Assembly: GCF_000981765.1 (NCBI RefSeq)
Contig: NZ_CP010975.1
Coordinates: 1,860,001-1,924,000, forward strand
DNA from: Kangiella geojedonensis
Lineage (GTDB): Bacteria > Pseudomonadota > Gammaproteobacteria > Enterobacterales > Kangiellaceae
DNA length: 64,000 bases
Direction of reading: 5' to 3'
The notes below the pieces were generated by a model, which was not told where the DNA came from, ran no database searches, and was given only the letters and a program-made list of their open reading frames with translations. The translations under genes and the position numbers were made by a program. Below, in pieces: positions 1 through 64,000 of the stretch. Position 1 is the stretch's first letter, and each line of letters opens with the position of its first letter.

Positions 1-1461
1 GATACGATCCGCATTTATAATTTCAGCTTCATTGGTAATAACACCTGCTGTATTCGGGCTAACCACAATATCTAATGTCGCAGAGGCGCCATTGGCAAGA
101 GTACCCACAGTCCAAATACCCGATCCTGAAGCAAAACTTCCTTGGCTTTCGGTTGCCGATACAAAGTCCAGTTCAGCAGGAAGTAAGTCGCGAACTTGGA
201 TATCGTTTGTGGCATCAGGACCATTATTAGTAACCGTCAAAGTATAGGTGACATTTTCACCAACATTCGGATTACTATTATCAACAGTTTTTGTTAGCGA
301 AAGGTCTGCTTGTGGGACACAAACCACCATTTCCATACCGTCACCGCCCGCTCCTTCTAAACCAATACCGTCTAGACCTAAACTCAAGGTGGAGTATTCA
401 CCTTGATAAACCACTGACCCAGCAGCGGTTCCGGTGGCCGTATTAGTGGATGACTCAGTATTTGCTGATACCACCAGCATGTCACGCTGGAACGTATTAT
501 TCGTATAAGTCGCAAAATGACCAACCCCGGCTAGCCTGCCAAGAGTTACTCCAGCGGTGTTAATACCCCATCGCGATGAATTTGTAACACCGGCTCCAAT
601 ACCACCAACCCGATCGATATGAACGATGGCATTATTTACCGTTCGTCCACCAAAGCTGATATCCATAGTGCCTTCACCACCGGGGTCATTGTCATTAACC
701 ACGCCATCTGAATTGGTCGCTTGGTAAACTGGTTCGAAACCATTCGCTCCTGGTGTTGGGTCCCATTCGAACAGCACACCTAGTGAAGTACGGCCTTGAA
801 CCGCAGCTGAGCTCCAAGCGTTGATCGTATTCATGGTGTCTGAGCTAAAAACCCAACCAGCAGGGCCTGTATCGGTGGTACTAATGCTGACAGGTATAGC
901 GCCTGCAGTTGCCTGTGGTGAGGCGCCTAAATTTGACCATGCATTAGTCAAGTTTGCATCAGAGCAGGTTTGTGCCGTAGTACCCGTAGGCGTGTCGCTA
1001 ATGGTAAAAACATTGGTAGAGGTTACTGAGGTTGTCGTTGTGACAGTGCCGATATTAGTACCATTTACTAACACCGTTAGGGTGCCACCTCCGTTCCAGC
1101 CATCACCGAAATCATCGTACATGACGATTCGGTAGTTACCAGAAGGGACATTATTAAAGGTATAGTTCTGTGAAAAAGACGTGTTAGCCACTGCAGGCAA
1201 GGTACAAAAACCCGGCACACAAATAGCATTTTCACCACCGTAACGCGTAGTCACTAAATTGCTGTTAATTATCTCCGTGGTGTTGCCATCACCATCACGA
1301 TCAGCTACGTCGACAGCGGTGTTGTAGAACTCAATTCGGTTTTCTTGTGACCACTCTGGCCAATTGACCTGAAATTCAACTGTAGCCGACTCTACCCTTA
1401 CGCAGGTCAACAACAACATAAGAAGTATAAACCCTTTATATACCGCCTTGCTTACGACCAT
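1..1461 (-). CDS. Secreted DUF11-repeat protein, 3' end beyond window
   Basis: An open minus-strand frame runs from an ATG at 1461 to the left edge without a stop (487 codons). It is preceded by a strong Shine-Dalgarno (GGAGGGG, about 1464-1470). The first ~26 residues form a Sec signal peptide (MVVSKAVYKG start, hydrophobic FILLMLLLTC core, ESA before a likely cleavage site). The middle is rich in Gly, Asn, Thr and Asp, as in extracellular beta-sandwich proteins. From about residue 384 it shows a typical DUF11 (conserved repeat domain) module: ADLSLTKTVD, VTYTLTVTNNGPDA, VRDLLPAELDFVSA, then WTVGTLANGASATLDI. Such modules occur in tandem in large surface or adhesin-like proteins, so more copies probably follow outside the window. 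The molecular function is unknown. The family call is firm; the total length and role are not visible. Confidence 0.85.
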   Translation of the reverse strand, partial: MVVSKAVYKGFILLMLLLTCVRVESATVEFQVNWPEWSQENRIEFYNTAVDVADRDGDGNTTEIINSNLVTTRYGGENAICVPGFCTLPAVANTSFSQNYTFNNVPSGNYRIVMYDDFGDGWNGGGTLTVLVNGTNIGTVTTTTSVTSTNVFTISDTPTGTTAQTCSDANLTNAWSNLGASPQATAGAIPVSISTTDTGPAGWVFSSDTMNTINAWSSAAVQGRTSLGVLFEWDPTPGANGFEPVYQATNSDGVVNDNDPGGEGTMDISFGGRTVNNAIVHIDRVGGIGAGVTNSSRWGINTAGVTLGRLAGVGHFATYTNNTFQRDMLVVSANTESSTNTATGTAAGSVVYQGEYSTLSLGLDGIGLEGAGGDGMEMVVCVPQADLSLTKTVDNSNPNVGENVTYTLTVTNNGPDATNDIQVRDLLPAELDFVSATESQGSFASGSGIWTVGTLANGASATLDIVVSPNTAGVITNEAEIINADRI

Positions 1462-1688
1462 TACCCCTCCGGCAAATTATAACATTACGTATACTAATCA
1501 CATTTTAGTGAAATCAATTTCTAAACATCTATCTTCAATGCGTATTTGCCTTAAAAGATGCATATTTGCATTAATATTTTTAATCTAAAAAACACTTTAC
1601 AATAGATATTCTAAGGATATTTTTTAGCAATACAATACAAATATTGTAAACATTTTATATATTAAGACGTGAAAATATGGTGAATAAA

Positions 1689-1717
1689 TATACAGTTAGT
1701 TTTGTTTTCGCTATAAT
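1689..1717 (+). promoter_or_regulatory. Putative sigma-70 promoter of ttcA
   Basis: A perfect TATAAT -10 hexamer lies at 1712-1717. A TATACA -35-like hexamer (4 of 6 matches) lies at 1689-1694, with 17-bp spacing. The promoter is about 40 bases ahead of the ttcA ATG, in a very AT-rich intergenic stretch (1462-1756) that otherwise shows only loose repeats of GCATATTTGC-like words near 1540-1572. Confidence 0.5.
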
Positions 1718-1756
1718 TCGCGCCCACTATTTAGCCCCTATGTTCTGGCAACACTC

Positions 1757-2671
1757 ATGCAAGATAAACGCAAGACTTTAGAATTTAACAAACTGCAAAA
1801 ACGTCTTCGTCGAAACGTCGGTAAAGCGATCATGGATTTCTCGATGATTGAAGAAGGCGATAAGATCATGGTCTGCCTATCTGGCGGTAAAGATTCGTAC
1901 ACATTGCTCGATATCTTGATGAACTTACAAAAAAGTGCCCCAGTCAACTTTGATTTAATCGCCGTCAACCTTGATCAGAAGCAACCGGGATTCCCTGAAG
2001 AGGTTCTTCCAAACTACCTGGCTACGCTCGATATTCCCTTTGAGATTATTGAAGAAGATACATACAGCGTCGTAAAACGTGTTATTCCAGAAGGCAAAAC
2101 CACTTGCGGGCTTTGCTCACGCTTACGCCGAGGCGTCATTTATGGCTGGGCAGAGCGTAACGGTATTACCAAGATCGCTCTAGGTCACCATCGCGATGAC
2201 ATGATCGAGACCTTATTCCTCAACATGTTTTTTGGTGGCTCAATGAAGTCTATGCCACCAAAGCTAAAAAGTGATGACGGTAAGCATATCGTGATACGCC
2301 CGCTAGCTTACTGTAAAGAAAAAGACATTGCGAAGTTTGCACAAGCCAGACAGTACCCGATCATTCCATGTAATTTATGCGGCTCACAAGAAAACTTGCA
2401 GCGCCAGAACATCAAAATGATGCTTCAAGACTGGGATCGTAAGTACCCTGGTCGTATTGAAACAATCTTTAAAGCCATGAGCAATGTCGCACCATCACAT
2501 CTGGCAGATACTGAACTGTATGACTTCCAAGGACTCACCCAAGACGTACTGAGTCACAAAGCTGGTGGCGATACCTTATTCGACACACCGGACTTTACGC
2601 CACGACAAGAAGAGGAACATGAAGAAGAAGGTTCTGATACAAACAGTATCCAGTTCGTCAATATTGGGTAA
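1757..2671 (+). CDS. ttcA: tRNA 2-thiocytidine(32) synthetase TtcA
   Basis: TtcA is a cytoplasmic iron-sulfur enzyme that thiolates C32 of certain tRNAs in an ATP-dependent reaction. The 304 residues match the family's usual ~300. The PP-loop ATP-binding motif SGGKDS is at residues 42-47. A CxxC pair (CGLC) lies near residues 116-119 and a second pair (CNLC) near 205-208, as expected for the [4Fe-4S]-binding cysteines of TtcA. The [11 protein letters not shown] motif of the N-type ATP pyrophosphatases follows the first pair. The start follows a good promoter and fits family length. A large hairpin immediately follows the stop codon. Identification is secure. Confidence 0.96.
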
Positions 2672-2677
2672 TATCAT

Positions 2678-2705
2678 GATCTCAGGAGAGCGCTCTTCTG
2701 AGATC
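2678..2705 (+). terminator. 28-bp near-perfect palindrome after ttcA (3' hairpin)
   Basis: Six bases after the ttcA stop, two 12-base arms (GATCTCAGGAGA and TCTTCTGAGATC) flank a GCGC centre. The palindrome is perfect except for one G/T pair, which becomes a G-U wobble in RNA. The transcript could form a 12-bp stem with a tetraloop. No U-run follows, so this is more likely a 3'-end stabilising or Rho-associated hairpin than a standard intrinsic terminator. A 75-codon open frame (2676-2903) starts at the edge of the palindrome but lacks a convincing ribosome site. Confidence 0.5.
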
Positions 2706-2868
2706 GCCCCTATCCATAGGCGTCAGCTATCTGTAAAAGCAAGGCCCCACCTTCTAAAAGCACTTCCCTTCTATAAAACGCTCAGCAAACACGCCATAGA
2801 AGAAAACTATTCGCCTCAGATTCAATCCTTGCTAAGATGGTCGGATGAGTTAACTAACATCTTAAACA

Positions 2869-3333
2869 ATGATGATGAAAGCAAATCCCGCAGAAACACT
2901 TGAGCAATTTAAACAAGACTTCCCAGTGATCCTGCCTATCCGCGTTGCATGGGGAGAAATGGACGCCTTCCAACACGTTAACAATGTCAGTTATATTCGC
3001 TATTTTGAAAGCGCCCGTATCGCCTATATGGAAGCGATGGGGATGGAAGCAAATATTAAAACCTCTCCGGTTGGCCCAATTTTGGGTGATATCTATTGTC
3101 GTTACCGTCGCCCAGTCACTTATCCTGATACTTTACACGTCGGCACAAAAATCAGTGAAATCAATGAGTTTGGTTTTGTCATGGAGTACCAGGCATTCAG
3201 TGAAAAGCAAAATACAGTCGCCACCTTGGGCCACTGTAAAATTGTGATGATTGACTATCGTTCGAATCAGAAAGTCGCCGTTGAAGGCGAGATGCTGGAT
3301 AAGATTCTTACCCTACAACCAGATTTAGGGTAA
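2869..3333 (+). CDS. Hot-dog-fold acyl-CoA thioesterase (4HBT family)
   Basis: This 154-residue protein has the 4-hydroxybenzoyl-CoA thioesterase signature near residues 27-50: VAWGEMDAFQHVNNVSYIRY, followed by FESARIAYMEAMG. The Asp of MDAFQHVNN is the expected catalytic or substrate-polarising residue. Family members of this size (YbgC, FadM and relatives) hydrolyse acyl-CoA or acyl-ACP thioesters in the cytoplasm; the true substrate cannot be read from the sequence. Three ATG codons in a row (2869-2877) make the exact start uncertain, and none has a strong Shine-Dalgarno. It may be co-transcribed with ttcA through the intervening hairpin. Confidence 0.85.
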   Translation: MMMKANPAETLEQFKQDFPVILPIRVAWGEMDAFQHVNNVSYIRYFESARIAYMEAMGMEANIKTSPVGPILGDIYCRYRRPVTYPDTLHVGTKISEINEFGFVMEYQAFSEKQNTVATLGHCKIVMIDYRSNQKVAVEGEMLDKILTLQPDLG

Positions 3334-3358
3334 CTGACTTCTCCTCAATAGCATTCAA

Positions 3359-3380
3359 AGGGCGTGCATAGACGCGCCCT
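3359..3380 (+). terminator. Hairpin after thioesterase gene, weak intrinsic terminator
   Basis: AGGGCGTG (3359-3366) pairs with CGCGCCCT (3373-3380) across a 6-base loop, with one G-U pair. The GC-rich stem lies 25 bases after the thioesterase stop. The following bases are pyrimidine-rich but lack a run of T, so termination may be inefficient. Confidence 0.45.
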
Positions 3381-3519
3381 GTCCTCCCCTTAATTGACTC
3401 TTACTTTTAGACATATTCTGTAACGATTAGTCTATTCCCGTCACTTCCACTCCCTTTTAATTCTGGTAGTATGTTGGGCTAGCACAAATTCTTATTTCAA
3501 AAACAAAACGGGTGTCACT

Positions 3520-5622
3520 ATGAAAAAACTGATTATAAGCTCAGTGTGCTTAGCAGTTTTAGCCGCTTGTAACTCTGAGAACCCTCAGAAAGAGCAAGCG
3601 ACTGAAACCGCAAAAGCACAAACCAGTGAGCAAGCTAAGGTTGAAGCGTCAGATAAACAAATGTCTGAAAAGAAAGTCATTTCGGGGATTGAAACAAAGT
3701 TCATTGATAAATCCGTCCGTCCTCAAGATGATCTCTTCCGCCACGTTAACGGCAAGTGGCTTAAAGAGTTTGAAATCCCTGCGGACAAATCAAACTACGG
3801 TTCTTTTACTAAGTTAGCAGAACAAGCAAAAAAAGATGTTCGCGCTATCATCGAAGAAGCGGCTCAGACTAAGGCTGAAGATGGTACAGAAGAGCAACAA
3901 GTTGGTGACTTATTCGAAAGCTACATGAACACTGATAAGCTTGAGGAATTAGGTACATCACCGTTACAGCCTGAGCTTGATCGTATTGATGCGATTAAGG
4001 ATCTATCAGACTTATCAGAGTACCTTGCGTACGCACAAATGGTATCAACATCACCATTTAGCACTTACGTCTATGTCGATGCCAAACAGCCTGACACTTA
4101 CATCACGCAGATGAATCAAAGTGGTTTAGGCCTTCCTAGCCGTGACTCTTACCTAAAAGAAGATGAAAAGAGTCAAAAAGTTCGCGACCAATACGTTGAG
4201 CACATTGCTAAGATGTTTGAACTGGCAGGTGTTGAAGGTGGCGAAGATAAAGCTGCAACAGTCATGGGCTTGGAAACCTCAATCGCCCAGAAACATTGGC
4301 CAAAAGAAAAGTTACGTAATCCTGTCGCTCGTTATAACAAAATGAGCTTTGTAGATTTGCAAAACACCTTATCGAACCTAGACTGGGATCGTTGGCATAA
4401 CAACTCTATGTTAGGCGACATTGAAAACGTCATTATCGGTCAGCCAGATTATTTTGCTGCGCTAAACGATATGTTTAAGGAAGTGCCACTTGAAGATTGG
4501 AAAACTTACTTTAAATGGCATGCGATTACTAACAGCGCAAACTTCCTTAACGCAGCAATCGAACAAGAAAACTTCCGTTTCTATCAAGGTGTACTGAGCG
4601 GTGTTGAAGAACAAGAGCCGCGTTGGAAACGAGGTGTTAACGTCATTAACGGCACACTAGGCGAAGTTGTTGGTAAGATTTATGTGAAAAAACACTTCAA
4701 GCCAGAAGCTAAAGAGCGCATGGTTGAGTTGGTCGAAAACCTACGTCGCGCTTACGCTCAAGGTATCAAAGAACTTGAGTGGATGGGCGAAGATACTAAG
4801 AAACAAGCTCTTGATAAGCTCAGCAAGTTCACACCAAAAATCGGTTATCCTGATAAGTGGAAAGACTATTCAGACTTAGTGATTAAAGATGATGACCTTT
4901 ATGGCAACATGACTCGCGCCGCGTTGATGCAAGTGAAGAAAAACCGCGAAAAGCTGGGTCAACCAATTGATCGCACAGAATGGTTTATGACGCCACAAAC
5001 GGTTAATGCTTATTACAACCCTGTAATGAACGAAATCGTTTTCCCAGCGGCTATCCTGCAGCCTCCATTCTTTAATATGGAAGCTGATGACGCTGTGAAC
5101 TACGGTGGTATCGGTGCAGTTATCGGTCACGAGATGGGGCACGGCTTTGATGATTCAGGTGCACAATACGATGGCGACGGTAAGTTGCGTAATTGGTGGA
5201 CGGAAGACGACCTTAAAGAATTCGAGAAGCGTACTGATACATTGGTTGCACAGTACAACAACTTCACAGTTCTTGATGGTGTTCATATCAACGGTGAATT
5301 CACTCAAGGTGAAAACATCGGTGACTTGGGCGGTTTAACCATTGCCTATAAAGCCTACCAAATCTCTAAAGATGGTAAAGAAGCTCCTGTAATCGACGGC
5401 ATGACTGGCGATCAACGAGTTTTCTATGGCTGGGCTCAAGTATGGCGCCGTAAATACCGTGACGAAGAGCTTCGTAAGCGTATCGACACGGACCCTCATT
5501 CGCCAAGCGAATTCCGTGCTAATGGTACCGTACGTAACATGCCTGAGTTCTATGAAGCGTTTAACGTAGAACCAACGGATGAGATGTACTTAGCACCAGA
5601 AAAACGCGTTAAAATCTGGTAA
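3520..5622 (+). CDS. pepO: M13 family zinc metallopeptidase, lipoprotein
   Basis: A 700-residue M13 (neprilysin/PepO) endopeptidase. The N-terminus is a lipoprotein signal: MKKLIISSVCLAVLAACN, with lipobox LAAC and the lipidated Cys at 17. A Gln/Glu/Lys-rich linker follows, then the M13 N-terminal domain (from about residue 65, QDDLFRHVNGKW) and the catalytic domain. The zinc site is HEMGH at residues 537-541. The third ligand sits in ENIGD at about 598-602. NAYYNP, which binds the substrate backbone in this family, lies near 490. It should cleave peptides of limited size in the periplasm or at the outer membrane. It is monocistronic, between a weak upstream hairpin and a strong downstream terminator. 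The symbol follows the family name; orthology to a particular PepO is not tested. Confidence 0.92.
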   Translation: MKKLIISSVCLAVLAACNSENPQKEQATETAKAQTSEQAKVEASDKQMSEKKVISGIETKFIDKSVRPQDDLFRHVNGKWLKEFEIPADKSNYGSFTKLAEQAKKDVRAIIEEAAQTKAEDGTEEQQVGDLFESYMNTDKLEELGTSPLQPELDRIDAIKDLSDLSEYLAYAQMVSTSPFSTYVYVDAKQPDTYITQMNQSGLGLPSRDSYLKEDEKSQKVRDQYVEHIAKMFELAGVEGGEDKAATVMGLETSIAQKHWPKEKLRNPVARYNKMSFVDLQNTLSNLDWDRWHNNSMLGDIENVIIGQPDYFAALNDMFKEVPLEDWKTYFKWHAITNSANFLNAAIEQENFRFYQGVLSGVEEQEPRWKRGVNVINGTLGEVVGKIYVKKHFKPEAKERMVELVENLRRAYAQGIKELEWMGEDTKKQALDKLSKFTPKIGYPDKWKDYSDLVIKDDDLYGNMTRAALMQVKKNREKLGQPIDRTEWFMTPQTVNAYYNPVMNEIVFPAAILQPPFFNMEADDAVNYGGIGAVIGHEMGHGFDDSGAQYDGDGKLRNWWTEDDLKEFEKRTDTLVAQYNNFTVLDGVHINGEFTQGENIGDLGGLTIAYKAYQISKDGKEAPVIDGMTGDQRVFYGWAQVWRRKYRDEELRKRIDTDPHSPSEFRANGTVRNMPEFYEAFNVEPTDEMYLAPEKRVKIW

Positions 5623-5644
5623 TAAACCAGCTTTCAACACAATT

Positions 5645-5676
5645 AAAAAAGCCAGAGCAATTGCTCTGGCTTTTTT
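5645..5676. terminator. Bidirectional intrinsic terminator (pepO/metE)
   Basis: A perfect palindrome GCCAGAGCAATTGCTCTGGC (5651-5670) is flanked by six A on the left and six T on the right. It can therefore terminate transcripts from both the upstream plus-strand peptidase gene and the convergent metE. Confidence 0.93.
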
Positions 5677-5696
5677 GTATTAGACCGACTTGATTG

Positions 5697-7991
5697 CTAG
5701 GCGGTTAATTGCTGACGCGCTTCAGTGGCTGCATCCACCAAGTTTTTAAGCGCTGGCCGAACCTGATCCCAGTTACGCGTTTTCAAACCACAGTCAGGAT
5801 TGACCCATAACTGGTCAACAGGAATGTGTTTAGCTGCTTGCTGAATTAATTCACTCACTTCGTCTTTCGTAGGAATACGTGGTGAATGAATGTCGTAAAC
5901 CCCAGGTCCTATTTCATTCGGGTACTGGAAATCATTAAAAGTTTGCAGTAACTCCATGTCGGAGCGCGACGATTCAATGGTAATTACGTCTGCATCCAAA
6001 CGTGCAATTGAGTCAATGATTTCATTAAACTCAGAATAGCACATGTGTGTATGAATTTGCGTGGTGTCAGCGACACCCGCCGTTGATAAACGGAAGGCAT
6101 TGACCGACCACTCAAGGTATTGTGGCTGTTCGCTTTTACGCAAAGGCAATAACTCTCGAAATGCTGGCTCATCGATTTGGATCACATCGATACCGTTTTT
6201 CTCTAAATCCAACACCTCATCTCGCAGCGCCAACGCAATCTGATCGGCGATTTGAGGCGCCGATAAATCCTCGCGCTCAAACGACCAAGCTAGAATCGTC
6301 GTCGGCCCCGTTAGCATGCCCTTCACCTTTTTCTCAGACAAAGACTGCGCATACTTAGACCACTCAACGGTTATCGCTTGTTTCCGCGACACATCGCCAT
6401 AAATAATCGGTGGTTTGACACAACGGCTACCATAACTTTGCACCCATCCGAACTGCGTAAAGGCGAATCCATTAAGCTGCTCACCAAAGTACTCCACCAT
6501 GTCGTTTCGCTCAGCTTCACCATGCACCAAAACATCTAAACCGATAGCTTCTTGCTCATGGATCGCTTGTTGAATTTCTTGCTGAATAGCTTGGGTGTAT
6601 TGCTGCTCATCAATTTCTTTTGACTTAAAAGCTCGACGAGCTTGGCGAATGCTATCTGTCTGTGGGAACGAACCGATGGTCGTGGTCGCTAACAGTGGGA
6701 ACCGGAAGTGTTCACGCTGAGCATTCTTACGCTGTGCAAATTCAGATTTGCGCTGACGCTCTAATTCGCTGATTGCCGCAACACGCTGCTGTACATTAGA
6801 GTTGTGGACACGGGACGATGATTTCTTTGATGCAACTGCAACGTCACTTGCTTGTAGAGACTCTTTTATAGCTTCACTTCCGTGGTTTAAGGCCTTGCTT
6901 AAGTCTGCAACTTCCTGTACTTTTTGCTCCGCAAAAGCTAACCAAGATTGTAACTCGTCATCCAGTTGTTGCTCACTATTAAGATCCACTGGGCTGTGAA
7001 GCAAGGAACAACTGCTAGACACCCAGAGATTATCACCATAGCGCTCTTTGCTTTGCTTCAGGGCATCTAAGCTGCTTTTTAAGTCATTACGCCAGATGTT
7101 ACGACCATTCACAATTCCGACTGATAACACTTTAGACTTAGGCCAATTTTGAGCTACTTCCGCTAACTGTTCATTGCCACCACTCACCAGGTCCAGATGC
7201 AACCCATCTAAAGGTAACTCTGCGATTCGGTCAAGCTTATCAGTGATATGACCAAAGTAGGTCGTTAATAATAGTTTAACGCCAGCATCAGCGCCAAGCT
7301 CGGTGTAAGCTTGCGTCACCGCATTCACCCAGCTGTCGTCTAGGTCTAAGGCTAATATCGGCTCTTCAATTTGCACCCACTCAATGCCCTGCTGCTCTAA
7401 GTGGTTTAACAGTTGCTGATAGGTTTTCACAAGCTGTGGCAACAAACCTAATTTATTAAAATCAGTTTGATCTCGTGATTTACCCAGCCACAAGTAGGTG
7501 ACAGGACCAATTAACTGCACTTTAACTTTGCTCGACAGATCTTTAGCTTGATCAATCTGTGGCTGTAATAAATCCAAGTTTAGTGAAAACTGCTGCTCTT
7601 GATTAAATTCAGGGACAATGTAGTGATAATTGGTGTTGAACCACTTGGTCATTTCGCTGGGCTGAACCTGAGATCCTTGCGGCGCAGAGCCTCTCGCAAT
7701 GCGGAAGTAATTATCAAGAAGGTTATCAGCCTTTCCGTTTTCGAAACGTTCTGGAGTGACCCCCAGTAGAATTGAAGTATCCAAGACCTGGTCATAAAAC
7801 GAAAAGTCGCCAACGGTTAACCAATCGATGCCTTTATCTAAAGCTGTAGACCAGTTTTGTTGACGTATAGAGTGAGCTACCTGCTGCAACTCTTCTTGCG
7901 AAGTCTCCTCTCTCCAGTACTTTTCCAGTGCAAATTTCAGTTCGCGCTTCGCACCAATACGCGGTAATCCTAACAAGTGTGACTGTGCCAT
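5697..7991 (-). CDS. metE: Cobalamin-independent methionine synthase MetE
   Basis: MetE transfers the methyl group of 5-methyltetrahydropteroyltriglutamate to homocysteine, the last step of methionine synthesis, in the cytoplasm. The 764 residues match the family (about 755). Both (beta-alpha)8 domains are present. The zinc ligands are His649 and Cys651 (in IHTHMCYSEF) and Cys734 (in NPDCGLKTR). HGEAERNDMVEYFGEQL and IQIDEPAFRE are diagnostic. The ATG at 7991 has a GAGGA ribosome site. The upstream region carries a tandem MetJ operator and a leader hairpin, so repression by methionine through S-adenosylmethionine is likely. Confidence 0.97.
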   Translation of the reverse strand: MAQSHLLGLPRIGAKRELKFALEKYWREETSQEELQQVAHSIRQQNWSTALDKGIDWLTVGDFSFYDQVLDTSILLGVTPERFENGKADNLLDNYFRIARGSAPQGSQVQPSEMTKWFNTNYHYIVPEFNQEQQFSLNLDLLQPQIDQAKDLSSKVKVQLIGPVTYLWLGKSRDQTDFNKLGLLPQLVKTYQQLLNHLEQQGIEWVQIEEPILALDLDDSWVNAVTQAYTELGADAGVKLLLTTYFGHITDKLDRIAELPLDGLHLDLVSGGNEQLAEVAQNWPKSKVLSVGIVNGRNIWRNDLKSSLDALKQSKERYGDNLWVSSSCSLLHSPVDLNSEQQLDDELQSWLAFAEQKVQEVADLSKALNHGSEAIKESLQASDVAVASKKSSSRVHNSNVQQRVAAISELERQRKSEFAQRKNAQREHFRFPLLATTTIGSFPQTDSIRQARRAFKSKEIDEQQYTQAIQQEIQQAIHEQEAIGLDVLVHGEAERNDMVEYFGEQLNGFAFTQFGWVQSYGSRCVKPPIIYGDVSRKQAITVEWSKYAQSLSEKKVKGMLTGPTTILAWSFEREDLSAPQIADQIALALRDEVLDLEKNGIDVIQIDEPAFRELLPLRKSEQPQYLEWSVNAFRLSTAGVADTTQIHTHMCYSEFNEIIDSIARLDADVITIESSRSDMELLQTFNDFQYPNEIGPGVYDIHSPRIPTKDEVSELIQQAAKHIPVDQLWVNPDCGLKTRNWDQVRPALKNLVDAATEARQQLTA

Positions 7992-8020
7992 TTATGCATC
8001 CTCAGCTTAATTCTCAAAGA

Positions 8021-8042
8021 GAAAGAGCCCGTAGGCTCTTTC
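8021..8042 (-). promoter_or_regulatory. Leader hairpin of metE
   Basis: GAAAGAGCC and GGCTCTTTC form a perfect 9-bp stem with a 4-base loop. It lies between the MetJ operator and the metE start, about 30 bases before the ATG. On the minus strand it is followed by TCTTTGAG, a short T-rich tail. It could be a weak attenuator or a stabilising 5' hairpin. It lacks the large multi-helix core of a SAM riboswitch. Confidence 0.45.
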
Positions 8043-8063
8043 AAAATCCAACACAACATCAAA

Positions 8064-8093
8064 AGATGTTTAGACGTCTAAATGGCTATTATC
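8064..8093 (-). promoter_or_regulatory. MetJ operator (three tandem Met boxes) next to a metE promoter element
   Basis: Three abutting 8-bp units are visible: AGATGTTT (8064-8071), a perfect Met box AGACGTCT (8072-8079) and AAATGGCT (8080-8087). Tandem 8-bp boxes of this consensus are the known binding mode of the MetJ-SAM repressor. A GATAAT -10-like hexamer on the minus strand (8088-8093) directly abuts the operator, so bound MetJ would cover the start point of metE transcription. The regulator gene itself is not in the window. Confidence 0.85.
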
Positions 8094-8176
8094 ATTATTT
8101 ATCGTATAAAAGCAACCTTATTTGTAAACTAATTGGACTAGCACTTGGTAAACAATTGACCAGCTCACATTCACCA

Positions 8177-9250
8177 TTATTCAGCCGAGTAAGTCACTCG
8201 GTAGATCTTGCCAAAACCATCATCAGAAATCAGAATTGAGCCGTCTGGCATTTGGATAACATCATTCGGGCGGCCTTTGACTTCACCATCGATTAACCAC
8301 CCCGTCACGAAGTCGCTTTGCGATTCAACCTTTTGCCCATCCAATGTTAAGTGGACGACCTTATACCCAACCTTGGTGCTGCGATTCCAAGAGCCATGCT
8401 GAGTCACCAACATGGTGTTTTTGTATTCTTCCGGGAACATATCTCCCGTGTAATAGAGCATACCCAGTGGCGCTACATGCGCCTGAAACTCCCATGCCGG
8501 TTTTGTGAACTCACGATCTCCAAGCTTGTCGCCAAATGCAGGGTCCATGAAATCCTCTCCATGTACATACGGAAATCCAAAAAACCCACCAAGTTCAGTG
8601 ACACGATTCAATTCACAAGCAGGTTCATCGTCGCCTAACCAGTCGCGGCCGTTATCCGTAAACCACAACTCTTTGGTTTCAGGATGCCAATCAAATCCCA
8701 CGCTGTTACGAACACCCGTCGCCACGACTTCACGCTCAATCTCTTCAGCATCAACATCAATACGGATAATTAAACCATAGCCTTCATCATCACAAACGTT
8801 GCATGGCACACCAATTGGAATATACAACTTACCGTCTGGGCCAAACTTAATGTATTTCCAGCCATGATGACTATCGTCAGGCAAGTTGTCATACACCACT
8901 TCCGGCTCTTGTGGGTCTTTGTAATGCTTATCGATATCTTTGAATCTTAGAATTTTATCGACTTCCGCCACGTACAAGTCACCATCTTTAAAAGCTATTC
9001 CACTGGGCATAAATAAATCTTCGATGATGGTGTAAACCTTATCGGCTTTAAAGTCACCGTCTGTATCTTCAACGGCATAAACTTTACCCGCCTTTCGCGT
9101 TCCAACATAAACCACTCCTGAATCTGATAACGCCATCTGTCTCGCGCCTTCTACCTCAGGCGCAAATAGTTCGATGTTAAAATTTTCAGGGACCACAGCA
9201 GCCTGCATATTGCTTGCAAGCAATAAACCTAGCGCAGCAAAATATTTCAT
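8177..9250 (-). CDS. Periplasmic PQQ-dependent sugar dehydrogenase-like beta-propeller protein
   Basis: The 357-residue protein starts with a Sec signal peptide (MKYFAALGLLLASNMQA, cleavage near AVVPENF). It then shows the repeated blades of the sorbosone/glucose dehydrogenase family: LSDSGVVYVGTRKAGKVYAV, LYIPIGVPCNVC, RNSVGFDWHPETKELWFTDNGRD, GSWNRSTKVGYKVV, GRPNDVIQMPDGSILISDDGFGKIYRVTY. Family members oxidise sugars with PQQ in the periplasm, but many homologues have no proven activity. The CNVC pair is a possible redox or disulfide site. The ATG at 9250 has an upstream GGAG; an in-frame TTG precedes it directly. The gene is alone, with no PQQ biosynthesis genes nearby. Confidence 0.8.
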   Translation of the reverse strand: MKYFAALGLLLASNMQAAVVPENFNIELFAPEVEGARQMALSDSGVVYVGTRKAGKVYAVEDTDGDFKADKVYTIIEDLFMPSGIAFKDGDLYVAEVDKILRFKDIDKHYKDPQEPEVVYDNLPDDSHHGWKYIKFGPDGKLYIPIGVPCNVCDDEGYGLIIRIDVDAEEIEREVVATGVRNSVGFDWHPETKELWFTDNGRDWLGDDEPACELNRVTELGGFFGFPYVHGEDFMDPAFGDKLGDREFTKPAWEFQAHVAPLGMLYYTGDMFPEEYKNTMLVTQHGSWNRSTKVGYKVVHLTLDGQKVESQSDFVTGWLIDGEVKGRPNDVIQMPDGSILISDDGFGKIYRVTYSAE

Positions 9251-9344
9251 CAATAATCTCCACTAAACAACATTTAATACAGAATAAAACGTGTGAAGCA
9301 TAAATAGCAAATTCTCATCCATAAAGTGACAACACCGCAGACAT

Positions 9345-9370
9345 AAAAAAAGCGACCCGAAGGTCGCTTT
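9345..9370 (-). terminator. Intrinsic terminator after the dipeptidyl peptidase gene
   Basis: On the minus strand, AAAGCGACC pairs with GGTCGCTTT around a TTCG tetraloop and runs into seven T. It lies about 15 bases after the stop of the gene ending at 9385. Confidence 0.93.
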
Positions 9371-9384
9371 GAACTCTAATCGAC

Positions 9385-11655
9385 TTACTTCAAGTGTTGC
9401 TCAAAGTAGTCCGTAATCGTATTAAATACATGAGTCCGTGTTTTCTGTCCCCAGATGGAGTGCTTACTGCCCGGGTAATTCATCATGTCGAATGATTTAT
9501 TGGCATCCTGCAAAGCTTTAAACAACTTGGTACTGTTGGTAAACAACACATTATCATCGGCCATACCATGAATAATCATCAAATCGCCTTTTAAACCATC
9601 AAGATACGGGAAGACATTACTCTGCTCATAACCTTCCTGATTATTCTCAGGGTGGCCTAAGTAACGTTCCGTATAGTGAGTATCATATAAATACCAGTCC
9701 GTCACCGGCGCTACTGACACACCGACTTTAAAAACATCTGGCTCTTTAAACATACTCATAATGGTCATGTAACCACCATAAGACCAACCGAACATGCCTA
9801 TTCGTTCTGGATCGACAAAATCTAGAGTTTTTAGGAAGTCTACACCTTTAACCTGATCAACAACTTCGACATCACCCAGTTTACGGTAAATCGGATCTTC
9901 GAACTTCTTGCCACGATTCCATGAACCACGGTTATCCAACGAGAAAATCACGAAGCCACGGTTAGCCATCATATGGTGCCAGTAGGTGTTACGAGCGCCC
10001 CATGTGTTGGTAACACGCTGTGCATGTGGCCCACCATAAACATCAACCACTACAGGATACTTCTTGCCCTCTTCCATGTTCGTTGGCTTGTACAAGCGGT
10101 AATGCATGAGCTGCCCATCTTCTGCTTCAATGGTTCCGAACTCTGGCTTAGGCGCTTGTTGATAATACTTAAAGTAGGGATGGTCGCTATCCAGTTTATT
10201 TTCTTCTAACCAAGTTACTAGCTCACCGTCCGCTGTCCTCAAACTAACTTGAGGCGGCTGCTCAACCGATGAAAAGTAGTCTACAAATAACGACATATTC
10301 TTTGAGAAACTAACGCTATGAACACCTGCTTGGTCTGTAATTTTCTTGATTTCACCTTCGCCATTCATCGGAACTGAGTAAAGATGTTGCTCTAAAGGAG
10401 TTTCTTTGTTGGCATCAAAATAGACCAGACCTTTTTCTTCATCTACGCCATACAAATTATCAACAACCCAATCGCCCTCGGTTAATTGGTTAATGAGGTT
10501 TCCTTTTAAGTCATACAAATACAAATGACGGTAGCCGCTGCGCTCAGAGCTCCACACAAACGCATTGTGGCGCTTTAAGAAATAGAGATCTTTAGTCAGG
10601 TTAATCCAAGTATCAGATGTTTCCGTTAAAACTTCATGCGACTTACCGGTTTCGGCGTCAGCAAACATGAGCTTCAAGGTTTGCTGGTCACGGCTTTGCC
10701 ATTGAAACGATACACGATTTGAGTCACGCAGCCATTTTACGCGAGGGATATAGATGTCGGTTTCTCCACCAATCTCTTGTGGAGAAGTGTCAACCCAAGT
10801 CGTTTTACCGCTCTCCAAGTCCAGCACACCAAGCTTGATTAACACATTATCGTTACCCGTGCTTGGGTAACGTTGTTCAAACACTTCAAAGTCTTCAGCA
10901 TTAATTTCATAACGTTTTTCAATGTTGACCGGTGTTTCATCGACCTTCAAATAAGCTATCTTTTTGCTGTTCGGCGACCACCAGTAACCCGTCAGACGTC
11001 CCATCTCTTCTTGCGCCACGAACTCAGCCATACCATTCTTGATTGGGCCCTCGCCATCCATGGTTAACTGGCGTTCTTCACCAGTTTCAATATCAATCAT
11101 GAAAATGTCTTGGTCGCGAATAAAAGACACGCTTTTACCATCAGGCGACAACTTGACATCAGTTTCATAGGCATCTGTCTTTGTCAGCTGCTTAGTAGCA
11201 TCGCTTCCCGACTTGTTTAGGTCATAAACAAAAATATCGCCGCCAAGTGGGAATAATAGGGTCTCGCCATCGTCGCCCCAGTAATAGCTAATAATACCTT
11301 TAGCAAACAAGCGCATGCGCTCACGACGAGCCTTCTCCTCAGCTGATAAGTTTTCTTCACCAGGCATCAAATCCGCTGAATCAACCAGCATACGAGACTG
11401 CTGGTCTGCTAAATTGTATTCCCATAGGTCCAAGCGCTCCTGCTCATCTTCCTTCCCTTTTAAGAAAGTCACACGCTTACCATCAGGTGATAATTTAACT
11501 GAGCGTGGCGCTGGCCCCGTTAACGACGGATCGGCATAAATACGCTCGACCGTTAGTTTGTCTGCAGAGCGGTCATCTGCCTTTACACTATTCATCATGC
11601 TAGCTCCAGCCAAACCCACGGCAGCACATGCCAATAAGGACTTAACATAACTCAT
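9385..11655 (-). CDS. Prolyl oligopeptidase S9B, dipeptidyl peptidase IV
   Basis: A 756-residue exported serine peptidase. The N-terminal signal peptide (MSYVKSLLACAAVGLAGAS, cleavage near VKA/DDR) directs it to the periplasm. Residues ~40-490 form the DPP4 N-terminal beta-propeller; VAQEEMGR near 215 carries the double Glu that anchors the free amino terminus of substrates. The C-terminal alpha/beta hydrolase domain holds the catalytic triad: Ser625 in GWSYGGYM, Asp701 in GMADDNV and His732 in GSKHSIWG. It should release Xaa-Pro dipeptides from peptides. Together with the M13 peptidase it suggests peptide-based nutrition. A strong terminator follows it. Confidence 0.94.
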   Translation of the reverse strand: MSYVKSLLACAAVGLAGASMMNSVKADDRSADKLTVERIYADPSLTGPAPRSVKLSPDGKRVTFLKGKEDEQERLDLWEYNLADQQSRMLVDSADLMPGEENLSAEEKARRERMRLFAKGIISYYWGDDGETLLFPLGGDIFVYDLNKSGSDATKQLTKTDAYETDVKLSPDGKSVSFIRDQDIFMIDIETGEERQLTMDGEGPIKNGMAEFVAQEEMGRLTGYWWSPNSKKIAYLKVDETPVNIEKRYEINAEDFEVFEQRYPSTGNDNVLIKLGVLDLESGKTTWVDTSPQEIGGETDIYIPRVKWLRDSNRVSFQWQSRDQQTLKLMFADAETGKSHEVLTETSDTWINLTKDLYFLKRHNAFVWSSERSGYRHLYLYDLKGNLINQLTEGDWVVDNLYGVDEEKGLVYFDANKETPLEQHLYSVPMNGEGEIKKITDQAGVHSVSFSKNMSLFVDYFSSVEQPPQVSLRTADGELVTWLEENKLDSDHPYFKYYQQAPKPEFGTIEAEDGQLMHYRLYKPTNMEEGKKYPVVVDVYGGPHAQRVTNTWGARNTYWHHMMANRGFVIFSLDNRGSWNRGKKFEDPIYRKLGDVEVVDQVKGVDFLKTLDFVDPERIGMFGWSYGGYMTIMSMFKEPDVFKVGVSVAPVTDWYLYDTHYTERYLGHPENNQEGYEQSNVFPYLDGLKGDLMIIHGMADDNVLFTNSTKLFKALQDANKSFDMMNYPGSKHSIWGQKTRTHVFNTITDYFEQHLK

Positions 11656-11820
11656 AACCTTATATTCCCCATAATTTTCAGATATGGCATCATAGAATTT
11701 ACCGCACTAACAATCAACGCTGTTTCAGTCGGAATTATTTCAATACAAGTGCCGGTAATGGCTAGTCTCAGCTAGTGATTTATTACATAATGCGGACTTT
11801 ATGTCAGTTCGAGAGTCACT

Positions 11821-12774
11821 ATGCATACTGTATCCGGTCGCTGGCAATTGGGCCTTGCTTTATCGCTCACCACAGTCTTCCTGTGGGGATTACTTCCTAT
11901 CGCCTTAAAAGGTGTGTTGTTACAAATGGACGCTGTAACGGTTACTTGGTACCGCTTCGCCGTTGCCGCTATTTTCGTTTTCATTTACATGGCAGTGCGC
12001 AAAAGAATTCCCAACTTTAGAGACCTCAAAGGTCTGATCGGCATTCTAATGCTTATCGCCATATTTGGCTTATGTGCCAACTATGTGTTCTATTTGTTTG
12101 GGGTTGAGAAAATCACACCGAGCAGTGCGCAGGTCATGATTCAGACAGCACCTATGTTTATGCTGCTGGGCGGCTTGGTTGTTTTTAAAGAGAGCTTTAA
12201 CAAGTGGCAGTGGCTTGGTTTTTCGTCTTTTGTAGTCGGTTTGGTTCTATTCTTCAATATGCGCTTTGCGGAAATTCTAAGCAATTTAGACGGCGCTTAT
12301 ACCGTTGGTTTGTTTTGGATGTTGTTGGCAGCAATTACCTGGGCCGCTTATGCTTTGGCCCAAAAGCAGCTATTGAATACCTTTACCTCGAACCAAATCA
12401 TGTTCATCATCTATATCACCAGCACCATTATCCTAGTGCCTTGGAGTGAGCCGAGTCAGGTCGTGTCGTTAAACGCTATTGGTTGGGCGCTACTCACCTT
12501 TTGCTGCTTAAACACTATTGTGGCTTATGGCGCTTTCGCTGAAGCGCTGGCCCACTGGGAGGCCTCACGAGTCAGCGCTATTTTAGCGTTAACCCCACTG
12601 GTTACGATCATGTCGATGAAAGTGGTTGCTTACTTCTTCCCTGACTACCTTCCGGATGAGCCTATGAATGCCTTGAGTATTGTTGGCTCTATTATGGTGG
12701 TACTAGGTTCAGCAACTACTGCTGTAGCCGGTAAGAAAAAATCTAAAATTATAAAAAAATCACCATCACCTTAA
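11821..12774 (+). CDS. EamA/DMT family inner-membrane transporter
   Basis: A 317-residue polytopic membrane protein with about ten hydrophobic helices arranged as two EamA (drug/metabolite transporter) repeats. The first begins at LGLALSLTTVFLWGLLPIALKG and the second at VGLFWMLLAAITWAAYALAQK. The C-terminus is a short Lys-rich tail. Substrates in this superfamily range from amino acids to nucleotide-sugars and cannot be predicted here. The ATG at 11821 precedes the first helix by only about ten residues, which fits the family. Confidence 0.88.
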   Translation: MHTVSGRWQLGLALSLTTVFLWGLLPIALKGVLLQMDAVTVTWYRFAVAAIFVFIYMAVRKRIPNFRDLKGLIGILMLIAIFGLCANYVFYLFGVEKITPSSAQVMIQTAPMFMLLGGLVVFKESFNKWQWLGFSSFVVGLVLFFNMRFAEILSNLDGAYTVGLFWMLLAAITWAAYALAQKQLLNTFTSNQIMFIIYITSTIILVPWSEPSQVVSLNAIGWALLTFCCLNTIVAYGAFAEALAHWEASRVSAILALTPLVTIMSMKVVAYFFPDYLPDEPMNALSIVGSIMVVLGSATTAVAGKKKSKIIKKSPSP

Positions 12775-12796
12775 CCCATTACGCTAGTCCAGACAC

Positions 12797-12825
12797 AAAA
12801 AAGGCTTCCCGCGGGAAGCCTTTTT
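12797..12825. terminator. Bidirectional intrinsic terminator
   Basis: A near-palindrome GGCTTCCCGCGGGAAGCC is flanked by six A and five T. It lies between the convergent EamA gene (plus) and the small lipoprotein gene (minus) and can serve both. Confidence 0.93.
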
Positions 12826-12841
12826 ATTAACAGCTTTGGTT

Positions 12842-13228
12842 TTAGCGTGAGGCAATGTATTCATCAATTTTTGCTTTTAAATTATTTACCCAACGCGGAT
12901 AACTACGATGAATATTCTGGCCATCATAATCCAAGTTGTTACTGTCCACGTAAATAATACTGTAATCAGTGAGCGAATAAGGAATATCGACGACTGCTGT
13001 ATGCGCTCTTAGGTGCAATGTAGCTCGAATCAGACCTGGCTTAACCGTATCCGTTTCCCAACCGAGCACTTGCCCAGCCCGAAGTATACTTAGTCGAATA
13101 TCATTAAGTGTCTCGTCTTCATCAACCAAATACTCAATATTATGATTATTTAAATTTGTTAGTGGACGGCTTGTATTACATGCACTTAAAAAGATCGCCA
13201 ATAAAATTGATAGAACTATAATTCTCAT
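12842..13228 (-). CDS. Small predicted lipoprotein of unknown function
   Basis: A 128-residue protein. Its N-terminus MRIIVLSILLAIFLSACN is a lipoprotein signal with lipobox LSAC and the lipidated Cys at 17. The mature part has a pattern seen in small conserved lipoproteins of proteobacteria: an AGQVLGWETD helix, then alternating strands (GLIRATLHLRAHTAVVDIPY, YSIIYVDSNNLDY) and a C-terminal helix (YPRWVNNLKAKIDEYI). No catalytic motif is visible and I assign no function. The gene stands alone between a terminator and a hairpin. Confidence 0.8.
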   Translation of the reverse strand: MRIIVLSILLAIFLSACNTSRPLTNLNNHNIEYLVDEDETLNDIRLSILRAGQVLGWETDTVKPGLIRATLHLRAHTAVVDIPYSLTDYSIIYVDSNNLDYDGQNIHRSYPRWVNNLKAKIDEYIASR

Positions 13229-13266
13229 CGTATTTTCCCTTTATCGTTTATTATTACCAGTACACA

Positions 13267-13290
13267 AAAGCCTCCATTAGAGGAGGCTTT
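13267..13290 (-). terminator. Hairpin upstream of the lipoprotein gene, possible pdh operon terminator
   Basis: AAAGCCTCC (13267-13275) pairs with GGAGGCTTT (13282-13290) over a 6-base loop. On the minus strand it is followed by TTTTGTG. It lies 190 bases after the lpd stop and about 40 bases before the small lipoprotein gene. It could therefore end the aceEF-lpd transcript, although the distance is long and the T-run short. Nothing else is evident in 13291-13481. Confidence 0.55.
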
Positions 13291-13481
13291 ATAACTAAAC
13301 AAAACTTATTTCAATTAAGTTTTTGGCTCTCTTTATAGAGGATAAGCCTACAAACCTAATTATAAGCTTAGATTTTATCGTAGTAGCTAGGCGTTGACGC
13401 GCGGAAATGCGGAGTGTATATCAAATACATGAGCACTTGAGCACGCCAACAACAACGCTAATCCGACAAAAGATTGCTTAT

Positions 13482-14900
13482 TTACTTCTTTTTGCGTTGA
13501 GGAGGCAAGTCAGTACAAACACCTTCGTAAACCTCTGCTGCAAATGTAACTGACTCAGACAATGTTGGGTGCGCATGAATCGTTAAGCCGATATCTTCAG
13601 CGTCACAACCCATCTCTATCGCTAAGCCAACTTCTGCAATCAATTCACCAGCGTTAACACCAACGATAGCACCACCAATTACGCGGTTGTTTTTCTTATC
13701 AAACAACAACTTAGTGAAGCCTTCTTTGCGGTCAACGCCAATCGCACGACCTGATGCAGCCCATGGGAATTTACCCACGCCGTAATCAATGCCTTGCTCT
13801 TTCGCTTCTTTCTCAGTTAAACCAACCCACGAAACCTCTGGGTCTGTATAAGCTACAGAAGGAATCGTTAATGGATCAAAGTAATGCTTCTTACCAGCAA
13901 TCACTTCTGCCGCAACGTGTGATTCAGCAGTTGCTTTGTGTGCCAACATCGGCTGGCCAACAATATCACCGATTGCATAAATGTGCGGTACGTTAGTGCG
14001 CATCTGCTTATCAGTTTTGATGAAGCCACGCTCAGTCACTTCAACGCCGGCTTTATCAGCATCAATCAAGTCACCGTTAGGACGGCGGCCTACTGCTGAT
14101 AAAATCATGTCGAATTTTTGCGGCTTTTCAGGAGCGTTTTTACCTTCGAAAGTCACGTACAGACCGTCTTTCTTGGCTTCAACCTTAGTGACGCTGGTTT
14201 CCATCAAGATATTTTCGTACTTACCTTTGATGAACTTCTCTAATACCTTAACCACATCTTTATCTGCTGCCGGGATAAGCTGATCAGCCATCTCAACCAC
14301 AGTAATTTTCGCGCCTAGTGCACGATAAACTGTCGCCATTTCTAAGCCGATAATACCGCCGCCGATGACTAGCATATGCTTTGGAATGTCGCGAAGCTCA
14401 AGAGCACCAGTAGAATCAACAATACGGTCGTCTTCTGGTAGGAATGGTAAATCCACCACGCGAGAACCAGCTGCAATAATAGCGTTATCAAAGGTTACTT
14501 TTTGCTTTTTACCATCATGCTCAACTTCGATTTCGTTGGCACCAGTAAATTTACCATAACCCTGTACTGTTTTAACTTTACGGCCTTTTGCCATGCCAGC
14601 TAGGCCACCAGTTAACTGCTTAATAACGCCATCTTTGTAATCACGAATTTTATCGATATCAAGCTTAGGTTTACCAAAGTTAACACCGTGCGCAGACATC
14701 TCTTCTGCTTCATCAATCACTTTTGCTGTGTGTAGCAATGCTTTTGAAGGGATACAGCCCACGTTTAAACAAACACCACCCAGAGTGGCGTATTTCTCAA
14801 TCAAAATGACGTCCATGCCTAAGTCAGCAGCACGGAATGCAGCGTTATAGCCACCAGGGCCGCTACCTAAAACAACAACTTGAGCGTGTAAATTACTCAT
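13482..14900 (-). CDS. lpd: Dihydrolipoamide dehydrogenase (E3)
   Basis: E3 reoxidises dihydrolipoyl groups of the pyruvate and 2-oxoglutarate dehydrogenase complexes, passing electrons via FAD to NAD+. The 472 residues match the family. The N-terminal FAD motif is GSGPGGYNAA. The redox disulfide is Cys44/Cys49 in GGVCLNVGCIPSKAL. The NAD motif GGGIIGLE lies near residue 180 and the second FAD motif YAIGDI near 315. The C-terminal catalytic dyad is His444/Glu449 in HPTLSES. It is the third gene after aceE and aceF, separated from aceF by 112 bases, so it may have its own promoter to supply other complexes. Confidence 0.97.
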   Translation of the reverse strand: MSNLHAQVVVLGSGPGGYNAAFRAADLGMDVILIEKYATLGGVCLNVGCIPSKALLHTAKVIDEAEEMSAHGVNFGKPKLDIDKIRDYKDGVIKQLTGGLAGMAKGRKVKTVQGYGKFTGANEIEVEHDGKKQKVTFDNAIIAAGSRVVDLPFLPEDDRIVDSTGALELRDIPKHMLVIGGGIIGLEMATVYRALGAKITVVEMADQLIPAADKDVVKVLEKFIKGKYENILMETSVTKVEAKKDGLYVTFEGKNAPEKPQKFDMILSAVGRRPNGDLIDADKAGVEVTERGFIKTDKQMRTNVPHIYAIGDIVGQPMLAHKATAESHVAAEVIAGKKHYFDPLTIPSVAYTDPEVSWVGLTEKEAKEQGIDYGVGKFPWAASGRAIGVDRKEGFTKLLFDKKNNRVIGGAIVGVNAGELIAEVGLAIEMGCDAEDIGLTIHAHPTLSESVTFAAEVYEGVCTDLPPQRKKK

Positions 14901-14923
14901 GAGTTCCTCTTTTCTATCTGAAT

Positions 14924-14941
14924 TTAGAGTTTTAACTCTAA
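14924..14941 (-). promoter_or_regulatory. Palindrome in the lpd upstream region
   Basis: TTAGAGTT and AACTCTAA flank two bases, 24 bases upstream of the lpd ATG. It could be an operator or a small hairpin in the aceF-lpd intercistronic RNA. I recognise no matching regulator consensus. Confidence 0.3.
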
Positions 14942-15012
14942 GCGCTTATTTTGCGCGTATTTTACCTAATTTGGCCGAAAAATCATCAAACAATTCGATA
15001 TGACGCTATCCG

Positions 15013-16701
15013 TTACAAAATTGTGCGGCGTATATCCGCTAACATTTTCGACAGATGGACCGTAAAGCGAGCCGCCACAGCACCATCAATCACACGATGG
15101 TCGTATGACAAAGACATCGGCAACATCATGCGTGGCTCAAAGTCTTTACCGTTCCACACAGGCTTCACTTGATTGCGTGATAAGCCAAGAATAGCGACAT
15201 CAGGCCAATTCACGATTGGCGTAAACGAAGTACCGCCAATACCACCCAATGATGAAATCGTCATTGAGCTACCTTGCATATCTTTTGCTGTAAGCTTTTT
15301 ATCGCGTGCTTTTTCAGACATTTCAGCCAACTCGTTGGCTAGCTGATAAACTGATTTTTTATCCACATCACGAATCACTGGAACGACTAAACCGTCAGGT
15401 GTATCTACAGCAACACCAATATTGAAGTACTTCTTCAAGATCAAGGTTTCGCCATCTGCTGCCAATGATGAATTAAAGGTTGGGAACGCTTTTAAGCTCG
15501 CCACCAACGCTTTCATGATGAAGGCCAAAGGCGTTAATCGTACACCCTCTTTAGCAGCTTCCTCTTTCATTGATTTACGGAATTTATCCAACTCAGTGAT
15601 ATCCGCTTCATCGTGCTGGGTAACATGAGGAATCAAATTCCAGTTACGCTGCAACGTCACGCTACTAATCTTTTGAATTCGTGATAAAGATTTCTCTTCG
15701 ATCTCACCAAACTTAGAAAAGTCGATTTCCGGTAAATCAGCAGGAGCACCGGCGCCAGAATTGGCCGTAGCTTTTGGGCGCGACAGTTCGAACTTAATGT
15801 ACGACTGCACGTCTTCCTTCATAATACGATTCTTGCGGCCCGAGCCTTTCACTTTTGATAAGTCTGCACCAAACTCACGCGCCAAACGACGAACGGCAGG
15901 GCTGGCATGAATGACATCACCTTCACTGCGTTCAAACGGTTCAACCGTCACTGGAGCTGGCTTATATTCCGACTTTGGCATCGGCTGATCTTTAACACTG
16001 GTTTCTTTTTCAGCTTTTGGCTCAGAAGCTTGCTCATTTGCATTCTCTTCAGAGCTATCATCACCATCATCAGTGACCTTCATGGTGCCGATTTGGTCAC
16101 CCTGGCTCACCTTATCGCCAACCTTAACAGACATAGACTCAACCGTACCTGCAAACGGTGACGGTACTTCCATGGTCGCTTTCTCAGTTTCCAGCACAAT
16201 TAAGCTGTCATCTTCTTCAACCTCATCACCGGCTTTAACGCTGACCTCAATAACCTCAACGCCTTCAGAATCACCGATATCAGGTATGGTGATCGGTTCA
16301 GAACGAGAGCCACCTGACTTTTTAGGCTGGTTAGTGTTTTGTTTGGTGTTGTCATCTGCACTTGATGATAAGTCACCACCGCCAGAAGAATCACCTGAAG
16401 AGCTACCTTCTGTAGATTCCGCTTCTGAGTCAGAAGCTGACGCGTCATCGTTTGATGATTCGTTGGCTTCTATCTTTAGGATCAAGTCACCCTCAGAAAC
16501 TTTATCGCCAACCTTCACTTCAATAGACTTAACAACTCCTGCATCGCTAGCAGGAACTTCCATCGTCGCCTTATCCGTTTCCAAAACAATTAAGCCATCA
16601 TCAACGCTGATTTCATCGCCAACGTTGACTAACACTTCAATGATATCAACCCCACTGGCATCGCCAATATCGGGGACTTTTACCTCAGTTAAATTTGCCA
16701 A
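15013..16701 (-). CDS. aceF: Pyruvate dehydrogenase E2, dihydrolipoyl acetyltransferase
   Basis: E2 is the core of the pyruvate dehydrogenase complex and moves the acetyl group from E1 to CoA. I place the start at a TTG (16701), which sits behind a strong GGAGGAGG and begins MANLTEVKVPDIGD; an in-frame TTG at 16716 lies inside that ribosome site. This gives 562 residues. Two lipoyl domains carry lipoylated Lys44 (ETDKATMEV) and Lys174 (ETEKATMEV). They are joined by a Ser/Asp/Glu/Gly-rich linker instead of the usual Ala/Pro-rich one. The E3-binding domain (ASPAVRRLAREFGADLSKVKGSG) and the catalytic domain follow, with His535/Asp539 in DHRVIDG. Two lipoyl domains versus three in E. coli is normal variation. 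It starts 15 bases after aceE. Confidence 0.96.
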   Translation of the reverse strand: MANLTEVKVPDIGDASGVDIIEVLVNVGDEISVDDGLIVLETDKATMEVPASDAGVVKSIEVKVGDKVSEGDLILKIEANESSNDDASASDSEAESTEGSSSGDSSGGGDLSSSADDNTKQNTNQPKKSGGSRSEPITIPDIGDSEGVEVIEVSVKAGDEVEEDDSLIVLETEKATMEVPSPFAGTVESMSVKVGDKVSQGDQIGTMKVTDDGDDSSEENANEQASEPKAEKETSVKDQPMPKSEYKPAPVTVEPFERSEGDVIHASPAVRRLAREFGADLSKVKGSGRKNRIMKEDVQSYIKFELSRPKATANSGAGAPADLPEIDFSKFGEIEEKSLSRIQKISSVTLQRNWNLIPHVTQHDEADITELDKFRKSMKEEAAKEGVRLTPLAFIMKALVASLKAFPTFNSSLAADGETLILKKYFNIGVAVDTPDGLVVPVIRDVDKKSVYQLANELAEMSEKARDKKLTAKDMQGSSMTISSLGGIGGTSFTPIVNWPDVAILGLSRNQVKPVWNGKDFEPRMMLPMSLSYDHRVIDGAVAARFTVHLSKMLADIRRTIL

Positions 16702-16716
16702 GGGAACCTCCTCCAA

Positions 16717-19398
16717 TTATAGGGTTGCTGGGTCAGCTTTATCAGCGTCAATGTTGTAACGCTTGAGAGCTTTCGTAACTTCTTTAACATCGATCTCACC
16801 GTCGTCTGCCAACGCTTTAAGCGCTGCCACCACGATATAATAACGATCAACCTCAAAGAAACGGCGTAGATTTTCGCGGCTGTCTGAGCGCCCGAATCCA
16901 TCCGTACCAAGAACGGTGTAACTCATTGGTACAAAATTGCGGATCTGATCAGCATAAGACTTCATATAGTCCGTAGCAGCAATCGCAGGGCCTTTTTGTT
17001 TCTCTAGACATTTTTCAACATACGATTTCTTAGGCTTTTTGTCTGGGTGTAGCATGTTTTCACGCTCTACTGACAAACCTTCACGGCGCAACTCAGTGAA
17101 GCTAGGAACTGACCAGATATCAGAAAGTACCCCAAAGTCTTCTTCGAGTAATTCAGCAGCATGCTCAACTTCACGTAAGATAGAACCAGAGCCCATCAGC
17201 TGGACACGCGGTGCTTTTTTACGCGACTTTTCCGTTTTCAATTGGTACATACCCTTAATAATGCCTTCTTCAACTCCTTCAGGCATTTCAGGGTGAACAT
17301 AATTTTCATTCAAGGTCGAAATATAATAGAACACATTTTCTTGGTCCTTATACATACGACGCATACCTTCGCGAACAATCACCGCCACTTCATAAGCATA
17401 GGTCGGGTCATAACTGACACAGTTCGGAATGGTTGCAGAAATTAAGTGATTATGACCATCTTGGTGCTGCAAGCCTTCGCCGTTCAAGGTAGTACGACCT
17501 GAGGTTGCACCAATTAAGAAACCACGCGCCTGCATATCACCTGCCGCCCACGCTAAGTCACCAATACGTTGGAAACCAAACATCGAGTAGAAGATATAGA
17601 ATGGAATCATCGGCAAGTTATTGCTCGAATAGCTGGTCGCTGCCGCCATCCACGATGACATTGCGCCCGCTTCGTTGATACCTTCCTCTAAAATCTGACC
17701 TTTCTTATCTTCACGGTAGTACATGATTTGATCCGAATCGACCGGATCATAAAGTTGACCGACTGACGAATAAATACCAATTTGACGGAACATGCCTTCC
17801 ATACCAAAGGTACGCGCTTCATCAGGAATAATCGGTACGATGCGCTCTTTCAGACTCTTGTCTTTTAAGAGCACGTTCAAGCCACGAACAAATGCCATTG
17901 TGGTTGAAATCTCACGATCACCACTCGACTTTAATAGTGGCTCAAATGCGTCCAACGAAGGAATATCTAGGCTCTGTGAATCAGGACGACGCGCTGGTAA
18001 ATGACCACCCAGCTTTTCTCGACGTTCGTGAAGGTACTTAATCTCTTCACTGTCTTCACCAGGGTGATAGAACGGTACATCCTCTAATTTGTCATCAGGG
18101 ATCGGGACATTGAAGCGGTCGCGGAAGTGTTTAAGTGCTTCTAGGTTCATCTTCTTCATCTGGTGAGCAGCGTTTTTACCCTCACCAGAAGAGCCCATGC
18201 CATATCCTTTAACCGTCTTAGCTAAGATCACCGTCGGCTGACCTTCGGTATTCACCGCTTTATGGTAAGCAGCATAAACTTTGTGCGGATCGTGACCACC
18301 ACGGTTTAAGCGCCAAATGTCCTCATCCGACATATTGGCTACCATTTCCAGCAACTTAGGATCTTTACCAAAGAAGTGCTCACGAGTATAAGCACCACCC
18401 TTGGCTTTGCAGTTTTGGTATTCGCCATCAACAGTTTCTTCCATCACTTTGCGCAAACGGCCTTCAGTGTCTCTCGCAATAAGTGGGTCCCAATAGCGGC
18501 CCCAAATCACTTTCAAGACACTCCAACCTGAACCACGGAACTCGCCTTCAAGTTCTTGGATGATTTTGCCGTTACCACGAACCGGACCATCAAGGCGTTG
18601 TAAATTACAGTTAACGACAAAAATTAAGTTGTCGAGTTTCTCTCGACCAGCAAGGCTAATAGCTCCCATTGATTCTGGCTCATCCATCTCACCATCACCA
18701 AGGAAAGCCCAAACTTTACGTCCTTTAGTATCTGCCAGACCACGGTTTTCCAAATATTTCAGGAAGCGTGCTTGGTAGATAGCTTGAATCGGGCCTAAGC
18801 CCATTGATACAGTCGGGAACTGCCAGAAATTCGGCATTAACCACGGGTGCGGGTATGATGATAAACCTTTACCATCAACTTCCTGACGGAAATTACTCAT
18901 CTGTTCTTCAGTCAAACGACCTTCAAGAAATGCACGGGCATAGATACCAGGTGAAGAGTGACCTTGATAATAGATCAAGTCACCTTTGTCTTCGTTGTTT
19001 CCTTTAAAGAAATGGTTAAATCCTACATCGTATAGCGTTGCGCTCGAAGCAAAGCTCGACAAGTGCCCACCTAGCTCAAGCTCTTTGTTAGACGCCTGAA
19101 GCACGATGGCAATAGCATTCCAACGAATAATTGCCCGTAATCGGCGTTCCATTTCTTGGTCGCCTGGCATATGAGCTTCTTGCGAAGGAGGAATTGTGTT
19201 CAAGTAAGCGGTGGTGAGATCAAACGGCAAGTTAGCACCGGCACGACGAGCCTTTGCTACTAGTTTTTCCAACAAGAAGTGCGCACGTTCTACGCCCTCT
19301 TCAGCCATCACCGCATCTAACGCATCAATCCACTCTTGTGTTTCAATGGGATCAACATCCTGCGCTGCTGCGTTTCTCTTTAAATCGTTATCAGACAT
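16717..19398 (-). CDS. aceE: Pyruvate dehydrogenase E1 component, homodimeric
   Basis: E1 decarboxylates pyruvate with thiamine diphosphate and passes the hydroxyethyl group to the lipoyl arm of AceF. The 893 residues match the homodimeric gammaproteobacterial type (E. coli 887). The ThDP-binding motif starts at GDGEMDEPES near residue 230. AKTVKGYGMGSSGEGKNAAHQ and TTLNGEGLQHQDGHNH are diagnostic. It is the first gene of the aceE-aceF-lpd set. In enterobacteria the repressor gene pdhR sits just upstream; here the next gene is ampE and pdhR is missing. Confidence 0.97.
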   Translation of the reverse strand: MSDNDLKRNAAAQDVDPIETQEWIDALDAVMAEEGVERAHFLLEKLVAKARRAGANLPFDLTTAYLNTIPPSQEAHMPGDQEMERRLRAIIRWNAIAIVLQASNKELELGGHLSSFASSATLYDVGFNHFFKGNNEDKGDLIYYQGHSSPGIYARAFLEGRLTEEQMSNFRQEVDGKGLSSYPHPWLMPNFWQFPTVSMGLGPIQAIYQARFLKYLENRGLADTKGRKVWAFLGDGEMDEPESMGAISLAGREKLDNLIFVVNCNLQRLDGPVRGNGKIIQELEGEFRGSGWSVLKVIWGRYWDPLIARDTEGRLRKVMEETVDGEYQNCKAKGGAYTREHFFGKDPKLLEMVANMSDEDIWRLNRGGHDPHKVYAAYHKAVNTEGQPTVILAKTVKGYGMGSSGEGKNAAHQMKKMNLEALKHFRDRFNVPIPDDKLEDVPFYHPGEDSEEIKYLHERREKLGGHLPARRPDSQSLDIPSLDAFEPLLKSSGDREISTTMAFVRGLNVLLKDKSLKERIVPIIPDEARTFGMEGMFRQIGIYSSVGQLYDPVDSDQIMYYREDKKGQILEEGINEAGAMSSWMAAATSYSSNNLPMIPFYIFYSMFGFQRIGDLAWAAGDMQARGFLIGATSGRTTLNGEGLQHQDGHNHLISATIPNCVSYDPTYAYEVAVIVREGMRRMYKDQENVFYYISTLNENYVHPEMPEGVEEGIIKGMYQLKTEKSRKKAPRVQLMGSGSILREVEHAAELLEEDFGVLSDIWSVPSFTELRREGLSVERENMLHPDKKPKKSYVEKCLEKQKGPAIAATDYMKSYADQIRNFVPMSYTVLGTDGFGRSDSRENLRRFFEVDRYYIVVAALKALADDGEIDVKEVTKALKRYNIDADKADPATL

Positions 19399-19433
19399 AT
19401 CTTTTATCGCCTTATGACAGCCACATGCATTTA

Positions 19434-19449
19434 TTTAACACGTGTTAAA
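19434..19449 (-). promoter_or_regulatory. 16-bp perfect palindrome upstream of aceE
   Basis: TTTAACACGTGTTAAA is an exact palindrome lying 36 bases before the aceE ATG, where an operator or a leader hairpin would act. I cannot match it to a known regulator. Confidence 0.4.
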
Positions 19450-19538
19450 CAGAATTAATAAAATTCACAAAGCCAACATCTTAGTCAAAAAAGCAACAAA
19501 AAGATACCATAGAGGGCAAAAATCGGGCAGTCAGACAC

Positions 19539-19553
19539 AGTGGTCTGACCTAG
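19539..19553 (-). promoter_or_regulatory. PdhR/FadR-like operator candidate upstream of aceE
   Basis: The core GGTCTGACC (19542-19550) fits the GGT-N3-ACC centre of PdhR sites. The outer bases match the TTGGT/ACCAA consensus only partly. It lies about 145 bases upstream of the aceE start and 60 bases beyond the ampE stop. No pdhR gene is adjacent, so this is weakly supported. Confidence 0.3.
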
Positions 19554-19604
19554 GGATTTCACAACCAGTTAATTAACCAGCGTTAAATAATAGGCTTCTA
19601 GCGC

Positions 19605-20480
19605 TTAAACGAAAGTCCAACCAAGTAGAGTCGCTACAGCGATAACAGCAAATAAAATAACGCCAGCTCGTTGCGATAAACTGATTGCACAGTGGTTTGA
19701 AGCGCAGGAGCTTGGCCTATCTTGATCTTCCTCACCGTCAATATAAGAGCCCATGCTGGCTGTGGCAGTTACGTTGAGTAACTCTTTACCGCTAACATTC
19801 AAGTCAAAAAACATGCCTTTACTGTGTTCGATACCACGTGCCATATCACCGGCTAATAGGTAAGTGAGTGCTGATAACCGGAAAGCAAACCATTCCATCG
19901 CATAGTGTACCTTTGTCCCAACTATCCCTAGCTTGCTTTCTTGCTGTTGCCACAACAACATGCGGTAAAGCAAAGCGCCAGCAGGTCCTAACAATACAAA
20001 CCAAATGGCCACGCTAAAGTATTGGCTCTCGATATTGTAGAAAATAGTCTCGGTAACATCCTTAACCATCTGCTCTTCATTCTCTGACTCTTTGCCGGTA
20101 TAGGTTTTAGCATATTCATAAGCGGCTTGAGAGTCGTCATGGCTCATCGCGCTGAAGTAGCCTTGCAGTTGCTTACTCGGCAGCTGTGGCCCAAAGGCAT
20201 GCACTAAGATGAGGACCATCAAACCAAGCATGATAACTGACGCAATAAAACCGTGATCAAACAACTTAAATATGACAAATACTAAAACAGCAGGTAATAA
20301 AACCTCGAACAGCTCTTTGATCCAGCCTTGATACCAGCTTTTGGTGCCAAGCGATTTCTCAAAGAATCTTAAGTAAGCAAAATACCAATTGTCACTACTC
20401 AATTTGTCACGCGCAATTGATTGATTGCCGTGATAATATCGCTCTATTAATATTGCAATGACTAAAGCTAATAACGCCAT
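19605..20480 (-). CDS. ampE: AmpE-like inner-membrane protein
   Basis: A 291-residue membrane protein in the ampD-ampE order typical of gammaproteobacteria. I chose the ATG at 20480 because it follows AAGGGG and gives the family-typical N-terminus MALLALVIAILIERYY; a longer frame begins at 20549 without a ribosome site. Hydrophobic segments lie near residues 45-85, 165-185 and at the C-terminus (AGVILFAVIAVATLLGWTF). The remainder is soluble, with a DDSQAAYEYAKTYTGKESEN segment. AmpE is a proposed sensory or signal-transducing partner in beta-lactamase induction; its molecular activity is unclear. Confidence 0.88.
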   Translation of the reverse strand: MALLALVIAILIERYYHGNQSIARDKLSSDNWYFAYLRFFEKSLGTKSWYQGWIKELFEVLLPAVLVFVIFKLFDHGFIASVIMLGLMVLILVHAFGPQLPSKQLQGYFSAMSHDDSQAAYEYAKTYTGKESENEEQMVKDVTETIFYNIESQYFSVAIWFVLLGPAGALLYRMLLWQQQESKLGIVGTKVHYAMEWFAFRLSALTYLLAGDMARGIEHSKGMFFDLNVSGKELLNVTATASMGSYIDGEEDQDRPSSCASNHCAISLSQRAGVILFAVIAVATLLGWTFV

Positions 20481-20575
20481 ATCCCCTTCCCAACATTTAA
20501 ATATTAATATTTCAACACTGTTATACCATAAGGTGAAAAGATTAAGCACCCTCCACCCAAGACTTATCTATCAAT

Positions 20576-21142
20576 CTACAGCAAGCCTTTATACAACTGC
20601 CAGTCAAAAGCTGGTCCAGGATCGGTCTTACGTCCTGGCGCAATATTCGCGTGCCCTGTAATTCGTTCACTCGAAATCTTCGGGTAAGCTGTGAGAATTA
20701 ATCGAGTCACTTTCGCCAACACCTCGTATTGAATCGCTTCGTACGGTAAGTCATCCGTCCCTTCAAGCTCAATGCCTATTGAGTAGTCGTTGCATTTCTC
20801 GCGACCTCCAAAGCTTGATACCCCGGCATGCCAGGCTCTTTTATGGAAGGGTACATATTGCACTAATTCTCCGTTCCGACGAATTAATAAATGGCTCGAC
20901 ACGCGAATACCGGCTACTTCCTCAAAGAATGGATGTTCGCTTGGATTTAAACAACCACCGAATAACTGATCGATGTAAGGTCCCCCAAATTGCTGAGGGG
21001 GTAAGCTAATGTTGTGAATCACTAACAAATCTATATCGTCATCACTGACGCGTTCATCATAATGATCGCACTCAGCCTGACGAGCACCCTCGATCAGACC
21101 AGTATGTAAATTTAGGCAATATTCTTGCTGGATAGGTGTCAT
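20576..21142 (-). CDS. ampD: 1,6-anhydro-N-acetylmuramyl-L-alanine amidase AmpD
   Basis: AmpD cleaves the anhydro-muropeptides recovered from cell-wall turnover, in the cytoplasm, and so lowers the inducer of AmpC beta-lactamase. The ATG at 21142 (after AGGAA) gives 188 residues, matching the family (E. coli 183); a longer frame from 21193 has no support. The zinc ligands are His43 in VIHNISLPP, His164 in ITGHANIAPGRKTDPGPAFDW and Asp174 in the same motif. It lies 95 bases upstream of ampE and is divergent from nadC. Confidence 0.95.
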   Translation of the reverse strand: MTPIQQEYCLNLHTGLIEGARQAECDHYDERVSDDDIDLLVIHNISLPPQQFGGPYIDQLFGGCLNPSEHPFFEEVAGIRVSSHLLIRRNGELVQYVPFHKRAWHAGVSSFGGREKCNDYSIGIELEGTDDLPYEAIQYEVLAKVTRLILTAYPKISSERITGHANIAPGRKTDPGPAFDWQLYKGLL

Positions 21143-21232
21143 GCTATTCCTAAACCCGTTTTTTGAGATTACAATACCACAGATTAAGCACATTATGATG
21201 CATCAACCCAGAAACCGCGTACGGAACAAATT

Positions 21233-22102
21233 ATGATCGAGATTCCCTATCAAGCCAAACTTAAAGAAAACATCGAGTATCAAGTCAAAAGAGCGCTTGA
21301 GGAAGACTTGAATGGCCTTGATGGCGTCGACGTTACCGCTGAACTTATCAACGCAGATAAAACAGCCAAAGGTCGCCTGATCACGCGCGAAGATTGTGTC
21401 GTTTGCGGTATTGATTGGTTCAATGCTGTGTTTGAAGCACTTGATCCTAGTATTAGTATAGAGTGGAAGTGTCAAGATGGCGACAAAGTCGCAGCAAACG
21501 ATACACTGTGTGAGTTAGAAGGTAATGCTCGCAATATTCTCACCGCAGAACGCAGTGCAATGAACTTCCTACAAACACTCTCTGGAACGGCGACCATCAC
21601 CTCTCGTTACGTCAGGGAACTAAAAGGCACGAACTGCCAGCTGCTGGATACGCGCAAGACAGTTCCTATGCTCAGATTAGCGCAAAAATACGCTGTATAC
21701 TGTGGTGGCGGTAAAAACCATCGCATGGGCTTATATGACGCCTTTCTGATTAAAGAAAATCATATCGTCTCTACGGGGTCAATCGAAGAGGCTGTGGCAA
21801 CGGCAAGACGCAATCACCCGAAAACACTGGTGGAAGTGGAGGTTGAGACCTTTGCACAACTTGATCAAGCGCTGGATGCTGGAGCTGATGTCATCATGTT
21901 GGACAACTTTAGTGTTGATGATATGCGCACGGGAGTTGCAATTAACCAGATGCATTCACACACTGCAAAAATTGAAGCTTCGGGAAATGTGACGATTGAA
22001 ACATTACGCGATATTGCTGAAACTGGTGTGGACTATATTTCGGTAGGTGCTCTAACCAAACACGTTAAAGCAGTCGATTTGTCATTACGATTAACACTGT
22101 AA
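21233..22102 (+). CDS. nadC: Nicotinate-nucleotide diphosphorylase (carboxylating)
   Basis: NadC (quinolinate phosphoribosyltransferase) converts quinolinate and PRPP to nicotinate mononucleotide in de novo NAD synthesis. The 289 residues fit. Diagnostic stretches are DTRKTVPMLRLAQKYAV, GGGKNHRMGLYDAFLIKENH (phosphate and quinolinate binding), VEVEVET and ADVIMLDNFS. It is divergent from ampD and converges on zapD with no intergenic gap, the two stop codons being adjacent. The nadC-ampD-ampE order is the same as in E. coli. Confidence 0.96.
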   Translation: MIEIPYQAKLKENIEYQVKRALEEDLNGLDGVDVTAELINADKTAKGRLITREDCVVCGIDWFNAVFEALDPSISIEWKCQDGDKVAANDTLCELEGNARNILTAERSAMNFLQTLSGTATITSRYVRELKGTNCQLLDTRKTVPMLRLAQKYAVYCGGGKNHRMGLYDAFLIKENHIVSTGSIEEAVATARRNHPKTLVEVEVETFAQLDQALDAGADVIMLDNFSVDDMRTGVAINQMHSHTAKIEASGNVTIETLRDIAETGVDYISVGALTKHVKAVDLSLRLTL

Positions 22103-22870
22103 TCAGCAAATAGCCAGTTCGAACTCAAAGTCTTCAGCAACTGGCTTTAACTCACTCTCTGCTTTTTCGATAAAGCGGATACTAAAATAATGTTTAGAGC
22201 CGCTAATCTCCGGGAAGTAGCTTGAATCGCTGGGCAACATCACTCGTAACAACTGTGGATTGCTTCGATTAGAAAGGCTACTTTGATAAACGCCTTGTTT
22301 GCTTACTACCGATTCAAACTCACCATTTTCTCTGAATAGACGTAACAGAATTTTGATGCACTGCGCCAACCCATCAAGATGTGAAAACCATTCTTTAAGA
22401 CAGTTTTGACGGTATTGCGGTGACTGGTTTAAAAATAGATGCAGTTCCGGTAGATCAAAACTACAAGTTCCGCCTGGCATACGAATACGATTCTTTAGCA
22501 TATCAATAAAGCGATCTGAGCGCAGTGTGGTGCCAAACTTTCCACGGTAACGGCTTAGCCAGTCAAGCAATTGGTTCAGTTGGTCTAAAAACCGCTTTAA
22601 CTTTAGTGCATCAATATAAGGACTTTCTTCAAGTTGCTCAAAGTGAAGCTTTTGGGCTTCAAGTTCTTTTATCAACTCTCCTTTAATATCGCCACGATCA
22701 AGGCTATCAAGAATTTCCCACAAATTTCTGAGAGCACCAACATGGCAAATCGTTGATTCTTGTTCTCTCAAGTGTAATTGAATCGCGAATAGCTGTTCTA
22801 GGCGAAGATAGGTGCGAACCTGCTCGCTTAACGGGTGTTCGTAAAGAATTGACTCAACAGCGTCACTCAT
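22103..22870 (-). CDS. zapD: Cell division protein ZapD
   Basis: ZapD (YacF) binds the FtsZ C-terminal tail and bundles filaments at the Z ring. The 255-residue length, the mostly helical sequence (YEHPLSEQVRTYLRLEQLF near residue 9; RIRMPGGTCSFDLPELHLFL in the middle) and the position directly after coaE all match the family. It starts four bases after the coaE stop, as the last gene of the pilB-pilC-pilD-coaE-zapD string. Confidence 0.93.
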   Translation of the reverse strand: MSDAVESILYEHPLSEQVRTYLRLEQLFAIQLHLREQESTICHVGALRNLWEILDSLDRGDIKGELIKELEAQKLHFEQLEESPYIDALKLKRFLDQLNQLLDWLSRYRGKFGTTLRSDRFIDMLKNRIRMPGGTCSFDLPELHLFLNQSPQYRQNCLKEWFSHLDGLAQCIKILLRLFRENGEFESVVSKQGVYQSSLSNRSNPQLLRVMLPSDSSYFPEISGSKHYFSIRFIEKAESELKPVAEDFEFELAIC

Positions 22871-22874
22871 AGAG

Positions 22875-23495
22875 TTAGCCCCTTGCTAAATCACGATATT
22901 GCCTGTCTAGATTTATAACTTGTTGTTTTAACGATTGCAAATCTGAATGGTTGACGATCACATCATCTGCAATTAATAGCCGTTCCTGACGACTGGCTTG
23001 AGCTTTAATCAATGCTTCAGCTTGCTCGACCGAACTGCCATCTCGTTGCATCAACCGTTCTTGCTGCACCACTTCACTGCTATCAACCACTAGCACTCTT
23101 TGATACTGCAGAGCTTCATTCGTTCCGTGAATGGTTTCAGCATATAACGGTATCACGCTGACGGTATAAAGCTCTTTGTTGTCTTTAGCCTCATCGCGTA
23201 GAGATTTCATTTTATGCCGGATCATTGGGTGCAAAAGTTGATTCAGCCACTCACGATGTTGCTTATTGTCAAAAACGATATTGCGTAATGCTTTGCGATC
23301 GAGGGAGCCATCGTTATGAAGTACAGCGGCACCAAAATACTCAGTTATTGCCTTCAGTCCTTCTGAGCCAATGGCCACCACCTCGCGGGCAATGATATCA
23401 GCATCGATCACTGTCACGCCAAGTTCTTGAAAATAGCGACTAGCGGCTGATTTGCCGCTAGCGACGCCACCAGTTAGCACAACGTGATAAGTCAT
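22875..23495 (-). CDS. coaE: Dephospho-CoA kinase
   Basis: CoaE phosphorylates the 3'-hydroxyl of dephospho-CoA, the last step of CoA synthesis. The 206-residue P-loop kinase has its Walker A GGVASGKS at residues 9-16, followed by DADIIAREVV near 32-41 and the LID-like region RQERLLIADDVIVNHSD near the C-terminus. It begins five bases after the pilD stop, within the same gene string. Confidence 0.95.
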   Translation of the reverse strand: MTYHVVLTGGVASGKSAASRYFQELGVTVIDADIIAREVVAIGSEGLKAITEYFGAAVLHNDGSLDRKALRNIVFDNKQHREWLNQLLHPMIRHKMKSLRDEAKDNKELYTVSVIPLYAETIHGTNEALQYQRVLVVDSSEVVQQERLMQRDGSSVEQAEALIKAQASRQERLLIADDVIVNHSDLQSLKQQVINLDRQYRDLARG

Positions 23496-23500
23496 ATTTC

Positions 23501-24409
23501 CTAAGGAGCCAACAGATTAAGATAATACTCAGTTAGTGACTGCCCCCAAATTAGGGTAATCCAGCCGGCAATAGCAAGAAACGGTCCGAAGGGAATGGTG
23601 TAATCCCTCCCTTTTTTGTTGATAACCATCGCTAGTATCCCGAGAACTGCACCGGTAACCGTCGATAGAATAATCACGAGTGGAAGCATTTTAAAGCCAA
23701 CAAAAGCACCGATGGCGGCTAAAAGCTTAAAGTCACCATGCCCCATACCTTCCTTGCCAGTAGCAATTTTAAATAACCAATAAATTGACCAAAGCACAAG
23801 GTAACCACATAAAGCACCTATCACTGAGGACTCTAAATCAGGTGCAAAACTAGCTTGTACCGCTAAAGGCTCTATGAACAAAAATACGGATAGCCCCAGC
23901 CAGATCAATGGCAAGGTCAACTGATCAGGAAGAATCTTATGGTCATAATCAATGAAGCTGCCGATGATTAAGTAAGACGTGAACAGTAATGCAAATAGTA
24001 GCAACCAACTAAAACCAAATACCCAGGCGCAAATCGCAAAGGTGACAGCGGTCAATAGCTCTACAAATGGGTAACGAATGGATATGCCCGTTTTGCAAGA
24101 GCGACACTTACCTCTTAAGACAAGCCAGCTCAAAACAGGGACATTTTCAAAGGCCGAAATCTTATGGCCGCATTTGGGGCATGCCGAACGTGGGGTTACC
24201 AGAGTGTACTTCTCAGGCATCTCATCTTTTGGGCAACTTACTTCACAATGTGCCTCTTTTAGAATTTCAGAAGCAGTTGCTCGCCACTCTCTATTGAGAA
24301 TTACTGGTAAGCGATGGATTACTACATTAAAAAAGCTACCAAAAAGCAAGCCCAGTACAAAAACAAAACCTGCCAATAAAGGCAGGTTATTTGATAATAA
24401 TTCAATCAT
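23501..24409 (-). CDS. pilD: Type IV prepilin peptidase and N-methyltransferase
   Basis: PilD cleaves the leader of type IV prepilins and related pseudopilins and methylates the new N-terminal Phe, at the inner membrane. The 302-residue protein has the cytoplasmic zinc module with Cys77, Cys80, Cys102 and Cys105 (CPKC and CRSC). The catalytic aspartates lie in GSFIDYDHKILPD (near 154) and in the GxGD motif GHGD (Asp226). About eight membrane helices are visible. The ATG at 24409 is five codons ahead of the usual LPLLAGFVFVLGLLFGSFFNV helix. Confidence 0.96.
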   Translation of the reverse strand: MIELLSNNLPLLAGFVFVLGLLFGSFFNVVIHRLPVILNREWRATASEILKEAHCEVSCPKDEMPEKYTLVTPRSACPKCGHKISAFENVPVLSWLVLRGKCRSCKTGISIRYPFVELLTAVTFAICAWVFGFSWLLLFALLFTSYLIIGSFIDYDHKILPDQLTLPLIWLGLSVFLFIEPLAVQASFAPDLESSVIGALCGYLVLWSIYWLFKIATGKEGMGHGDFKLLAAIGAFVGFKMLPLVIILSTVTGAVLGILAMVINKKGRDYTIPFGPFLAIAGWITLIWGQSLTEYYLNLLAP

Positions 24410-24439
24410 TTTAATTGTAATTTAATCTTCGTTAATTTC

Positions 24440-25687
24440 TTAGAATGCATCACCAAGCTTAAAGATTGGTAGATACATAGCAACAATAATGGTACCAACA
24501 AGGCCACCGATAAAGACAATAACAAACGGTTCGATCAAAGAACTCAAACCATCAACAGCATCATCAACTTCGGCTTCATAGATATCAGCAACCTTTGATA
24601 ACATAGTGTCAACTGAACCCGCTTCCTCACCAATCGCTACCATCTGGTTAACCATATTGGGGAATACACCTGTAGAAGTCATTGCCATATTAATCTGTAA
24701 GCCGCTTGTAACATCTTCCTTAATTTTCATAATGGCTTTCTTGTATACCGTATTGCCAGAAGCACCAGCAGCAGAGTCTAGGGCATCGACGAGTGGAACA
24801 CCAGCCGCAAAAGTAGTCGCTAAGGTTCGCGCGTAACGTGCCACTGCAGCTTTTTGTACCAAAGGTCCAAAAATTGGAATTTTCAATAACAACCTATCTT
24901 TTGCTTCTCTAAACTGTGGAGAGTTCTTATTCGCTTGAGCAAATCCAAACACAATAGCAATCAGCACCCCTAAATAAATGTACCAATTAGCCTGCATATT
25001 TTCTGATGCTGCCACAACCATGCCTGTTAAAGCCGGTAAATCAGCTCCAGCTCCCGAAAAAAGGTCTTTAAACATTGGTACCACATAAATCAGTAGGACT
25101 GCCGTAACTGCGAGCGATACTACGATAACTGCAATGGGATACATCATAGCTTTTTTAATCTTCGACTTTAAAGCTTCCGACTTTTCTTTATAGGTAGCAA
25201 TACGGTCAAGCATTTGCTCAAGTGTACCTGACTGCTCACCAGCATGAATCAAATCACAGACAAGCTCATCAAAATATTTTGGATGTCCTCGCAAAGCTGT
25301 GGCGAATGGGTTACCCGACTCTACATCTTCCTTAATTTTAAGGACTAAGTCTTGAACACTAGCATTCTCATGGCCTTTTCCGATGATATCGAATGACTGG
25401 ACTAAGGGTACACCGGCCTTCATCATTGTGGCTAGCTGGCGTAGAAAGACAGCAATATCAACCGGCTTTATCGGTTTTTTTCCACCACCCAATGAACCAA
25501 ATAAATCAGCATTAACAGTTTTAGGAGTTACGCCCTGCTTTCTTAAAGCCACCTTAACTTCATCTGCATCAACAGCAGGCATTGAGCCTTTAACCTTTTG
25601 CCCCTGCTTATTGACCCCTTTCCACTGAAAAACTTTTTGTTTTTTTTGCTTTTTAGATGTATTGCGCTTTTTAACTGCAGTTGCCAT
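24440..25687 (-). CDS. pilC: Type IV pilus assembly platform protein PilC
   Basis: PilC is the inner-membrane platform on which the PilB motor builds the pilus. The 415 residues carry a Lys-rich N-terminus, then two T2SSF domains: the first with DIAVFLRQLATMMKAGVPLVQSFDIIG and the second with AKDRLLLKIPIFG...AVARYARTLATTFAAGVPLVDALD. Membrane helices lie near residues 180-210, 230-250 and 385-405. It lies 91 bases after pilB and 30 bases before pilD. Confidence 0.95.
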   Translation of the reverse strand: MATAVKKRNTSKKQKKQKVFQWKGVNKQGQKVKGSMPAVDADEVKVALRKQGVTPKTVNADLFGSLGGGKKPIKPVDIAVFLRQLATMMKAGVPLVQSFDIIGKGHENASVQDLVLKIKEDVESGNPFATALRGHPKYFDELVCDLIHAGEQSGTLEQMLDRIATYKEKSEALKSKIKKAMMYPIAVIVVSLAVTAVLLIYVVPMFKDLFSGAGADLPALTGMVVAASENMQANWYIYLGVLIAIVFGFAQANKNSPQFREAKDRLLLKIPIFGPLVQKAAVARYARTLATTFAAGVPLVDALDSAAGASGNTVYKKAIMKIKEDVTSGLQINMAMTSTGVFPNMVNQMVAIGEEAGSVDTMLSKVADIYEAEVDDAVDGLSSLIEPFVIVFIGGLVGTIIVAMYLPIFKLGDAF

Positions 25688-25778
25688 GTTCCGGTACCTT
25701 TAGCCCTTAGTTTTACCAATATAGCAAAGAAAGGTGTTTTTCCTCAATAAAATAAACAAGATCAAGGAATTAGAGTCA

Positions 25779-27491
25779 CTATTCTTGAGTGACGCGATTT
25801 ACTTCTTCTAGACTGGTAGCCCCTAACTTAATTTTATTCAAACCAGCTCTTCTTAAATCAGGTATATTTTCTTTTTTAGCCTGATCCGCGATATCAATTG
25901 CGTTACCACCCTCCATGATAATACGTCCTGTCTCCTCAGATACTGGCATTACTTGGAATAAACCCACACGACCTTTATAACCTAATGTACATTTATCGCA
26001 ACCAACCGGTTCATAAATTGTGAGATCGTTCAGCTCTTCTTGCGTAAAACCTTCTTCTAATAATGCCTCATCGGGCAAATCTGCCGGTTTTTTGCAGTGT
26101 TCACAGAGCCTTCTAGCCAAACGCTGAGCTACAACAAGATTAACGGTAGTCGCTATATTAAACGGCGCAACGCCCATGTTTACCAATCGCGTTAAGGTTT
26201 CTGGTGCCGAGTTTGTGTGCAAAGTAGATAGTACTAAGTGACCCGTTTGGGACGCTTTAATTGCAATTTCAGCAGTTTCTAAGTCACGTATCTCACCGAC
26301 CAGTACAATGTCAGGATCCTGACGTAAGAAAGCTCTTAATGCCGAAGCGAAAGTTAGCCCAGCTTTCACATTAACATTAACCTGATTTACACCGACTAGG
26401 TTAATTTCTACAGGGTCTTCTGCAGTAGAAATGTTTTTGTGTTCATCGTTTAAAATATTGACGCCTGTATACAGCGTAACTGTCTTACCAGAACCAGTAG
26501 GCCCTGTGACTAAAACCATTCCTTGTGGCTTGCTGATAGCCTCCATAAAATGTTTCTTTTGCTGTTGTTCAAAACCTAGCGCATCAACACCTAACATGGC
26601 ACTTGTTGGATCGAGAATACGCATAACAATCTTTTCGCCGAATAGCGTGGGCAGAGTATTCACACGAAAATCAATTGCCTTGGTTTTCGATAGCTTTAAC
26701 TTCACACGACCATCTTGGGGTACTCGACGTTCAGAAATATCCAAGTTAGATAGTACTTTTAGACGAGCTGATATACGTGAAGATAACTGAATTGGCGGAC
26801 TTGCAACCTCATGTAACAGGCCATCAATACGAAATCTAACTCTGTATTTTTTTTCGTAAGGTTCGAAGTGCAAATCCGATGCCCCTTTTCGAATGGCATC
26901 CACTAACATTTTTTTTACAAATTTAACAACAGGAGCATCATCTCTTTCAGCTCCCTCATCAATGTCTCCGCCTTGCCCCTCATCCACGGCATCTAAGTCA
27001 ATATTATCGAGATCGGCGTCATCAAAATCGGATAATGACTCACTTTCTTTTTCATCAATCAGCTTATTAACGAGTGAGTCTAACTTTGAAGGTTCCACCA
27101 ATACAGCTTCAATAGAGCAATTGGTTTGGAACCTGACTTCTTCTAGGCTCTTAAGATTAGTAGCATCTGCTACCCCCACAAATAAACGGGTTCCGCGTTT
27201 ATAAAGCGGAAGAACACGATGCTTTCGCATCATATTTAGATCGATAATATCCTTGGGTAAATTGTCAGGGTTTATGGAAGATGCGTCGAAATAAGGCGCA
27301 CCGAAATTAACTCCTTGTGCTTTTACGGCATCGGCCCCCTGAACTACGCCAGAATTAACTAACCAATCAATCAGGCCAATTTTTTCTTCTTTAGCTCGCT
27401 CAATTGCATCTTTAACTTTTTCTTTATCTATTAGCCCTTCTGCTACAAGCATGTGGGCTAAACCTGTAAGGCCTGTTTCAACTAATGCCAT
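25779..27491 (-). CDS. pilB: Type IV pilus extension ATPase PilB
   Basis: PilB is the cytoplasmic hexameric ATPase that drives pilin polymerisation. The 570 residues contain an N-terminal MshEN/T2SSE-N domain (to about 140), a strongly acidic linker (about 143-188, DFDDADLDNIDLD and following), and the ATPase core. Walker A is GPTGSGKTVTLY near residue 331, the Asp box is RAFLRQDPDIVLVGEIRD and the His box is GHLVLSTLHTNSA. A tetracysteine zinc module (CEHC...CDKC) lies near the C-terminus. The acidic linker is longer than I expect for the family. pilB is preceded by the pglL-like gene. Confidence 0.95.
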   Translation of the reverse strand: MALVETGLTGLAHMLVAEGLIDKEKVKDAIERAKEEKIGLIDWLVNSGVVQGADAVKAQGVNFGAPYFDASSINPDNLPKDIIDLNMMRKHRVLPLYKRGTRLFVGVADATNLKSLEEVRFQTNCSIEAVLVEPSKLDSLVNKLIDEKESESLSDFDDADLDNIDLDAVDEGQGGDIDEGAERDDAPVVKFVKKMLVDAIRKGASDLHFEPYEKKYRVRFRIDGLLHEVASPPIQLSSRISARLKVLSNLDISERRVPQDGRVKLKLSKTKAIDFRVNTLPTLFGEKIVMRILDPTSAMLGVDALGFEQQQKKHFMEAISKPQGMVLVTGPTGSGKTVTLYTGVNILNDEHKNISTAEDPVEINLVGVNQVNVNVKAGLTFASALRAFLRQDPDIVLVGEIRDLETAEIAIKASQTGHLVLSTLHTNSAPETLTRLVNMGVAPFNIATTVNLVVAQRLARRLCEHCKKPADLPDEALLEEGFTQEELNDLTIYEPVGCDKCTLGYKGRVGLFQVMPVSEETGRIIMEGGNAIDIADQAKKENIPDLRRAGLNKIKLGATSLEEVNRVTQE

Positions 27492-27559
27492 TCATGACCT
27501 CTGTTTAGAGTTTGCATTAATATTATTAAGTTATATACTTGATTAAAAAAAACTAAATG

Positions 27560-29269
27560 TCAATCCGAAGCACCTTTATCAGTACTTTTTAGCCAATCTT
27601 CAGCTGTCTTTACGCCTGCATAATAATACTTTATCTGACGTTTAATTTCCTCGGCCTTTTGTTGTTCCCCTAATATTTGGTATGAATAATAAATATTAAA
27701 GAAATACTGTAATCTTGGAGAGATTTCATTCTGCTTTTCAAGCCATCGCAAAAAAACGATGATAGGCTCTTTTTTTCCTGTCTTTGCAGCAATATTTGCC
27801 TGATGCTTCAGCAGTAAGGATTGGTAAGCGTCTTCCCAACCAACTGTAACGATAGCCTTCTCTAACTGTTTTTCGGTACGGTTTAAAGCAGCTTCAAATT
27901 TAGCAACTTGATACAAAGAATAACTATTCACTAATAATATTGTGATTGTCGCTATACCACACAGGGAGATCAACAACTGGCCAGTCTTAGTAATAGCTGA
28001 TGATAGGTTAATCTCATATGTTTTAAGCTCACCAATACAAGATACTATGTAAAATAGTAGTAATATAGCAAGAAGCAGGTGCACCCCAGAAATATAAAAT
28101 GGCAACTCTACCATTAAATGAAGCGATATTGGGCATAACAACGAGTAATAGACTAGGTTTTTCTTCAATCCCGCTTTAAAGGTACTTGAGAACAAGAAAA
28201 GTAAGAGCAAAAGTAATCCAACCACCGAAACAATGCCACCCTGAACTCCCCAGAAGAGAAATTCGTTATGGGGATGAGACAAGTTTTCAGGGCGTGTTAT
28301 ATCACCTTTTTTGAGCTCACCGGACTTGACTCTATGAGCAAGAGTATCCAGATACACTTTTTCAAAACTTCCTAAACCATGCCCCAGTATGGGGGCCTGC
28401 TTAATGGCCTCAAGAGAAGTGCTATAGATTAACTGGCGGTTATGAGTTTTGCCAAAATCTTTAGTTTTTCCATCGTAAACTACATTACTGAATGTTATCG
28501 CAACCAAGATACCAACAAAAATAGGCATAATGATTTTTGTAACGTAACGAAGGTTATCTGTATGAAAGGCAAAAAGTATCAACGCTCCAACTATAAAGGA
28601 GTAGATTCCAACTCGCGAGTCACTCATCATCAGGATAAAGCTTCCTAAGCCCAAAAACACATAGAGCACATTTCTAATTCTGATACTTTGAGTCAATCGA
28701 ATGTTAGTTAGCATTGAAAAAATGCTAACTAACAAACCTGTGCTAACAAAGCTTGCAAATAGGTTCCTTTGATTGAATGTCCCGTCTATATGTATAAGTT
28801 TGTATTGGTCTACATCACTGGTTAACTGCATCATTAGACTATGAAATAATTGCCAGCACCCTATTAACACTTCGGCATAAGCTATGGCAATAACCGCAAG
28901 TAGGATACTTTGTTTATTGTTTATTATTGGATTGATTTGGAATAACGCTAAATAACAAAGCAATGCAGCTGATAAAGCAACAGGAAGATAGCGGCCGTAC
29001 CCATAAAATGGGGTGAGGTTGATAAAAAAAGGAACTATCGATATTAAAAGAGCTAGCAACAACAACCAAGAATATTTAGGCAGCTTAAGCTTATTGCTAG
29101 ATACACTGTAATATAACCCTAGACAAATTAAGCTTACGACTACCGCCCATGAAAGATTATTACGGATAAAACCCAGACCACCAGCGGTACTAACTTCAGG
29201 CCAGTCCCTCAGAAGCGCGAGAAATATTATAACTACAAGCAGCCAACAAAGTGTATTTTTTATAATCAT
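27560..29269 (-). CDS. PglL/TfpO-like O-oligosaccharyltransferase (Wzy_C/O-antigen ligase family)
   Basis: A 569-residue membrane protein with about twelve hydrophobic helices and the Wzy_C (O-antigen ligase) core. The core holds the large periplasmic loop motif GHGLGSFEKVYLDT followed by HPHNEFLFWGVQGGIVSVVGL, whose His residue is typical of this superfamily. A C-terminal soluble part (residues ~460-569) is rich in Lys and Glu. Its place directly after the pilin gene points to PglL- or TfpO-like glycosylation of pilin in the periplasm. Lipopolysaccharide ligase (WaaL) is less likely in this context. The start lies right behind the pilA terminator with no ribosome site (TTTTTTCCTC before ATG), so expression may be low. 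Confidence 0.85.
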   Translation of the reverse strand: MIIKNTLCWLLVVIIFLALLRDWPEVSTAGGLGFIRNNLSWAVVVSLICLGLYYSVSSNKLKLPKYSWLLLLALLISIVPFFINLTPFYGYGRYLPVALSAALLCYLALFQINPIINNKQSILLAVIAIAYAEVLIGCWQLFHSLMMQLTSDVDQYKLIHIDGTFNQRNLFASFVSTGLLVSIFSMLTNIRLTQSIRIRNVLYVFLGLGSFILMMSDSRVGIYSFIVGALILFAFHTDNLRYVTKIIMPIFVGILVAITFSNVVYDGKTKDFGKTHNRQLIYSTSLEAIKQAPILGHGLGSFEKVYLDTLAHRVKSGELKKGDITRPENLSHPHNEFLFWGVQGGIVSVVGLLLLLLFLFSSTFKAGLKKNLVYYSLLCPISLHLMVELPFYISGVHLLLAILLLFYIVSCIGELKTYEINLSSAITKTGQLLISLCGIATITILLVNSYSLYQVAKFEAALNRTEKQLEKAIVTVGWEDAYQSLLLKHQANIAAKTGKKEPIIVFLRWLEKQNEISPRLQYFFNIYYSYQILGEQQKAEEIKRQIKYYYAGVKTAEDWLKSTDKGASD

Positions 29270-29273
29270 GAGG

Positions 29274-29300
29274 AAAAAAAAAGCGAGCCGCAGCTCGCTT
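29274..29300 (-). terminator. Intrinsic terminator of pilA
   Basis: On the minus strand, AAGCGAGC pairs with GCTCGCTT around a 4-base loop and runs into nine T that end four bases before the pglL-like start codon. It should end most pilA transcripts, leaving the downstream gene to read-through. Confidence 0.92.
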
Positions 29301-29324
29301 TTTTATATATGCTTTTACTGAAGA

Positions 29325-29756
29325 TTAACGACAGTTGGACGGAACATATTGAGTACCAATATTAGAAGAACTACAAGTCCAGTCCGTTACAATACCGTTG
29401 GTGGTATCTTCTGTTGGAGTTAGACTCAATGTGCCATTATCAACACCTGTACCAATATTTGTCGCAGTAACTGTAATTACTCCAGAAGAAACTGCCAGCT
29501 GAGACATATACTGTGTTGCCGTAGTGTTGCAACCAGATGCGGCAGTATCGATTGAACCTAAGTTGTTGCCATTAGAAGAATACGTTTCCGATACTGAAGT
29601 TTTGCATGCCGCCATAGCACCTAAAAGCTCAGATACTTTAGAACGCTTGATATAATCCTGGTAAGCAGGGATTGCTACTGCTGCCAAGATACCGACGATC
29701 GCTACAACGATCATTAATTCAATAAGGGTAAAACCCGCTTGTTTTTTAGTTTGCAT
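29325..29756 (-). CDS. pilA: Type IV major pilin, PilA-like
   Basis: The prepilin starts at the ATG at 29756, behind AGGAGAG; a longer frame from 29792 has no ribosome site. This gives 143 residues. The class III leader MQTKKQAG is followed by [22 protein letters not shown], with PilD cleavage after Gly8 and the conserved Glu at +5. The N-terminal helix continues through [17 protein letters not shown]. The C-terminal globular part is Ser/Thr-rich and ends with a two-Cys disulfide region (WTCSSSN...PSNCR), as in pilins. Ser and Thr residues offer sites for the neighbouring ligase. pilA has its own terminator and a structured leader. Confidence 0.96.
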
Positions 29757-29903
29757 GAGACTCTCTCCTATACATTTTGCAAAAATAGTCACTAAATTTG
29801 TCCTTACACATTTAAACTGCTTAACTAAGCGTTCCCTCAGTTGGTGTTTTGCTTAGCGCCAACAGACGCTCGGAATTGAGCGAACCTGTATGAACAAACT
29901 CTG
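29757..29903 (-). other. Structured pilA leader region
   Basis: About 147 bases separate the predicted start point from the pilA ATG. Within it, CTAAGC (29825-29830) can pair with GCTTAG (29851-29856), and GTTGGTG (29840-29846) can pair imperfectly with CGCCAAC (29857-29863). The two pairings are interleaved. A third stem, CGCTC/GAGCG, lies at 29867-29882. No sigma-54 site is visible, although many pilA genes use one. Confidence 0.35.
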
Positions 29904-29909
29904 TAGTCA

Positions 29910-29938
29910 AATATAACTGTGCAAATTCAAGATAGCAA
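29910..29938 (-). promoter_or_regulatory. Putative sigma-70 promoter of pilA
   Basis: On the minus strand, TTGCTA (29938-29933) and TATATT (29915-29910) are separated by 17 bases, giving 4/6 and 5/6 matches to the consensus hexamers. The predicted start point is near 29903. Confidence 0.45.
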
Positions 29939-30181
29939 CAATCGATTGTAAAATTTCTCGACATCTCTATTAAAACAATGACTTAAGTCACATTTGTATG
30001 CAGGGTCGCATCGTTTTCACTCAATAAAAGGAAAAAAAATCAACCATTTAACGTCTATACTGACATTTTTTGTCACTTGTTTACCACTAAAACCAATTCA
30101 AAGTTTAGAATTAACGTGAATATGAGTCGGCTAACCTACTGTTTTAATTGTTATTTTATGGATAGCTATCTCTTTTATAAA

Positions 30182-30247
30182 ACTAATATGGCTAAATAAG
30201 CTGTATAAATTTCATATTCAGTATCGATTTTTAACAGCCATATTAGT
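30182..30247. repeat. 12-bp inverted repeat with a 42-base spacer
   Basis: ACTAATATGGCT (30182-30193) and AGCCATATTAGT (30236-30247) are perfect inverted copies in the AT-rich, 525-base gap between pilA and yacG. They could be operator half-sites, a large RNA hairpin or the ends of a very small element. Apart from the pilA promoter and leader, I see nothing else in this gap. Confidence 0.5.
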
Positions 30248-30281
30248 ATCCTTCGTGGACATTTAATATTTCTAGAGAATT

Positions 30282-30479
30282 ATGTCAGAAACAATGATCG
30301 TCAAATGTCCTAGCTGCTCTAAATCCGTTGCTTGGACTCAAAGTAATGATTGCAAACCATTCTGCAGCAAACGATGCAAGCTTATTGACTTGGGGGAATG
30401 GGCAAGTGAAGGCCACAAAATTGCTGGTCAACCGATGGACCCGCTTACGGTTAATGAACTAGCAAAAGAAGAAAAATAA
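30282..30479 (+). CDS. yacG: DNA gyrase inhibitor YacG
   Basis: A 65-residue zinc protein that binds GyrB in E. coli. The four Cys ligands are visible as CPSC near residues 10-13 and CSKRC near 29-33 (CPSCSKSVAW and PFCSKRCKLIDLGEWA). The C-terminal tail is short and acidic. It converges on mutT with no gap. Its place between pilA and mutT-secA is the usual one. Confidence 0.94.
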   Translation: MSETMIVKCPSCSKSVAWTQSNDCKPFCSKRCKLIDLGEWASEGHKIAGQPMDPLTVNELAKEEK

Positions 30480-30857
30480 CTAAAGAAGCTTTAAGATTGC
30501 TTTATTAGCCTGTGGGAAATCGTAATTGTTGAGAGAACCCACAGGGCTCCATTCCAATGGCTGCCCTTCTTTACCGACAGGTACGCCAAGGTAATCAGAG
30601 ACCAAGCACACTTCAAGCCTAACTGACTTATCAGTATACTCATGTTCAATGACGGTCAACGGGGCAATCTTGGTAGGCCAAATATCTAACTCTTCAAAAC
30701 ATTCACGCTGAATTGCGTCGGCTAAAGCTTCACCTGATTCGATTTTTCCGCCAGGAAACTCCCACAATCCACCTTGATGTTGCTGCTTTGAGCGCTTTGC
30801 AATCAGTACGCGGTCTGCAACTTTAATCACTGCGACCGCGACATTGACAACAGTCAT
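30480..30857 (-). CDS. mutT: 8-oxo-dGTP diphosphatase MutT
   Basis: MutT hydrolyses 8-oxo-dGTP and so prevents A:T to C:G transversions. The 125-residue protein has a complete Nudix box beginning GGKIESGEALADAIQRE and ending CFEELDI, at about residues 37-60, preceded by GGLWEFPG. It starts six bases after the secA stop, so the two are co-transcribed as in many gammaproteobacteria. Confidence 0.95.
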   Translation of the reverse strand: MTVVNVAVAVIKVADRVLIAKRSKQQHQGGLWEFPGGKIESGEALADAIQRECFEELDIWPTKIAPLTVIEHEYTDKSVRLEVCLVSDYLGVPVGKEGQPLEWSPVGSLNNYDFPQANKAILKLL

Positions 30858-30863
30858 GGAGCC

Positions 30864-33578
30864 TTACGAAACCTTACCATGGCACTGTTTAAATTTCTTT
30901 CCAGAACCGCACGGGCATGGTTCATTACGGCCAACCTTCGGTTGCTCGCGAACAAAGGTTTCGGCTTGACGCTGTGTCGGACTACTTTGCTCTTGTGGCA
31001 TAGCAGTAGCTGAATCATGCTGCATACTCATCTGTGATGCGTCTTGTTGCTGACGTTCCATGGCTTCTACTTCTTCTGGCATACGGAACTTCACTTTTGA
31101 CAACACAGTGACAACATCGTGCTTTAAGTTATCCAACAGCCCTGAGAATAACTCAAACGCTTCACGCTTATACTCTTGCTTCGGGTTCTTTTGTGCGTAA
31201 CTACGTAAGTGAATACTTTGACGCAAGTGATCCATGTTGCCTAGGTGTTCTTTCCAGTGCATATCCAGATGTTGAAGCATGACTTGCTTCTCAAGTTGAC
31301 GCATCATTTTTGCTTCTGGCAAGGCGGCTTCTTTCGCTTCATAAGAGTCTTGAATATTTTGATATACTTTTTCGCGCAACTCTTCTTCGGCAAACTTATC
31401 GTCTTCATCCAACCACTTCTGAACCGGCAACTCAATATCAAACTCTTGCTCCAAACGCGTCTCTAGTCCTTTAATATCCCACATTTCCTCAATGGATTGA
31501 GGTGGCACATATTGACTAATCACATCTTGGACTACGTCATAACGCATATCTTCAATCGTGTCTTGAATGTCGTCAGACTCCATCAATTCATTACGCTGCT
31601 CGTAAATCACCCGACGCTGGTCATTGGCGACATCATCATATTCAAGGAGGTTTTTACGCATATCAAAGTTGCGCTGCTCGACTTTTCGCTGTGCATTTTC
31701 AATCGCGCGTGACACCATTTTATGCTCTAAAGCTTCACCTTCTTCCCAACCTAAGCGTTGCATCATCATACCAAGACGCTCAGAGGCAAAAATACGCATT
31801 AAGTCGTCTTCTAACGATAAGTAGAAACGACTTAAACCTGGGTCACCCTGACGGCCAGAACGACCACGAAGCTGATTATCGATACGACGCGACTCATGTC
31901 GCTCTGTACCAATAATAGCCAAGCCACCAGCTTCTAGAACTGCATCATGACGCTTCTGCCACTCTTCTTTAGCTTTAGCAATTTTCTCTTCGCTCGGGTT
32001 TTCGCCTAAGGCATCAATGTCCGCCTGTAAGTTACCACCGAGAACAATATCTGTACCACGTCCCGCCATGTTAGTAGCGATAGTTACCGTACCTGGTCGA
32101 CCAGCTTGAGCAATAATATCTGCTTCTTTTGCATGGAACTTAGCGTTCAGTACTTGGTGTTTAATTTTGGCTTTTTTCAGAGCATTCGAAATTAATTCTG
32201 ACGACTCAATCGAAACGGTACCCACCAGAATCGGTTGCCCTTTTTCTTGAAGCTCTTTAATCTCTTCAATGATGGCTGCATACTTTTCTTCTTTACTTAA
32301 GAAGATCAAGTCAGCCATATCCAAGCGTTGCATCGGCTTGTTGGTCGGTATAACCACAACCTCAAGCCCATAAATCATATGTAGCTCAGTCGCTTCTGTG
32401 TCCGCGGTACCAGTCATACCTGACAACTTATTGTAAAGACGGAAATAATTCTGGAAGGTAATCGATGCTAAAGTTTGGTTTTCGTTTTGAATGTTAACGC
32501 CTTCTTTCGCTTCGATAGCCTGATGCAAACCATCTGACCAACGACGCCCCGGCATTGTACGCCCCGTGTGTTCATCAACAATAATTACTTCATTATCCTT
32601 TACGACATAGTCCACATCTTTCTTGAATAGCTTGTGCGCTCTTAGGGCTGCATTGACATGGTGCAGCAACATAATACTGGCAGGGCTATACAAACTTTGC
32701 CCATCAGGTAGCAGACCTGTTTTGCGCAACAATTTTTCAATACGCTCTTGGCCCAGCTCTGTCAGGTTCGCCTGCTTACCTTTTTCATCAATGGTGTAAT
32801 CACCAGTGTCTTCTTCATCTTCCTGAGACTCTTTTTCTTGAGCTTCAAGTTGTGGGATTAACTGGTTAATTGCACGGTACATTTCTGAGCTGTCTTCAGC
32901 TTGCCCAGAAATAATCAGAGGCGTACGCGCCTCATCAATAAGAATCGAGTCAACCTCATCAATAACAGCAAAATTTAGCTCACGCTGCACACGCTGCTCT
33001 TGCTCAAACGCCATATTATCGCGCAAGTAATCAAAGCCATATTCGTTGTTAGTACCATAGGTAATATCAGAATCGTAAGCTTCTTTTTTCTGCTCATGAG
33101 TTTGACCAGATAAGATCACACCAACACTCATGCCTAAAAATTGATACACTGGCGCCATCCACTCAGCATCACGTTGCGCCAAGTAGTCGTTCACCGTAAT
33201 CACGTGAACGCCTTTACCGGTCAACGCGTTGAGGTAAACTGGCAAGGTTGCCACTAACGTTTTACCCTCACCGGTACGCATTTCACCAATTTTGCCTTGA
33301 TGCAACGTCATACCACCAATTAACTGAACGTCAAAGTGACGCATCCCCAAGGTACGTTTACTGGCTTCACGAACCGCAGCAAAAGCTTCTGGTAATAAGC
33401 TATCAAGTGACTCGCCTTGCTCTAAACGCTGCTTGAACTCTTCAGTCTTAGCCTTTACCTGCTCATCACTTAAAGACTCAAAATCAGCCTCAAGCTGGTT
33501 AATGCGCTCAACCTGCTTGCCCATACGTTTAATTGTGCGTTGATTTCGACTACCAAATATTTTGCTTAGAAAACTCAT
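30864..33578 (-). CDS. secA: Preprotein translocase ATPase SecA
   Basis: SecA pushes unfolded preproteins through SecYEG. The 904 residues match E. coli (901). Walker A is MRTGEGKT near residue 102 and the DEAD-type Walker B is [16 protein letters not shown] near 208. The preprotein-crosslinking domain, the second nucleotide-binding fold ([27 protein letters not shown]) and the helical scaffold follow. The C-terminal SEC-C zinc motif ([15 protein letters not shown]) binds SecB. The secretion monitor gene secM is not present upstream; an M23 peptidase gene occupies the interval. Confidence 0.98.
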
Positions 33579-33686
33579 GCTATCGGTTCTTTTATCAAGT
33601 TATAAAACAGTTGCTGGTTAATTTTTGGGCATCATGCCTTTCGTTGTATGACCGCAACGGTTAATAGAATTATCATTAAGCACTCG

Positions 33687-33714
33687 ATTGTACCGATATT
33701 CTAGAAGCTGTAAA
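33687..33714 (-). promoter_or_regulatory. Putative sigma-70 promoter of secA-mutT
   Basis: On the minus strand, TTTACA (33714-33709) and TACAAT (33692-33687) lie 16 bases apart, each matching 5 of 6 consensus bases. The start point would be near 33680, giving a leader of about 100 bases before the secA ATG. Confidence 0.6.
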
Positions 33715-33816
33715 CGCCTTATCGGGCTTTTCGAGCAAGTATTTGAAACTAATGGGGGCGTCTTTTAAGAATTTCAATGACACTTGATAAATTGTTCTTA
33801 TGCCATCGATAAGCAC

Positions 33817-33842
33817 AAAAAAGCCGAGATAGACTCGGCTTT
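33817..33842 (-). terminator. Intrinsic terminator after the M23 peptidase gene
   Basis: On the minus strand, AAGCCGAG pairs with CTCGGCTT over a 5-base loop and is followed by six T. It lies about 57 bases after the stop at 33899. Confidence 0.9.
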
Positions 33843-33898
33843 AAAGTACGATATTTTTAAAGTCAGAAATTTGTACCTTAAATCTCTGTTACGCGCTA

Positions 33899-34822
33899 TT
33901 ACGACTCTTTAAGGTAACGCCAAGGATTAACACGCTTTCCATTACGAGTAACTTCATAATGTACGTGAGGACCAGTTGAGCGACCAGTGCTACCTACTTT
34001 GGCAATTGTCTGACCTTTTTTAATCAGGTCACCTTTCTTTACGAGTACCGTTTTGTTGTGTCCATAACGCGTGGTGTAACCGTCGCCATGGCTCACCTCG
34101 ACAAAAATGCCGTAGCCTGCTTTGCGCTCAACCGTTGTCACAACACCCGCAGCTGTCGATACAACATCTGAACCAGCCAATGCTGAAAAATCAATACCCG
34201 CATGCCATGCACGTTTACCACTGAAGGGATCAGAACGGTAGCCATAAGGAGATGATAGCCATCCTGTATTCACAGGACGTCCACTAATCTTTTGCTCGGC
34301 GCTAATATTCTTATCCAGCAACAAGGACTCAAGCGCAAATAACTGTTGCTCTTTAGCTTCAATGGAACTTTGAATGACATCCAATGATGAAGCTACGTCA
34401 TGATAAGTGGCTTTGTCAGCATCTTCATCCTCGGAAGGTCCGCCCATTGCGGGTGCTGCACCAAAGCCAAACTCATCGGTAATACCTGCTTCTTCGGCTA
34501 ACCGTGCACCGGCAGCGTCTAGTCGTAGGATGTGGGCCTGCATTGATGCTAAGCGGCTTGATAGTGCCTGAACTTTGTCTTCAGACAATTTCTTAGCACG
34601 CTCTAATTCTTCTTTTTGCTGAGAGAGTTCGACCTGCCATTTTTGAATGGCAGTTTCGCTCACTAAGTCCTGCTGCAAAACCCACTTAGTGGTATAGAAA
34701 GTTGCCGCTATGATAGCGAGTAAACTGAAAGCACTCAGTAATACCGTTACAACCAATTTAGATCGTCCTAATTCCAAAGCCTTGATTCCTTTCTGATCAC
34801 TTTTAATAATCGTAATTCGCAT
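33899..34822 (-). CDS. M23 (LytM) family peptidase, membrane-anchored
   Basis: A peptidoglycan endopeptidase-type protein of 307 residues from the ATG at 34822; a longer frame uses a TTG at 34843. MRITIIKSDQKG resembles the N-terminus of this family next to secA. One transmembrane helix (residues ~23-45, LVVTVLLSAFSLLAIIAATF) is followed by a coiled coil (about 50-110). The C-terminal LytM domain keeps the zinc ligands: His in WHAGIDFSA with its Asp four residues later, and His in HVHYEV. It also has the catalytic TRYGHN. All zinc residues are present, so it could be an active hydrolase rather than an EnvC-like activator. It is divergent from the DciA-like gene. Confidence 0.88.
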   Translation of the reverse strand: MRITIIKSDQKGIKALELGRSKLVVTVLLSAFSLLAIIAATFYTTKWVLQQDLVSETAIQKWQVELSQQKEELERAKKLSEDKVQALSSRLASMQAHILRLDAAGARLAEEAGITDEFGFGAAPAMGGPSEDEDADKATYHDVASSLDVIQSSIEAKEQQLFALESLLLDKNISAEQKISGRPVNTGWLSSPYGYRSDPFSGKRAWHAGIDFSALAGSDVVSTAAGVVTTVERKAGYGIFVEVSHGDGYTTRYGHNKTVLVKKGDLIKKGQTIAKVGSTGRSTGPHVHYEVTRNGKRVNPWRYLKES

Positions 34823-34974
34823 AATCAACCAAAAGTTACTCAAGTCATCGAAAATCTAAAACGTTCATGTTTACAAAATTTTGCGGATTTAACCGCCGTT
34901 TCGGATGACAAATTCAACATCGCAAGCTTACAATAGTAAACTAACACCTACTTAGCCCAGAAGCATTAAAGCTT

Positions 34975-35292
34975 ATGAAGCGTCCTTCCCGAGCCAAGTC
35001 CGTGGCTGACATACTTAGCAAGTCTGATGGCTTGCTAAAAGGGCTATTGAAACAATCCAATAGCCTAAAGTCCATAAACAAAAGTGTACAAGAACTACTA
35101 CCTGACGAACTGAAAGGCCACTGTGAGGTCTCAGAGTTCAATCAGACTAGTCTTATCATTACTGCGGAAAATGCAGCTTGGAGTACACGTCTTCGCTATA
35201 TTTCTTCAGAATTATTGGCCAACTTACGTCAAGCCGGCCATTATTCGTTGGCTAATATTCAAATAAAAGTTAAGCCAAGTCAATTCCGATAG
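34975..35292 (+). CDS. DUF721 / DciA-like protein
   Basis: A 105-residue protein of the DUF721 family. DciA members are proposed helicase operators that help load DnaB at origins in bacteria lacking DnaC. Visible family features are the basic N-terminal helix (KRPSRAKSVADILSKS) and the KH-like core (LPDELKGHCEVSEFNQTSLIITAENAAWSTRLRYISSELLANL). Its position between lpxC and the secA region is typical. The strength of the DciA function claim rests on family knowledge only. It converges on lpxC and is divergent from the M23 gene. Confidence 0.82.
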   Translation: MKRPSRAKSVADILSKSDGLLKGLLKQSNSLKSINKSVQELLPDELKGHCEVSEFNQTSLIITAENAAWSTRLRYISSELLANLRQAGHYSLANIQIKVKPSQFR

Positions 35293-35331
35293 TTAAAAAG
35301 TATTAATCGTCAGTAACTGTTTAGAAAGTGA

Positions 35332-36246
35332 CTAGACTGACAGCACCGGGTTCATAATGTATGAAATTGGCGCTGTTTTAGCATCTTCATAAGTCGCTAA
35401 TTCCCAAGTAGACTCATCCGCCATCAAGGTACGGATTAGCTGGTTATTTAGCGCATGACCAGATTTATAGCCTACAAATGAGCCAATTAAGCTATGACCC
35501 AGCAAGAATAAGTCACCAATAGCATCAAGAATTTTATGCTTCACAAACTCGTCGTCATAACGCAAACCATCTTCGTTTAACACTCGATAGTCGTCCATCA
35601 CGATAGCGTTGTCTTGACTGCCGCCAAGCGCTAGATTGTTTGCACGCAAAAACTCGATATCTTTCATGAAACCGAAAGTACGCGCACGACTTACTTCTTT
35701 CACAAAAGACGTGGTCGAGAAGTCAATCACTGAGGTTTGACTGCTCTTCTTAAATACCGGGTGATCAAAATCAATGGTAAAGGCAACTTTAAAGCCATCA
35801 AAAGGCTCAAACGTTGCTTTCTTATCGCCGTCTTCGACAGTCACTTTCTTTTTGATTTTGATAAACTTCTTCGGCGCATTCTGCTCGGTGACACCAGCAG
35901 ACTGCAACAAAAATACAAATGGGCTTGCACTGCCGTCCATAATAGGAACTTCAGGTGCAGACACATCAATATAGGCATTATCGAGGCCTAAACCAGCCAT
36001 AGCTGATAATAGGTGCTCGACCGTAGAAATTCGCACACCATCTTTCACCAAACAGGTTGAAAGCGTGGTATCGCCAACATTTTCTGGCTTTGCATCAATT
36101 TCTACAATTGGATCTAGATCAACGCGACGGAACACAATCCCTGTATCCACTGGAGCTGGTCGTAGGGTTAAATACACTTTATCTCCAGTGTGCAAACCTA
36201 CGCCAGTGGCGCGAATGGTTGTTTTCAACGTACGTTGTCGTATCAT
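35332..36246 (-). CDS. lpxC: UDP-3-O-acyl-N-acetylglucosamine deacetylase
   Basis: LpxC catalyses the committed step of lipid A synthesis. The 304 residues match E. coli (305). Zinc ligands are His78 ([15 protein letters not shown]), His237 and Asp241 (HKILDAIGD), and the catalytic-site His264 is in SGHALNNQL. It is the last gene after ftsZ and is separated from it by 382 bases that hold its own promoter and an unusual phased repeat. Confidence 0.98.
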
Positions 36247-36312
36247 TCAGTGTTTTCTCCAACTTCTTGAAAAATCAAGAATTTAGGGTGGAAGATGTCG
36301 AAATTTTAGCGC

Positions 36313-36376
36313 ATATTACCACAATATTTCTATTGTTTGAACAATTTTTGAACGTTTTTTGAACATTTGTTTGAAT
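36313..36376 (-). promoter_or_regulatory. Putative lpxC promoter with 11-bp-phased TTTGAAC repeats
   Basis: TTTGAAC occurs at 36336, 36347 and 36358, and TTTGAAT at 36370, with 11-, 11- and 12-base spacing. On the minus strand the first repeat contributes a TTCAAA -35-like hexamer (36341-36336). It lies 17 bases from a TAATAT -10-like hexamer (36318-36313), each 4/6. The array then extends upstream of the -35. Helical phasing of direct repeats suggests a protein-binding array; no known regulator is recognised. Confidence 0.45.
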
Positions 36377-36461
36377 TTGCATCTTCCACACAAATTCTCT
36401 CATTATCCCTAATTATGCAAATCAAATCCTTAATCAGCACTGAATGCAGAGCAAGGAAAGC

Positions 36462-36490
36462 TAAGGAGGCTCGAAGGGATTGCCTCCTTA
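36462..36490 (-). terminator. Hairpin downstream of ftsZ
   Basis: TAAGGAGGC and GCCTCCTTA form a perfect 9-bp stem over an 11-base loop, about 140 bases after the ftsZ stop. The tail on the minus strand is only moderately T-rich, so termination strength is uncertain. Confidence 0.5.
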
Positions 36491-36628
36491 TTCTCTATGA
36501 ACGCTAGCTTTGCGTTTAGTTTCATTCAATCAGAACACAACACCTCTAACGTTTTGCATGTATCACTCCATGGTTACTGTCAATAGTTAATGTCCAAATC
36601 AATGGTACGTTCAACTAAAACTTAACAG

Positions 36629-37798
36629 TTAATCGGCCTGCTTTCTCAAAAATGCCGGAATATCCAAGAAGTTATCAACATCACTTCCTACCGCCATTTT
36701 TTGAGTGCTTTCCGACTCTTCCACACCAGCTTGCTTACGCGCCGCAGGTGGGACATCAAGTTTATTAAAGTCCAGCTCACCACTTGGCTTGCGAACTTCA
36801 CGCTCTTTATTGTCTGAAACAAGTCTCATGCCAGCTTCCTGACCTAAGCCCGTCGCAACAACAGTCACACGCATTTCATCGCCCATGCTGTCATCGATTG
36901 CAGTACCAACCACGACGATGGCATCTTCGTGAGCAATATCCTCGATTACTTCACAAACTTCAGAGAACTCATCAATGGTAAACTCTTCGTTCGCCGTAAC
37001 GTTAACCAAAATGCCGCGTGCACCTGATAAATCAACGTCTTCAAGAAGCGGGCTCGCCACTGCCATATCTGCAGCAACTTGAGCACGACCTTCACCTGAT
37101 GCGATACCAGTACCCATCATCGCTTGGCCTTGTTCCGCCATCACTGTACGGACGTCTGCAAAGTCAACGTTGATTAGGCCAGGGCAGGTAATCAACTCTG
37201 CGATACCCTGTACCGCACCATGCAATACTGAGTTAGCCGAGGCGAAGGCTTCGGTTAAGCGCAATCCAGCGAACTGAGCCACTAACTTATCATTTGGAAT
37301 AATAATCAAAGAGTCTACGACGTTGCGCAAATCTTCAATACCGTTTTCCGCCAGCTTCATACGCTTTTTGCGCTCAAACTTGAACGGCTTAGTGACCACA
37401 GCTACTGTTAAAATGCCCATCTCTTTAGCAATCTCGGCAATCACAGGTGCAGCACCCGTACCAGTACCACCGCCCATTCCGGCAGTAATAAATACCATAT
37501 CAGAGCCTTGCAGCGACTCCATGATACGTTCACGATCTTCGAGTGCTGCTTGGCGTCCCACATCAGGATTTGCGCCAGCACCAAGGCCGCGTGTAATGTT
37601 TTGACCAATTTGGATGGTGGTTTTAGCCGTTGAAGCATTCAAGGCTTGAGCATCCGTATTGGCACAAATAAATTCAACACCATCAATGTTGGCTTTCACC
37701 ATGTGCTCAACGGCATTACCGCCACCGCCACCAACACCAATAACTTTAATAACTGCGCTATTCTGGCAGCTATCTACGAGTTCAAACATATTAGGCAT
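36629..37798 (-). CDS. ftsZ: Cell division GTPase FtsZ
   Basis: FtsZ polymerises into the Z ring at midcell. The 389 residues contain the tubulin signature GGGTGTGAAP at 109-118, the N-terminal nucleotide loop GVGGGGGNAV near 21-30 and the T7 synergy loop NVDFADVRTVM. The short acidic linker ends in the conserved C-terminal peptide DIPAFLRKQ, the docking site for FtsA, ZipA and ZapD (the last is encoded at 22103). The ATG at 37798 has AGGGG upstream. It is separated from ftsA by about 107 bases. Confidence 0.98.
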   Translation of the reverse strand: MPNMFELVDSCQNSAVIKVIGVGGGGGNAVEHMVKANIDGVEFICANTDAQALNASTAKTTIQIGQNITRGLGAGANPDVGRQAALEDRERIMESLQGSDMVFITAGMGGGTGTGAAPVIAEIAKEMGILTVAVVTKPFKFERKKRMKLAENGIEDLRNVVDSLIIIPNDKLVAQFAGLRLTEAFASANSVLHGAVQGIAELITCPGLINVDFADVRTVMAEQGQAMMGTGIASGEGRAQVAADMAVASPLLEDVDLSGARGILVNVTANEEFTIDEFSEVCEVIEDIAHEDAIVVVGTAIDDSMGDEMRVTVVATGLGQEAGMRLVSDNKEREVRKPSGELDFNKLDVPPAARKQAGVEESESTQKMAVGSDVDNFLDIPAFLRKQAD

Positions 37799-37905
37799 AA
37801 CTATATCCCCTTCGATTGTTTAGCCAATTTTCACTTAAGTCTTGCTTACAATATTTAAAGAACATAAGTGACTTCTCCAATTTAATCTCTAGCCAAAGCT
37901 AATGA

Positions 37906-39132
37906 TTAAAATCCACTGAACCAGCTTTTCATGCGCTCCCAGAGCCCATTAAAGCCAGTCACATTTCGTTCACGGTGATGGCCTACGTCTTGCTTACCGT
38001 AAATTAATAGACCAACGCCCGTGGCATAAATTGGGTTGCGCACAACATCCACCAAACCTTTGATGTGTTGAGGCATCCCTTGACGAACTGGCATGTGGAA
38101 CACTTCCTCTGCCAGCTCCATCAAACCTTCCATCTTCGAGCCGCCACCGGTGATGACCATGCCCGAAGCAATTAAATTCTCAAATCCGCTACGACGAATT
38201 TCAGCATGAACCAACTCAAACAATTCGCTGTAACGTGGCTCAACGACTTCCGCCAATATTTGTCGTGACACACGTCTCGGTTGACGCTCGCCAACCCCTG
38301 GAACTTCGATCGTTTCATCTAAGTTCGTTAACTGTCTTAACGCACACGCATATTTCACTTTGATATCTTCAGCATGCTGAGTCGGCGTTCTTAGTGCGAC
38401 AGCGATATCGTTTGTGACCTGATCGCCCGCAATCGGAATGACCGCGGTATGACGAATCGCACCGCCCGTGAATATCGCGATGTCCGTCGTGCCGCCACCG
38501 ATATCAATCAAACAAACGCCTAACTCTTTTTCATCTTCAGTCAGCACCGAATAACTCGATGCTAACTGCTCTAAAATCACGTCTTCCGTTTCTAATCCAC
38601 AGCGCGCCACACATTTAGTAATGTTCTGTGCTGCACTCACGGCACCAGTCACCATGTGTACTTTTGCTTCAAGACGAACGCCCGACATACCAATCGGCTC
38701 GCGAATACCTTCTTGGTTATCAATCACAAATTCTTGCGGCAATACATGCATGATTTTTTGATCTGCAGGTATTGCTACCGCTTTCGCTGCGTCAATCACA
38801 CGCTCGACATCACTCTGAGCGACTTCATTATCTTTAATCGCAACAATACCGTGCGAATTGAGACTTTTGATGTGGCTTCCAGCAATACCGGTGTAAACAG
38901 AGTGAATCTGGCAACCCGCCATTAACTCAGCTTCCTCCACGGCACGCTGAATTGAAGCGACGGTGGACTCGATATTAACCACCACGCCTTTCTTCATGCC
39001 ACGAGATGGGTGCGAGCCAATACCGATAATATCGACCGTATCATCAGCACCTACTTCCCCAACAATGGCCACCACTTTTGATGTGCCAATATCCAGCCCT
39101 ACAATTAATCGTTTTTCTGTTGATTTCGACAT
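37906..39132 (-). CDS. ftsA: Cell division actin-like protein FtsA
   Basis: FtsA tethers FtsZ to the membrane and recruits later division proteins. The ATG at 39132 follows AAGG and gives MSKSTEKRLIVGLDIGTSKV, the usual start; an upstream in-frame extension to 39174 would run into ftsQ. This makes 408 residues. Actin-fold phosphate loops (GLDIGTSKV; LIDIGGGTTDIAIF) and the GSKMEGLMELAEEVF segment are visible, and the C-terminal amphipathic membrane helix (LWERMKSWFSGF) is intact. It begins four bases after the ftsQ stop. Confidence 0.97.
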   Translation of the reverse strand: MSKSTEKRLIVGLDIGTSKVVAIVGEVGADDTVDIIGIGSHPSRGMKKGVVVNIESTVASIQRAVEEAELMAGCQIHSVYTGIAGSHIKSLNSHGIVAIKDNEVAQSDVERVIDAAKAVAIPADQKIMHVLPQEFVIDNQEGIREPIGMSGVRLEAKVHMVTGAVSAAQNITKCVARCGLETEDVILEQLASSYSVLTEDEKELGVCLIDIGGGTTDIAIFTGGAIRHTAVIPIAGDQVTNDIAVALRTPTQHAEDIKVKYACALRQLTNLDETIEVPGVGERQPRRVSRQILAEVVEPRYSELFELVHAEIRRSGFENLIASGMVITGGGSKMEGLMELAEEVFHMPVRQGMPQHIKGLVDVVRNPIYATGVGLLIYGKQDVGHHRERNVTGFNGLWERMKSWFSGF

Positions 39133-39136
39133 AGCC

Positions 39137-39922
39137 TTACCTACTGCCTCCGTCATTGATGACTGACGCTTCATTTTCTACCCATTGCGCTGCCATACCG
39201 TTTTGGTATCGCAAATCAACGTATGCCAAAGCGGCTTGTTTTTGTTGTTTTACACTATCGATGTACTGCATAAATCTCTCTATACGCTCTTCCACATGAA
39301 CATTGCCTAATCGAACTTCTAAGCCATCGGTTAACACCAAATTGATAGCGCCACGCTGACTTAACTCCATTCTGTCGATAATCATTTTCTTTTCGAGTAG
39401 CTGTTGCTGATACAGTTGCAACAACTCCGTTAAGTCTTTCGCCAATGCGTCAGGGCCACTTAACTTCACCCACTCAGCGTGAGGTAACTCAACAGGGTAA
39501 AAAACCTCACCCTCGACCGACACAACACCACGATCATTCCAGTACGCCACGGGCTCATGCTCTATGACCGAAACTTGTAAAGTTTCCGGCCAAACTTTTC
39601 TCAGCTGAACCGACTTAACCCATGGCAATTCCACTAACTTTTGTTCCGCTTGCTCCATCTCTAACGTGAAGAAGCCCCGGTCATCAATACTTCTCAGCAC
39701 ATCATAGACGCCTACAGCGTTTGTAAATTTGTGCTTTTGTAACTCTACTTTTTTAATCGGAAAAACATTGTCAGTGTTAATGCTAAAGATCCAAATACCA
39801 CCAAACACCAACGCTATCGCAACCAACGAACCTGCTAGCAAACCAACAGCCCATTTTAAAGGCTTTGCAAAGCCCTCAAATGAACGCTGCTTTTTTTCGC
39901 TACGACTCGCCATCTTGGCCAT
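39137..39922 (-). CDS. ftsQ: Cell division protein FtsQ
   Basis: FtsQ is a bitopic membrane protein that links early and late division proteins through FtsB and FtsL. The 261 residues show a basic cytoplasmic N-terminus, a membrane helix (about 27-50, WAVGLLAGSLVAIALVFGGIWIF), a POTRA domain (VFPIKKVELQKHKFTNAVGVYDVL and following) and the FtsQ beta domain with EHEPVAYWNDRGVVSVEGEVF. The start lies two bases after the ddlB stop. Confidence 0.95.
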   Translation of the reverse strand: MAKMASRSEKKQRSFEGFAKPLKWAVGLLAGSLVAIALVFGGIWIFSINTDNVFPIKKVELQKHKFTNAVGVYDVLRSIDDRGFFTLEMEQAEQKLVELPWVKSVQLRKVWPETLQVSVIEHEPVAYWNDRGVVSVEGEVFYPVELPHAEWVKLSGPDALAKDLTELLQLYQQQLLEKKMIIDRMELSQRGAINLVLTDGLEVRLGNVHVEERIERFMQYIDSVKQQKQAALAYVDLRYQNGMAAQWVENEASVINDGGSR

Positions 39923-39924
39923 AA

Positions 39925-40944
39925 CTATTCACCAACTCCTTCAGCACTCAGAACGCTCTTAAACAATCCGCCTTGACGCTCAAAACTTGTTTCTAATACA
40001 TTCAGTACTAACTGCTCAAAACTCACGCCTTTGGCTTTTGCGGCTTTGGGCACCAACGACGATTGAGTCATTCCAGGGACTGTATTGACCTCTAATAACA
40101 ACCAATCACCTGTTTGCCCATCCAGCATAAAATCCACACGTCCCCAGCCGTAACAACCCAGAGATTTAAACGCTTTTTCGCTTAAGGTCGCCAGCTCTGA
40201 CTCTTCACTCTCAGACAAACCACTCGGGCAGTGATACTCCGTGGAGTTACTGTTGTATTTCGCTGTAAAGTCATAAAAGGCATGCGGCGTTTTCACACGG
40301 ATACTGGGAAGCGCCTTACCGTTTAAAATGGATACGGTGTACTCTTCGCCATATATCCACTGCTCTAACATGATTTCTTGGTCAAACTGTGCCGCATCTG
40401 CCACCGCTCTTTGCAAAGACTCTGGGCTATCTGCTCTCGCCATACCGACGCTTGAGCCTTCATGAATCGGCTTGACCATGACGCAACCGTTTAATTCATC
40501 CAGCAACTCTTGTGCACGATCAAAGGACAGTTCTCCCGTAGTCACCATGCGATGTTTTGCCACTGGCAAACCCTGCGCACTCCATAGTAACTTGGTGCGT
40601 AATTTATCCATGGCGATTGCTGAAGCCATCACTCCGCATCCGGTATAAGGAATCTGGTGCAATTCCAAGAAACCTTGAATCACGCCATCTTCACCACCAC
40701 GGCCATGCAGAGCATTCCAAACTCGATCAAACCCCTGTGTTGATAATGCCTCAAGGCCATCACTTTTAGGGTCTACCTTATGAGCATCGACGCCAGCTTC
40801 GACTAGTGCTTTATGCACGGTTTCGCCAGAAATCAATGAAATTTCACGCTCAGCCGAAAAGCCGCCATAAACCACAGCCACTTTGCCGTACTCCTTTGGA
40901 GAACGACTTACTTGGAATGACTTATCGTTAGCAGGGTGGCTCAC
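39925..40944 (-). CDS. ddlB: D-alanine--D-alanine ligase
   Basis: Ddl joins two D-Ala for the pentapeptide stem. The 339-residue ATP-grasp enzyme starts with GTG at 40944, which has a strong AAGGAGG ribosome site and overlaps the murC stop (GTGA). Motifs seen: [45 protein letters not shown] and [19 protein letters not shown]. All are standard for Ddl. Confidence 0.96.
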
Positions 40945-42395
40945 GCATCCTCCTTGTCGATCAAACGCTTAAAATCCAAATTAACTTGAACCCAAGAAGG
41001 CGCTAGTGATCCAACATTACCCGCACCTTGCGTTACCAGAACATCACCATCGTCCAAGACGTGATGTAATGCTTCTGGTAAATCCGCAATCGACTCTACA
41101 AAAATCGGTTCAATCTTGCCGCGTTGACGAATACTACGGCACAACGAACGGCTATCCGCGCCAGGTATAGGCTCTTCACCCGCCGAATATACCTCTAACA
41201 TTAATAGCTCATCCACTTCTGATAAGACCGAACAAAAATCTTCATACAAATCACGAGTTCGGGAGTATCTATGTGGCTGGTACACCATAACAAGGCGGCG
41301 CTCAGGCCAGCTTTTGCGTAACGCTTTAATGGTCGCATTCACTTCGCTTGGGTGATGACCATAATCATCTATTAGGGTCACTGTTTTATTATTAACTGTG
41401 TAATCGCCATACATCTGGAAGCGTCGACCAATGCCTTCAAATTCAGCTAATGCTTTTTGAATGGCGATATCACTAACACCATCATCTGTCGCGACAGCAA
41501 TAGCAGCTAAAGCATTCTGTACGTTATGTTGCCCAGGCAAATTCAACTCAATATCCAGTTGCCCAACACAATCACGGCGAACCACTTTGAAGTAACTTTT
41601 CGTTCCTTTTTGTTCAAAGTCGATGGCTCTTACGTCAGCTTTCTGGCTAAAGCCATAAGTTACTGTTGGACGAGAGAGCTTCGGGATCAACTCTAATACC
41701 GTCTCATCATCAATACACATCACCGCTAAACCGTAAAACGGTAAGTTATGTAAGAAATCGATAAAGTTACTTTCTAAATTTTTAAAGTCACCGCCATAAG
41801 TATCCATATGGTCAGCTTCAATATTCGTCACCACAGACACCATCGGTTGTAAGTGCAAGAATGACGCATCACTTTCATCAGCTTCAGCAATGAAGTAACG
41901 GCTTTTACCAAGCTTGGCGTTTGAACCTGCGCTATTTAACAAGCCACCAATTACAAATGTTGGATCATAGCCACCTTCGGCATAAATACTGGCCAATAGA
42001 CTTGTGGTCGTGGTTTTGCCATGAGTACCCGCTACTGCTATGCCATGTCTAAAGCGCATTAGCTCGGCTAACATTTCCGCGCGACGTACAATCGGTACTC
42101 GGCGCTCTCTAGCCGCTTCAATTTCAGGATTATTTTTTGGAATCGCAGTCGAACAAACCACAACATCCACATCTAGAATATTGTTACTGCGGTGCCCGAG
42201 GAAAATCTCTGCACCTAAACTTTTCAAACGTTCGGTAACGTGACTTTGACGCAAATCAGATCCGCTTACGGCGTAGCCTAAATTTAACAACACTTCAGCA
42301 ATGCCACTCATACCTGCACCGCCAATTCCAATAAAGTGAATTCGCTTAATACGGCGCATTTCAGGAATCGCCTGTTGTAAGTTATCGTTGCTCAT
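40941..42395 (-). CDS. murC: UDP-N-acetylmuramate--L-alanine ligase
   Basis: MurC adds L-Ala to UDP-MurNAc. I start it at the ATG at 42395, behind GGAGAG, giving 484 residues (E. coli 491). The longer frame to 42425 lies inside murG. The nucleotide motif [17 protein letters not shown] is near residues 20-36 and the ATP loop GTHGKTT is at 123-129. [10 protein letters not shown] and [10 protein letters not shown] complete the Mur ligase pattern. It overlaps the end of murG by 14 bases and ddlB by four. Confidence 0.97.
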
Positions 42396-43560
42396 TAACA
42401 CTCTCCGCAGCTTCACTCTTAACATCTGTATTAGCTTCTGCGCTACTCATAATTTCAAACTGACCAACTGCTGCACGTTTACAATACTCAGCGACCTGTA
42501 GCGTTGATTGTGGCTTGGCCAAACTCTTCGCAATAATCGCCATTTCTACAATGCGTTGTTTATCATTCGCTAACGCCGTAATTTGTTGAGCCAAGGCTTG
42601 CTCATCTAAATCATGCTGTTGAATAATTAATGCTCCGCCTTGATTAGCCAAGTAACGTGCATTGTGAGTCTGATGATCATCCACCGCATGTGGGTATGGC
42701 ACAAAGATTGCCGCACATCCTGCCATCGCTATTTCTGCTACGGTTAGAGCACCCGCACGACAAATCACTAAATCAGCCCATTCATAAGCGGCTGCCATGT
42801 CATCAATAAACTCAGTAACATCATGCTTAACTAGGCTATTATTTAATTCTTTATATCTAGCGACGACGTCACCTAAATTCCCACGACCACATTGATGACG
42901 CACACTCACATTGAGTCCGCCATTAATAATGTCCAGCATCGCAGGGATTTTTTGGTTCAACACCAAGGCTCCTCTGCTACCGCCTATCACTAACAATTTG
43001 ATACTGCCTTGCGTGGTATTAATACGCTCTTTTGCAGGAGCAATATTCATTAAATCGGTTCTGACCGGATTACCCACTGTGGCGACTTTACTGGCCTCAA
43101 CAAAAGCTCCTGGGTAAGCTTGTAAGGTTATTTTGCTAAAACGATTCAGCTGTTGGTTGGTCATGCCTGCGATAGCATTTTGCTCATGCAGTACGAGAGG
43201 AACTCCGCACAACTTTGCGGCTAACCCACCAGGACCACTAGCAAACCCTCCCATGCCTAACGCAACATCGGGCTTGATTGTCTTAATCGCTTTTCTCGCT
43301 AATAACACACTTTTTAGCAATTGGAATGGCGCTTTAACTAACGATGCGAATCCTTTATTTCGAACCCCTTTAACAGGTAGCAACGTCATCTTAATATCGT
43401 GTTTCGGCACTAACTCTTCTTCCATACCACCTTCTGAGCCTAACCAGTGCAACATCCAACCTTGCTGTTGCAACTCTTTACCCACCGCTAACGCTGGGAA
43501 AATATGACCGCCAGTTCCACCAGCCATCAATAAAATCGTTTTCTGGGTTGTTCTACTCAT
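42382..43560 (-). CDS. murG: Lipid II synthase MurG
   Basis: MurG transfers GlcNAc to lipid I at the inner face of the membrane. The start is the ATG at 43560, behind GGGGGAG, overlapping the ftsW stop by eight bases. The 392 residues include [45 protein letters not shown] and [17 protein letters not shown]. It is about 35 residues longer than E. coli MurG because of a Ser/Glu/Ala-rich C-terminal tail that overlaps murC. The tail looks disordered. Confidence 0.97.
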
Positions 43561-44779
43561 GCCGCTCCCCCTGGCTTCTGCCACGGTAAGACTGCTTAGC
43601 GCTAGAATATTCGTGCTCTTTCCGACGAACCTCGAAGTCAACACGCAACAACACGGCTATAGCAACGCAGCTGACGATAAGGGAATTACCGCCATAGCTA
43701 ATAAATGGCAGTGTTAATCCCTTGGTTGGTAAAGAGCCACTCGCAACGCCAATATTAATGAGTGCTTGCAAGCTCAACCAAAAACCAAAGCCGTAAGACA
43801 TATAGGCTGCAAAATAATGCTCCATCTTTAGTGCTCGACGGCCAATGCTGAGGCTTTTCATGAAAATAATGGCAAATAAGACAATGACTAACGCCACGCC
43901 GATAAAGCCAAATTCTTCAGCAAATACCGCAAACACAAAATCGGTATGAGCTTCTGGTAAATAGGATAATTTCTGCACGCTATTTCCTAAACCCGCGCCA
44001 AACCAATCACCACGACCGAATGCAATCAATGATTGCACCAGCTGGTAACCACTTCCGAATTGATCCGCCCATGGATCAAGGAAGCTGGTTAATCGCTTCA
44101 TGCGATAAGGTTCTTGCCAAGCCACCAGCCCCATGACAATCCCCACAAAGCCAGTAAGGGTAATGAACTGCCATAAACGCGCACCGGCCAAAAACATCAT
44201 GGCCAACGCCGTTGCAACAATCACAGCTGATGTGCCAAAGTCCGGTTGCAATAACAAGAAAGCAACGACTAAGCCAAGAACCACTAAAGGCTTTATGAAT
44301 CCGCGAATCTGTGTCTGCAGTTCATCACTCCGACGCACTAAATAACCAGCCAAGTAAATCACAATAAAGAACTTCATAAGTTCAGCAGGCTGAATCGTTA
44401 AGGGACCAACGCCAATCCAGCGCTTACTGCCGTTAACTTCTCGTCCGATAAACAGTACAGCAACCAGCAATAACACGCCCAACACTAAAAACTTAGGGCC
44501 GTTTTCTTGCCAAAAGCGGGTATCCAGCTGTAAAGCAAAGATAGCCGCAGTCACTGCAATACATAAATAAATACAGTGACGAATTAAAAAGTGGAACTCG
44601 TTACCGTTCATATGATCTTCTGCGTACGGCATCGAGCTAGAAGCAACCATCACCACACCAATTGCGAGCAATGCAATCACTGGACCAAGCAACCAAGGAT
44701 CAAGTCGAGTACGTGGGTCTGACAGTTTTAACTGCTCGACAAAGTCGTTAAGACGCAAGACTTGAATAATATTTGTCAT
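43553..44779 (-). CDS. ftsW: SEDS peptidoglycan polymerase FtsW
   Basis: FtsW is the septal glycan polymerase that works with FtsI. The 408 residues form about ten membrane helices. SEDS hallmarks are NGSKRWIGVGPLTIQPAELMKF, QPDFGTSAVI, PEAHTDFVFAVFAEEFGFIG (with the catalytic Asp region) and LPFISYGGNSLI. It overlaps murD by four bases (ATGA) and murG by eight. Confidence 0.97.
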   Translation of the reverse strand: MTNIIQVLRLNDFVEQLKLSDPRTRLDPWLLGPVIALLAIGVVMVASSSMPYAEDHMNGNEFHFLIRHCIYLCIAVTAAIFALQLDTRFWQENGPKFLVLGVLLLVAVLFIGREVNGSKRWIGVGPLTIQPAELMKFFIVIYLAGYLVRRSDELQTQIRGFIKPLVVLGLVVAFLLLQPDFGTSAVIVATALAMMFLAGARLWQFITLTGFVGIVMGLVAWQEPYRMKRLTSFLDPWADQFGSGYQLVQSLIAFGRGDWFGAGLGNSVQKLSYLPEAHTDFVFAVFAEEFGFIGVALVIVLFAIIFMKSLSIGRRALKMEHYFAAYMSYGFGFWLSLQALINIGVASGSLPTKGLTLPFISYGGNSLIVSCVAIAVLLRVDFEVRRKEHEYSSAKQSYRGRSQGERHE

Positions 44780-46101
44780 AGCGCCTCCACCAATTGTTCA
44801 AACTGTTCACCACGTTCAATGTAATTCTTAAACATGTCCCAACTGGCGCAAGCAGGCGATAAGAGCACGCAGTCGCCAGCGTCACTTGAAGCCACCGCTT
44901 GCTCTACAGCTTCTTCTAAGCTGCTCACAATGATCGATTTATGCGGGTCTAACCCAGCAATAGTCCCGCCATCTTTGCCGAAACAAATCACCTTTTTAGT
45001 ATGCGTCTTAATAGTCTCTTGCAAGCTTGATAGATCAGCACCCTTAGCATCACCGCCAGCAATCAAAATAATCTTTTTGCCAAACTTAGGTGCAAAACTA
45101 TTAATCGCCGCCACAGTAGCGCCGACATTGGTTGCTTTTGAATCGTTGATGTAAGTCACATCACCTTTTACTGCAACCAACTGGCTTCGGTGTGGCATAC
45201 CTCGATAACTTTTGGCACTGTTAATGACCGCCTCATTAATTACTACGCCAGTTGCTTCTAACAAAGCAAAAGCCGCCGCTACATTGAGTGCGTTATGCGC
45301 ACCTTGTAGCGTTAATTCGTTTAGTGAAAGTACTTCACGCTCAGCACGTCGTAATACACCGGCTTTTACATCCACCTGCCAGTCGCTGTGAGCAGAAAAC
45401 CCAAACGACAAACGATTAGCATTTGTATCGCTAGGTTGAGTTAACTCATCTTCTGAGTTTTCAATAATGACTTCTGCATGATCAAAAATACGCTGTTTCG
45501 CCTCGACATAAGCTTTGTAATCCACATATCGATCGAGGTGATCTTCACTGATATTAAGGATAGTGGCAGCCGTTGGCTTTAACGAATACGTGGTTTCAAG
45601 CTGGAAGCTTGACAGCTCTAGCACCACCACAGCTTCGTCGCTAGACTCTACTAACAGGTCAAGTGCTGGAACGCCTATGTTGCCGCCAACCAGAGCCTTT
45701 AAACCACTGGCTTCTAACAAGGTTCCTACTAATTCAGTAACGGTGCTTTTACCATTCGAGCCAGTAATCGCTATCACGGGCAATTGATTGGCTTGTGCAA
45801 ATAACTCAATGTCGCCAGCAATCTCAACACCATAGTCCTGAGCTTTAGCAATATCGGGCTGCGTCACTGCGATACCTGGGCTAACCACTAATTGTTCATA
45901 GCCCAACATCTGCTCACCATTCCAAGGAATTAAAGCTTCGGCATCAAGTTTTGCCAATTCATCCGATCCTGGCGCCTGTTCACGCGTATCCATGACCTTG
46001 AATGACTGATTGTTTTTTGACAAATAACGCGCAACCGAAAGCCCGGTCTCTCCAAGACCAAGAATCAAACGATTTTTCTGTTCAAGTGCGTTTATTTGCA
46101 T
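44776..46101 (-). CDS. murD: UDP-N-acetylmuramoyl-L-alanine--D-glutamate ligase
   Basis: MurD adds D-Glu to UDP-MurNAc-L-Ala. I use the ATG at 46101; the preceding in-frame codon is a TTG. The 441 residues have LILGLGETGLSVARYL near the N-terminus, the ATP loop ITGSNGKSTV near 110, NISEDHLDRY, and NDSKATNVGATVAAI. The gene lies 22 bases after mraY and overlaps ftsW. Confidence 0.97.
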   Translation of the reverse strand: MQINALEQKNRLILGLGETGLSVARYLSKNNQSFKVMDTREQAPGSDELAKLDAEALIPWNGEQMLGYEQLVVSPGIAVTQPDIAKAQDYGVEIAGDIELFAQANQLPVIAITGSNGKSTVTELVGTLLEASGLKALVGGNIGVPALDLLVESSDEAVVVLELSSFQLETTYSLKPTAATILNISEDHLDRYVDYKAYVEAKQRIFDHAEVIIENSEDELTQPSDTNANRLSFGFSAHSDWQVDVKAGVLRRAEREVLSLNELTLQGAHNALNVAAAFALLEATGVVINEAVINSAKSYRGMPHRSQLVAVKGDVTYINDSKATNVGATVAAINSFAPKFGKKIILIAGGDAKGADLSSLQETIKTHTKKVICFGKDGGTIAGLDPHKSIIVSSLEEAVEQAVASSDAGDCVLLSPACASWDMFKNYIERGEQFEQLVEAL

Positions 46102-46122
46102 CAATTACTATTACCTACTTTC

Positions 46123-47202
46123 TTAACGTATTTTCAACGTTGCTAAACCAATCAACACCAGAATCAGTGAAATAATCCAAAAGCGAACAATCACTCGCGG
46201 CTCTGGCCAGCCTTTTAATTCGTAATGATGGTGTAACGGCGCCATCTTAAAGATTCGTTTACCGGTCAACTTGTATGAACCAACCTGCAAAATCACTGAG
46301 ACGGTTTCAATCACGAATACACCGCCCATAATGAATAACACCAGCTCCTGTCGAACTAGTACTGCGATTGTTCCGAGCGCAGCGCCGAGCCCCAAAGCAC
46401 CCACGTCACCCATGAAGACTTGTGCGGGGTAAGTGTTGAACCACAAGAATCCTAAACCTGCACCAACAATTGCAGCGCAAAACACCACTAACTCACCAAC
46501 ACCGGCGATGTATGGTATCGACAAATATTCTGAGAAAACTTGGTTACCTGTTAAGTAAGCAAAGATGCCTAGGCCACCGGCCACTAACACCGTTGGCAAT
46601 ATTGCTAATCCATCCAGTCCATCCGTCAAGTTCACCGCATTACTGGTGCCGACAATCACAAAGTACGTCATGAAGATGAACATCAAACCAAGTTGTGGCA
46701 TCACATCTTTAACAAACGGAATCAATAACTGGGTTTCTTGTGGACTAGCGGTATAGAACAAGTAAATAGCGATTCCTGCGCCTATGAGCGACTGCCACAT
46801 ATATTTCCAGCGAGCAATTAATCCTTTCGGATCTTTTCGTACCAGTTTGATGTAGTCATCAGCCAAACCAATTAAACCGAAGCCAACAATCGCAATTAAA
46901 CAAACCCAGAGGTAACGGTTCTCAAGCTCGCCCCACAATAGGCAAGCCAAGACAATTGCTACAATAATCAATGCTCCGCCCATCGTAGGCGTTCCGGCTT
47001 TACTTAAATGAGTTTGTGGGCCGTCATCACGAACCGTTTGTCCAATTTGATAAGTGCTCAAACGGCGAATCATAGGAGGTCCGACTATCAAAGATATCCC
47101 CAGCGCTGTTAATACACTCAATATCGAACGGAACGTTAAATATTGGAAAACGTTAAAGCCTGAGTAAAACTGTGATAGATATTCTGCCAACCAGGTTAGC
47201 AT
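46123..47202 (-). CDS. mraY: Phospho-N-acetylmuramoyl-pentapeptide transferase MraY
   Basis: MraY makes lipid I by joining UDP-MurNAc-pentapeptide to undecaprenyl phosphate. The 359-residue protein has ten membrane helices. The aspartate-rich motif GLADDYIK (near 115), [10 protein letters not shown] (near 192) and [10 protein letters not shown] (near 265) are the catalytic loops, and [14 protein letters not shown] is near the C-terminus. It starts two bases after the murF stop. Confidence 0.98.
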
Positions 47203-47204
47203 GG

Positions 47205-48602
47205 TTAACCTCCCCTCTGAGTAGTCTGTTGCGACTCTTGTAACGCCTGTACTACTAGTTCCATGCGAGCACCGCGCGAGCCTTTTATTAAAATAATTTG
47301 CGTTGAATCCAGTTGTGCTTTCATCGCCGCAATCAATGCTTCTTTATCGGCGAATAATCTTCCGCCGTCCCCAAATGCTTCAATGGTATGAGCAACTTCA
47401 GTTCCTGTTGCAAAAAGTTTTTCGACGCCTTGCTCTTTGGCATATGTACCAATTTCTCTGTGATAACGCTCGCTTTCGCTACCAAGCTCGCCCATATCGC
47501 CAAAGACAAAAATAGACTCTCCCTCTTTGCTTGCAAGCACATCAATAGCAGCTTTAACAGAGCCAACACTAGCGTTATAAGTGTCATCGATAATCAAGCA
47601 ACCTTGCTGTCCAGTAATAAGGTTTAACCGTCCTTTAACTGCACCGGCTTGTTCTAAGCCCTGCTTGATAGTGCTTAGCTCCACCTCAAACTGGCTGCAA
47701 ATTGCCGCAGCAACCAAGGCATTGGAAACGTTATGCAACCCTGCCAGCTGTAATGTCACTGTGATAGAGTCTTTGCCGGTTAAATGTCTCTTAATCAAAT
47801 CAAATGTCACCAAACCTTCTGAGTTTAGGTGAACATTATTAGCGCTAAAGTGGGCATCTTTATGGCGAGACACTGTAATTTTATGACAGTCAATAAACTC
47901 TTCTTGCCACTTCGAAGCGAACTCACAATCAAGATTTATAATGGCTGTACCATTCTCTCCAAGCGCTTGATAGATCTCAGACTTTGCTTCAGCAACGCCC
48001 TCTATGGAACCAAACCCTTCAAGATGTGCTGGCTCAACATTATTAATGACGCTAACGTTTGGTTTCGCTAAACCGGCACAATAAGCAATTTCACCTTTGT
48101 GATTTGCGCCCATCTCTATCACAGCAAACTCATGCTCTTGATTAAGCTCTAATAAAGTTAGCGGTACACCGATATGATTATTAAAGTTACCTTTTGTGGC
48201 TAACACATTTTCTTTATGCGCTGTACTTTTCAGGCGCAGTATTGATGCCACCAACTCTTTAACCGTTGTCTTGCCCGCGCTTCCAGTAATCCCTATGACT
48301 TTTGGATTCACTTCTTGGCGAACAAATCGAGCTAATTGGCCTAATGCTTTTTCAGTATCTTTTACAACAACCTGTGGTAATTGACTGTCCACTTTTCGGC
48401 TTACCATCAGCGCCACTGCACCCTGATTCTCAGCAGTTTTGATAAACTCATGTGCGTCAAATCGTTCGCCGACTAAAGCTACAAATAAAGCCCCAGAGCA
48501 GTCTGCTCGACTATCCGTCATGACTTTATCCAGCGTCAAATCATTACCCACTAATTGACCTACACAGAAATCTGCAATCGCTGAAAGCTTTAATGGAATC
48601 AT
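47205..48602 (-). CDS. murF: UDP-MurNAc-tripeptide--D-alanyl-D-alanine ligase
   Basis: MurF adds the D-Ala-D-Ala dipeptide made by Ddl. The 465 residues include the Mur ligase ATP loop [14 protein letters not shown] (near 104), [42 protein letters not shown] and [12 protein letters not shown]. Its ATG overlaps the murE stop by four bases. Confidence 0.97.
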
Positions 48603-50146
48603 GCTAATTCCTCCATCAAAGTTTTAACCGATTGTAAGTCACTGTAATCCACTTGCTCGGTTCCAATGACTTGATAATCTTCATGCCCTTTACCCGCAAC
48701 TAAAATCATGTCGTCAGGCTTCGCATGCTCCATTGCAAACTTAATCGCTTCAAAACGACTGCTGATATAAGGCGTTTCTTTATTACTCATACCTTGACGA
48801 ATCATTTCGACAATCGTCTCACGGTTTTCTGTACGTGGATTATCATCAGTAATAATCACTTCATCAGCATTAGCTTCGACAACCTGTCCCATAATGGCTC
48901 GCTTAGAAGTATCACGATCGCCACCACAGCCAAAAATCGCCCACACTTTACCAGTGTCACAATGTGCTTTTAGCGCAGATAGCGCTTTCTCTAAAGCATC
49001 AGGCGTATGCGCATAATCCACGACAACAGTAGGCTTGCTGTCAGCACTAAACTGTTGCATTCTTCCAGGTACCGCATCGGCTGAATTCAACGCAATAATC
49101 CACTTATGACTATCGCCTAACATCACGCCTAAAGCCCCAGCCACTGCCATCAAGTTAGACAAATTAAATTGTCCCAATAATCGCGAGTGTAATTTGGCGC
49201 TCCCCCAAGGAGTGTGCAGATCGGCTTTTAAGCCATTGAGGCTTAATTCTGCATTTTCAGAAGTAATCCAATCAGCAACGTTGAGTTCTGACTGCTTACC
49301 ACTTTGGCTATAAGCAATTTTCTGACATTTGATTTTCTTATCACCCAATAAACGGCGACCGTATTCATCGTCAGCGTTGATCACCGCAGCTTTTAAATCC
49401 TTCTTCAGGAATAACTCACGTTTCGCTTGGAAATAAGATTCCATGTCACCGTGATAATCGAGATGATCGACGGATAAATTCGTAAATAGCGCGACGGTAA
49501 ACTCAACGCCATTAACACGACCTTGTAATAAACCGTGTGACGAAACTTCCATCGTCATGTAATGATTCTTTTGCTGTAAATATTCCGCACATATTTTTTG
49601 TAACGATACCGCATCCGGCGTGGTATTCGACGTTGGCTGCAGCGCCGACGGGTTTCCATTACCAATTGTGCTTAGCATCAAGGTTGGGTAATTTAAAAAA
49701 TCCAATGCCTGTGCTAACAAGAAACAACAGCTTGTTTTACCATTGGTTCCGGTAATTCCCGTCACCGACATTTTGCGCGTTGGGTTGCCGTAGAAACGAG
49801 CCGCGATATCACCACTTGCTTGTGCTAGATGTTCAATAGCCACTAATGGCACACCAGAGAATGAAGTTACCTGCTCTGACGTTTGGACAAACTCTTGTAG
49901 CCCCTCTTTTTCGACCACTAATACACTAGCCCCTAAATCGACAGCCTGTTGTAAATACTGTCGTCCATCCGATTGATGTCCTGGATAAGCTAGAAACATG
50001 ACGCCTTTTGCCACAGCACGACTGTCAAGACACACCCCATCGATTTCTAACTCAGCCAAATCACCCAGTTGCTCTTTACTCAGGTGCTTTTTCAATACTT
50101 TTGCTAATGCTTTCGGCTTAAAGCTTGCCCCTTGGAAACTAGTCAT
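48599..50146 (-). CDS. murE: UDP-MurNAc-L-alanyl-D-glutamate--2,6-diaminopimelate ligase
   Basis: MurE adds the third stem-peptide residue. The ATG at 50146 follows AAAGGAGG and overlaps ftsI by eight bases; this gives 515 residues. The ATP loop is GITGTNGKTSCCF. The DNPR motif (TDDNPRTENRE near 420) marks meso-diaminopimelate as substrate rather than lysine. DYAHTPDALEKAL and FGCGGDRDTSKRAIM are further family motifs. Confidence 0.97.
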   Translation of the reverse strand: MTSFQGASFKPKALAKVLKKHLSKEQLGDLAELEIDGVCLDSRAVAKGVMFLAYPGHQSDGRQYLQQAVDLGASVLVVEKEGLQEFVQTSEQVTSFSGVPLVAIEHLAQASGDIAARFYGNPTRKMSVTGITGTNGKTSCCFLLAQALDFLNYPTLMLSTIGNGNPSALQPTSNTTPDAVSLQKICAEYLQQKNHYMTMEVSSHGLLQGRVNGVEFTVALFTNLSVDHLDYHGDMESYFQAKRELFLKKDLKAAVINADDEYGRRLLGDKKIKCQKIAYSQSGKQSELNVADWITSENAELSLNGLKADLHTPWGSAKLHSRLLGQFNLSNLMAVAGALGVMLGDSHKWIIALNSADAVPGRMQQFSADSKPTVVVDYAHTPDALEKALSALKAHCDTGKVWAIFGCGGDRDTSKRAIMGQVVEANADEVIITDDNPRTENRETIVEMIRQGMSNKETPYISSRFEAIKFAMEHAKPDDMILVAGKGHEDYQVIGTEQVDYSDLQSVKTLMEELA

Positions 50147-51902
50147 GACCGCCTCCTTTGGCCACTGAGCCTGTCGCGGTTGCAATCGCAGGTCTGTCTA
50201 ACTCGCCGTCAGGCGTCACATTTAACAAGTGTAACGCCGTATCAGCCACTTTAGAAAACACTGGCGCAGACACTGTACCGCCGTAATAACTATCACCAGC
50301 AGGCTCGTCCACCATCACCACAATGGCAAATTTAGGATCAGTCGCTGGAACTAGGCCTGCAAAATAAGTCACGTACTCATCACCGTAACCACCACGAATT
50401 GCCTTACGTGATGTTCCCGTTTTACCTGCAACGCGATAACCATCCACACGAGCACGAGTACCGGTACCACCTTTCTGTGTCACCTGCTCCATCATCTTGA
50501 CAACTTGTGACGCGATTTCAGGTTGAATAACACGTTCACCCTCAATCTCTTCGTGTTCAGGACGCTTTAATAGTGTTGGCGTGCGCTTAATACCACCAGC
50601 ACCCAGCACAGCGTAAGCTTGCGCTAATTGCATTGGCGTCACCATAAAGCCATAGCCGTATGACCAAGTTGCTTTTTCATGACGCGACCAATTGGGTCGT
50701 GGTGATAAACGACCTTGGGCCTCGCCCTGAATACCTAAGCCTGTGTCGACACCAAAGCCTACCGCATACAAGGTTCTTAAAAATTCATCATCGGTCAGTT
50801 CTAGGGCAATTTTCGATACACCCATATTGCTTGATTTCTTGATGATGCCATCCAAGTCTAAAACCCCATGATTACGGGAGTCACGCACCCATGCATAATC
50901 AAGGTACATACGACCTGGCGACGTATCGATTTCACTGTTAACGTCAAATTTACCGCTGCTCAAGCCGCTCACAACGGTTAACGGTTTTACCGTTGATCCA
51001 GGCTCAAACATGTCTGTAATTGAACGGTTACGGGTTAACTCAGGCAATCGACTGTCTGAACGGTTAGGGTTAAACGATGGCTGGCTTGCCATTGCTAATA
51101 CTTCGCCAGTGTCAACATCCATCACAACCACTGAACCGCCTTTTGCGCCATTCGAAAGCACCGCCTTCTTCAACTCTTTATAAGCCGCCGCTTGAATGCG
51201 TGAATCAATACTTAACTGTAAGTCGTTACCTTGCTCAGCTTTTGCTAACACACCACGCTCTTCAACCACACGGCGGTAGAGATCAACCACCACCTGCTCT
51301 TTACCCGGTTTACCCGTTAAGAAAGTATCGAATGCTTTTTCAACACCCTCCAGTCCTTTATCATCAACCCCTGTAAAGCCGACTACATGCGCAGTCACTT
51401 CAGCGCTTGGATAATAACGGCGATATTCGGTTTTAAAGTTCACACCTTTAATATCCAGACGTTTGATGTATAACGAAACGTTGGGATCTACTTGACGCTC
51501 AAGCCATACAAACTGACGCTCAGAACGATTCATCACCCACTGATTTAACTCGTTTTCGTCACGCTTTAACGCTGCTGAAAACGCTTTCCATTTCTCGCTT
51601 TGTAGTACTTTTGGCGTTTGTAATAAGGTTTTGACATCCAGCCAAACCGACTCTGTTGGTACCGATCGCGCCAATTCAACGCCACTGCGATCCAGAATAA
51701 GCCCGCGGTGACTTGAAATACCTTTAACACGAACCGAACGAGAATCTCCCGCTTTAGCTAAATCATCAGCACTGACAACTTGTAAATAAGCCGCTCGACC
51801 GAGTAGCGCAACAAAACCGCACAACAGCACAACGCACATAACGTAATAACGCCATGTGCAAAGTGGTACTGTTTTAACCTTGCGGTTTCTTACTTTTTTC
51901 AT
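50139..51902 (-). CDS. ftsI: Septal transpeptidase FtsI (PBP3)
   Basis: FtsI crosslinks septal peptidoglycan together with FtsW. The 587 residues have a short basic cytoplasmic tail, a membrane helix (about 19-38), a PBP dimer domain and the transpeptidase domain. The active-site motifs are SxxK in EPGSTVKPL (near residue 301), SSN in KKSSNMG (near 356) and KTGT in VAGKTGTSRK (near 492). It lies about 41 bases after ftsL, the widest gap inside the front part of the cluster. Confidence 0.97.
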   Translation of the reverse strand: MKKVRNRKVKTVPLCTWRYYVMCVVLLCGFVALLGRAAYLQVVSADDLAKAGDSRSVRVKGISSHRGLILDRSGVELARSVPTESVWLDVKTLLQTPKVLQSEKWKAFSAALKRDENELNQWVMNRSERQFVWLERQVDPNVSLYIKRLDIKGVNFKTEYRRYYPSAEVTAHVVGFTGVDDKGLEGVEKAFDTFLTGKPGKEQVVVDLYRRVVEERGVLAKAEQGNDLQLSIDSRIQAAAYKELKKAVLSNGAKGGSVVVMDVDTGEVLAMASQPSFNPNRSDSRLPELTRNRSITDMFEPGSTVKPLTVVSGLSSGKFDVNSEIDTSPGRMYLDYAWVRDSRNHGVLDLDGIIKKSSNMGVSKIALELTDDEFLRTLYAVGFGVDTGLGIQGEAQGRLSPRPNWSRHEKATWSYGYGFMVTPMQLAQAYAVLGAGGIKRTPTLLKRPEHEEIEGERVIQPEIASQVVKMMEQVTQKGGTGTRARVDGYRVAGKTGTSRKAIRGGYGDEYVTYFAGLVPATDPKFAIVVMVDEPAGDSYYGGTVSAPVFSKVADTALHLLNVTPDGELDRPAIATATGSVAKGGGHD

Positions 51903-51943
51903 TCGCTCTCGGTCCTACCCTACTCACTCTTGTTTAACGCTAA

Positions 51944-52327
51944 CTACTCTTTATCTCTAAGAGCTGGTTTCATGATGATTTCGTCATCATTGTCCGTATG
52001 TTTCATTTCTAACTGTTGCTCAGCCAACTGCTCGATTCTGCTATGGTCTGATAAAGCGCTTTGCTCTAACCTTAATTTTTGCCACTGCAAATCCAACGCT
52101 GTTTGTTCATCCTGTAGCTTCTTCAACTCAATCGTTGCCTGGCGAAGCTGGTGGGTTTGATAGGCTACGGTAATCGCTGAAATCACCACAATCACACCTA
52201 ACGTAATCACACCAAAACGTCTTGCGAAAGCTGCCATCAAACTGTAAAAAGGCCATAAGCTATTGGTTTCTTTAACCTTTTTTTTGTCCGCGCGGCTCTT
52301 GCTTTTGCTCAAGCTGCTCTTGCTCAC
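51944..52327 (-). CDS. ftsL: Cell division protein FtsL
   Basis: FtsL is a small bitopic protein that, with FtsB and FtsQ, activates FtsWI. The 127 residues consist of a Lys/Ser-rich cytoplasmic tail, a membrane helix (about 40-59, GVITLGVIVVISAITVAYQ) and a leucine-zipper-like coiled coil (LRQATIELKKLQDEQTALDLQWQKLRLEQ). The start is a GTG overlapping the rsmH stop (GTGA), with GGAG nearby. The C-terminal acidic/Met tail is variable. Confidence 0.92.
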   Translation of the reverse strand: MSKSSLSKSKSRADKKKVKETNSLWPFYSLMAAFARRFGVITLGVIVVISAITVAYQTHQLRQATIELKKLQDEQTALDLQWQKLRLEQSALSDHSRIEQLAEQQLEMKHTDNDDEIIMKPALRDKE

Positions 52328-53268
52328 GCAAGTTTCTCCGCAACACGCATAACCGCGCTTCGCGCGCGGTTATTTCGTTCTAACTCTTCGTCACCGGCTT
52401 TGGTGAACTTGCCGACTTTTTTCATCCGGCGGTTAATCATGTCTTCCGTCACCGGCAAGCCAGGTGGAAAATCCTGGCCTTTTTCCTGCTTCTGTATAAA
52501 TCGTTTCACCATTCGATCTTCTAGCGAATGGAAACTGATGGCGACCATACGGCCACCGACTTTCAAGCACTCCAGCGTTTGCTCCAAAGTCTTTTGTAAA
52601 TCATCCAGCTCACTGTTCACGGCAATACGAATTGCCTGAAAACAGCGAGTTGCTGGGTGCTTATGTTTTTCCCAGCGTGGATGTGCCTCTTTTATAATTT
52701 CCGCTAACTGTAATGTGCGGTTGATTGAGGCTTTTTGTCGCTTCTCAATGATCGCTCTCGCGATTCGTTTGGCGTAACGTTCTTCGCCAAAAGCTTTGAA
52801 CGCCCACACCATATCCTCTTCTTTCGTTTCAGCTATCCACTGCTCAGCAGTTTGCCCACGTGTAGTGTCCATACGCATGTCCAGCGGACCGTCTTGCATA
52901 AAGCTGAAACCGCGCTCCGCCTGATCTAACTGTGGCGACGAAACGCCTAAATCCATCATAATGCCGTCTATTTCACCGACTAATGATTTCTCGCTAACCT
53001 TTTGTTCTAAAAGGGAAAAGCTTTCATGTATAATTTCAAACCGAGAATCTTCTTGCTCTAACGACTGACCGACTAAGATCGCCTGAGGATCTTTATCGAA
53101 GGCCATTAAGCGCCCTTTATCAGATAGCATCGACAAAACTGCTCGGCTATGGCCACCACGGCCAAAGGTGCAGTCAATGTAAATACCGTCAGGGTTGATC
53201 ACTAGAGCCTCCACGGCCTCATCCAGAAGAACCGCATCGTGCGCCGTCTCTGTATCACTAGAAGTCAT
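52324..53268 (-). CDS. rsmH: 16S rRNA (cytosine(1402)-N4)-methyltransferase
   Basis: RsmH (MraW) methylates N4 of C1402 in 16S rRNA using SAM. The 314-residue protein has the SAM-binding TFGRGGHSRAVL near residue 35, DLGVSSPQLDQAERGFSF, PLDMRMD and SFHSLEDRMVKRF. It lies 15 bases after mraZ and overlaps ftsL. Confidence 0.97.
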   Translation of the reverse strand: MTSSDTETAHDAVLLDEAVEALVINPDGIYIDCTFGRGGHSRAVLSMLSDKGRLMAFDKDPQAILVGQSLEQEDSRFEIIHESFSLLEQKVSEKSLVGEIDGIMMDLGVSSPQLDQAERGFSFMQDGPLDMRMDTTRGQTAEQWIAETKEEDMVWAFKAFGEERYAKRIARAIIEKRQKASINRTLQLAEIIKEAHPRWEKHKHPATRCFQAIRIAVNSELDDLQKTLEQTLECLKVGGRMVAISFHSLEDRMVKRFIQKQEKGQDFPPGLPVTEDMINRRMKKVGKFTKAGDEELERNNRARSAVMRVAEKLA

Positions 53269-53283
53269 GATTAGAGCTCATGG

Positions 53284-53739
53284 TTAAAACGCCAGGTCCG
53301 GTAAATTCTCTGTATCTAATGGACCCTCGCCCAACGCAGCCACATCATCTTCAATCTTCTTGTGCCAGTTATTCTCATTCCAAATCTGGAATGTTTTACC
53401 TTGGCCCGCTAATAACACTTCTTTTTCAAGATGTGCATATTCACGAAGAACAGGTGGTAGTAGAATACGCCCGTTACCATCGATTTCATGCTCAGATGCA
53501 TGGCCGAGTAACATACGCTTAATACGTCGTTGGTTAGGATCAGTGTTGGAAAAAGTGTCTAAAGTGGTTTCGAGTTGTTCCCATTGGGGAAGCGGGAAAA
53601 GCAGTAAGCACGGGTCAAACAGGTCAATTGTCACCACAATTTGATTAGCGCAAGCATCATGAAAACGCGAACGGTACTTCGCCGGAATGGCGATACGACC
53701 TTTCGCGTCCATATTGATTGCAGTTGCGCCTCTAAACAT
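53284..53739 (-). CDS. mraZ: Transcriptional regulator MraZ
   Basis: MraZ is an AbrB-like DNA-binding protein that represses its own promoter and the dcw cluster. The 151 residues contain two MraZ/AbrB repeats, the first with MFRGATAINMDAKGRIAIPAKYR and the second with HASEHEIDGNGRILLPPVLREYA. It opens the cluster. Its upstream region contains 10-bp-spaced GTGG-type repeats of the kind MraZ binds. Confidence 0.97.
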   Translation of the reverse strand: MFRGATAINMDAKGRIAIPAKYRSRFHDACANQIVVTIDLFDPCLLLFPLPQWEQLETTLDTFSNTDPNQRRIKRMLLGHASEHEIDGNGRILLPPVLREYAHLEKEVLLAGQGKTFQIWNENNWHKKIEDDVAALGEGPLDTENLPDLAF

Positions 53740-53795
53740 TGGCTTCTTTTAACCCCGATTAACTCGACTGTTTCATTATTGAGGCCAGTTTTAGG

Positions 53796-53856
53796 AAAGA
53801 AGCTTGAAAGAGGATTGCTAGGAGAGAGTTAAAGCAAGGCTCTTTCAAGCTTCTTT
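53796..53856 (-). repeat. 17-bp perfect hairpin in the mraZ leader
   Basis: AAAGAAGCTTGAAAGAG (53796-53812) and CTCTTTCAAGCTTCTTT (53840-53856) are exact inverted copies with a 27-base loop. Inside the loop a second stem (TTGCT with AGCAA) can extend the structure after a 2x2 interior loop. In the minus-strand transcript it lies between the MraZ-type repeats and the mraZ start codon, ending 57 bases before it. The 3' side is pyrimidine-rich but lacks a solid U-run. Confidence 0.75.
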
Positions 53857-53920
53857 TTAAAGCTCGCCACCAGTAATGATGGTTTGTTACAACGCTCAGT
53901 AAATCGTTTTGATCGTCATT

Positions 53921-53960
53921 GATCCTTTACGATCCACTTTGCGACACTTTTCTCCACTTA
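53921..53960 (-). promoter_or_regulatory. MraZ-box-like tandem repeats
   Basis: On the minus strand, GTGG, GTGT and GTGG begin at 53957, 53947 and 53937, exactly 10 bases apart. Each is preceded by AA (the first by TAA). A fourth, weaker unit (AAAGG) follows. MraZ is known to bind short G-rich direct repeats separated by 5 bases (10-bp period) at its own promoter. The array lies just downstream of the predicted -10. Confidence 0.65.
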
Positions 53961-53965
53961 TCTAC

Positions 53966-53994
53966 ACTATATGAAGTTTAGGTGTTTTTTGCAA
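53966..53994 (-). promoter_or_regulatory. Putative mraZ (dcw) promoter
   Basis: On the minus strand, TTGCAA (53994-53989) and TATAGT (53971-53966) are 17 bases apart, with 4/6 and 5/6 matches. Transcription would start near 53959, at the edge of the MraZ-type repeats, giving a leader of about 220 bases. Confidence 0.5.
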
Positions 53995-54388
53995 GGCAAA
54001 TTTGCATGTAAAATGTGAAAAATGTCCTTATTTGACAAACACTTAGCAAAGGTTAGTTGGCACTAACAAACACCCAAAAATAAAAGCGATACTTTTCATC
54101 AAATTAGCGTTATAAGTTAGAAACTACTTTAAGTTAATGGGGAGTTTTCGACCTTTACAATGTACTGAATCTACTTGAAACAGCCCAAATCAAAGGCTTC
54201 CGGTAAAACAATTTTACAATTATGCGGTAATAAGCTTGTTACTCTTTAATAAGCACTCGTTGGTTGTAAGGCTGTGCTTTCAACATTAATGATCAGCTTA
54301 TAACTTACCGCCATAACACCAAAACTGGGGTGGTAATTCCTGCAAGAGTGCCCTAGACTGGTATCAAGACGCTAAAAAGTATAACCCT

Positions 54389-55339
54389 ATGAATTACAAA
54401 GAGATTTTCGAGCAGATCAGTGATGAATTAAAGGACTTTGACGAAATTGGTCAAGTCGCTACCTACATTCCTGCGCTAGCTAAAGCCAACCCTAACAAGT
54501 TCGGCATGTACTTAGTCACCGAAGAAGGTCATGAATACGATCATGGCGATGTTGAGGAAACCTTCTCTATCCAGAGTATTTCTAAAGTTCTTTCATTAGT
54601 CTACGCTTTCAAGTTAGTAGGCACTGACTTATGGAAGCGTGTTGGAGTAGAGCCTTCTGGTAGCCCCTTCAATTCTTTAGTGCAGCTTGAATACGAGCAA
54701 GGTATACCGAGAAATCCTCTGATCAACGCTGGCGCTATCGTGGTTTGCGATATTTTGGTCAGCCAATTGAAGGATCCTTACCACGATTTCATCGATTTCG
54801 TGCGAGAACTGGCCGGTAATCCCTCAATAGATTACTGCAACGAAACCGCCCAATCAGAAAAAGAGTGTGGTTTTAAAAACAACGCCCATATCAATCTTAT
54901 GAAGTCTTATGGCAATATTGAGAATGATGCTGAGGAAGTACTCGACTTCTACTTCCACCTCTGCTCAATTGAAATGTCGTGTAAAGACTTAGCCCAAACC
55001 TTTATGTTCTTAGCCCGTGGCGGCAAGAACCCTCTAAACAATAAGCGCATCTTAACCGCTCGTGAAACCAAGCGGATCAACGCCATCATGCTACTGTGCG
55101 GCTTTTATGACGAAGCCGGTGAGTTCGCCTTTAAAGTCGGCCTACCTGGTAAAAGTGGTGTTGGTGGTGGCATTGTCGCCATCTATCCCGACCAATATAG
55201 TGTTGCCGTATGGAGTCCCGGCCTAAACACTAAAGGCAACTCAAGCAAAGGTATTAAAGCGCTAGAGATCTTCACCACCATTACTCAATCCAACGTTTTC
55301 GGGCCATCGCCTATCTTCGACGAACTAGAGTACGAATAA
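54389..55339 (+). CDS. glsA: Glutaminase
   Basis: GlsA hydrolyses L-glutamine to glutamate and ammonia, in the cytoplasm. The 316-residue serine-dependent enzyme has the beta-lactamase-like SxxK motif at Ser63-Lys66 (SIQSISKVLSL). The family stretches NPLINAGAIVV, YGNIENDAEEVLDFYF and GLPGKSGVGGGIVAIYP also match. The length fits (E. coli ~310). No clear intrinsic terminator follows, so its transcript may run into the GGA-rich element. Confidence 0.95.
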   Translation: MNYKEIFEQISDELKDFDEIGQVATYIPALAKANPNKFGMYLVTEEGHEYDHGDVEETFSIQSISKVLSLVYAFKLVGTDLWKRVGVEPSGSPFNSLVQLEYEQGIPRNPLINAGAIVVCDILVSQLKDPYHDFIDFVRELAGNPSIDYCNETAQSEKECGFKNNAHINLMKSYGNIENDAEEVLDFYFHLCSIEMSCKDLAQTFMFLARGGKNPLNNKRILTARETKRINAIMLLCGFYDEAGEFAFKVGLPGKSGVGGGIVAIYPDQYSVAVWSPGLNTKGNSSKGIKALEIFTTITQSNVFGPSPIFDELEYE

Positions 55340-55674
55340 AAAGCCATGAATTCGTAACATAACCGTAGTCAATCTCTCACAAAAGCTTCATCGAAAACGT
55401 CTAGTTTCATTCCAGTAATTATTATTAAATAGCAACTGAACCGACGGAATGGTTCTGCTCTTAAGGACGAGAGTATCAGGGACACCTCAGGAAGAGGTCA
55501 TTAAGGAATGTCTCAGGAAGAGACTCTACTCTAAGGAAAGAAAGCTCAGGATGAGCATGTTGATGAAAAGGGAATGGCACAGGATGTGCTACTTCCCTTT
55601 CAACATCCTTCTCAGTAGCAAACTCAGTAACAAAATCTAATGGATACAACGGAAACAACTAAAAGGACTTTACT
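55340..55674. other. Intergenic region glsA to 76-residue gene
   Basis: This 335-base interval is dominated by the GGA array. Ahead of it, AT-rich sequence near 55421-55430 offers a TATTAA-type -10 element without a good -35. I see no GacA-type upstream activating palindrome. No intrinsic terminator is visible after glsA or after the array. Confidence 0.5.
55446..55606 (+). ncRNA. CsrB/RsmZ-like GGA-hairpin array (candidate CsrA-binding RNA or leader)
   Basis: Ten GGA motifs occur in about 140 bases. Four are AGGA pentaloops of perfect short hairpins: CTC-AGGAA-GAG (centre 55491), CTC-AGGAA-GAG (55517), GCTC-AGGAT-GAGC (55550) and GCAC-AGGAT-GTGC (55583). Between them lie single-stranded AAGGA words at 55463, 55503 and 55533. 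This alternation, with CAGGA(A/U)G loops, is the hallmark of RNAs that titrate CsrA/RsmA. The last hairpin is capped on a long stem (AAAGGGAA 55567-55574 with TTCCCTTT 55593-55600; ATGTTG with CAACAT). No U-run follows, so it may be a leader of the gene at 55675 rather than a free small RNA. Confidence 0.65.
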
Positions 55675-55905
55675 ATGGCGATCAAGCTTATTCAAAAATA
55701 CCAAGGCTGGTGGGATTCTAGCCAAAACCGCGGCCACTTCTGGTTTACCTATTACGATAATACTCGCGAAAGAAGCGTCTACGTCAATGCTTCAGAGTTC
55801 CAGATCATGATGGACATGCTAAGAAACGAAAAACCTGTCTACGGCGACCATACCCGCGCCCTAGTCACCACCCAATCTGAAGAAACTGGTGAAGAAGAAT
55901 CCTGA
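55675..55905 (+). CDS. Small conserved-looking hypothetical protein
   Basis: A 76-residue acidic protein behind a good ribosome site (AAAAGGA, 55661-55667, seven bases before ATG). It is rich in aromatic residues in its first half (YQGWWDSS, GHFWFTYYDN). It then shows SVYVNASEFQIMMDMLRNEKP and an acidic disordered tail (SEETGEEES). There is no signal peptide, membrane helix or known motif. The compact beta-type pattern suggests a small folded domain. I do not recognise the family. The GGA array directly upstream and its own AAGGA ribosome site make post-transcriptional control by CsrA plausible. Confidence 0.75.
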   Translation: MAIKLIQKYQGWWDSSQNRGHFWFTYYDNTRERSVYVNASEFQIMMDMLRNEKPVYGDHTRALVTTQSEETGEEES

Positions 55906-55964
55906 TCGAAACCATTGTTGAAATCATAGTTAACTTATTCTTATCAGTTTTACTTCAGTGTAAC

Positions 55965-56030
55965 AGCCAGCGCAGTCTTCTAACCAAGACACTTAACTAC
56001 CCCTAGTAACCCTTCGCGCTGGCTTTTTTT
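55965..56030 (+). terminator. Intrinsic terminator with a long loop
   Basis: AGCCAGCGC (55965-55973) pairs perfectly with GCGCTGGCT (56016-56024), followed by seven T. The loop is about 42 bases, which is unusually large. It lies about 60 bases after the 76-residue gene and is the first clear terminator downstream of glsA. Confidence 0.75.
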
Positions 56031-56124
56031 AATAATTATTCAACACTCCTTTGATAAAATCCCTATTTGCTAAACCAAACCTGCTCAGGCACACTAATGA
56101 CAATCTAATAAAGCCTACTCTGTC

Positions 56125-56643
56125 ATGAGCAACAGACAACTCGAACACACCGATCACTTAGAAGGCCAAGACAAGAAAAAGAAAAGCAAGCGCCAGATCA
56201 GTCTACTGGCACACGACATTACCGTACCCATGAACGTCGGCAGCCTTTTTCGTATTTCTGACGCCCTCGGCATTGAAAAAATCTACTTATCTGGTGAGAC
56301 TCCAACGCCACCCAATAATAAAATCCGCAAAACCTCACGCAGCACGGAAAAATACGTGCCGTTTGAAACAATAGAAAACCCAGTTGAAGTAATACAACAA
56401 TTAAAACAAGAAAACTGCTTAATCATCGCCTTAGAAATCACCAGCGACAGTATTCCACTACAAGAACTAAAACTAGAACAAGATCAGAAAGTTTGCCTAG
56501 TTCTAGGCTCAGAAAATACTGGAGTCAGCCAAGAACTCCTAGAACTATCCGACATTACCACCCACATCCCCATGCTTGGCAAAAACTCCTCCATGAATGT
56601 CGCAACAGCCTGCGGGATAGCGGTGTATGGACTTACTTCTTAG
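56125..56643 (+). CDS. SpoU/TrmH family RNA 2'-O-methyltransferase
   Basis: A 172-residue SPOUT-class methyltransferase with the three family motifs: NVGSLFRISDALGIEKIYLSG (residues ~37-57), VCLVLGSENTGVSQELLELSD (~118-138) and MLGKNSSMNVATACGIAVYGL (~150-170). The last two form the SAM-binding trefoil knot. It lacks an extra RNA-binding domain, as in TrmL-like proteins, but the substrate (tRNA or rRNA position) cannot be told. The Lys-rich N-terminus (DKKKKSKRQ) may bind RNA. It has no strong ribosome site and stands alone, converging on the interrupted gene. Confidence 0.85.
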   Translation: MSNRQLEHTDHLEGQDKKKKSKRQISLLAHDITVPMNVGSLFRISDALGIEKIYLSGETPTPPNNKIRKTSRSTEKYVPFETIENPVEVIQQLKQENCLIIALEITSDSIPLQELKLEQDQKVCLVLGSENTGVSQELLELSDITTHIPMLGKNSSMNVATACGIAVYGLTS

Positions 56644-56646
56644 ACA

Positions 56647-57486
56647 TTAGTGACTAATTTCGACAATATGGAGCCTCTTAACTCGTACTTCTCCAAATGG
56701 ATCCAAAGAAACCTCTTTTAATACCAAAGCTTTGACTTGTGATTTTGTCATAGACGAAATGTACTCAATTCTGTCTTGGTCACCAACTACTGAGAAAGGA
56801 TAATCTCCTTCAATAATTTCTCCCACGCCTATAACCGTTAATTTTCCAACATTACTTCTCTTGTTAAAATCAAAAATATCTCAAAAGATTGGCACAGGCT
56901 CCTTTTCAATATGTGTAGGATTATCAAATATAGACTTCTCGTTATCACGCAACTGAATCTCTGGATTTTCAGCACTTCCCATAGAGTAGTTTGTTACAGC
57001 ACCCTTCTTCAATTTATGATTCAAAGCTCTCCAGTGCTCAACCGAAGCTTCAGCTATCTGGTAAACAGGACCGTTATAAGTGTTATGAATATCACCATTG
57101 TGCACAGTCAGTGTCGAATCATCATTAGCTTGGTATACCGGCTTTTCCCCTTTCTCAGCAAGTTTATAAACAAACTTTAAAAGCTCCCAGCTTTGCTTAG
57201 TAAGTTCCCATATATCTTTTGAGCTAAAAGTTGCTAGTACGGGAATTGTAAGCTGAGCAACATCGTAAATTATTTCTAAATCAGTCTCTAATGAGCCATG
57301 CTTAATATCAAACGTTTTTAAGCAAAAAACTTCTCGGTCACTTTTAGTGACTTTACTGCCTCCTGATAGAACTAAGTAGGTTTTATCAAAGATGGCTTGA
57401 ACTTCACTCAAAGATGATATCGCAAGAGGCAAAGGAATTCCTTGCTCGAAAGTAGGCCCCTCCATTTTAAATTTAAAATTGCTCAT
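56647..57486 (-). pseudogene. Unknown protein gene interrupted by an in-frame TGA
   Basis: The frame opens with ATG at 57486 and codes 201 residues to a TGA at 56883-56881. The same frame then continues open for 77 more codons to a TAA at 56649-56647. The extension (DIFDFNKRSNVGKLTVIGVG, then YPFSVVGDQDRIEYISSM and EVSLDPFGEVRVKRLHIVEI) has normal coding character and looks like the missing C-terminal beta domain. So a single ~279-residue protein is probably broken by one nonsense codon, or the TGA is read through. The N-terminal part (FEQGIPLPLAISSLSEVQAI, then DKTYLVLSGG) has no motif I can name. There is no signal peptide or membrane helix. A 3'-truncated but functional 201-residue product is the alternative. 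Confidence 0.65.
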
Positions 57487-57890
57487 TATTCCCTCATATC
57501 TATTTAATATAGTTTTCTATTAGCCTAAACAACTCCAAGTTAAACTACTAGTATACAAGCACATGCTCAAGTCTGAACCTTGCGTCCAATTCCCTTAAAG
57601 TTAGCCGAAAGAAGAAAAGTTATAGCCCAATTTAGTCAAAACGAGACAGGATGTCGAGTTTGACGGCGCGTGAATAACTTTTATGAATGAGGGAAGCCCG
57701 AAGGGCCTAACTATCTGGGGTGCCCTTTCTTTTGGTTCGTTTTTCCCTAAAGGGATTCCCTTCGGTCGCTTAGGCATGCAAAGAAAATGAACATCAAATA
57801 CTCATGGGGTAAACAATAAACCTAGGTTTACAACACTCGCGAAAAAGACTCTGGATTCCGTATCAAGTACGGAATGACAAGAATAGAAAA
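57487..57890. other. Non-coding region with dispersed-repeat-like words
   Basis: About 400 bases without a credible gene. It contains GCCCGAAGGGC (a small hairpin near 57696), a stretch near 57717-57795 (GGGGTGCCCTTTCTTTTGG, later GGCATGCAAAGAAAATGAAC) and a palindrome at 57855-57875. These words resemble intergenic sequence families found in several proteobacteria, but copy number cannot be seen from one window. Confidence 0.4.
57855..57875. repeat. Palindromic repeat unit ATTCCGTA-N5-TACGGAAT
   Basis: Arms ATTCCGTA and TACGGAAT flank TCAAG, within the phrase GGATTCCGTATCAAGTACGG. Phrases of this form (GGATTCC...GGAATGAC) are known as dispersed intergenic palindromes in several bacteria. 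Only one copy is visible here. Confidence 0.45.
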
Positions 57891-57894
57891 TAAG

Positions 57895-58254
57895 AAAAGC
57901 TGGCCGATAAGCCGGATTCTGTCGTGGACAGTCATTCGTCTAGGCCATCAATCACTCGATGGCTCCAGCAACCTACCCGGTTCCAACGCGAGCAACGCCG
58001 TACGGAACCCTATTTGGTCTTGCTTCGGGTGGGGTTTACCTCGCCGCTAGCTGTTACCAGTAGCGCGGTGCGCTCTTACCGCACCCTTTCGCCCTTACCT
58101 GTGAACTTAGCGAACTAAGAACCATCGGCGGTCTTCTTTCTGCTGCACTTGCCGTCGGCTTGCGCCGCCCAGGCGTTACCTGGCACCCTGCTCTGTGAAG
58201 TCCGGACTTTCCTCTCCCTATGAAGTCATAGGCAGCGACTGTCTGGCCAGCTTT
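57895..58254 (-). ncRNA. rnpB: RNase P RNA (M1 RNA), type A
   Basis: The minus strand reads as bacterial RNase P RNA, the catalytic subunit that matures tRNA 5' ends. The 5' end AAAGCTGGCCAGACAGTCGC pairs with the 3' end CGGCTTATCGGCCAGC as helix P1. GAGGAAAGTCCGGACTTCAC (conserved region I, P4) lies near 58200-58220. AGGTAAACCCC and the 3' conserved region ACAGAATCCGGCTTAT near 57903-57925 also match. A short T-rich tail (TTTTCTTATTTTC) after P1 acts as terminator. The exact ends are inferred from E. coli rnpB. The gene has its own promoter, overlapping the terminator of the upstream gene. Confidence 0.97.
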
Positions 58255-58260
58255 GCAGCA

Positions 58261-58288
58261 AGTTTAGTCTTCGCACAAAAAAAGGCAA
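58261..58288 (-). promoter_or_regulatory. Putative rnpB promoter
   Basis: On the minus strand, TTGCCT (58288-58283) and TAAACT (58266-58261) lie 16 bases apart, each with 4/6 matches. The predicted start point at about 58254 coincides with the 5' end of the RNA. The spacer is the T-run of the upstream terminator. Confidence 0.5.
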
Positions 58289-58313
58289 GGAAAACTTAAT
58301 TTCCTCACCTTTT
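58277..58313 (-). terminator. Intrinsic terminator of the DUF3016 gene
   Basis: On the minus strand, AGG-TG-AGGAAA pairs with TTTCCT-TG-CCT (a stem with a 2x2 interior loop) and is followed by seven T. It lies about 25 bases after the stop at 58339. Confidence 0.7.
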
Positions 58314-58338
58314 CGGGGCAAAACATTTAACTTCTGGG

Positions 58339-58863
58339 TTAGCTTTTTCCCAGCGTGTCCTCAAACCATTCGCGGAACATGCGTTTCTCGTAATAGAAGC
58401 CTTCTCTGTAACGCTTCCATGTTTTTTCATGATATAAATAATTCATGTCTTTAATTTTGGCATCGCCTTCTTTAATGACGTTACCATCAGCTCCTGTCAG
58501 CTTATAACTGAACTCCATGCGCGGAAAGTAGAGCTCTTTCATGGTGCGAATATTACGAGTGCCTGTCATTTGAACATGTCCAGCCAAATCTAGGTCTTTG
58601 ATTTCAATTGATAAAGTCTGACCTTCTGGTAATTCTTTACCATATTCAGTAAAAAACTTATCAAAGCTTTCTTTTACGCGTTTATGGAAGGTGCCTTTTG
58701 GCTCAGAAGCCGCACGAACATCTCGATAATCATCGAAATCTCCCCACTCAACCTTAATTCCTGCTTTAGATTGAGCTTCGTCATTACTTGCAAAAGAAGC
58801 ACCAGCAAAACTCAACGCTAAGGCACCAATGACACTGACTAGAATGTGTTTGTAGCTTTTCAT
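58339..58863 (-). CDS. DUF3016 family periplasmic protein
   Basis: The ATG at 58863 follows GGAGG and gives 174 residues; a longer frame from 58902 would overlap rsmI. A Sec signal peptide is clear (MKSYKHILVSVIGALALSFAGASFAS/NDEA). The mature protein fits the DUF3016 pattern: VEWGDFDDYRDVR near the start, QTLSIEIKDLDLAGHV, and a C-terminal YEKRMFREWFEDTLG. The function of DUF3016 is unknown. It begins 11 bases after rsmI and is probably co-transcribed with it. Confidence 0.85.
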   Translation of the reverse strand: MKSYKHILVSVIGALALSFAGASFASNDEAQSKAGIKVEWGDFDDYRDVRAASEPKGTFHKRVKESFDKFFTEYGKELPEGQTLSIEIKDLDLAGHVQMTGTRNIRTMKELYFPRMEFSYKLTGADGNVIKEGDAKIKDMNYLYHEKTWKRYREGFYYEKRMFREWFEDTLGKS

Positions 58864-58874
58864 AAAACCTCCGC

Positions 58875-59774
58875 TTAATCTGCTTTTTGCTGTAACGCCC
58901 ACTGATACAAGTCTTTCTTTTTTGCACCTGTGATTTGTGCCGCTAGCTTTGCCGCCTTGTTTGGCGGTAGCTCTGAGATGAGGTGAGCCATGATATTTCG
59001 TGCTTCTTGGCTTATCTCATCACCGACAGACACTTTCGTTACACCTTCGACCATTACCACAAATTCACCTTTTTGTTGGTTCGGGTCGTTTATAACCTGT
59101 TCTAGTACTATAGACGAAACACCGGACAAAATAGTTTCAAAGTTTTTGGTTATTTCTCTCGCAATAACCACATGCCTATCACCCATAACCTCGCTTAAAT
59201 CCTTCAAACTGTCGGCGATACGGTGCGAAGATTCATAAAAAACCAACGTTTCTTTATGCTCTGAAAGGGCTTCATAGCGTTCTTTTCTAGCCTTTGACTT
59301 CGACGGCAGAAAGCCCCAAAAGCTGAAACTGTCGGTAGCTAACCCCGCAACCGATAATGCTGAAATCAAGGCGCTAGCCCCTGGAATAGGACTAATTCTA
59401 AAACCTTTTTGGCGTAAGCCTCGAACCAGTTTAAAGCCTGGGTCACTGATTAATGGCGTTCCCGCGTCGGAAATCAGGGCAACCGATAAGCCATCGTTCA
59501 GCTTCTCTGCAATCTGCTCAATGCGCGCTTCTTCATTATGCTCATGCAATGAAATCATGGGGGTCGTAATGTCATAGTGAGACATTAGACGTTGACTGTG
59601 CCGCGTATCTTCAGCGCAAATTAAGTTAACCTGCTGTAAAGTTTCAATGGCTCGATAAGAAATATCGCTGATATTGCCAATAGGCGTAGCTACAACATAC
59701 AAGGTTCCAGCATCTGCTTGGAACTGATTGATATGTTGTGAATTTTCCTTGTTAGAATCTGTCAAATCTACCAT
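58875..59774 (-). CDS. rsmI: 16S rRNA (cytidine(1402)-2'-O)-methyltransferase
   Basis: RsmI methylates the ribose of C1402 in 16S rRNA, the same nucleotide that RsmH (52324) modifies on the base. The 299-residue tetrapyrrole-methylase-fold protein has TLYVVATPIGNISDISYRA, CAEDTRHSQRLMSHY, LISDAGTPLISDPGF and PGASALISALSVAGL. A ~20-residue N-terminal extension precedes the core. It is divergent from lpoA, as in E. coli. Confidence 0.96.
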   Translation of the reverse strand: MVDLTDSNKENSQHINQFQADAGTLYVVATPIGNISDISYRAIETLQQVNLICAEDTRHSQRLMSHYDITTPMISLHEHNEEARIEQIAEKLNDGLSVALISDAGTPLISDPGFKLVRGLRQKGFRISPIPGASALISALSVAGLATDSFSFWGFLPSKSKARKERYEALSEHKETLVFYESSHRIADSLKDLSEVMGDRHVVIAREITKNFETILSGVSSIVLEQVINDPNQQKGEFVVMVEGVTKVSVGDEISQEARNIMAHLISELPPNKAAKLAAQITGAKKKDLYQWALQQKAD

Positions 59775-59840
59775 TGGTTCTTTGCCTTGTTGCGCCCTAG
59801 AGCTTAGAATATAACGTAATAAAGTCTTGAGAATGGAATT

Positions 59841-61697
59841 ATGACAAAAAAGTCCTTTAACAAGAACCTATCATTAGCGATTTGTAGCTTTTTAGTAGTT
59901 TCCTGTGTCACCACGAAACCTCGTTCTTCGAGTTCAGATGATGGTATACGTGACCGTGTCGCACAATCGCCTGATTTCTATTTACAGCAAGCAGAACAAC
60001 AGACTGGTACTGCCCAAGCGCCCTTTAAGCTTAAAGCCGCGATTGCTTATCAGGAAATGGGGAACCCAGCAGAAGCCTATTCAGTGCTGAGGAGTTTTCA
60101 GCCAACAGAACTGCCAGCCGAACAACGCGATGGGTATAACTTATTGTTGGGCGAAGTTGCTCTAACGCAAGATAAACCTTTTGAGTCTATTCGTGCGTTA
60201 CAAGCTATCGGCAACCCTCAAGATCACAGTCAAAACTGGCAATCTCATTACGCTATTACGCTAGCAGATAGCTTAGCCGCTAATAATCGCTTGGCTGATG
60301 CTGCCGTCACTCGCCTTGAAGCATCATCACTATTTAACGATTACCGTATCGCAGAACAGCAATTCGACCGAGCATGGCAAGAACTGATCGCTTCTCCTGT
60401 TGGTGCCATCGAGCTAAAACGCTCACGCGCTTCGGATCATCAGGTACTCGGCTGGTTAGACATGGCCATTATTCGTCACCGTTACATGCGTAATGCATCA
60501 AACATGTCTACGGCTATGGACGAATGGTCTCAAATTTACCCTGACCACCCTGCTATTAATTACCTTGATATGAGCCAAATGGGCTCATTCGACTTTACAG
60601 CCGTAGCGCCAACCAAGATTGGCTTGTTCGTTCCGTTATCAGGAAATTTAGCACCTGTTGGACAGTTAATTCGTGATGGATTCATGGCTGCCTACTATGA
60701 GCAACCTAACCGCGCTGAAACTGCCGATGTTGTTGTTTATGATACGCATGGTATTGATATTCAAACTCTCTACCAACGTGCTTTTGAAGAAGGCGTTGAT
60801 TTTGTAGTCGGCCCACTACTTAAATCCAATATGGAAGATCTAGCTGCTCAACCGAGCCTACCGATCCCAACGCTAGCTCTAAACCGACTTGATTCAAACT
60901 ATGCGCCAAGTAACTTTTTCCAGTTTGGCCTACCCATTGAAGATGAAGCGCGACAAATTGCTCGCCATGCCATGCGTCAGGGACAAGATCGCGCCTTTAT
61001 CATTAATGCCGACGCCTCGCTCGGTAAGCGTGCTGTAGAAGCCTTTACACAAGAGTTTGAGCAGATGGGTGGCTACATTGTTAAGACCGCCAACATTTCA
61101 CACAACCAAAACGTTAAAGCCGCTGTAATGGCGATGCTGGGTGCTGATCAGGCGGAAAAACGTGCACAAGATTTACAGAACTACCTCAATATTCCGATTG
61201 AGGCAAGCGGTCAAGGCTCTGCAACCGCGGACTTCATTTTCCTCATTTCAAAAGTTGATAAAGCCCGCATAATCAAGCCTTACCTTAACTACTATTACGC
61301 GTATGACTTGCCAGTGTACGCCACATCAACGGTTTATGAAGGCTATACCAACCCAACGCGTGACAATGATTTAGATGGTATTTCCTTCACTGACGCTCCT
61401 TGGATGCTTGGTAGTACCGAAGCAATTGAAGATAGCCGTCGCCGTATGAAGCAATTGGTTCCAAACTCGACCAATAGCTTGGCACGCTTTTTTGCGTTAG
61501 GTCATGATGCCTATGCCATCATTCCGCAACTGCCAGAGTTTGCTCAAAGTCCGAATCACGGTATTGAAGGCTTATCGGGATATCTTACGATGGATGCCTA
61601 CGGACAATTTGTTCGCCAACTCGCTTGGGGGATGTTTCGTGGCGGCCAAATGATACCTTTGCGCTCGACAGGACTCAACGAAGGAACTGAACTTTAA
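59841..61697 (+). CDS. lpoA: Outer-membrane lipoprotein LpoA, activator of PBP1a
   Basis: LpoA reaches from the outer membrane through the periplasm to activate the transpeptidase of PBP1a. The 618 residues start with a lipoprotein signal (lipobox VVSC, Cys22). The N-terminal TPR-like helical domain runs to about 240. The C-terminal domain has a periplasmic-binding-protein fold (TKIGLFVPLSGNLAPVGQLI, DFVVGPLLKSNMEDLAAQP). The order rsmI / lpoA-yraN-diaA-dolP matches E. coli. Confidence 0.95.
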   Translation: MTKKSFNKNLSLAICSFLVVSCVTTKPRSSSSDDGIRDRVAQSPDFYLQQAEQQTGTAQAPFKLKAAIAYQEMGNPAEAYSVLRSFQPTELPAEQRDGYNLLLGEVALTQDKPFESIRALQAIGNPQDHSQNWQSHYAITLADSLAANNRLADAAVTRLEASSLFNDYRIAEQQFDRAWQELIASPVGAIELKRSRASDHQVLGWLDMAIIRHRYMRNASNMSTAMDEWSQIYPDHPAINYLDMSQMGSFDFTAVAPTKIGLFVPLSGNLAPVGQLIRDGFMAAYYEQPNRAETADVVVYDTHGIDIQTLYQRAFEEGVDFVVGPLLKSNMEDLAAQPSLPIPTLALNRLDSNYAPSNFFQFGLPIEDEARQIARHAMRQGQDRAFIINADASLGKRAVEAFTQEFEQMGGYIVKTANISHNQNVKAAVMAMLGADQAEKRAQDLQNYLNIPIEASGQGSATADFIFLISKVDKARIIKPYLNYYYAYDLPVYATSTVYEGYTNPTRDNDLDGISFTDAPWMLGSTEAIEDSRRRMKQLVPNSTNSLARFFALGHDAYAIIPQLPEFAQSPNHGIEGLSGYLTMDAYGQFVRQLAWGMFRGGQMIPLRSTGLNEGTEL

Positions 61698-61733
61698 AAG
61701 ACTGAACAGTCAAAGATACAATCAAGGATTGAT

Positions 61734-62707
<974 letters not shown>

Positions 62708-62711
62708 TACC

Positions 62712-63239
62712 ATGATTTTAACCCGAATTTTGCGCATCCTTAGTCTTATCACTGTGACTATATTTATCTTACCGGCTTGTACAACTTTTGGCACTATGGC
62801 TGAAGATAACAGCATTGAAAGTCGTGTTTATACCATTACTGATGCTATTGAAGCCAAAAACAAGCCTTCGTTTATTGGTGTAGATAGTCACAATCTTTAC
62901 GTCTTAATCTACGGCCAAGTCCCTTCTGAACAAGTGAAAGCCCAAGTATCAAGCGAAGTAAAAGGTATCCCAGAAATACGGAAAATATTTAACGAGCTTC
63001 GTATCGCTGATCCAGAAAAAGTTAGCACCATGTCGGATACATGGATAACCACCAAGGTTAAATCCAGCTTAGCGGCCGAGAAAGGTCTCGATTCCAAACG
63101 TATAAACGTGACTACAGAAGCTGGCGAGGTATTTCTGATGGGGCTTGTCACCCGTGAAGAAGGCGACAAAGCAGCCCTCGTTGCCCGCAATATCTCAGGC
63201 GTTAAAAAAGTGGTAAAAATATTCGAGTACATTAATTAG
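62712..63239 (+). CDS. dolP: BON-domain outer-membrane lipoprotein DolP (YraP)
   Basis: DolP supports outer-membrane integrity and acts at the division site. The ATG at 62712, with GAGG upstream, gives 175 residues. The signal peptide ends in lipobox LPAC (Cys near 22). Two BON domains follow: the first about residues 45-105 (SHNLYVLIYGQVPSEQVKA) and the second about 110-175 (KVKSSLAAEKGLDSKRINV, VFLMGLVTREEGDKAA, VVKIFEYI). It starts five bases after diaA. A strong terminator follows. Confidence 0.94.
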   Translation: MILTRILRILSLITVTIFILPACTTFGTMAEDNSIESRVYTITDAIEAKNKPSFIGVDSHNLYVLIYGQVPSEQVKAQVSSEVKGIPEIRKIFNELRIADPEKVSTMSDTWITTKVKSSLAAEKGLDSKRINVTTEAGEVFLMGLVTREEGDKAALVARNISGVKKVVKIFEYIN

Positions 63240-63257
63240 TATTGACGTTACTGTTAT

Positions 63258-63287
63258 AAAAAAGCCCAGCATATGCTGGGCTTTTTT
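63258..63287. terminator. Bidirectional intrinsic terminator (dolP/sspB)
   Basis: AAAGCCCAGC (63261-63270) and GCTGGGCTTT (63275-63284) pair over an ATAT loop, with further A and T runs on both sides. It serves the convergent dolP and sspB genes. Confidence 0.94.
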
Positions 63288-63306
63288 ATTTCTATGGCAT
63301 TAAAAG

Positions 63307-63747
63307 CTATTTCACGACTTTTAAATTAGGTCTGCCTTTTGGCGGTGTCGGTGGCTCATCATCTGGACCATCACTATTATCGCCATGATTATTATCATCA
63401 CTTGACTGTGGGGCATCGCCTTCGCCATACATATTGGGCGAAAACATAATCCCTTGATCGTTCTCTCGCGCATAAATTGCAACGATTGAATTCATCGGGA
63501 TATAGATATCCAATGATTTACCGGAAAAACGAGCACTAAAGCTCAAGTAGTCATGATTCAGTTCAAAGTTGGCAACCGCTTCTGGGGCAATATTGAGAAC
63601 AATCTTGCCATCATTTGCGAATTGCTGAGGAATATTAACTTCTGGGTGAGAGCAGTCGACTAAGACTTGTGGTGTCCAGCCATTATCAATCATCCACTCA
63701 TAATAGGCGATGAGAAGGTATGGCTGTAATGGCGTGGAATCCGCCAT
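63307..63747 (-). CDS. sspB: ClpXP adaptor SspB
   Basis: SspB binds ssrA-tagged proteins and delivers them to ClpXP. The 146 residues have the tag-binding domain (about 1-110, PYLLIAYYEWMIDNGWTPQVLVD; FSARFSGKSLDIYIPM), a flexible acidic linker (SSDDNNHGDNSDGPDDE) and the C-terminal ClpX-binding peptide RPNLKVVK. The ATG overlaps the sspA stop (TAATG), so the two are translationally coupled. Confidence 0.97.
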   Translation of the reverse strand: MADSTPLQPYLLIAYYEWMIDNGWTPQVLVDCSHPEVNIPQQFANDGKIVLNIAPEAVANFELNHDYLSFSARFSGKSLDIYIPMNSIVAIYARENDQGIMFSPNMYGEGDAPQSSDDNNHGDNSDGPDDEPPTPPKGRPNLKVVK

Positions 63748-64000
63748 TACATCAAGCCTAATTTCATTTCACGTTCTTCTTCGGTCAAACTGACTTTGAA
63801 AGATTCACGCTCAAAGATTTTTTCCATATATTCGTGAATAGCTTTGCTACCGCGACCACTAATTTCAATACCTAATTGATCAGCACGCCACAATAATGGA
63901 GCAATGACGCAATCAACTAGTGAAAATTCTTCACTCATGAAGTAAGGGTTGCTTGCAAACACTGGAGATAAGCCCAAAATGCTTTCTTGAAGCTCTTTAC
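63747..64000 (-). CDS. sspA: Stringent starvation protein A, C-terminal part
   Basis: The open frame enters from the right edge and codes the last ~84 residues of SspA, a GST-fold protein that binds RNA polymerase. The fragment SPVFASNPYFMSEEFSLVDC, followed by VIAPLLWRADQLGIEIS and FERESFKVSLTEEEREM, matches the C-terminal helical domain. The true start lies outside the window; the TTG at 63977 is only an internal codon. Confidence 0.94.
   Translation of the reverse strand, partial: KELQESILGLSPVFASNPYFMSEEFSLVDCVIAPLLWRADQLGIEISGRGSKAIHEYMEKIFERESFKVSLTEEEREMKLGLM

Follow-up and report, generated by a model that had tools for sequence, protein, structure and literature searches.

In the 64,000-nucleotide stretch of DNA analysed here (the window, G000:C1:1860001-1924000; positions are counted from its first letter), an array of GGA-bearing hairpins with CsrB/Rsm-like features occupies positions 55432-55607 of the plus strand, downstream of glsA and ahead of a gene for a 76-aa protein; this assignment draws on a CsrB model match, the hairpin count, covariation and the predicted fold. 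Ten GGA motifs start between 55446 and 55582, within 140 bases, as a sequence-only reading of the locus had counted. The same reading had described four AGGA loops on perfect stems alternating with single-stranded AAGGA words, and both are present: the stems are ACCTC/GAGGT, GTCTC/GAGAC, GCTC/GAGC and GCAC/GTGC, and the words between stems hold the GGA of 55505 and that of 55535. Two further hairpins, GAACC..GGTTC and CTCTT..GAGAG, bring the GGA placed in loops to six, and the array is closed by a long stem (55557-55607, plus strand) recognised from the fold and from the conservation of its pairs. When a GGA hairpin was defined as a GGA inside a loop of 3-8 bases on at least four closing pairs, with one G-U permitted and no overlap between hairpins, the 176 bases of the array gave six, against a mean of 1.09 and a maximum of 4 in dinucleotide shuffles, none of 1000 reaching six. 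In a two-strand scan of the 64 kb, no 176-nt segment exceeded the array in GGA count or in hairpin count. The total folding energy of the array is unremarkable (z -1.30; 18 of 200 shuffles fold equally well); its signal is the placement of GGA, not stability. When a 598-base transcript was folded, six of the array's GGA were 98-100% unpaired and three were 35-51% unpaired, the GGA at 55571 being fully paired within the long last stem.

An intrinsic terminator directly 3' of the array had been reported as missing, and none was found. The terminator scan returned a single weak terminator-like match on the plus strand at the array end (55575-55591), which was rejected as a terminator: it is the tip of the longer stem, its U's are paired in the fold, and no U-run is conserved there across the seven loci that carry the array. 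A coding function of the array itself was likewise discarded. Array lengths vary between species from 176 to 196, shifting the frame, and the frame that in four genomes (G000, G001, G005 and G014) stays open from the third codon onward is broken by stops in G008, G009 and G018.

Among 20 Kangiella genomes, the array stands downstream of glsA in seven: G000, which is the genome of the window, G001, G005, G008, G009, G014 and G018. It is absent behind glsA in G003, G011 and G013, other genomes carrying glsA, where quite different DNA follows that gene (L037-L039). A tree of 18 rows was built from a region of about 3.1 kb round the genus's other Rsm-type RNA, leaving out G011 for its short locus and G002 because that RNA was not located in it. 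The array genomes form one side of a branch with support of 100/100, which fits one origin of the array in one clade. Each of the six other arrays likewise has 5-7 GGA hairpins, a number equalled by none of 1000 shuffles. A model of the array (R2), run over 295 genomes of the order, scored its seven training loci at 138.8-180.9 bits and beyond them gave three weak matches (27.8-29.1 bits, E<=1e-4), one of which lies inside a CsrB copy of G122. The alignment of relatives that had been proposed as a check was made with MAFFT, and loops and stems are kept in all seven loci, that of the window included: 91.7% of cells are standard pairs, compared with 39-48% when partners are slid, a test that is favoured by the derivation of the structure from the same seven-array alignment. 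Of the 40 pairs, 12 have changed on both sides, a figure that averages 5.6 in shuffles and that none of 500 shuffles reaches; further pair types stand out less, their number being matched in 34 of 500 shuffles, and many pairs of the 3' stems are invariant and hence uninformative on covariation.

The relation to the CsrB family was examined with the covariance-model search that had also been put forward. The Rfam CsrB model (RF00018) matches positions 55438-55616 with 35.6 bits (E 3.2e-8), half of the curated cut-off of 71 bits, and this is its only match at E<=10 in the genome of the window. No Kangiella genome of the 20 holds a CsrB match over the cut-off; 14 hold one at E<=1, several of which are other RNAs or chance. 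Of 14 control genomes, 8 gave a match to the model at E<=10 and 5 at E<=1; under the stricter limits of E<=1e-3 and E<=1e-6 E. coli alone remained. Because the controls match often only at high E, weak CsrB matches mean little, and that of the array stands well clear of them. Multiple GGA in hairpin loops, a trait of RF00018, are found in the window (six) and in all seven arrays (5-7 each). As judged from these sequence comparisons, the array is CsrB/Rsm-like and not a filed member of RF00018. Elsewhere in the order, a U-run closes the CsrB match in 28 of the 29 loci that could be assessed; for this comparison the best locus per genome was taken, 30 loci being fetched from 60 matching genomes, with one (L083) left out as cut by a contig end and one (L090) showing a shorter run. 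CsrB-like RNAs of sister genera (L118, L119 and L121-L123) have 10-21 GGA within the match and carry terminators, seen by eye in all five assessable of six loci, and all score under the Rfam cut-off.

Upstream of the array, an 18-base UvrY/GacA-type box is listed at 55364-55381 (plus strand), reading TGTGAGAGATTGACTACG on the other strand, and a box lies at equal distance in all seven array genomes, with TGTGAGACATTGACTATA in G008 and TGTGAGACATTGTCCATT in G009. Published UvrY sites include TGTGAGAGATCTCTTACA at E. coli csrB and TGTGAGACATTGACCATT at Salmonella csrC (PMC4682653), and the G009 box differs from the Salmonella csrC site TGTGAGACATTGACCATT by a single base. Set against whichever of three published sites is closest, the seven boxes show 1-4 mismatches, a level that 0-9 of 2000 shuffles per upstream region reach. 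The case for the box rests on conservation of its position, because two further positions of the 64 kb equal the four mismatches of the window's own box. As a sequence match, the upstream UvrY/GacA site typical of CsrB/Rsm-type RNAs is thus present in 7/7. Between box and array, an AT-rich stretch (TTATTATTAAATA and variants; 55419-55431, plus strand), identified by eye at a fixed distance in the seven loci, is the presumed -10 region, and the transcript is presumed to start near 55434-55438. The promoter scan found no consensus sigma-70 promoter.

The 76-aa gene (55675-55905, plus strand) is preceded by the ribosome site AAAAGGA that had been noted from the sequence. The last stem had been placed 69 bases from the gene; the close spacing stands and the figure does not, since 67 bases separate the end of the stem at 55607 from the ATG at 55675, and across the gene-bearing loci the gap is 32-68 bases with no conserved U-run. 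The gene is present in 6 of 31 genomes and, by a wider profile search, in 6 of 40 genomes of the family, always in genomes with the array. Over 15 species pairs, dN is 0.005-0.141 and dS 0.37-2.35, with dS saturated in five pairs, and these substitution rates mark the frame as a real gene under purifying selection. The protein has no match in Pfam, NCBIfam or solved structures, and its one PHROG match (E 0.052) is at the level of chance; its structure model (mean pLDDT 82.6, pTM 0.67) has five to six strands, one helix and a low-confidence tail. Relatives that are 35-45% identical occur in cyanobacteria (L045-L047, around 3956-5281), and in L046 and L047 three tandem copies adjoin a YcaO cyclodehydratase gene, a neighbour that raises the question of a modified-peptide role. 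GGA motifs in and ahead of a ribosome site are a layout suiting CsrA repression. In the window, three GGA are presumed CsrA repression sites (55642-55667, plus strand), two in the leader at 55642 and 55651 and one in the ribosome site at 55665, and a ribosome-site GGA with at least one GGA upstream is found in 6/6 gene-bearing loci.

Past the gene, a terminator with a long loop, AGCCAGCGC..GCGCTGGCT followed by T7 (55966-56030, plus strand), is predicted from the fold and is seen by eye in 7/7 loci with compensating changes; the terminator scan was blind to it, its loop limit being 8. Matches to the Rfam models OmrA-B and CyaR at 55901-56030 were rejected, as they are under the cut-off and rest on this terminator hairpin. 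A 201-aa frame on the minus strand beside the neighbours of the array (56881-57486) has a best Pfam match of E 0.026, below the cut-off. Array and gene stand together in six of the seven loci, and the gene without the array was found in none of the genomes searched. The exception is G018, in which the ribosome site is recognisable and the end of the gene less clearly so, the start and body being gone, while the array keeps seven GGA hairpins; a protein search of this genome found no copy of the gene elsewhere. Because the array persists in a species that no longer has the gene, it must be of use on its own. The array would thus not depend on the gene, a conclusion for which this one species is limited evidence, as the loss may be recent.

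The components of a Csr system are encoded across the genus. CsrA is found in 20/20 Kangiella genomes, and UvrY/GacA over the cut-off in 18/20, the two misses being genomes 55% and 86% complete. The genus also has an Rsm-type RNA of its own (model R1; L062, G000:C1:202792-202935), which was detected in 19/20 genomes, that of the window included, with matches of 113-166 bits, six of these loci having built the model. This RNA ends in an intrinsic terminator and, in the six loci scanned, matches no Rfam family over the cut-off; in 16 of 19 loci it has, some 146-154 bases upstream, a box with at most three mismatches to the consensus, a count made without a chance control. Since the genus keeps this terminator-ended RNA in 19/20 genomes, the array would be a second, clade-specific Csr RNA. 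In G009, a third GGA-rich intergenic stretch (G009:C1:2391819-2392084, minus strand; L028 1501-1766) matches CsrB below the threshold and is followed by a terminator-like hairpin.

The sequence-only reading had seen in the array the architecture of CsrA/RsmA-titrating RNAs. Conservation, covariation, the sub-threshold CsrB match, the box of UvrY type and a genome that encodes both CsrA and UvrY support that view well. It had also offered a small RNA and an mRNA leader as alternatives; both may hold, given that array, gene and terminator appear to form a single unit and that the array outlives the gene in G018. The reading preferred here, to which we assign a probability of roughly 0.6, is that the array is a UvrY-controlled CsrA sponge and also the leader of the mRNA of a CsrA-repressed small protein. 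Points that count against it are the CsrB score at half the cut-off, the ordinary folding energy, the failure to find a consensus sigma-70 promoter, the tied four-mismatch box of the window, the weak terminator-like match at the array end and the possibly recent date of the gene loss in G018. Phosphorylated UvrY (GacA) would activate a promoter just 5' of the array, and a single RNA of about 600 bases would be made, running from the array through the gene. Its first 175 bases would form a chain of GGA-loop hairpins that hold several CsrA dimers away from other mRNAs, as CsrB/RsmZ do, and a separate array RNA might be cut free of the messenger. The 76-aa gene has a GGA site as its ribosome site and more GGA upstream, so free CsrA would block its translation, and the protein would be made once UvrY is active and CsrA titrated. 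Conserved gene, ribosome site and a terminator common to array and gene would be compatible with an RNA that carries a translated gene, as a dual-function RNA would. The chances seem evenly balanced that this is a natural decoy/small-mRNA dual RNA, in which sponge and protein would rise together and the protein would be an output of the Csr switch.

Other explanations account for part of these data. A discrete CsrB/RsmZ-type small RNA, ending past the long stem by Rho-dependent termination or processing and leaving the gene to be expressed independently, would suit the persistence of the array without the gene in G018, the long and conserved closing stem and the weak terminator-like match at the array end. 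It is nevertheless unlikely, as seven loci show no conserved U-run past the stem where 28 of 29 CsrB loci of the order have one, the conserved terminator sits past the gene, array and gene co-occur in 6/7 with the gene never alone in the genomes searched, and the general sigma-70 scan shows no promoter for the gene. A leader acting only in cis, with CsrA on the array controlling the 76-aa gene and no noticeable titration, appears less probable still: 5-7 hairpins far exceed the need of a single repression site, the flaA leader being described with two GGA (PMC4894983), and G018 retains the array without a gene to control, even though GGA stand in and ahead of the ribosome site in 6/6 and CsrA-bound leaders are known elsewhere. 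The sequence-only reading had further considered that transcripts might arrive by read-through from glsA. This may happen, and the short gap behind glsA and the failure to find a consensus promoter are compatible with it; yet it is unnecessary because the upstream box is conserved in 7/7, and that the array is reached mainly in this way, with no promoter of its own, is very improbable, given that the box and the AT-rich stretch keep their distance in all seven loci.

CsrB-type RNAs are generally taken as non-coding, and a clade with the array before a conserved gene, together with a gene-less species, makes a sponge and a messenger in one molecule directly testable; the same clade lets one ask how a single protein deals with both ends, and the uncharacterised 76-aa protein gains a likely place in the UvrY-CsrA circuit. 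A search of the literature found no CsrB-type array ahead of a small gene, which is weak evidence given that it reached mostly outside subscription journals, and nothing on CsrA, small RNA or Rsm in Kangiella. Among the kinds of dual-function RNA that may still come to light, a 2023 perspective counts decoy/smRNA (PMC10339803).

Compared with known systems, the array shares with CsrB/RsmB RNAs (RF00018) the chain of AGGA-loop hairpins with single-stranded GGA between them, the UvrY-type box upstream, and a genome encoding CsrA and UvrY; it differs in its half cut-off score, in having no terminator directly after it and in the conserved gene that lies ahead of the terminator, and its box is separated from the presumed start by about 65 bases, whereas the E. 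coli csrB site lies at -183/-182 (PMC4682653). The genus's own R1 RNA is likewise GGA-rich with a UvrY-like box upstream, but it ends in an intrinsic terminator, occurs in 19/20 genomes and has another sequence and place. The flaA leader of Campylobacter jejuni, which titrates CsrA and is a CsrA target, and the fim mRNA leader of Salmonella, which titrates CsrA, resemble the proposed reading in being mRNA leaders that titrate CsrA (PMC4894983); flaA, as described there, has two GGA hairpin loops before a major structural gene, whereas the array has six CsrB-like hairpins before a small one. By analogy, the nearest precedent is RsmW of Pseudomonas aeruginosa, an RsmA-binding RNA that is apparently released by processing of the PA4570 3'UTR, PA4570 being a gene for 74 aa (PMC4950607). 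It too is tied to a small gene, apparently in one transcription unit (PMC4950607), but in reverse order, the RNA lying in the 3'UTR of its gene and the Kangiella array upstream of its own.
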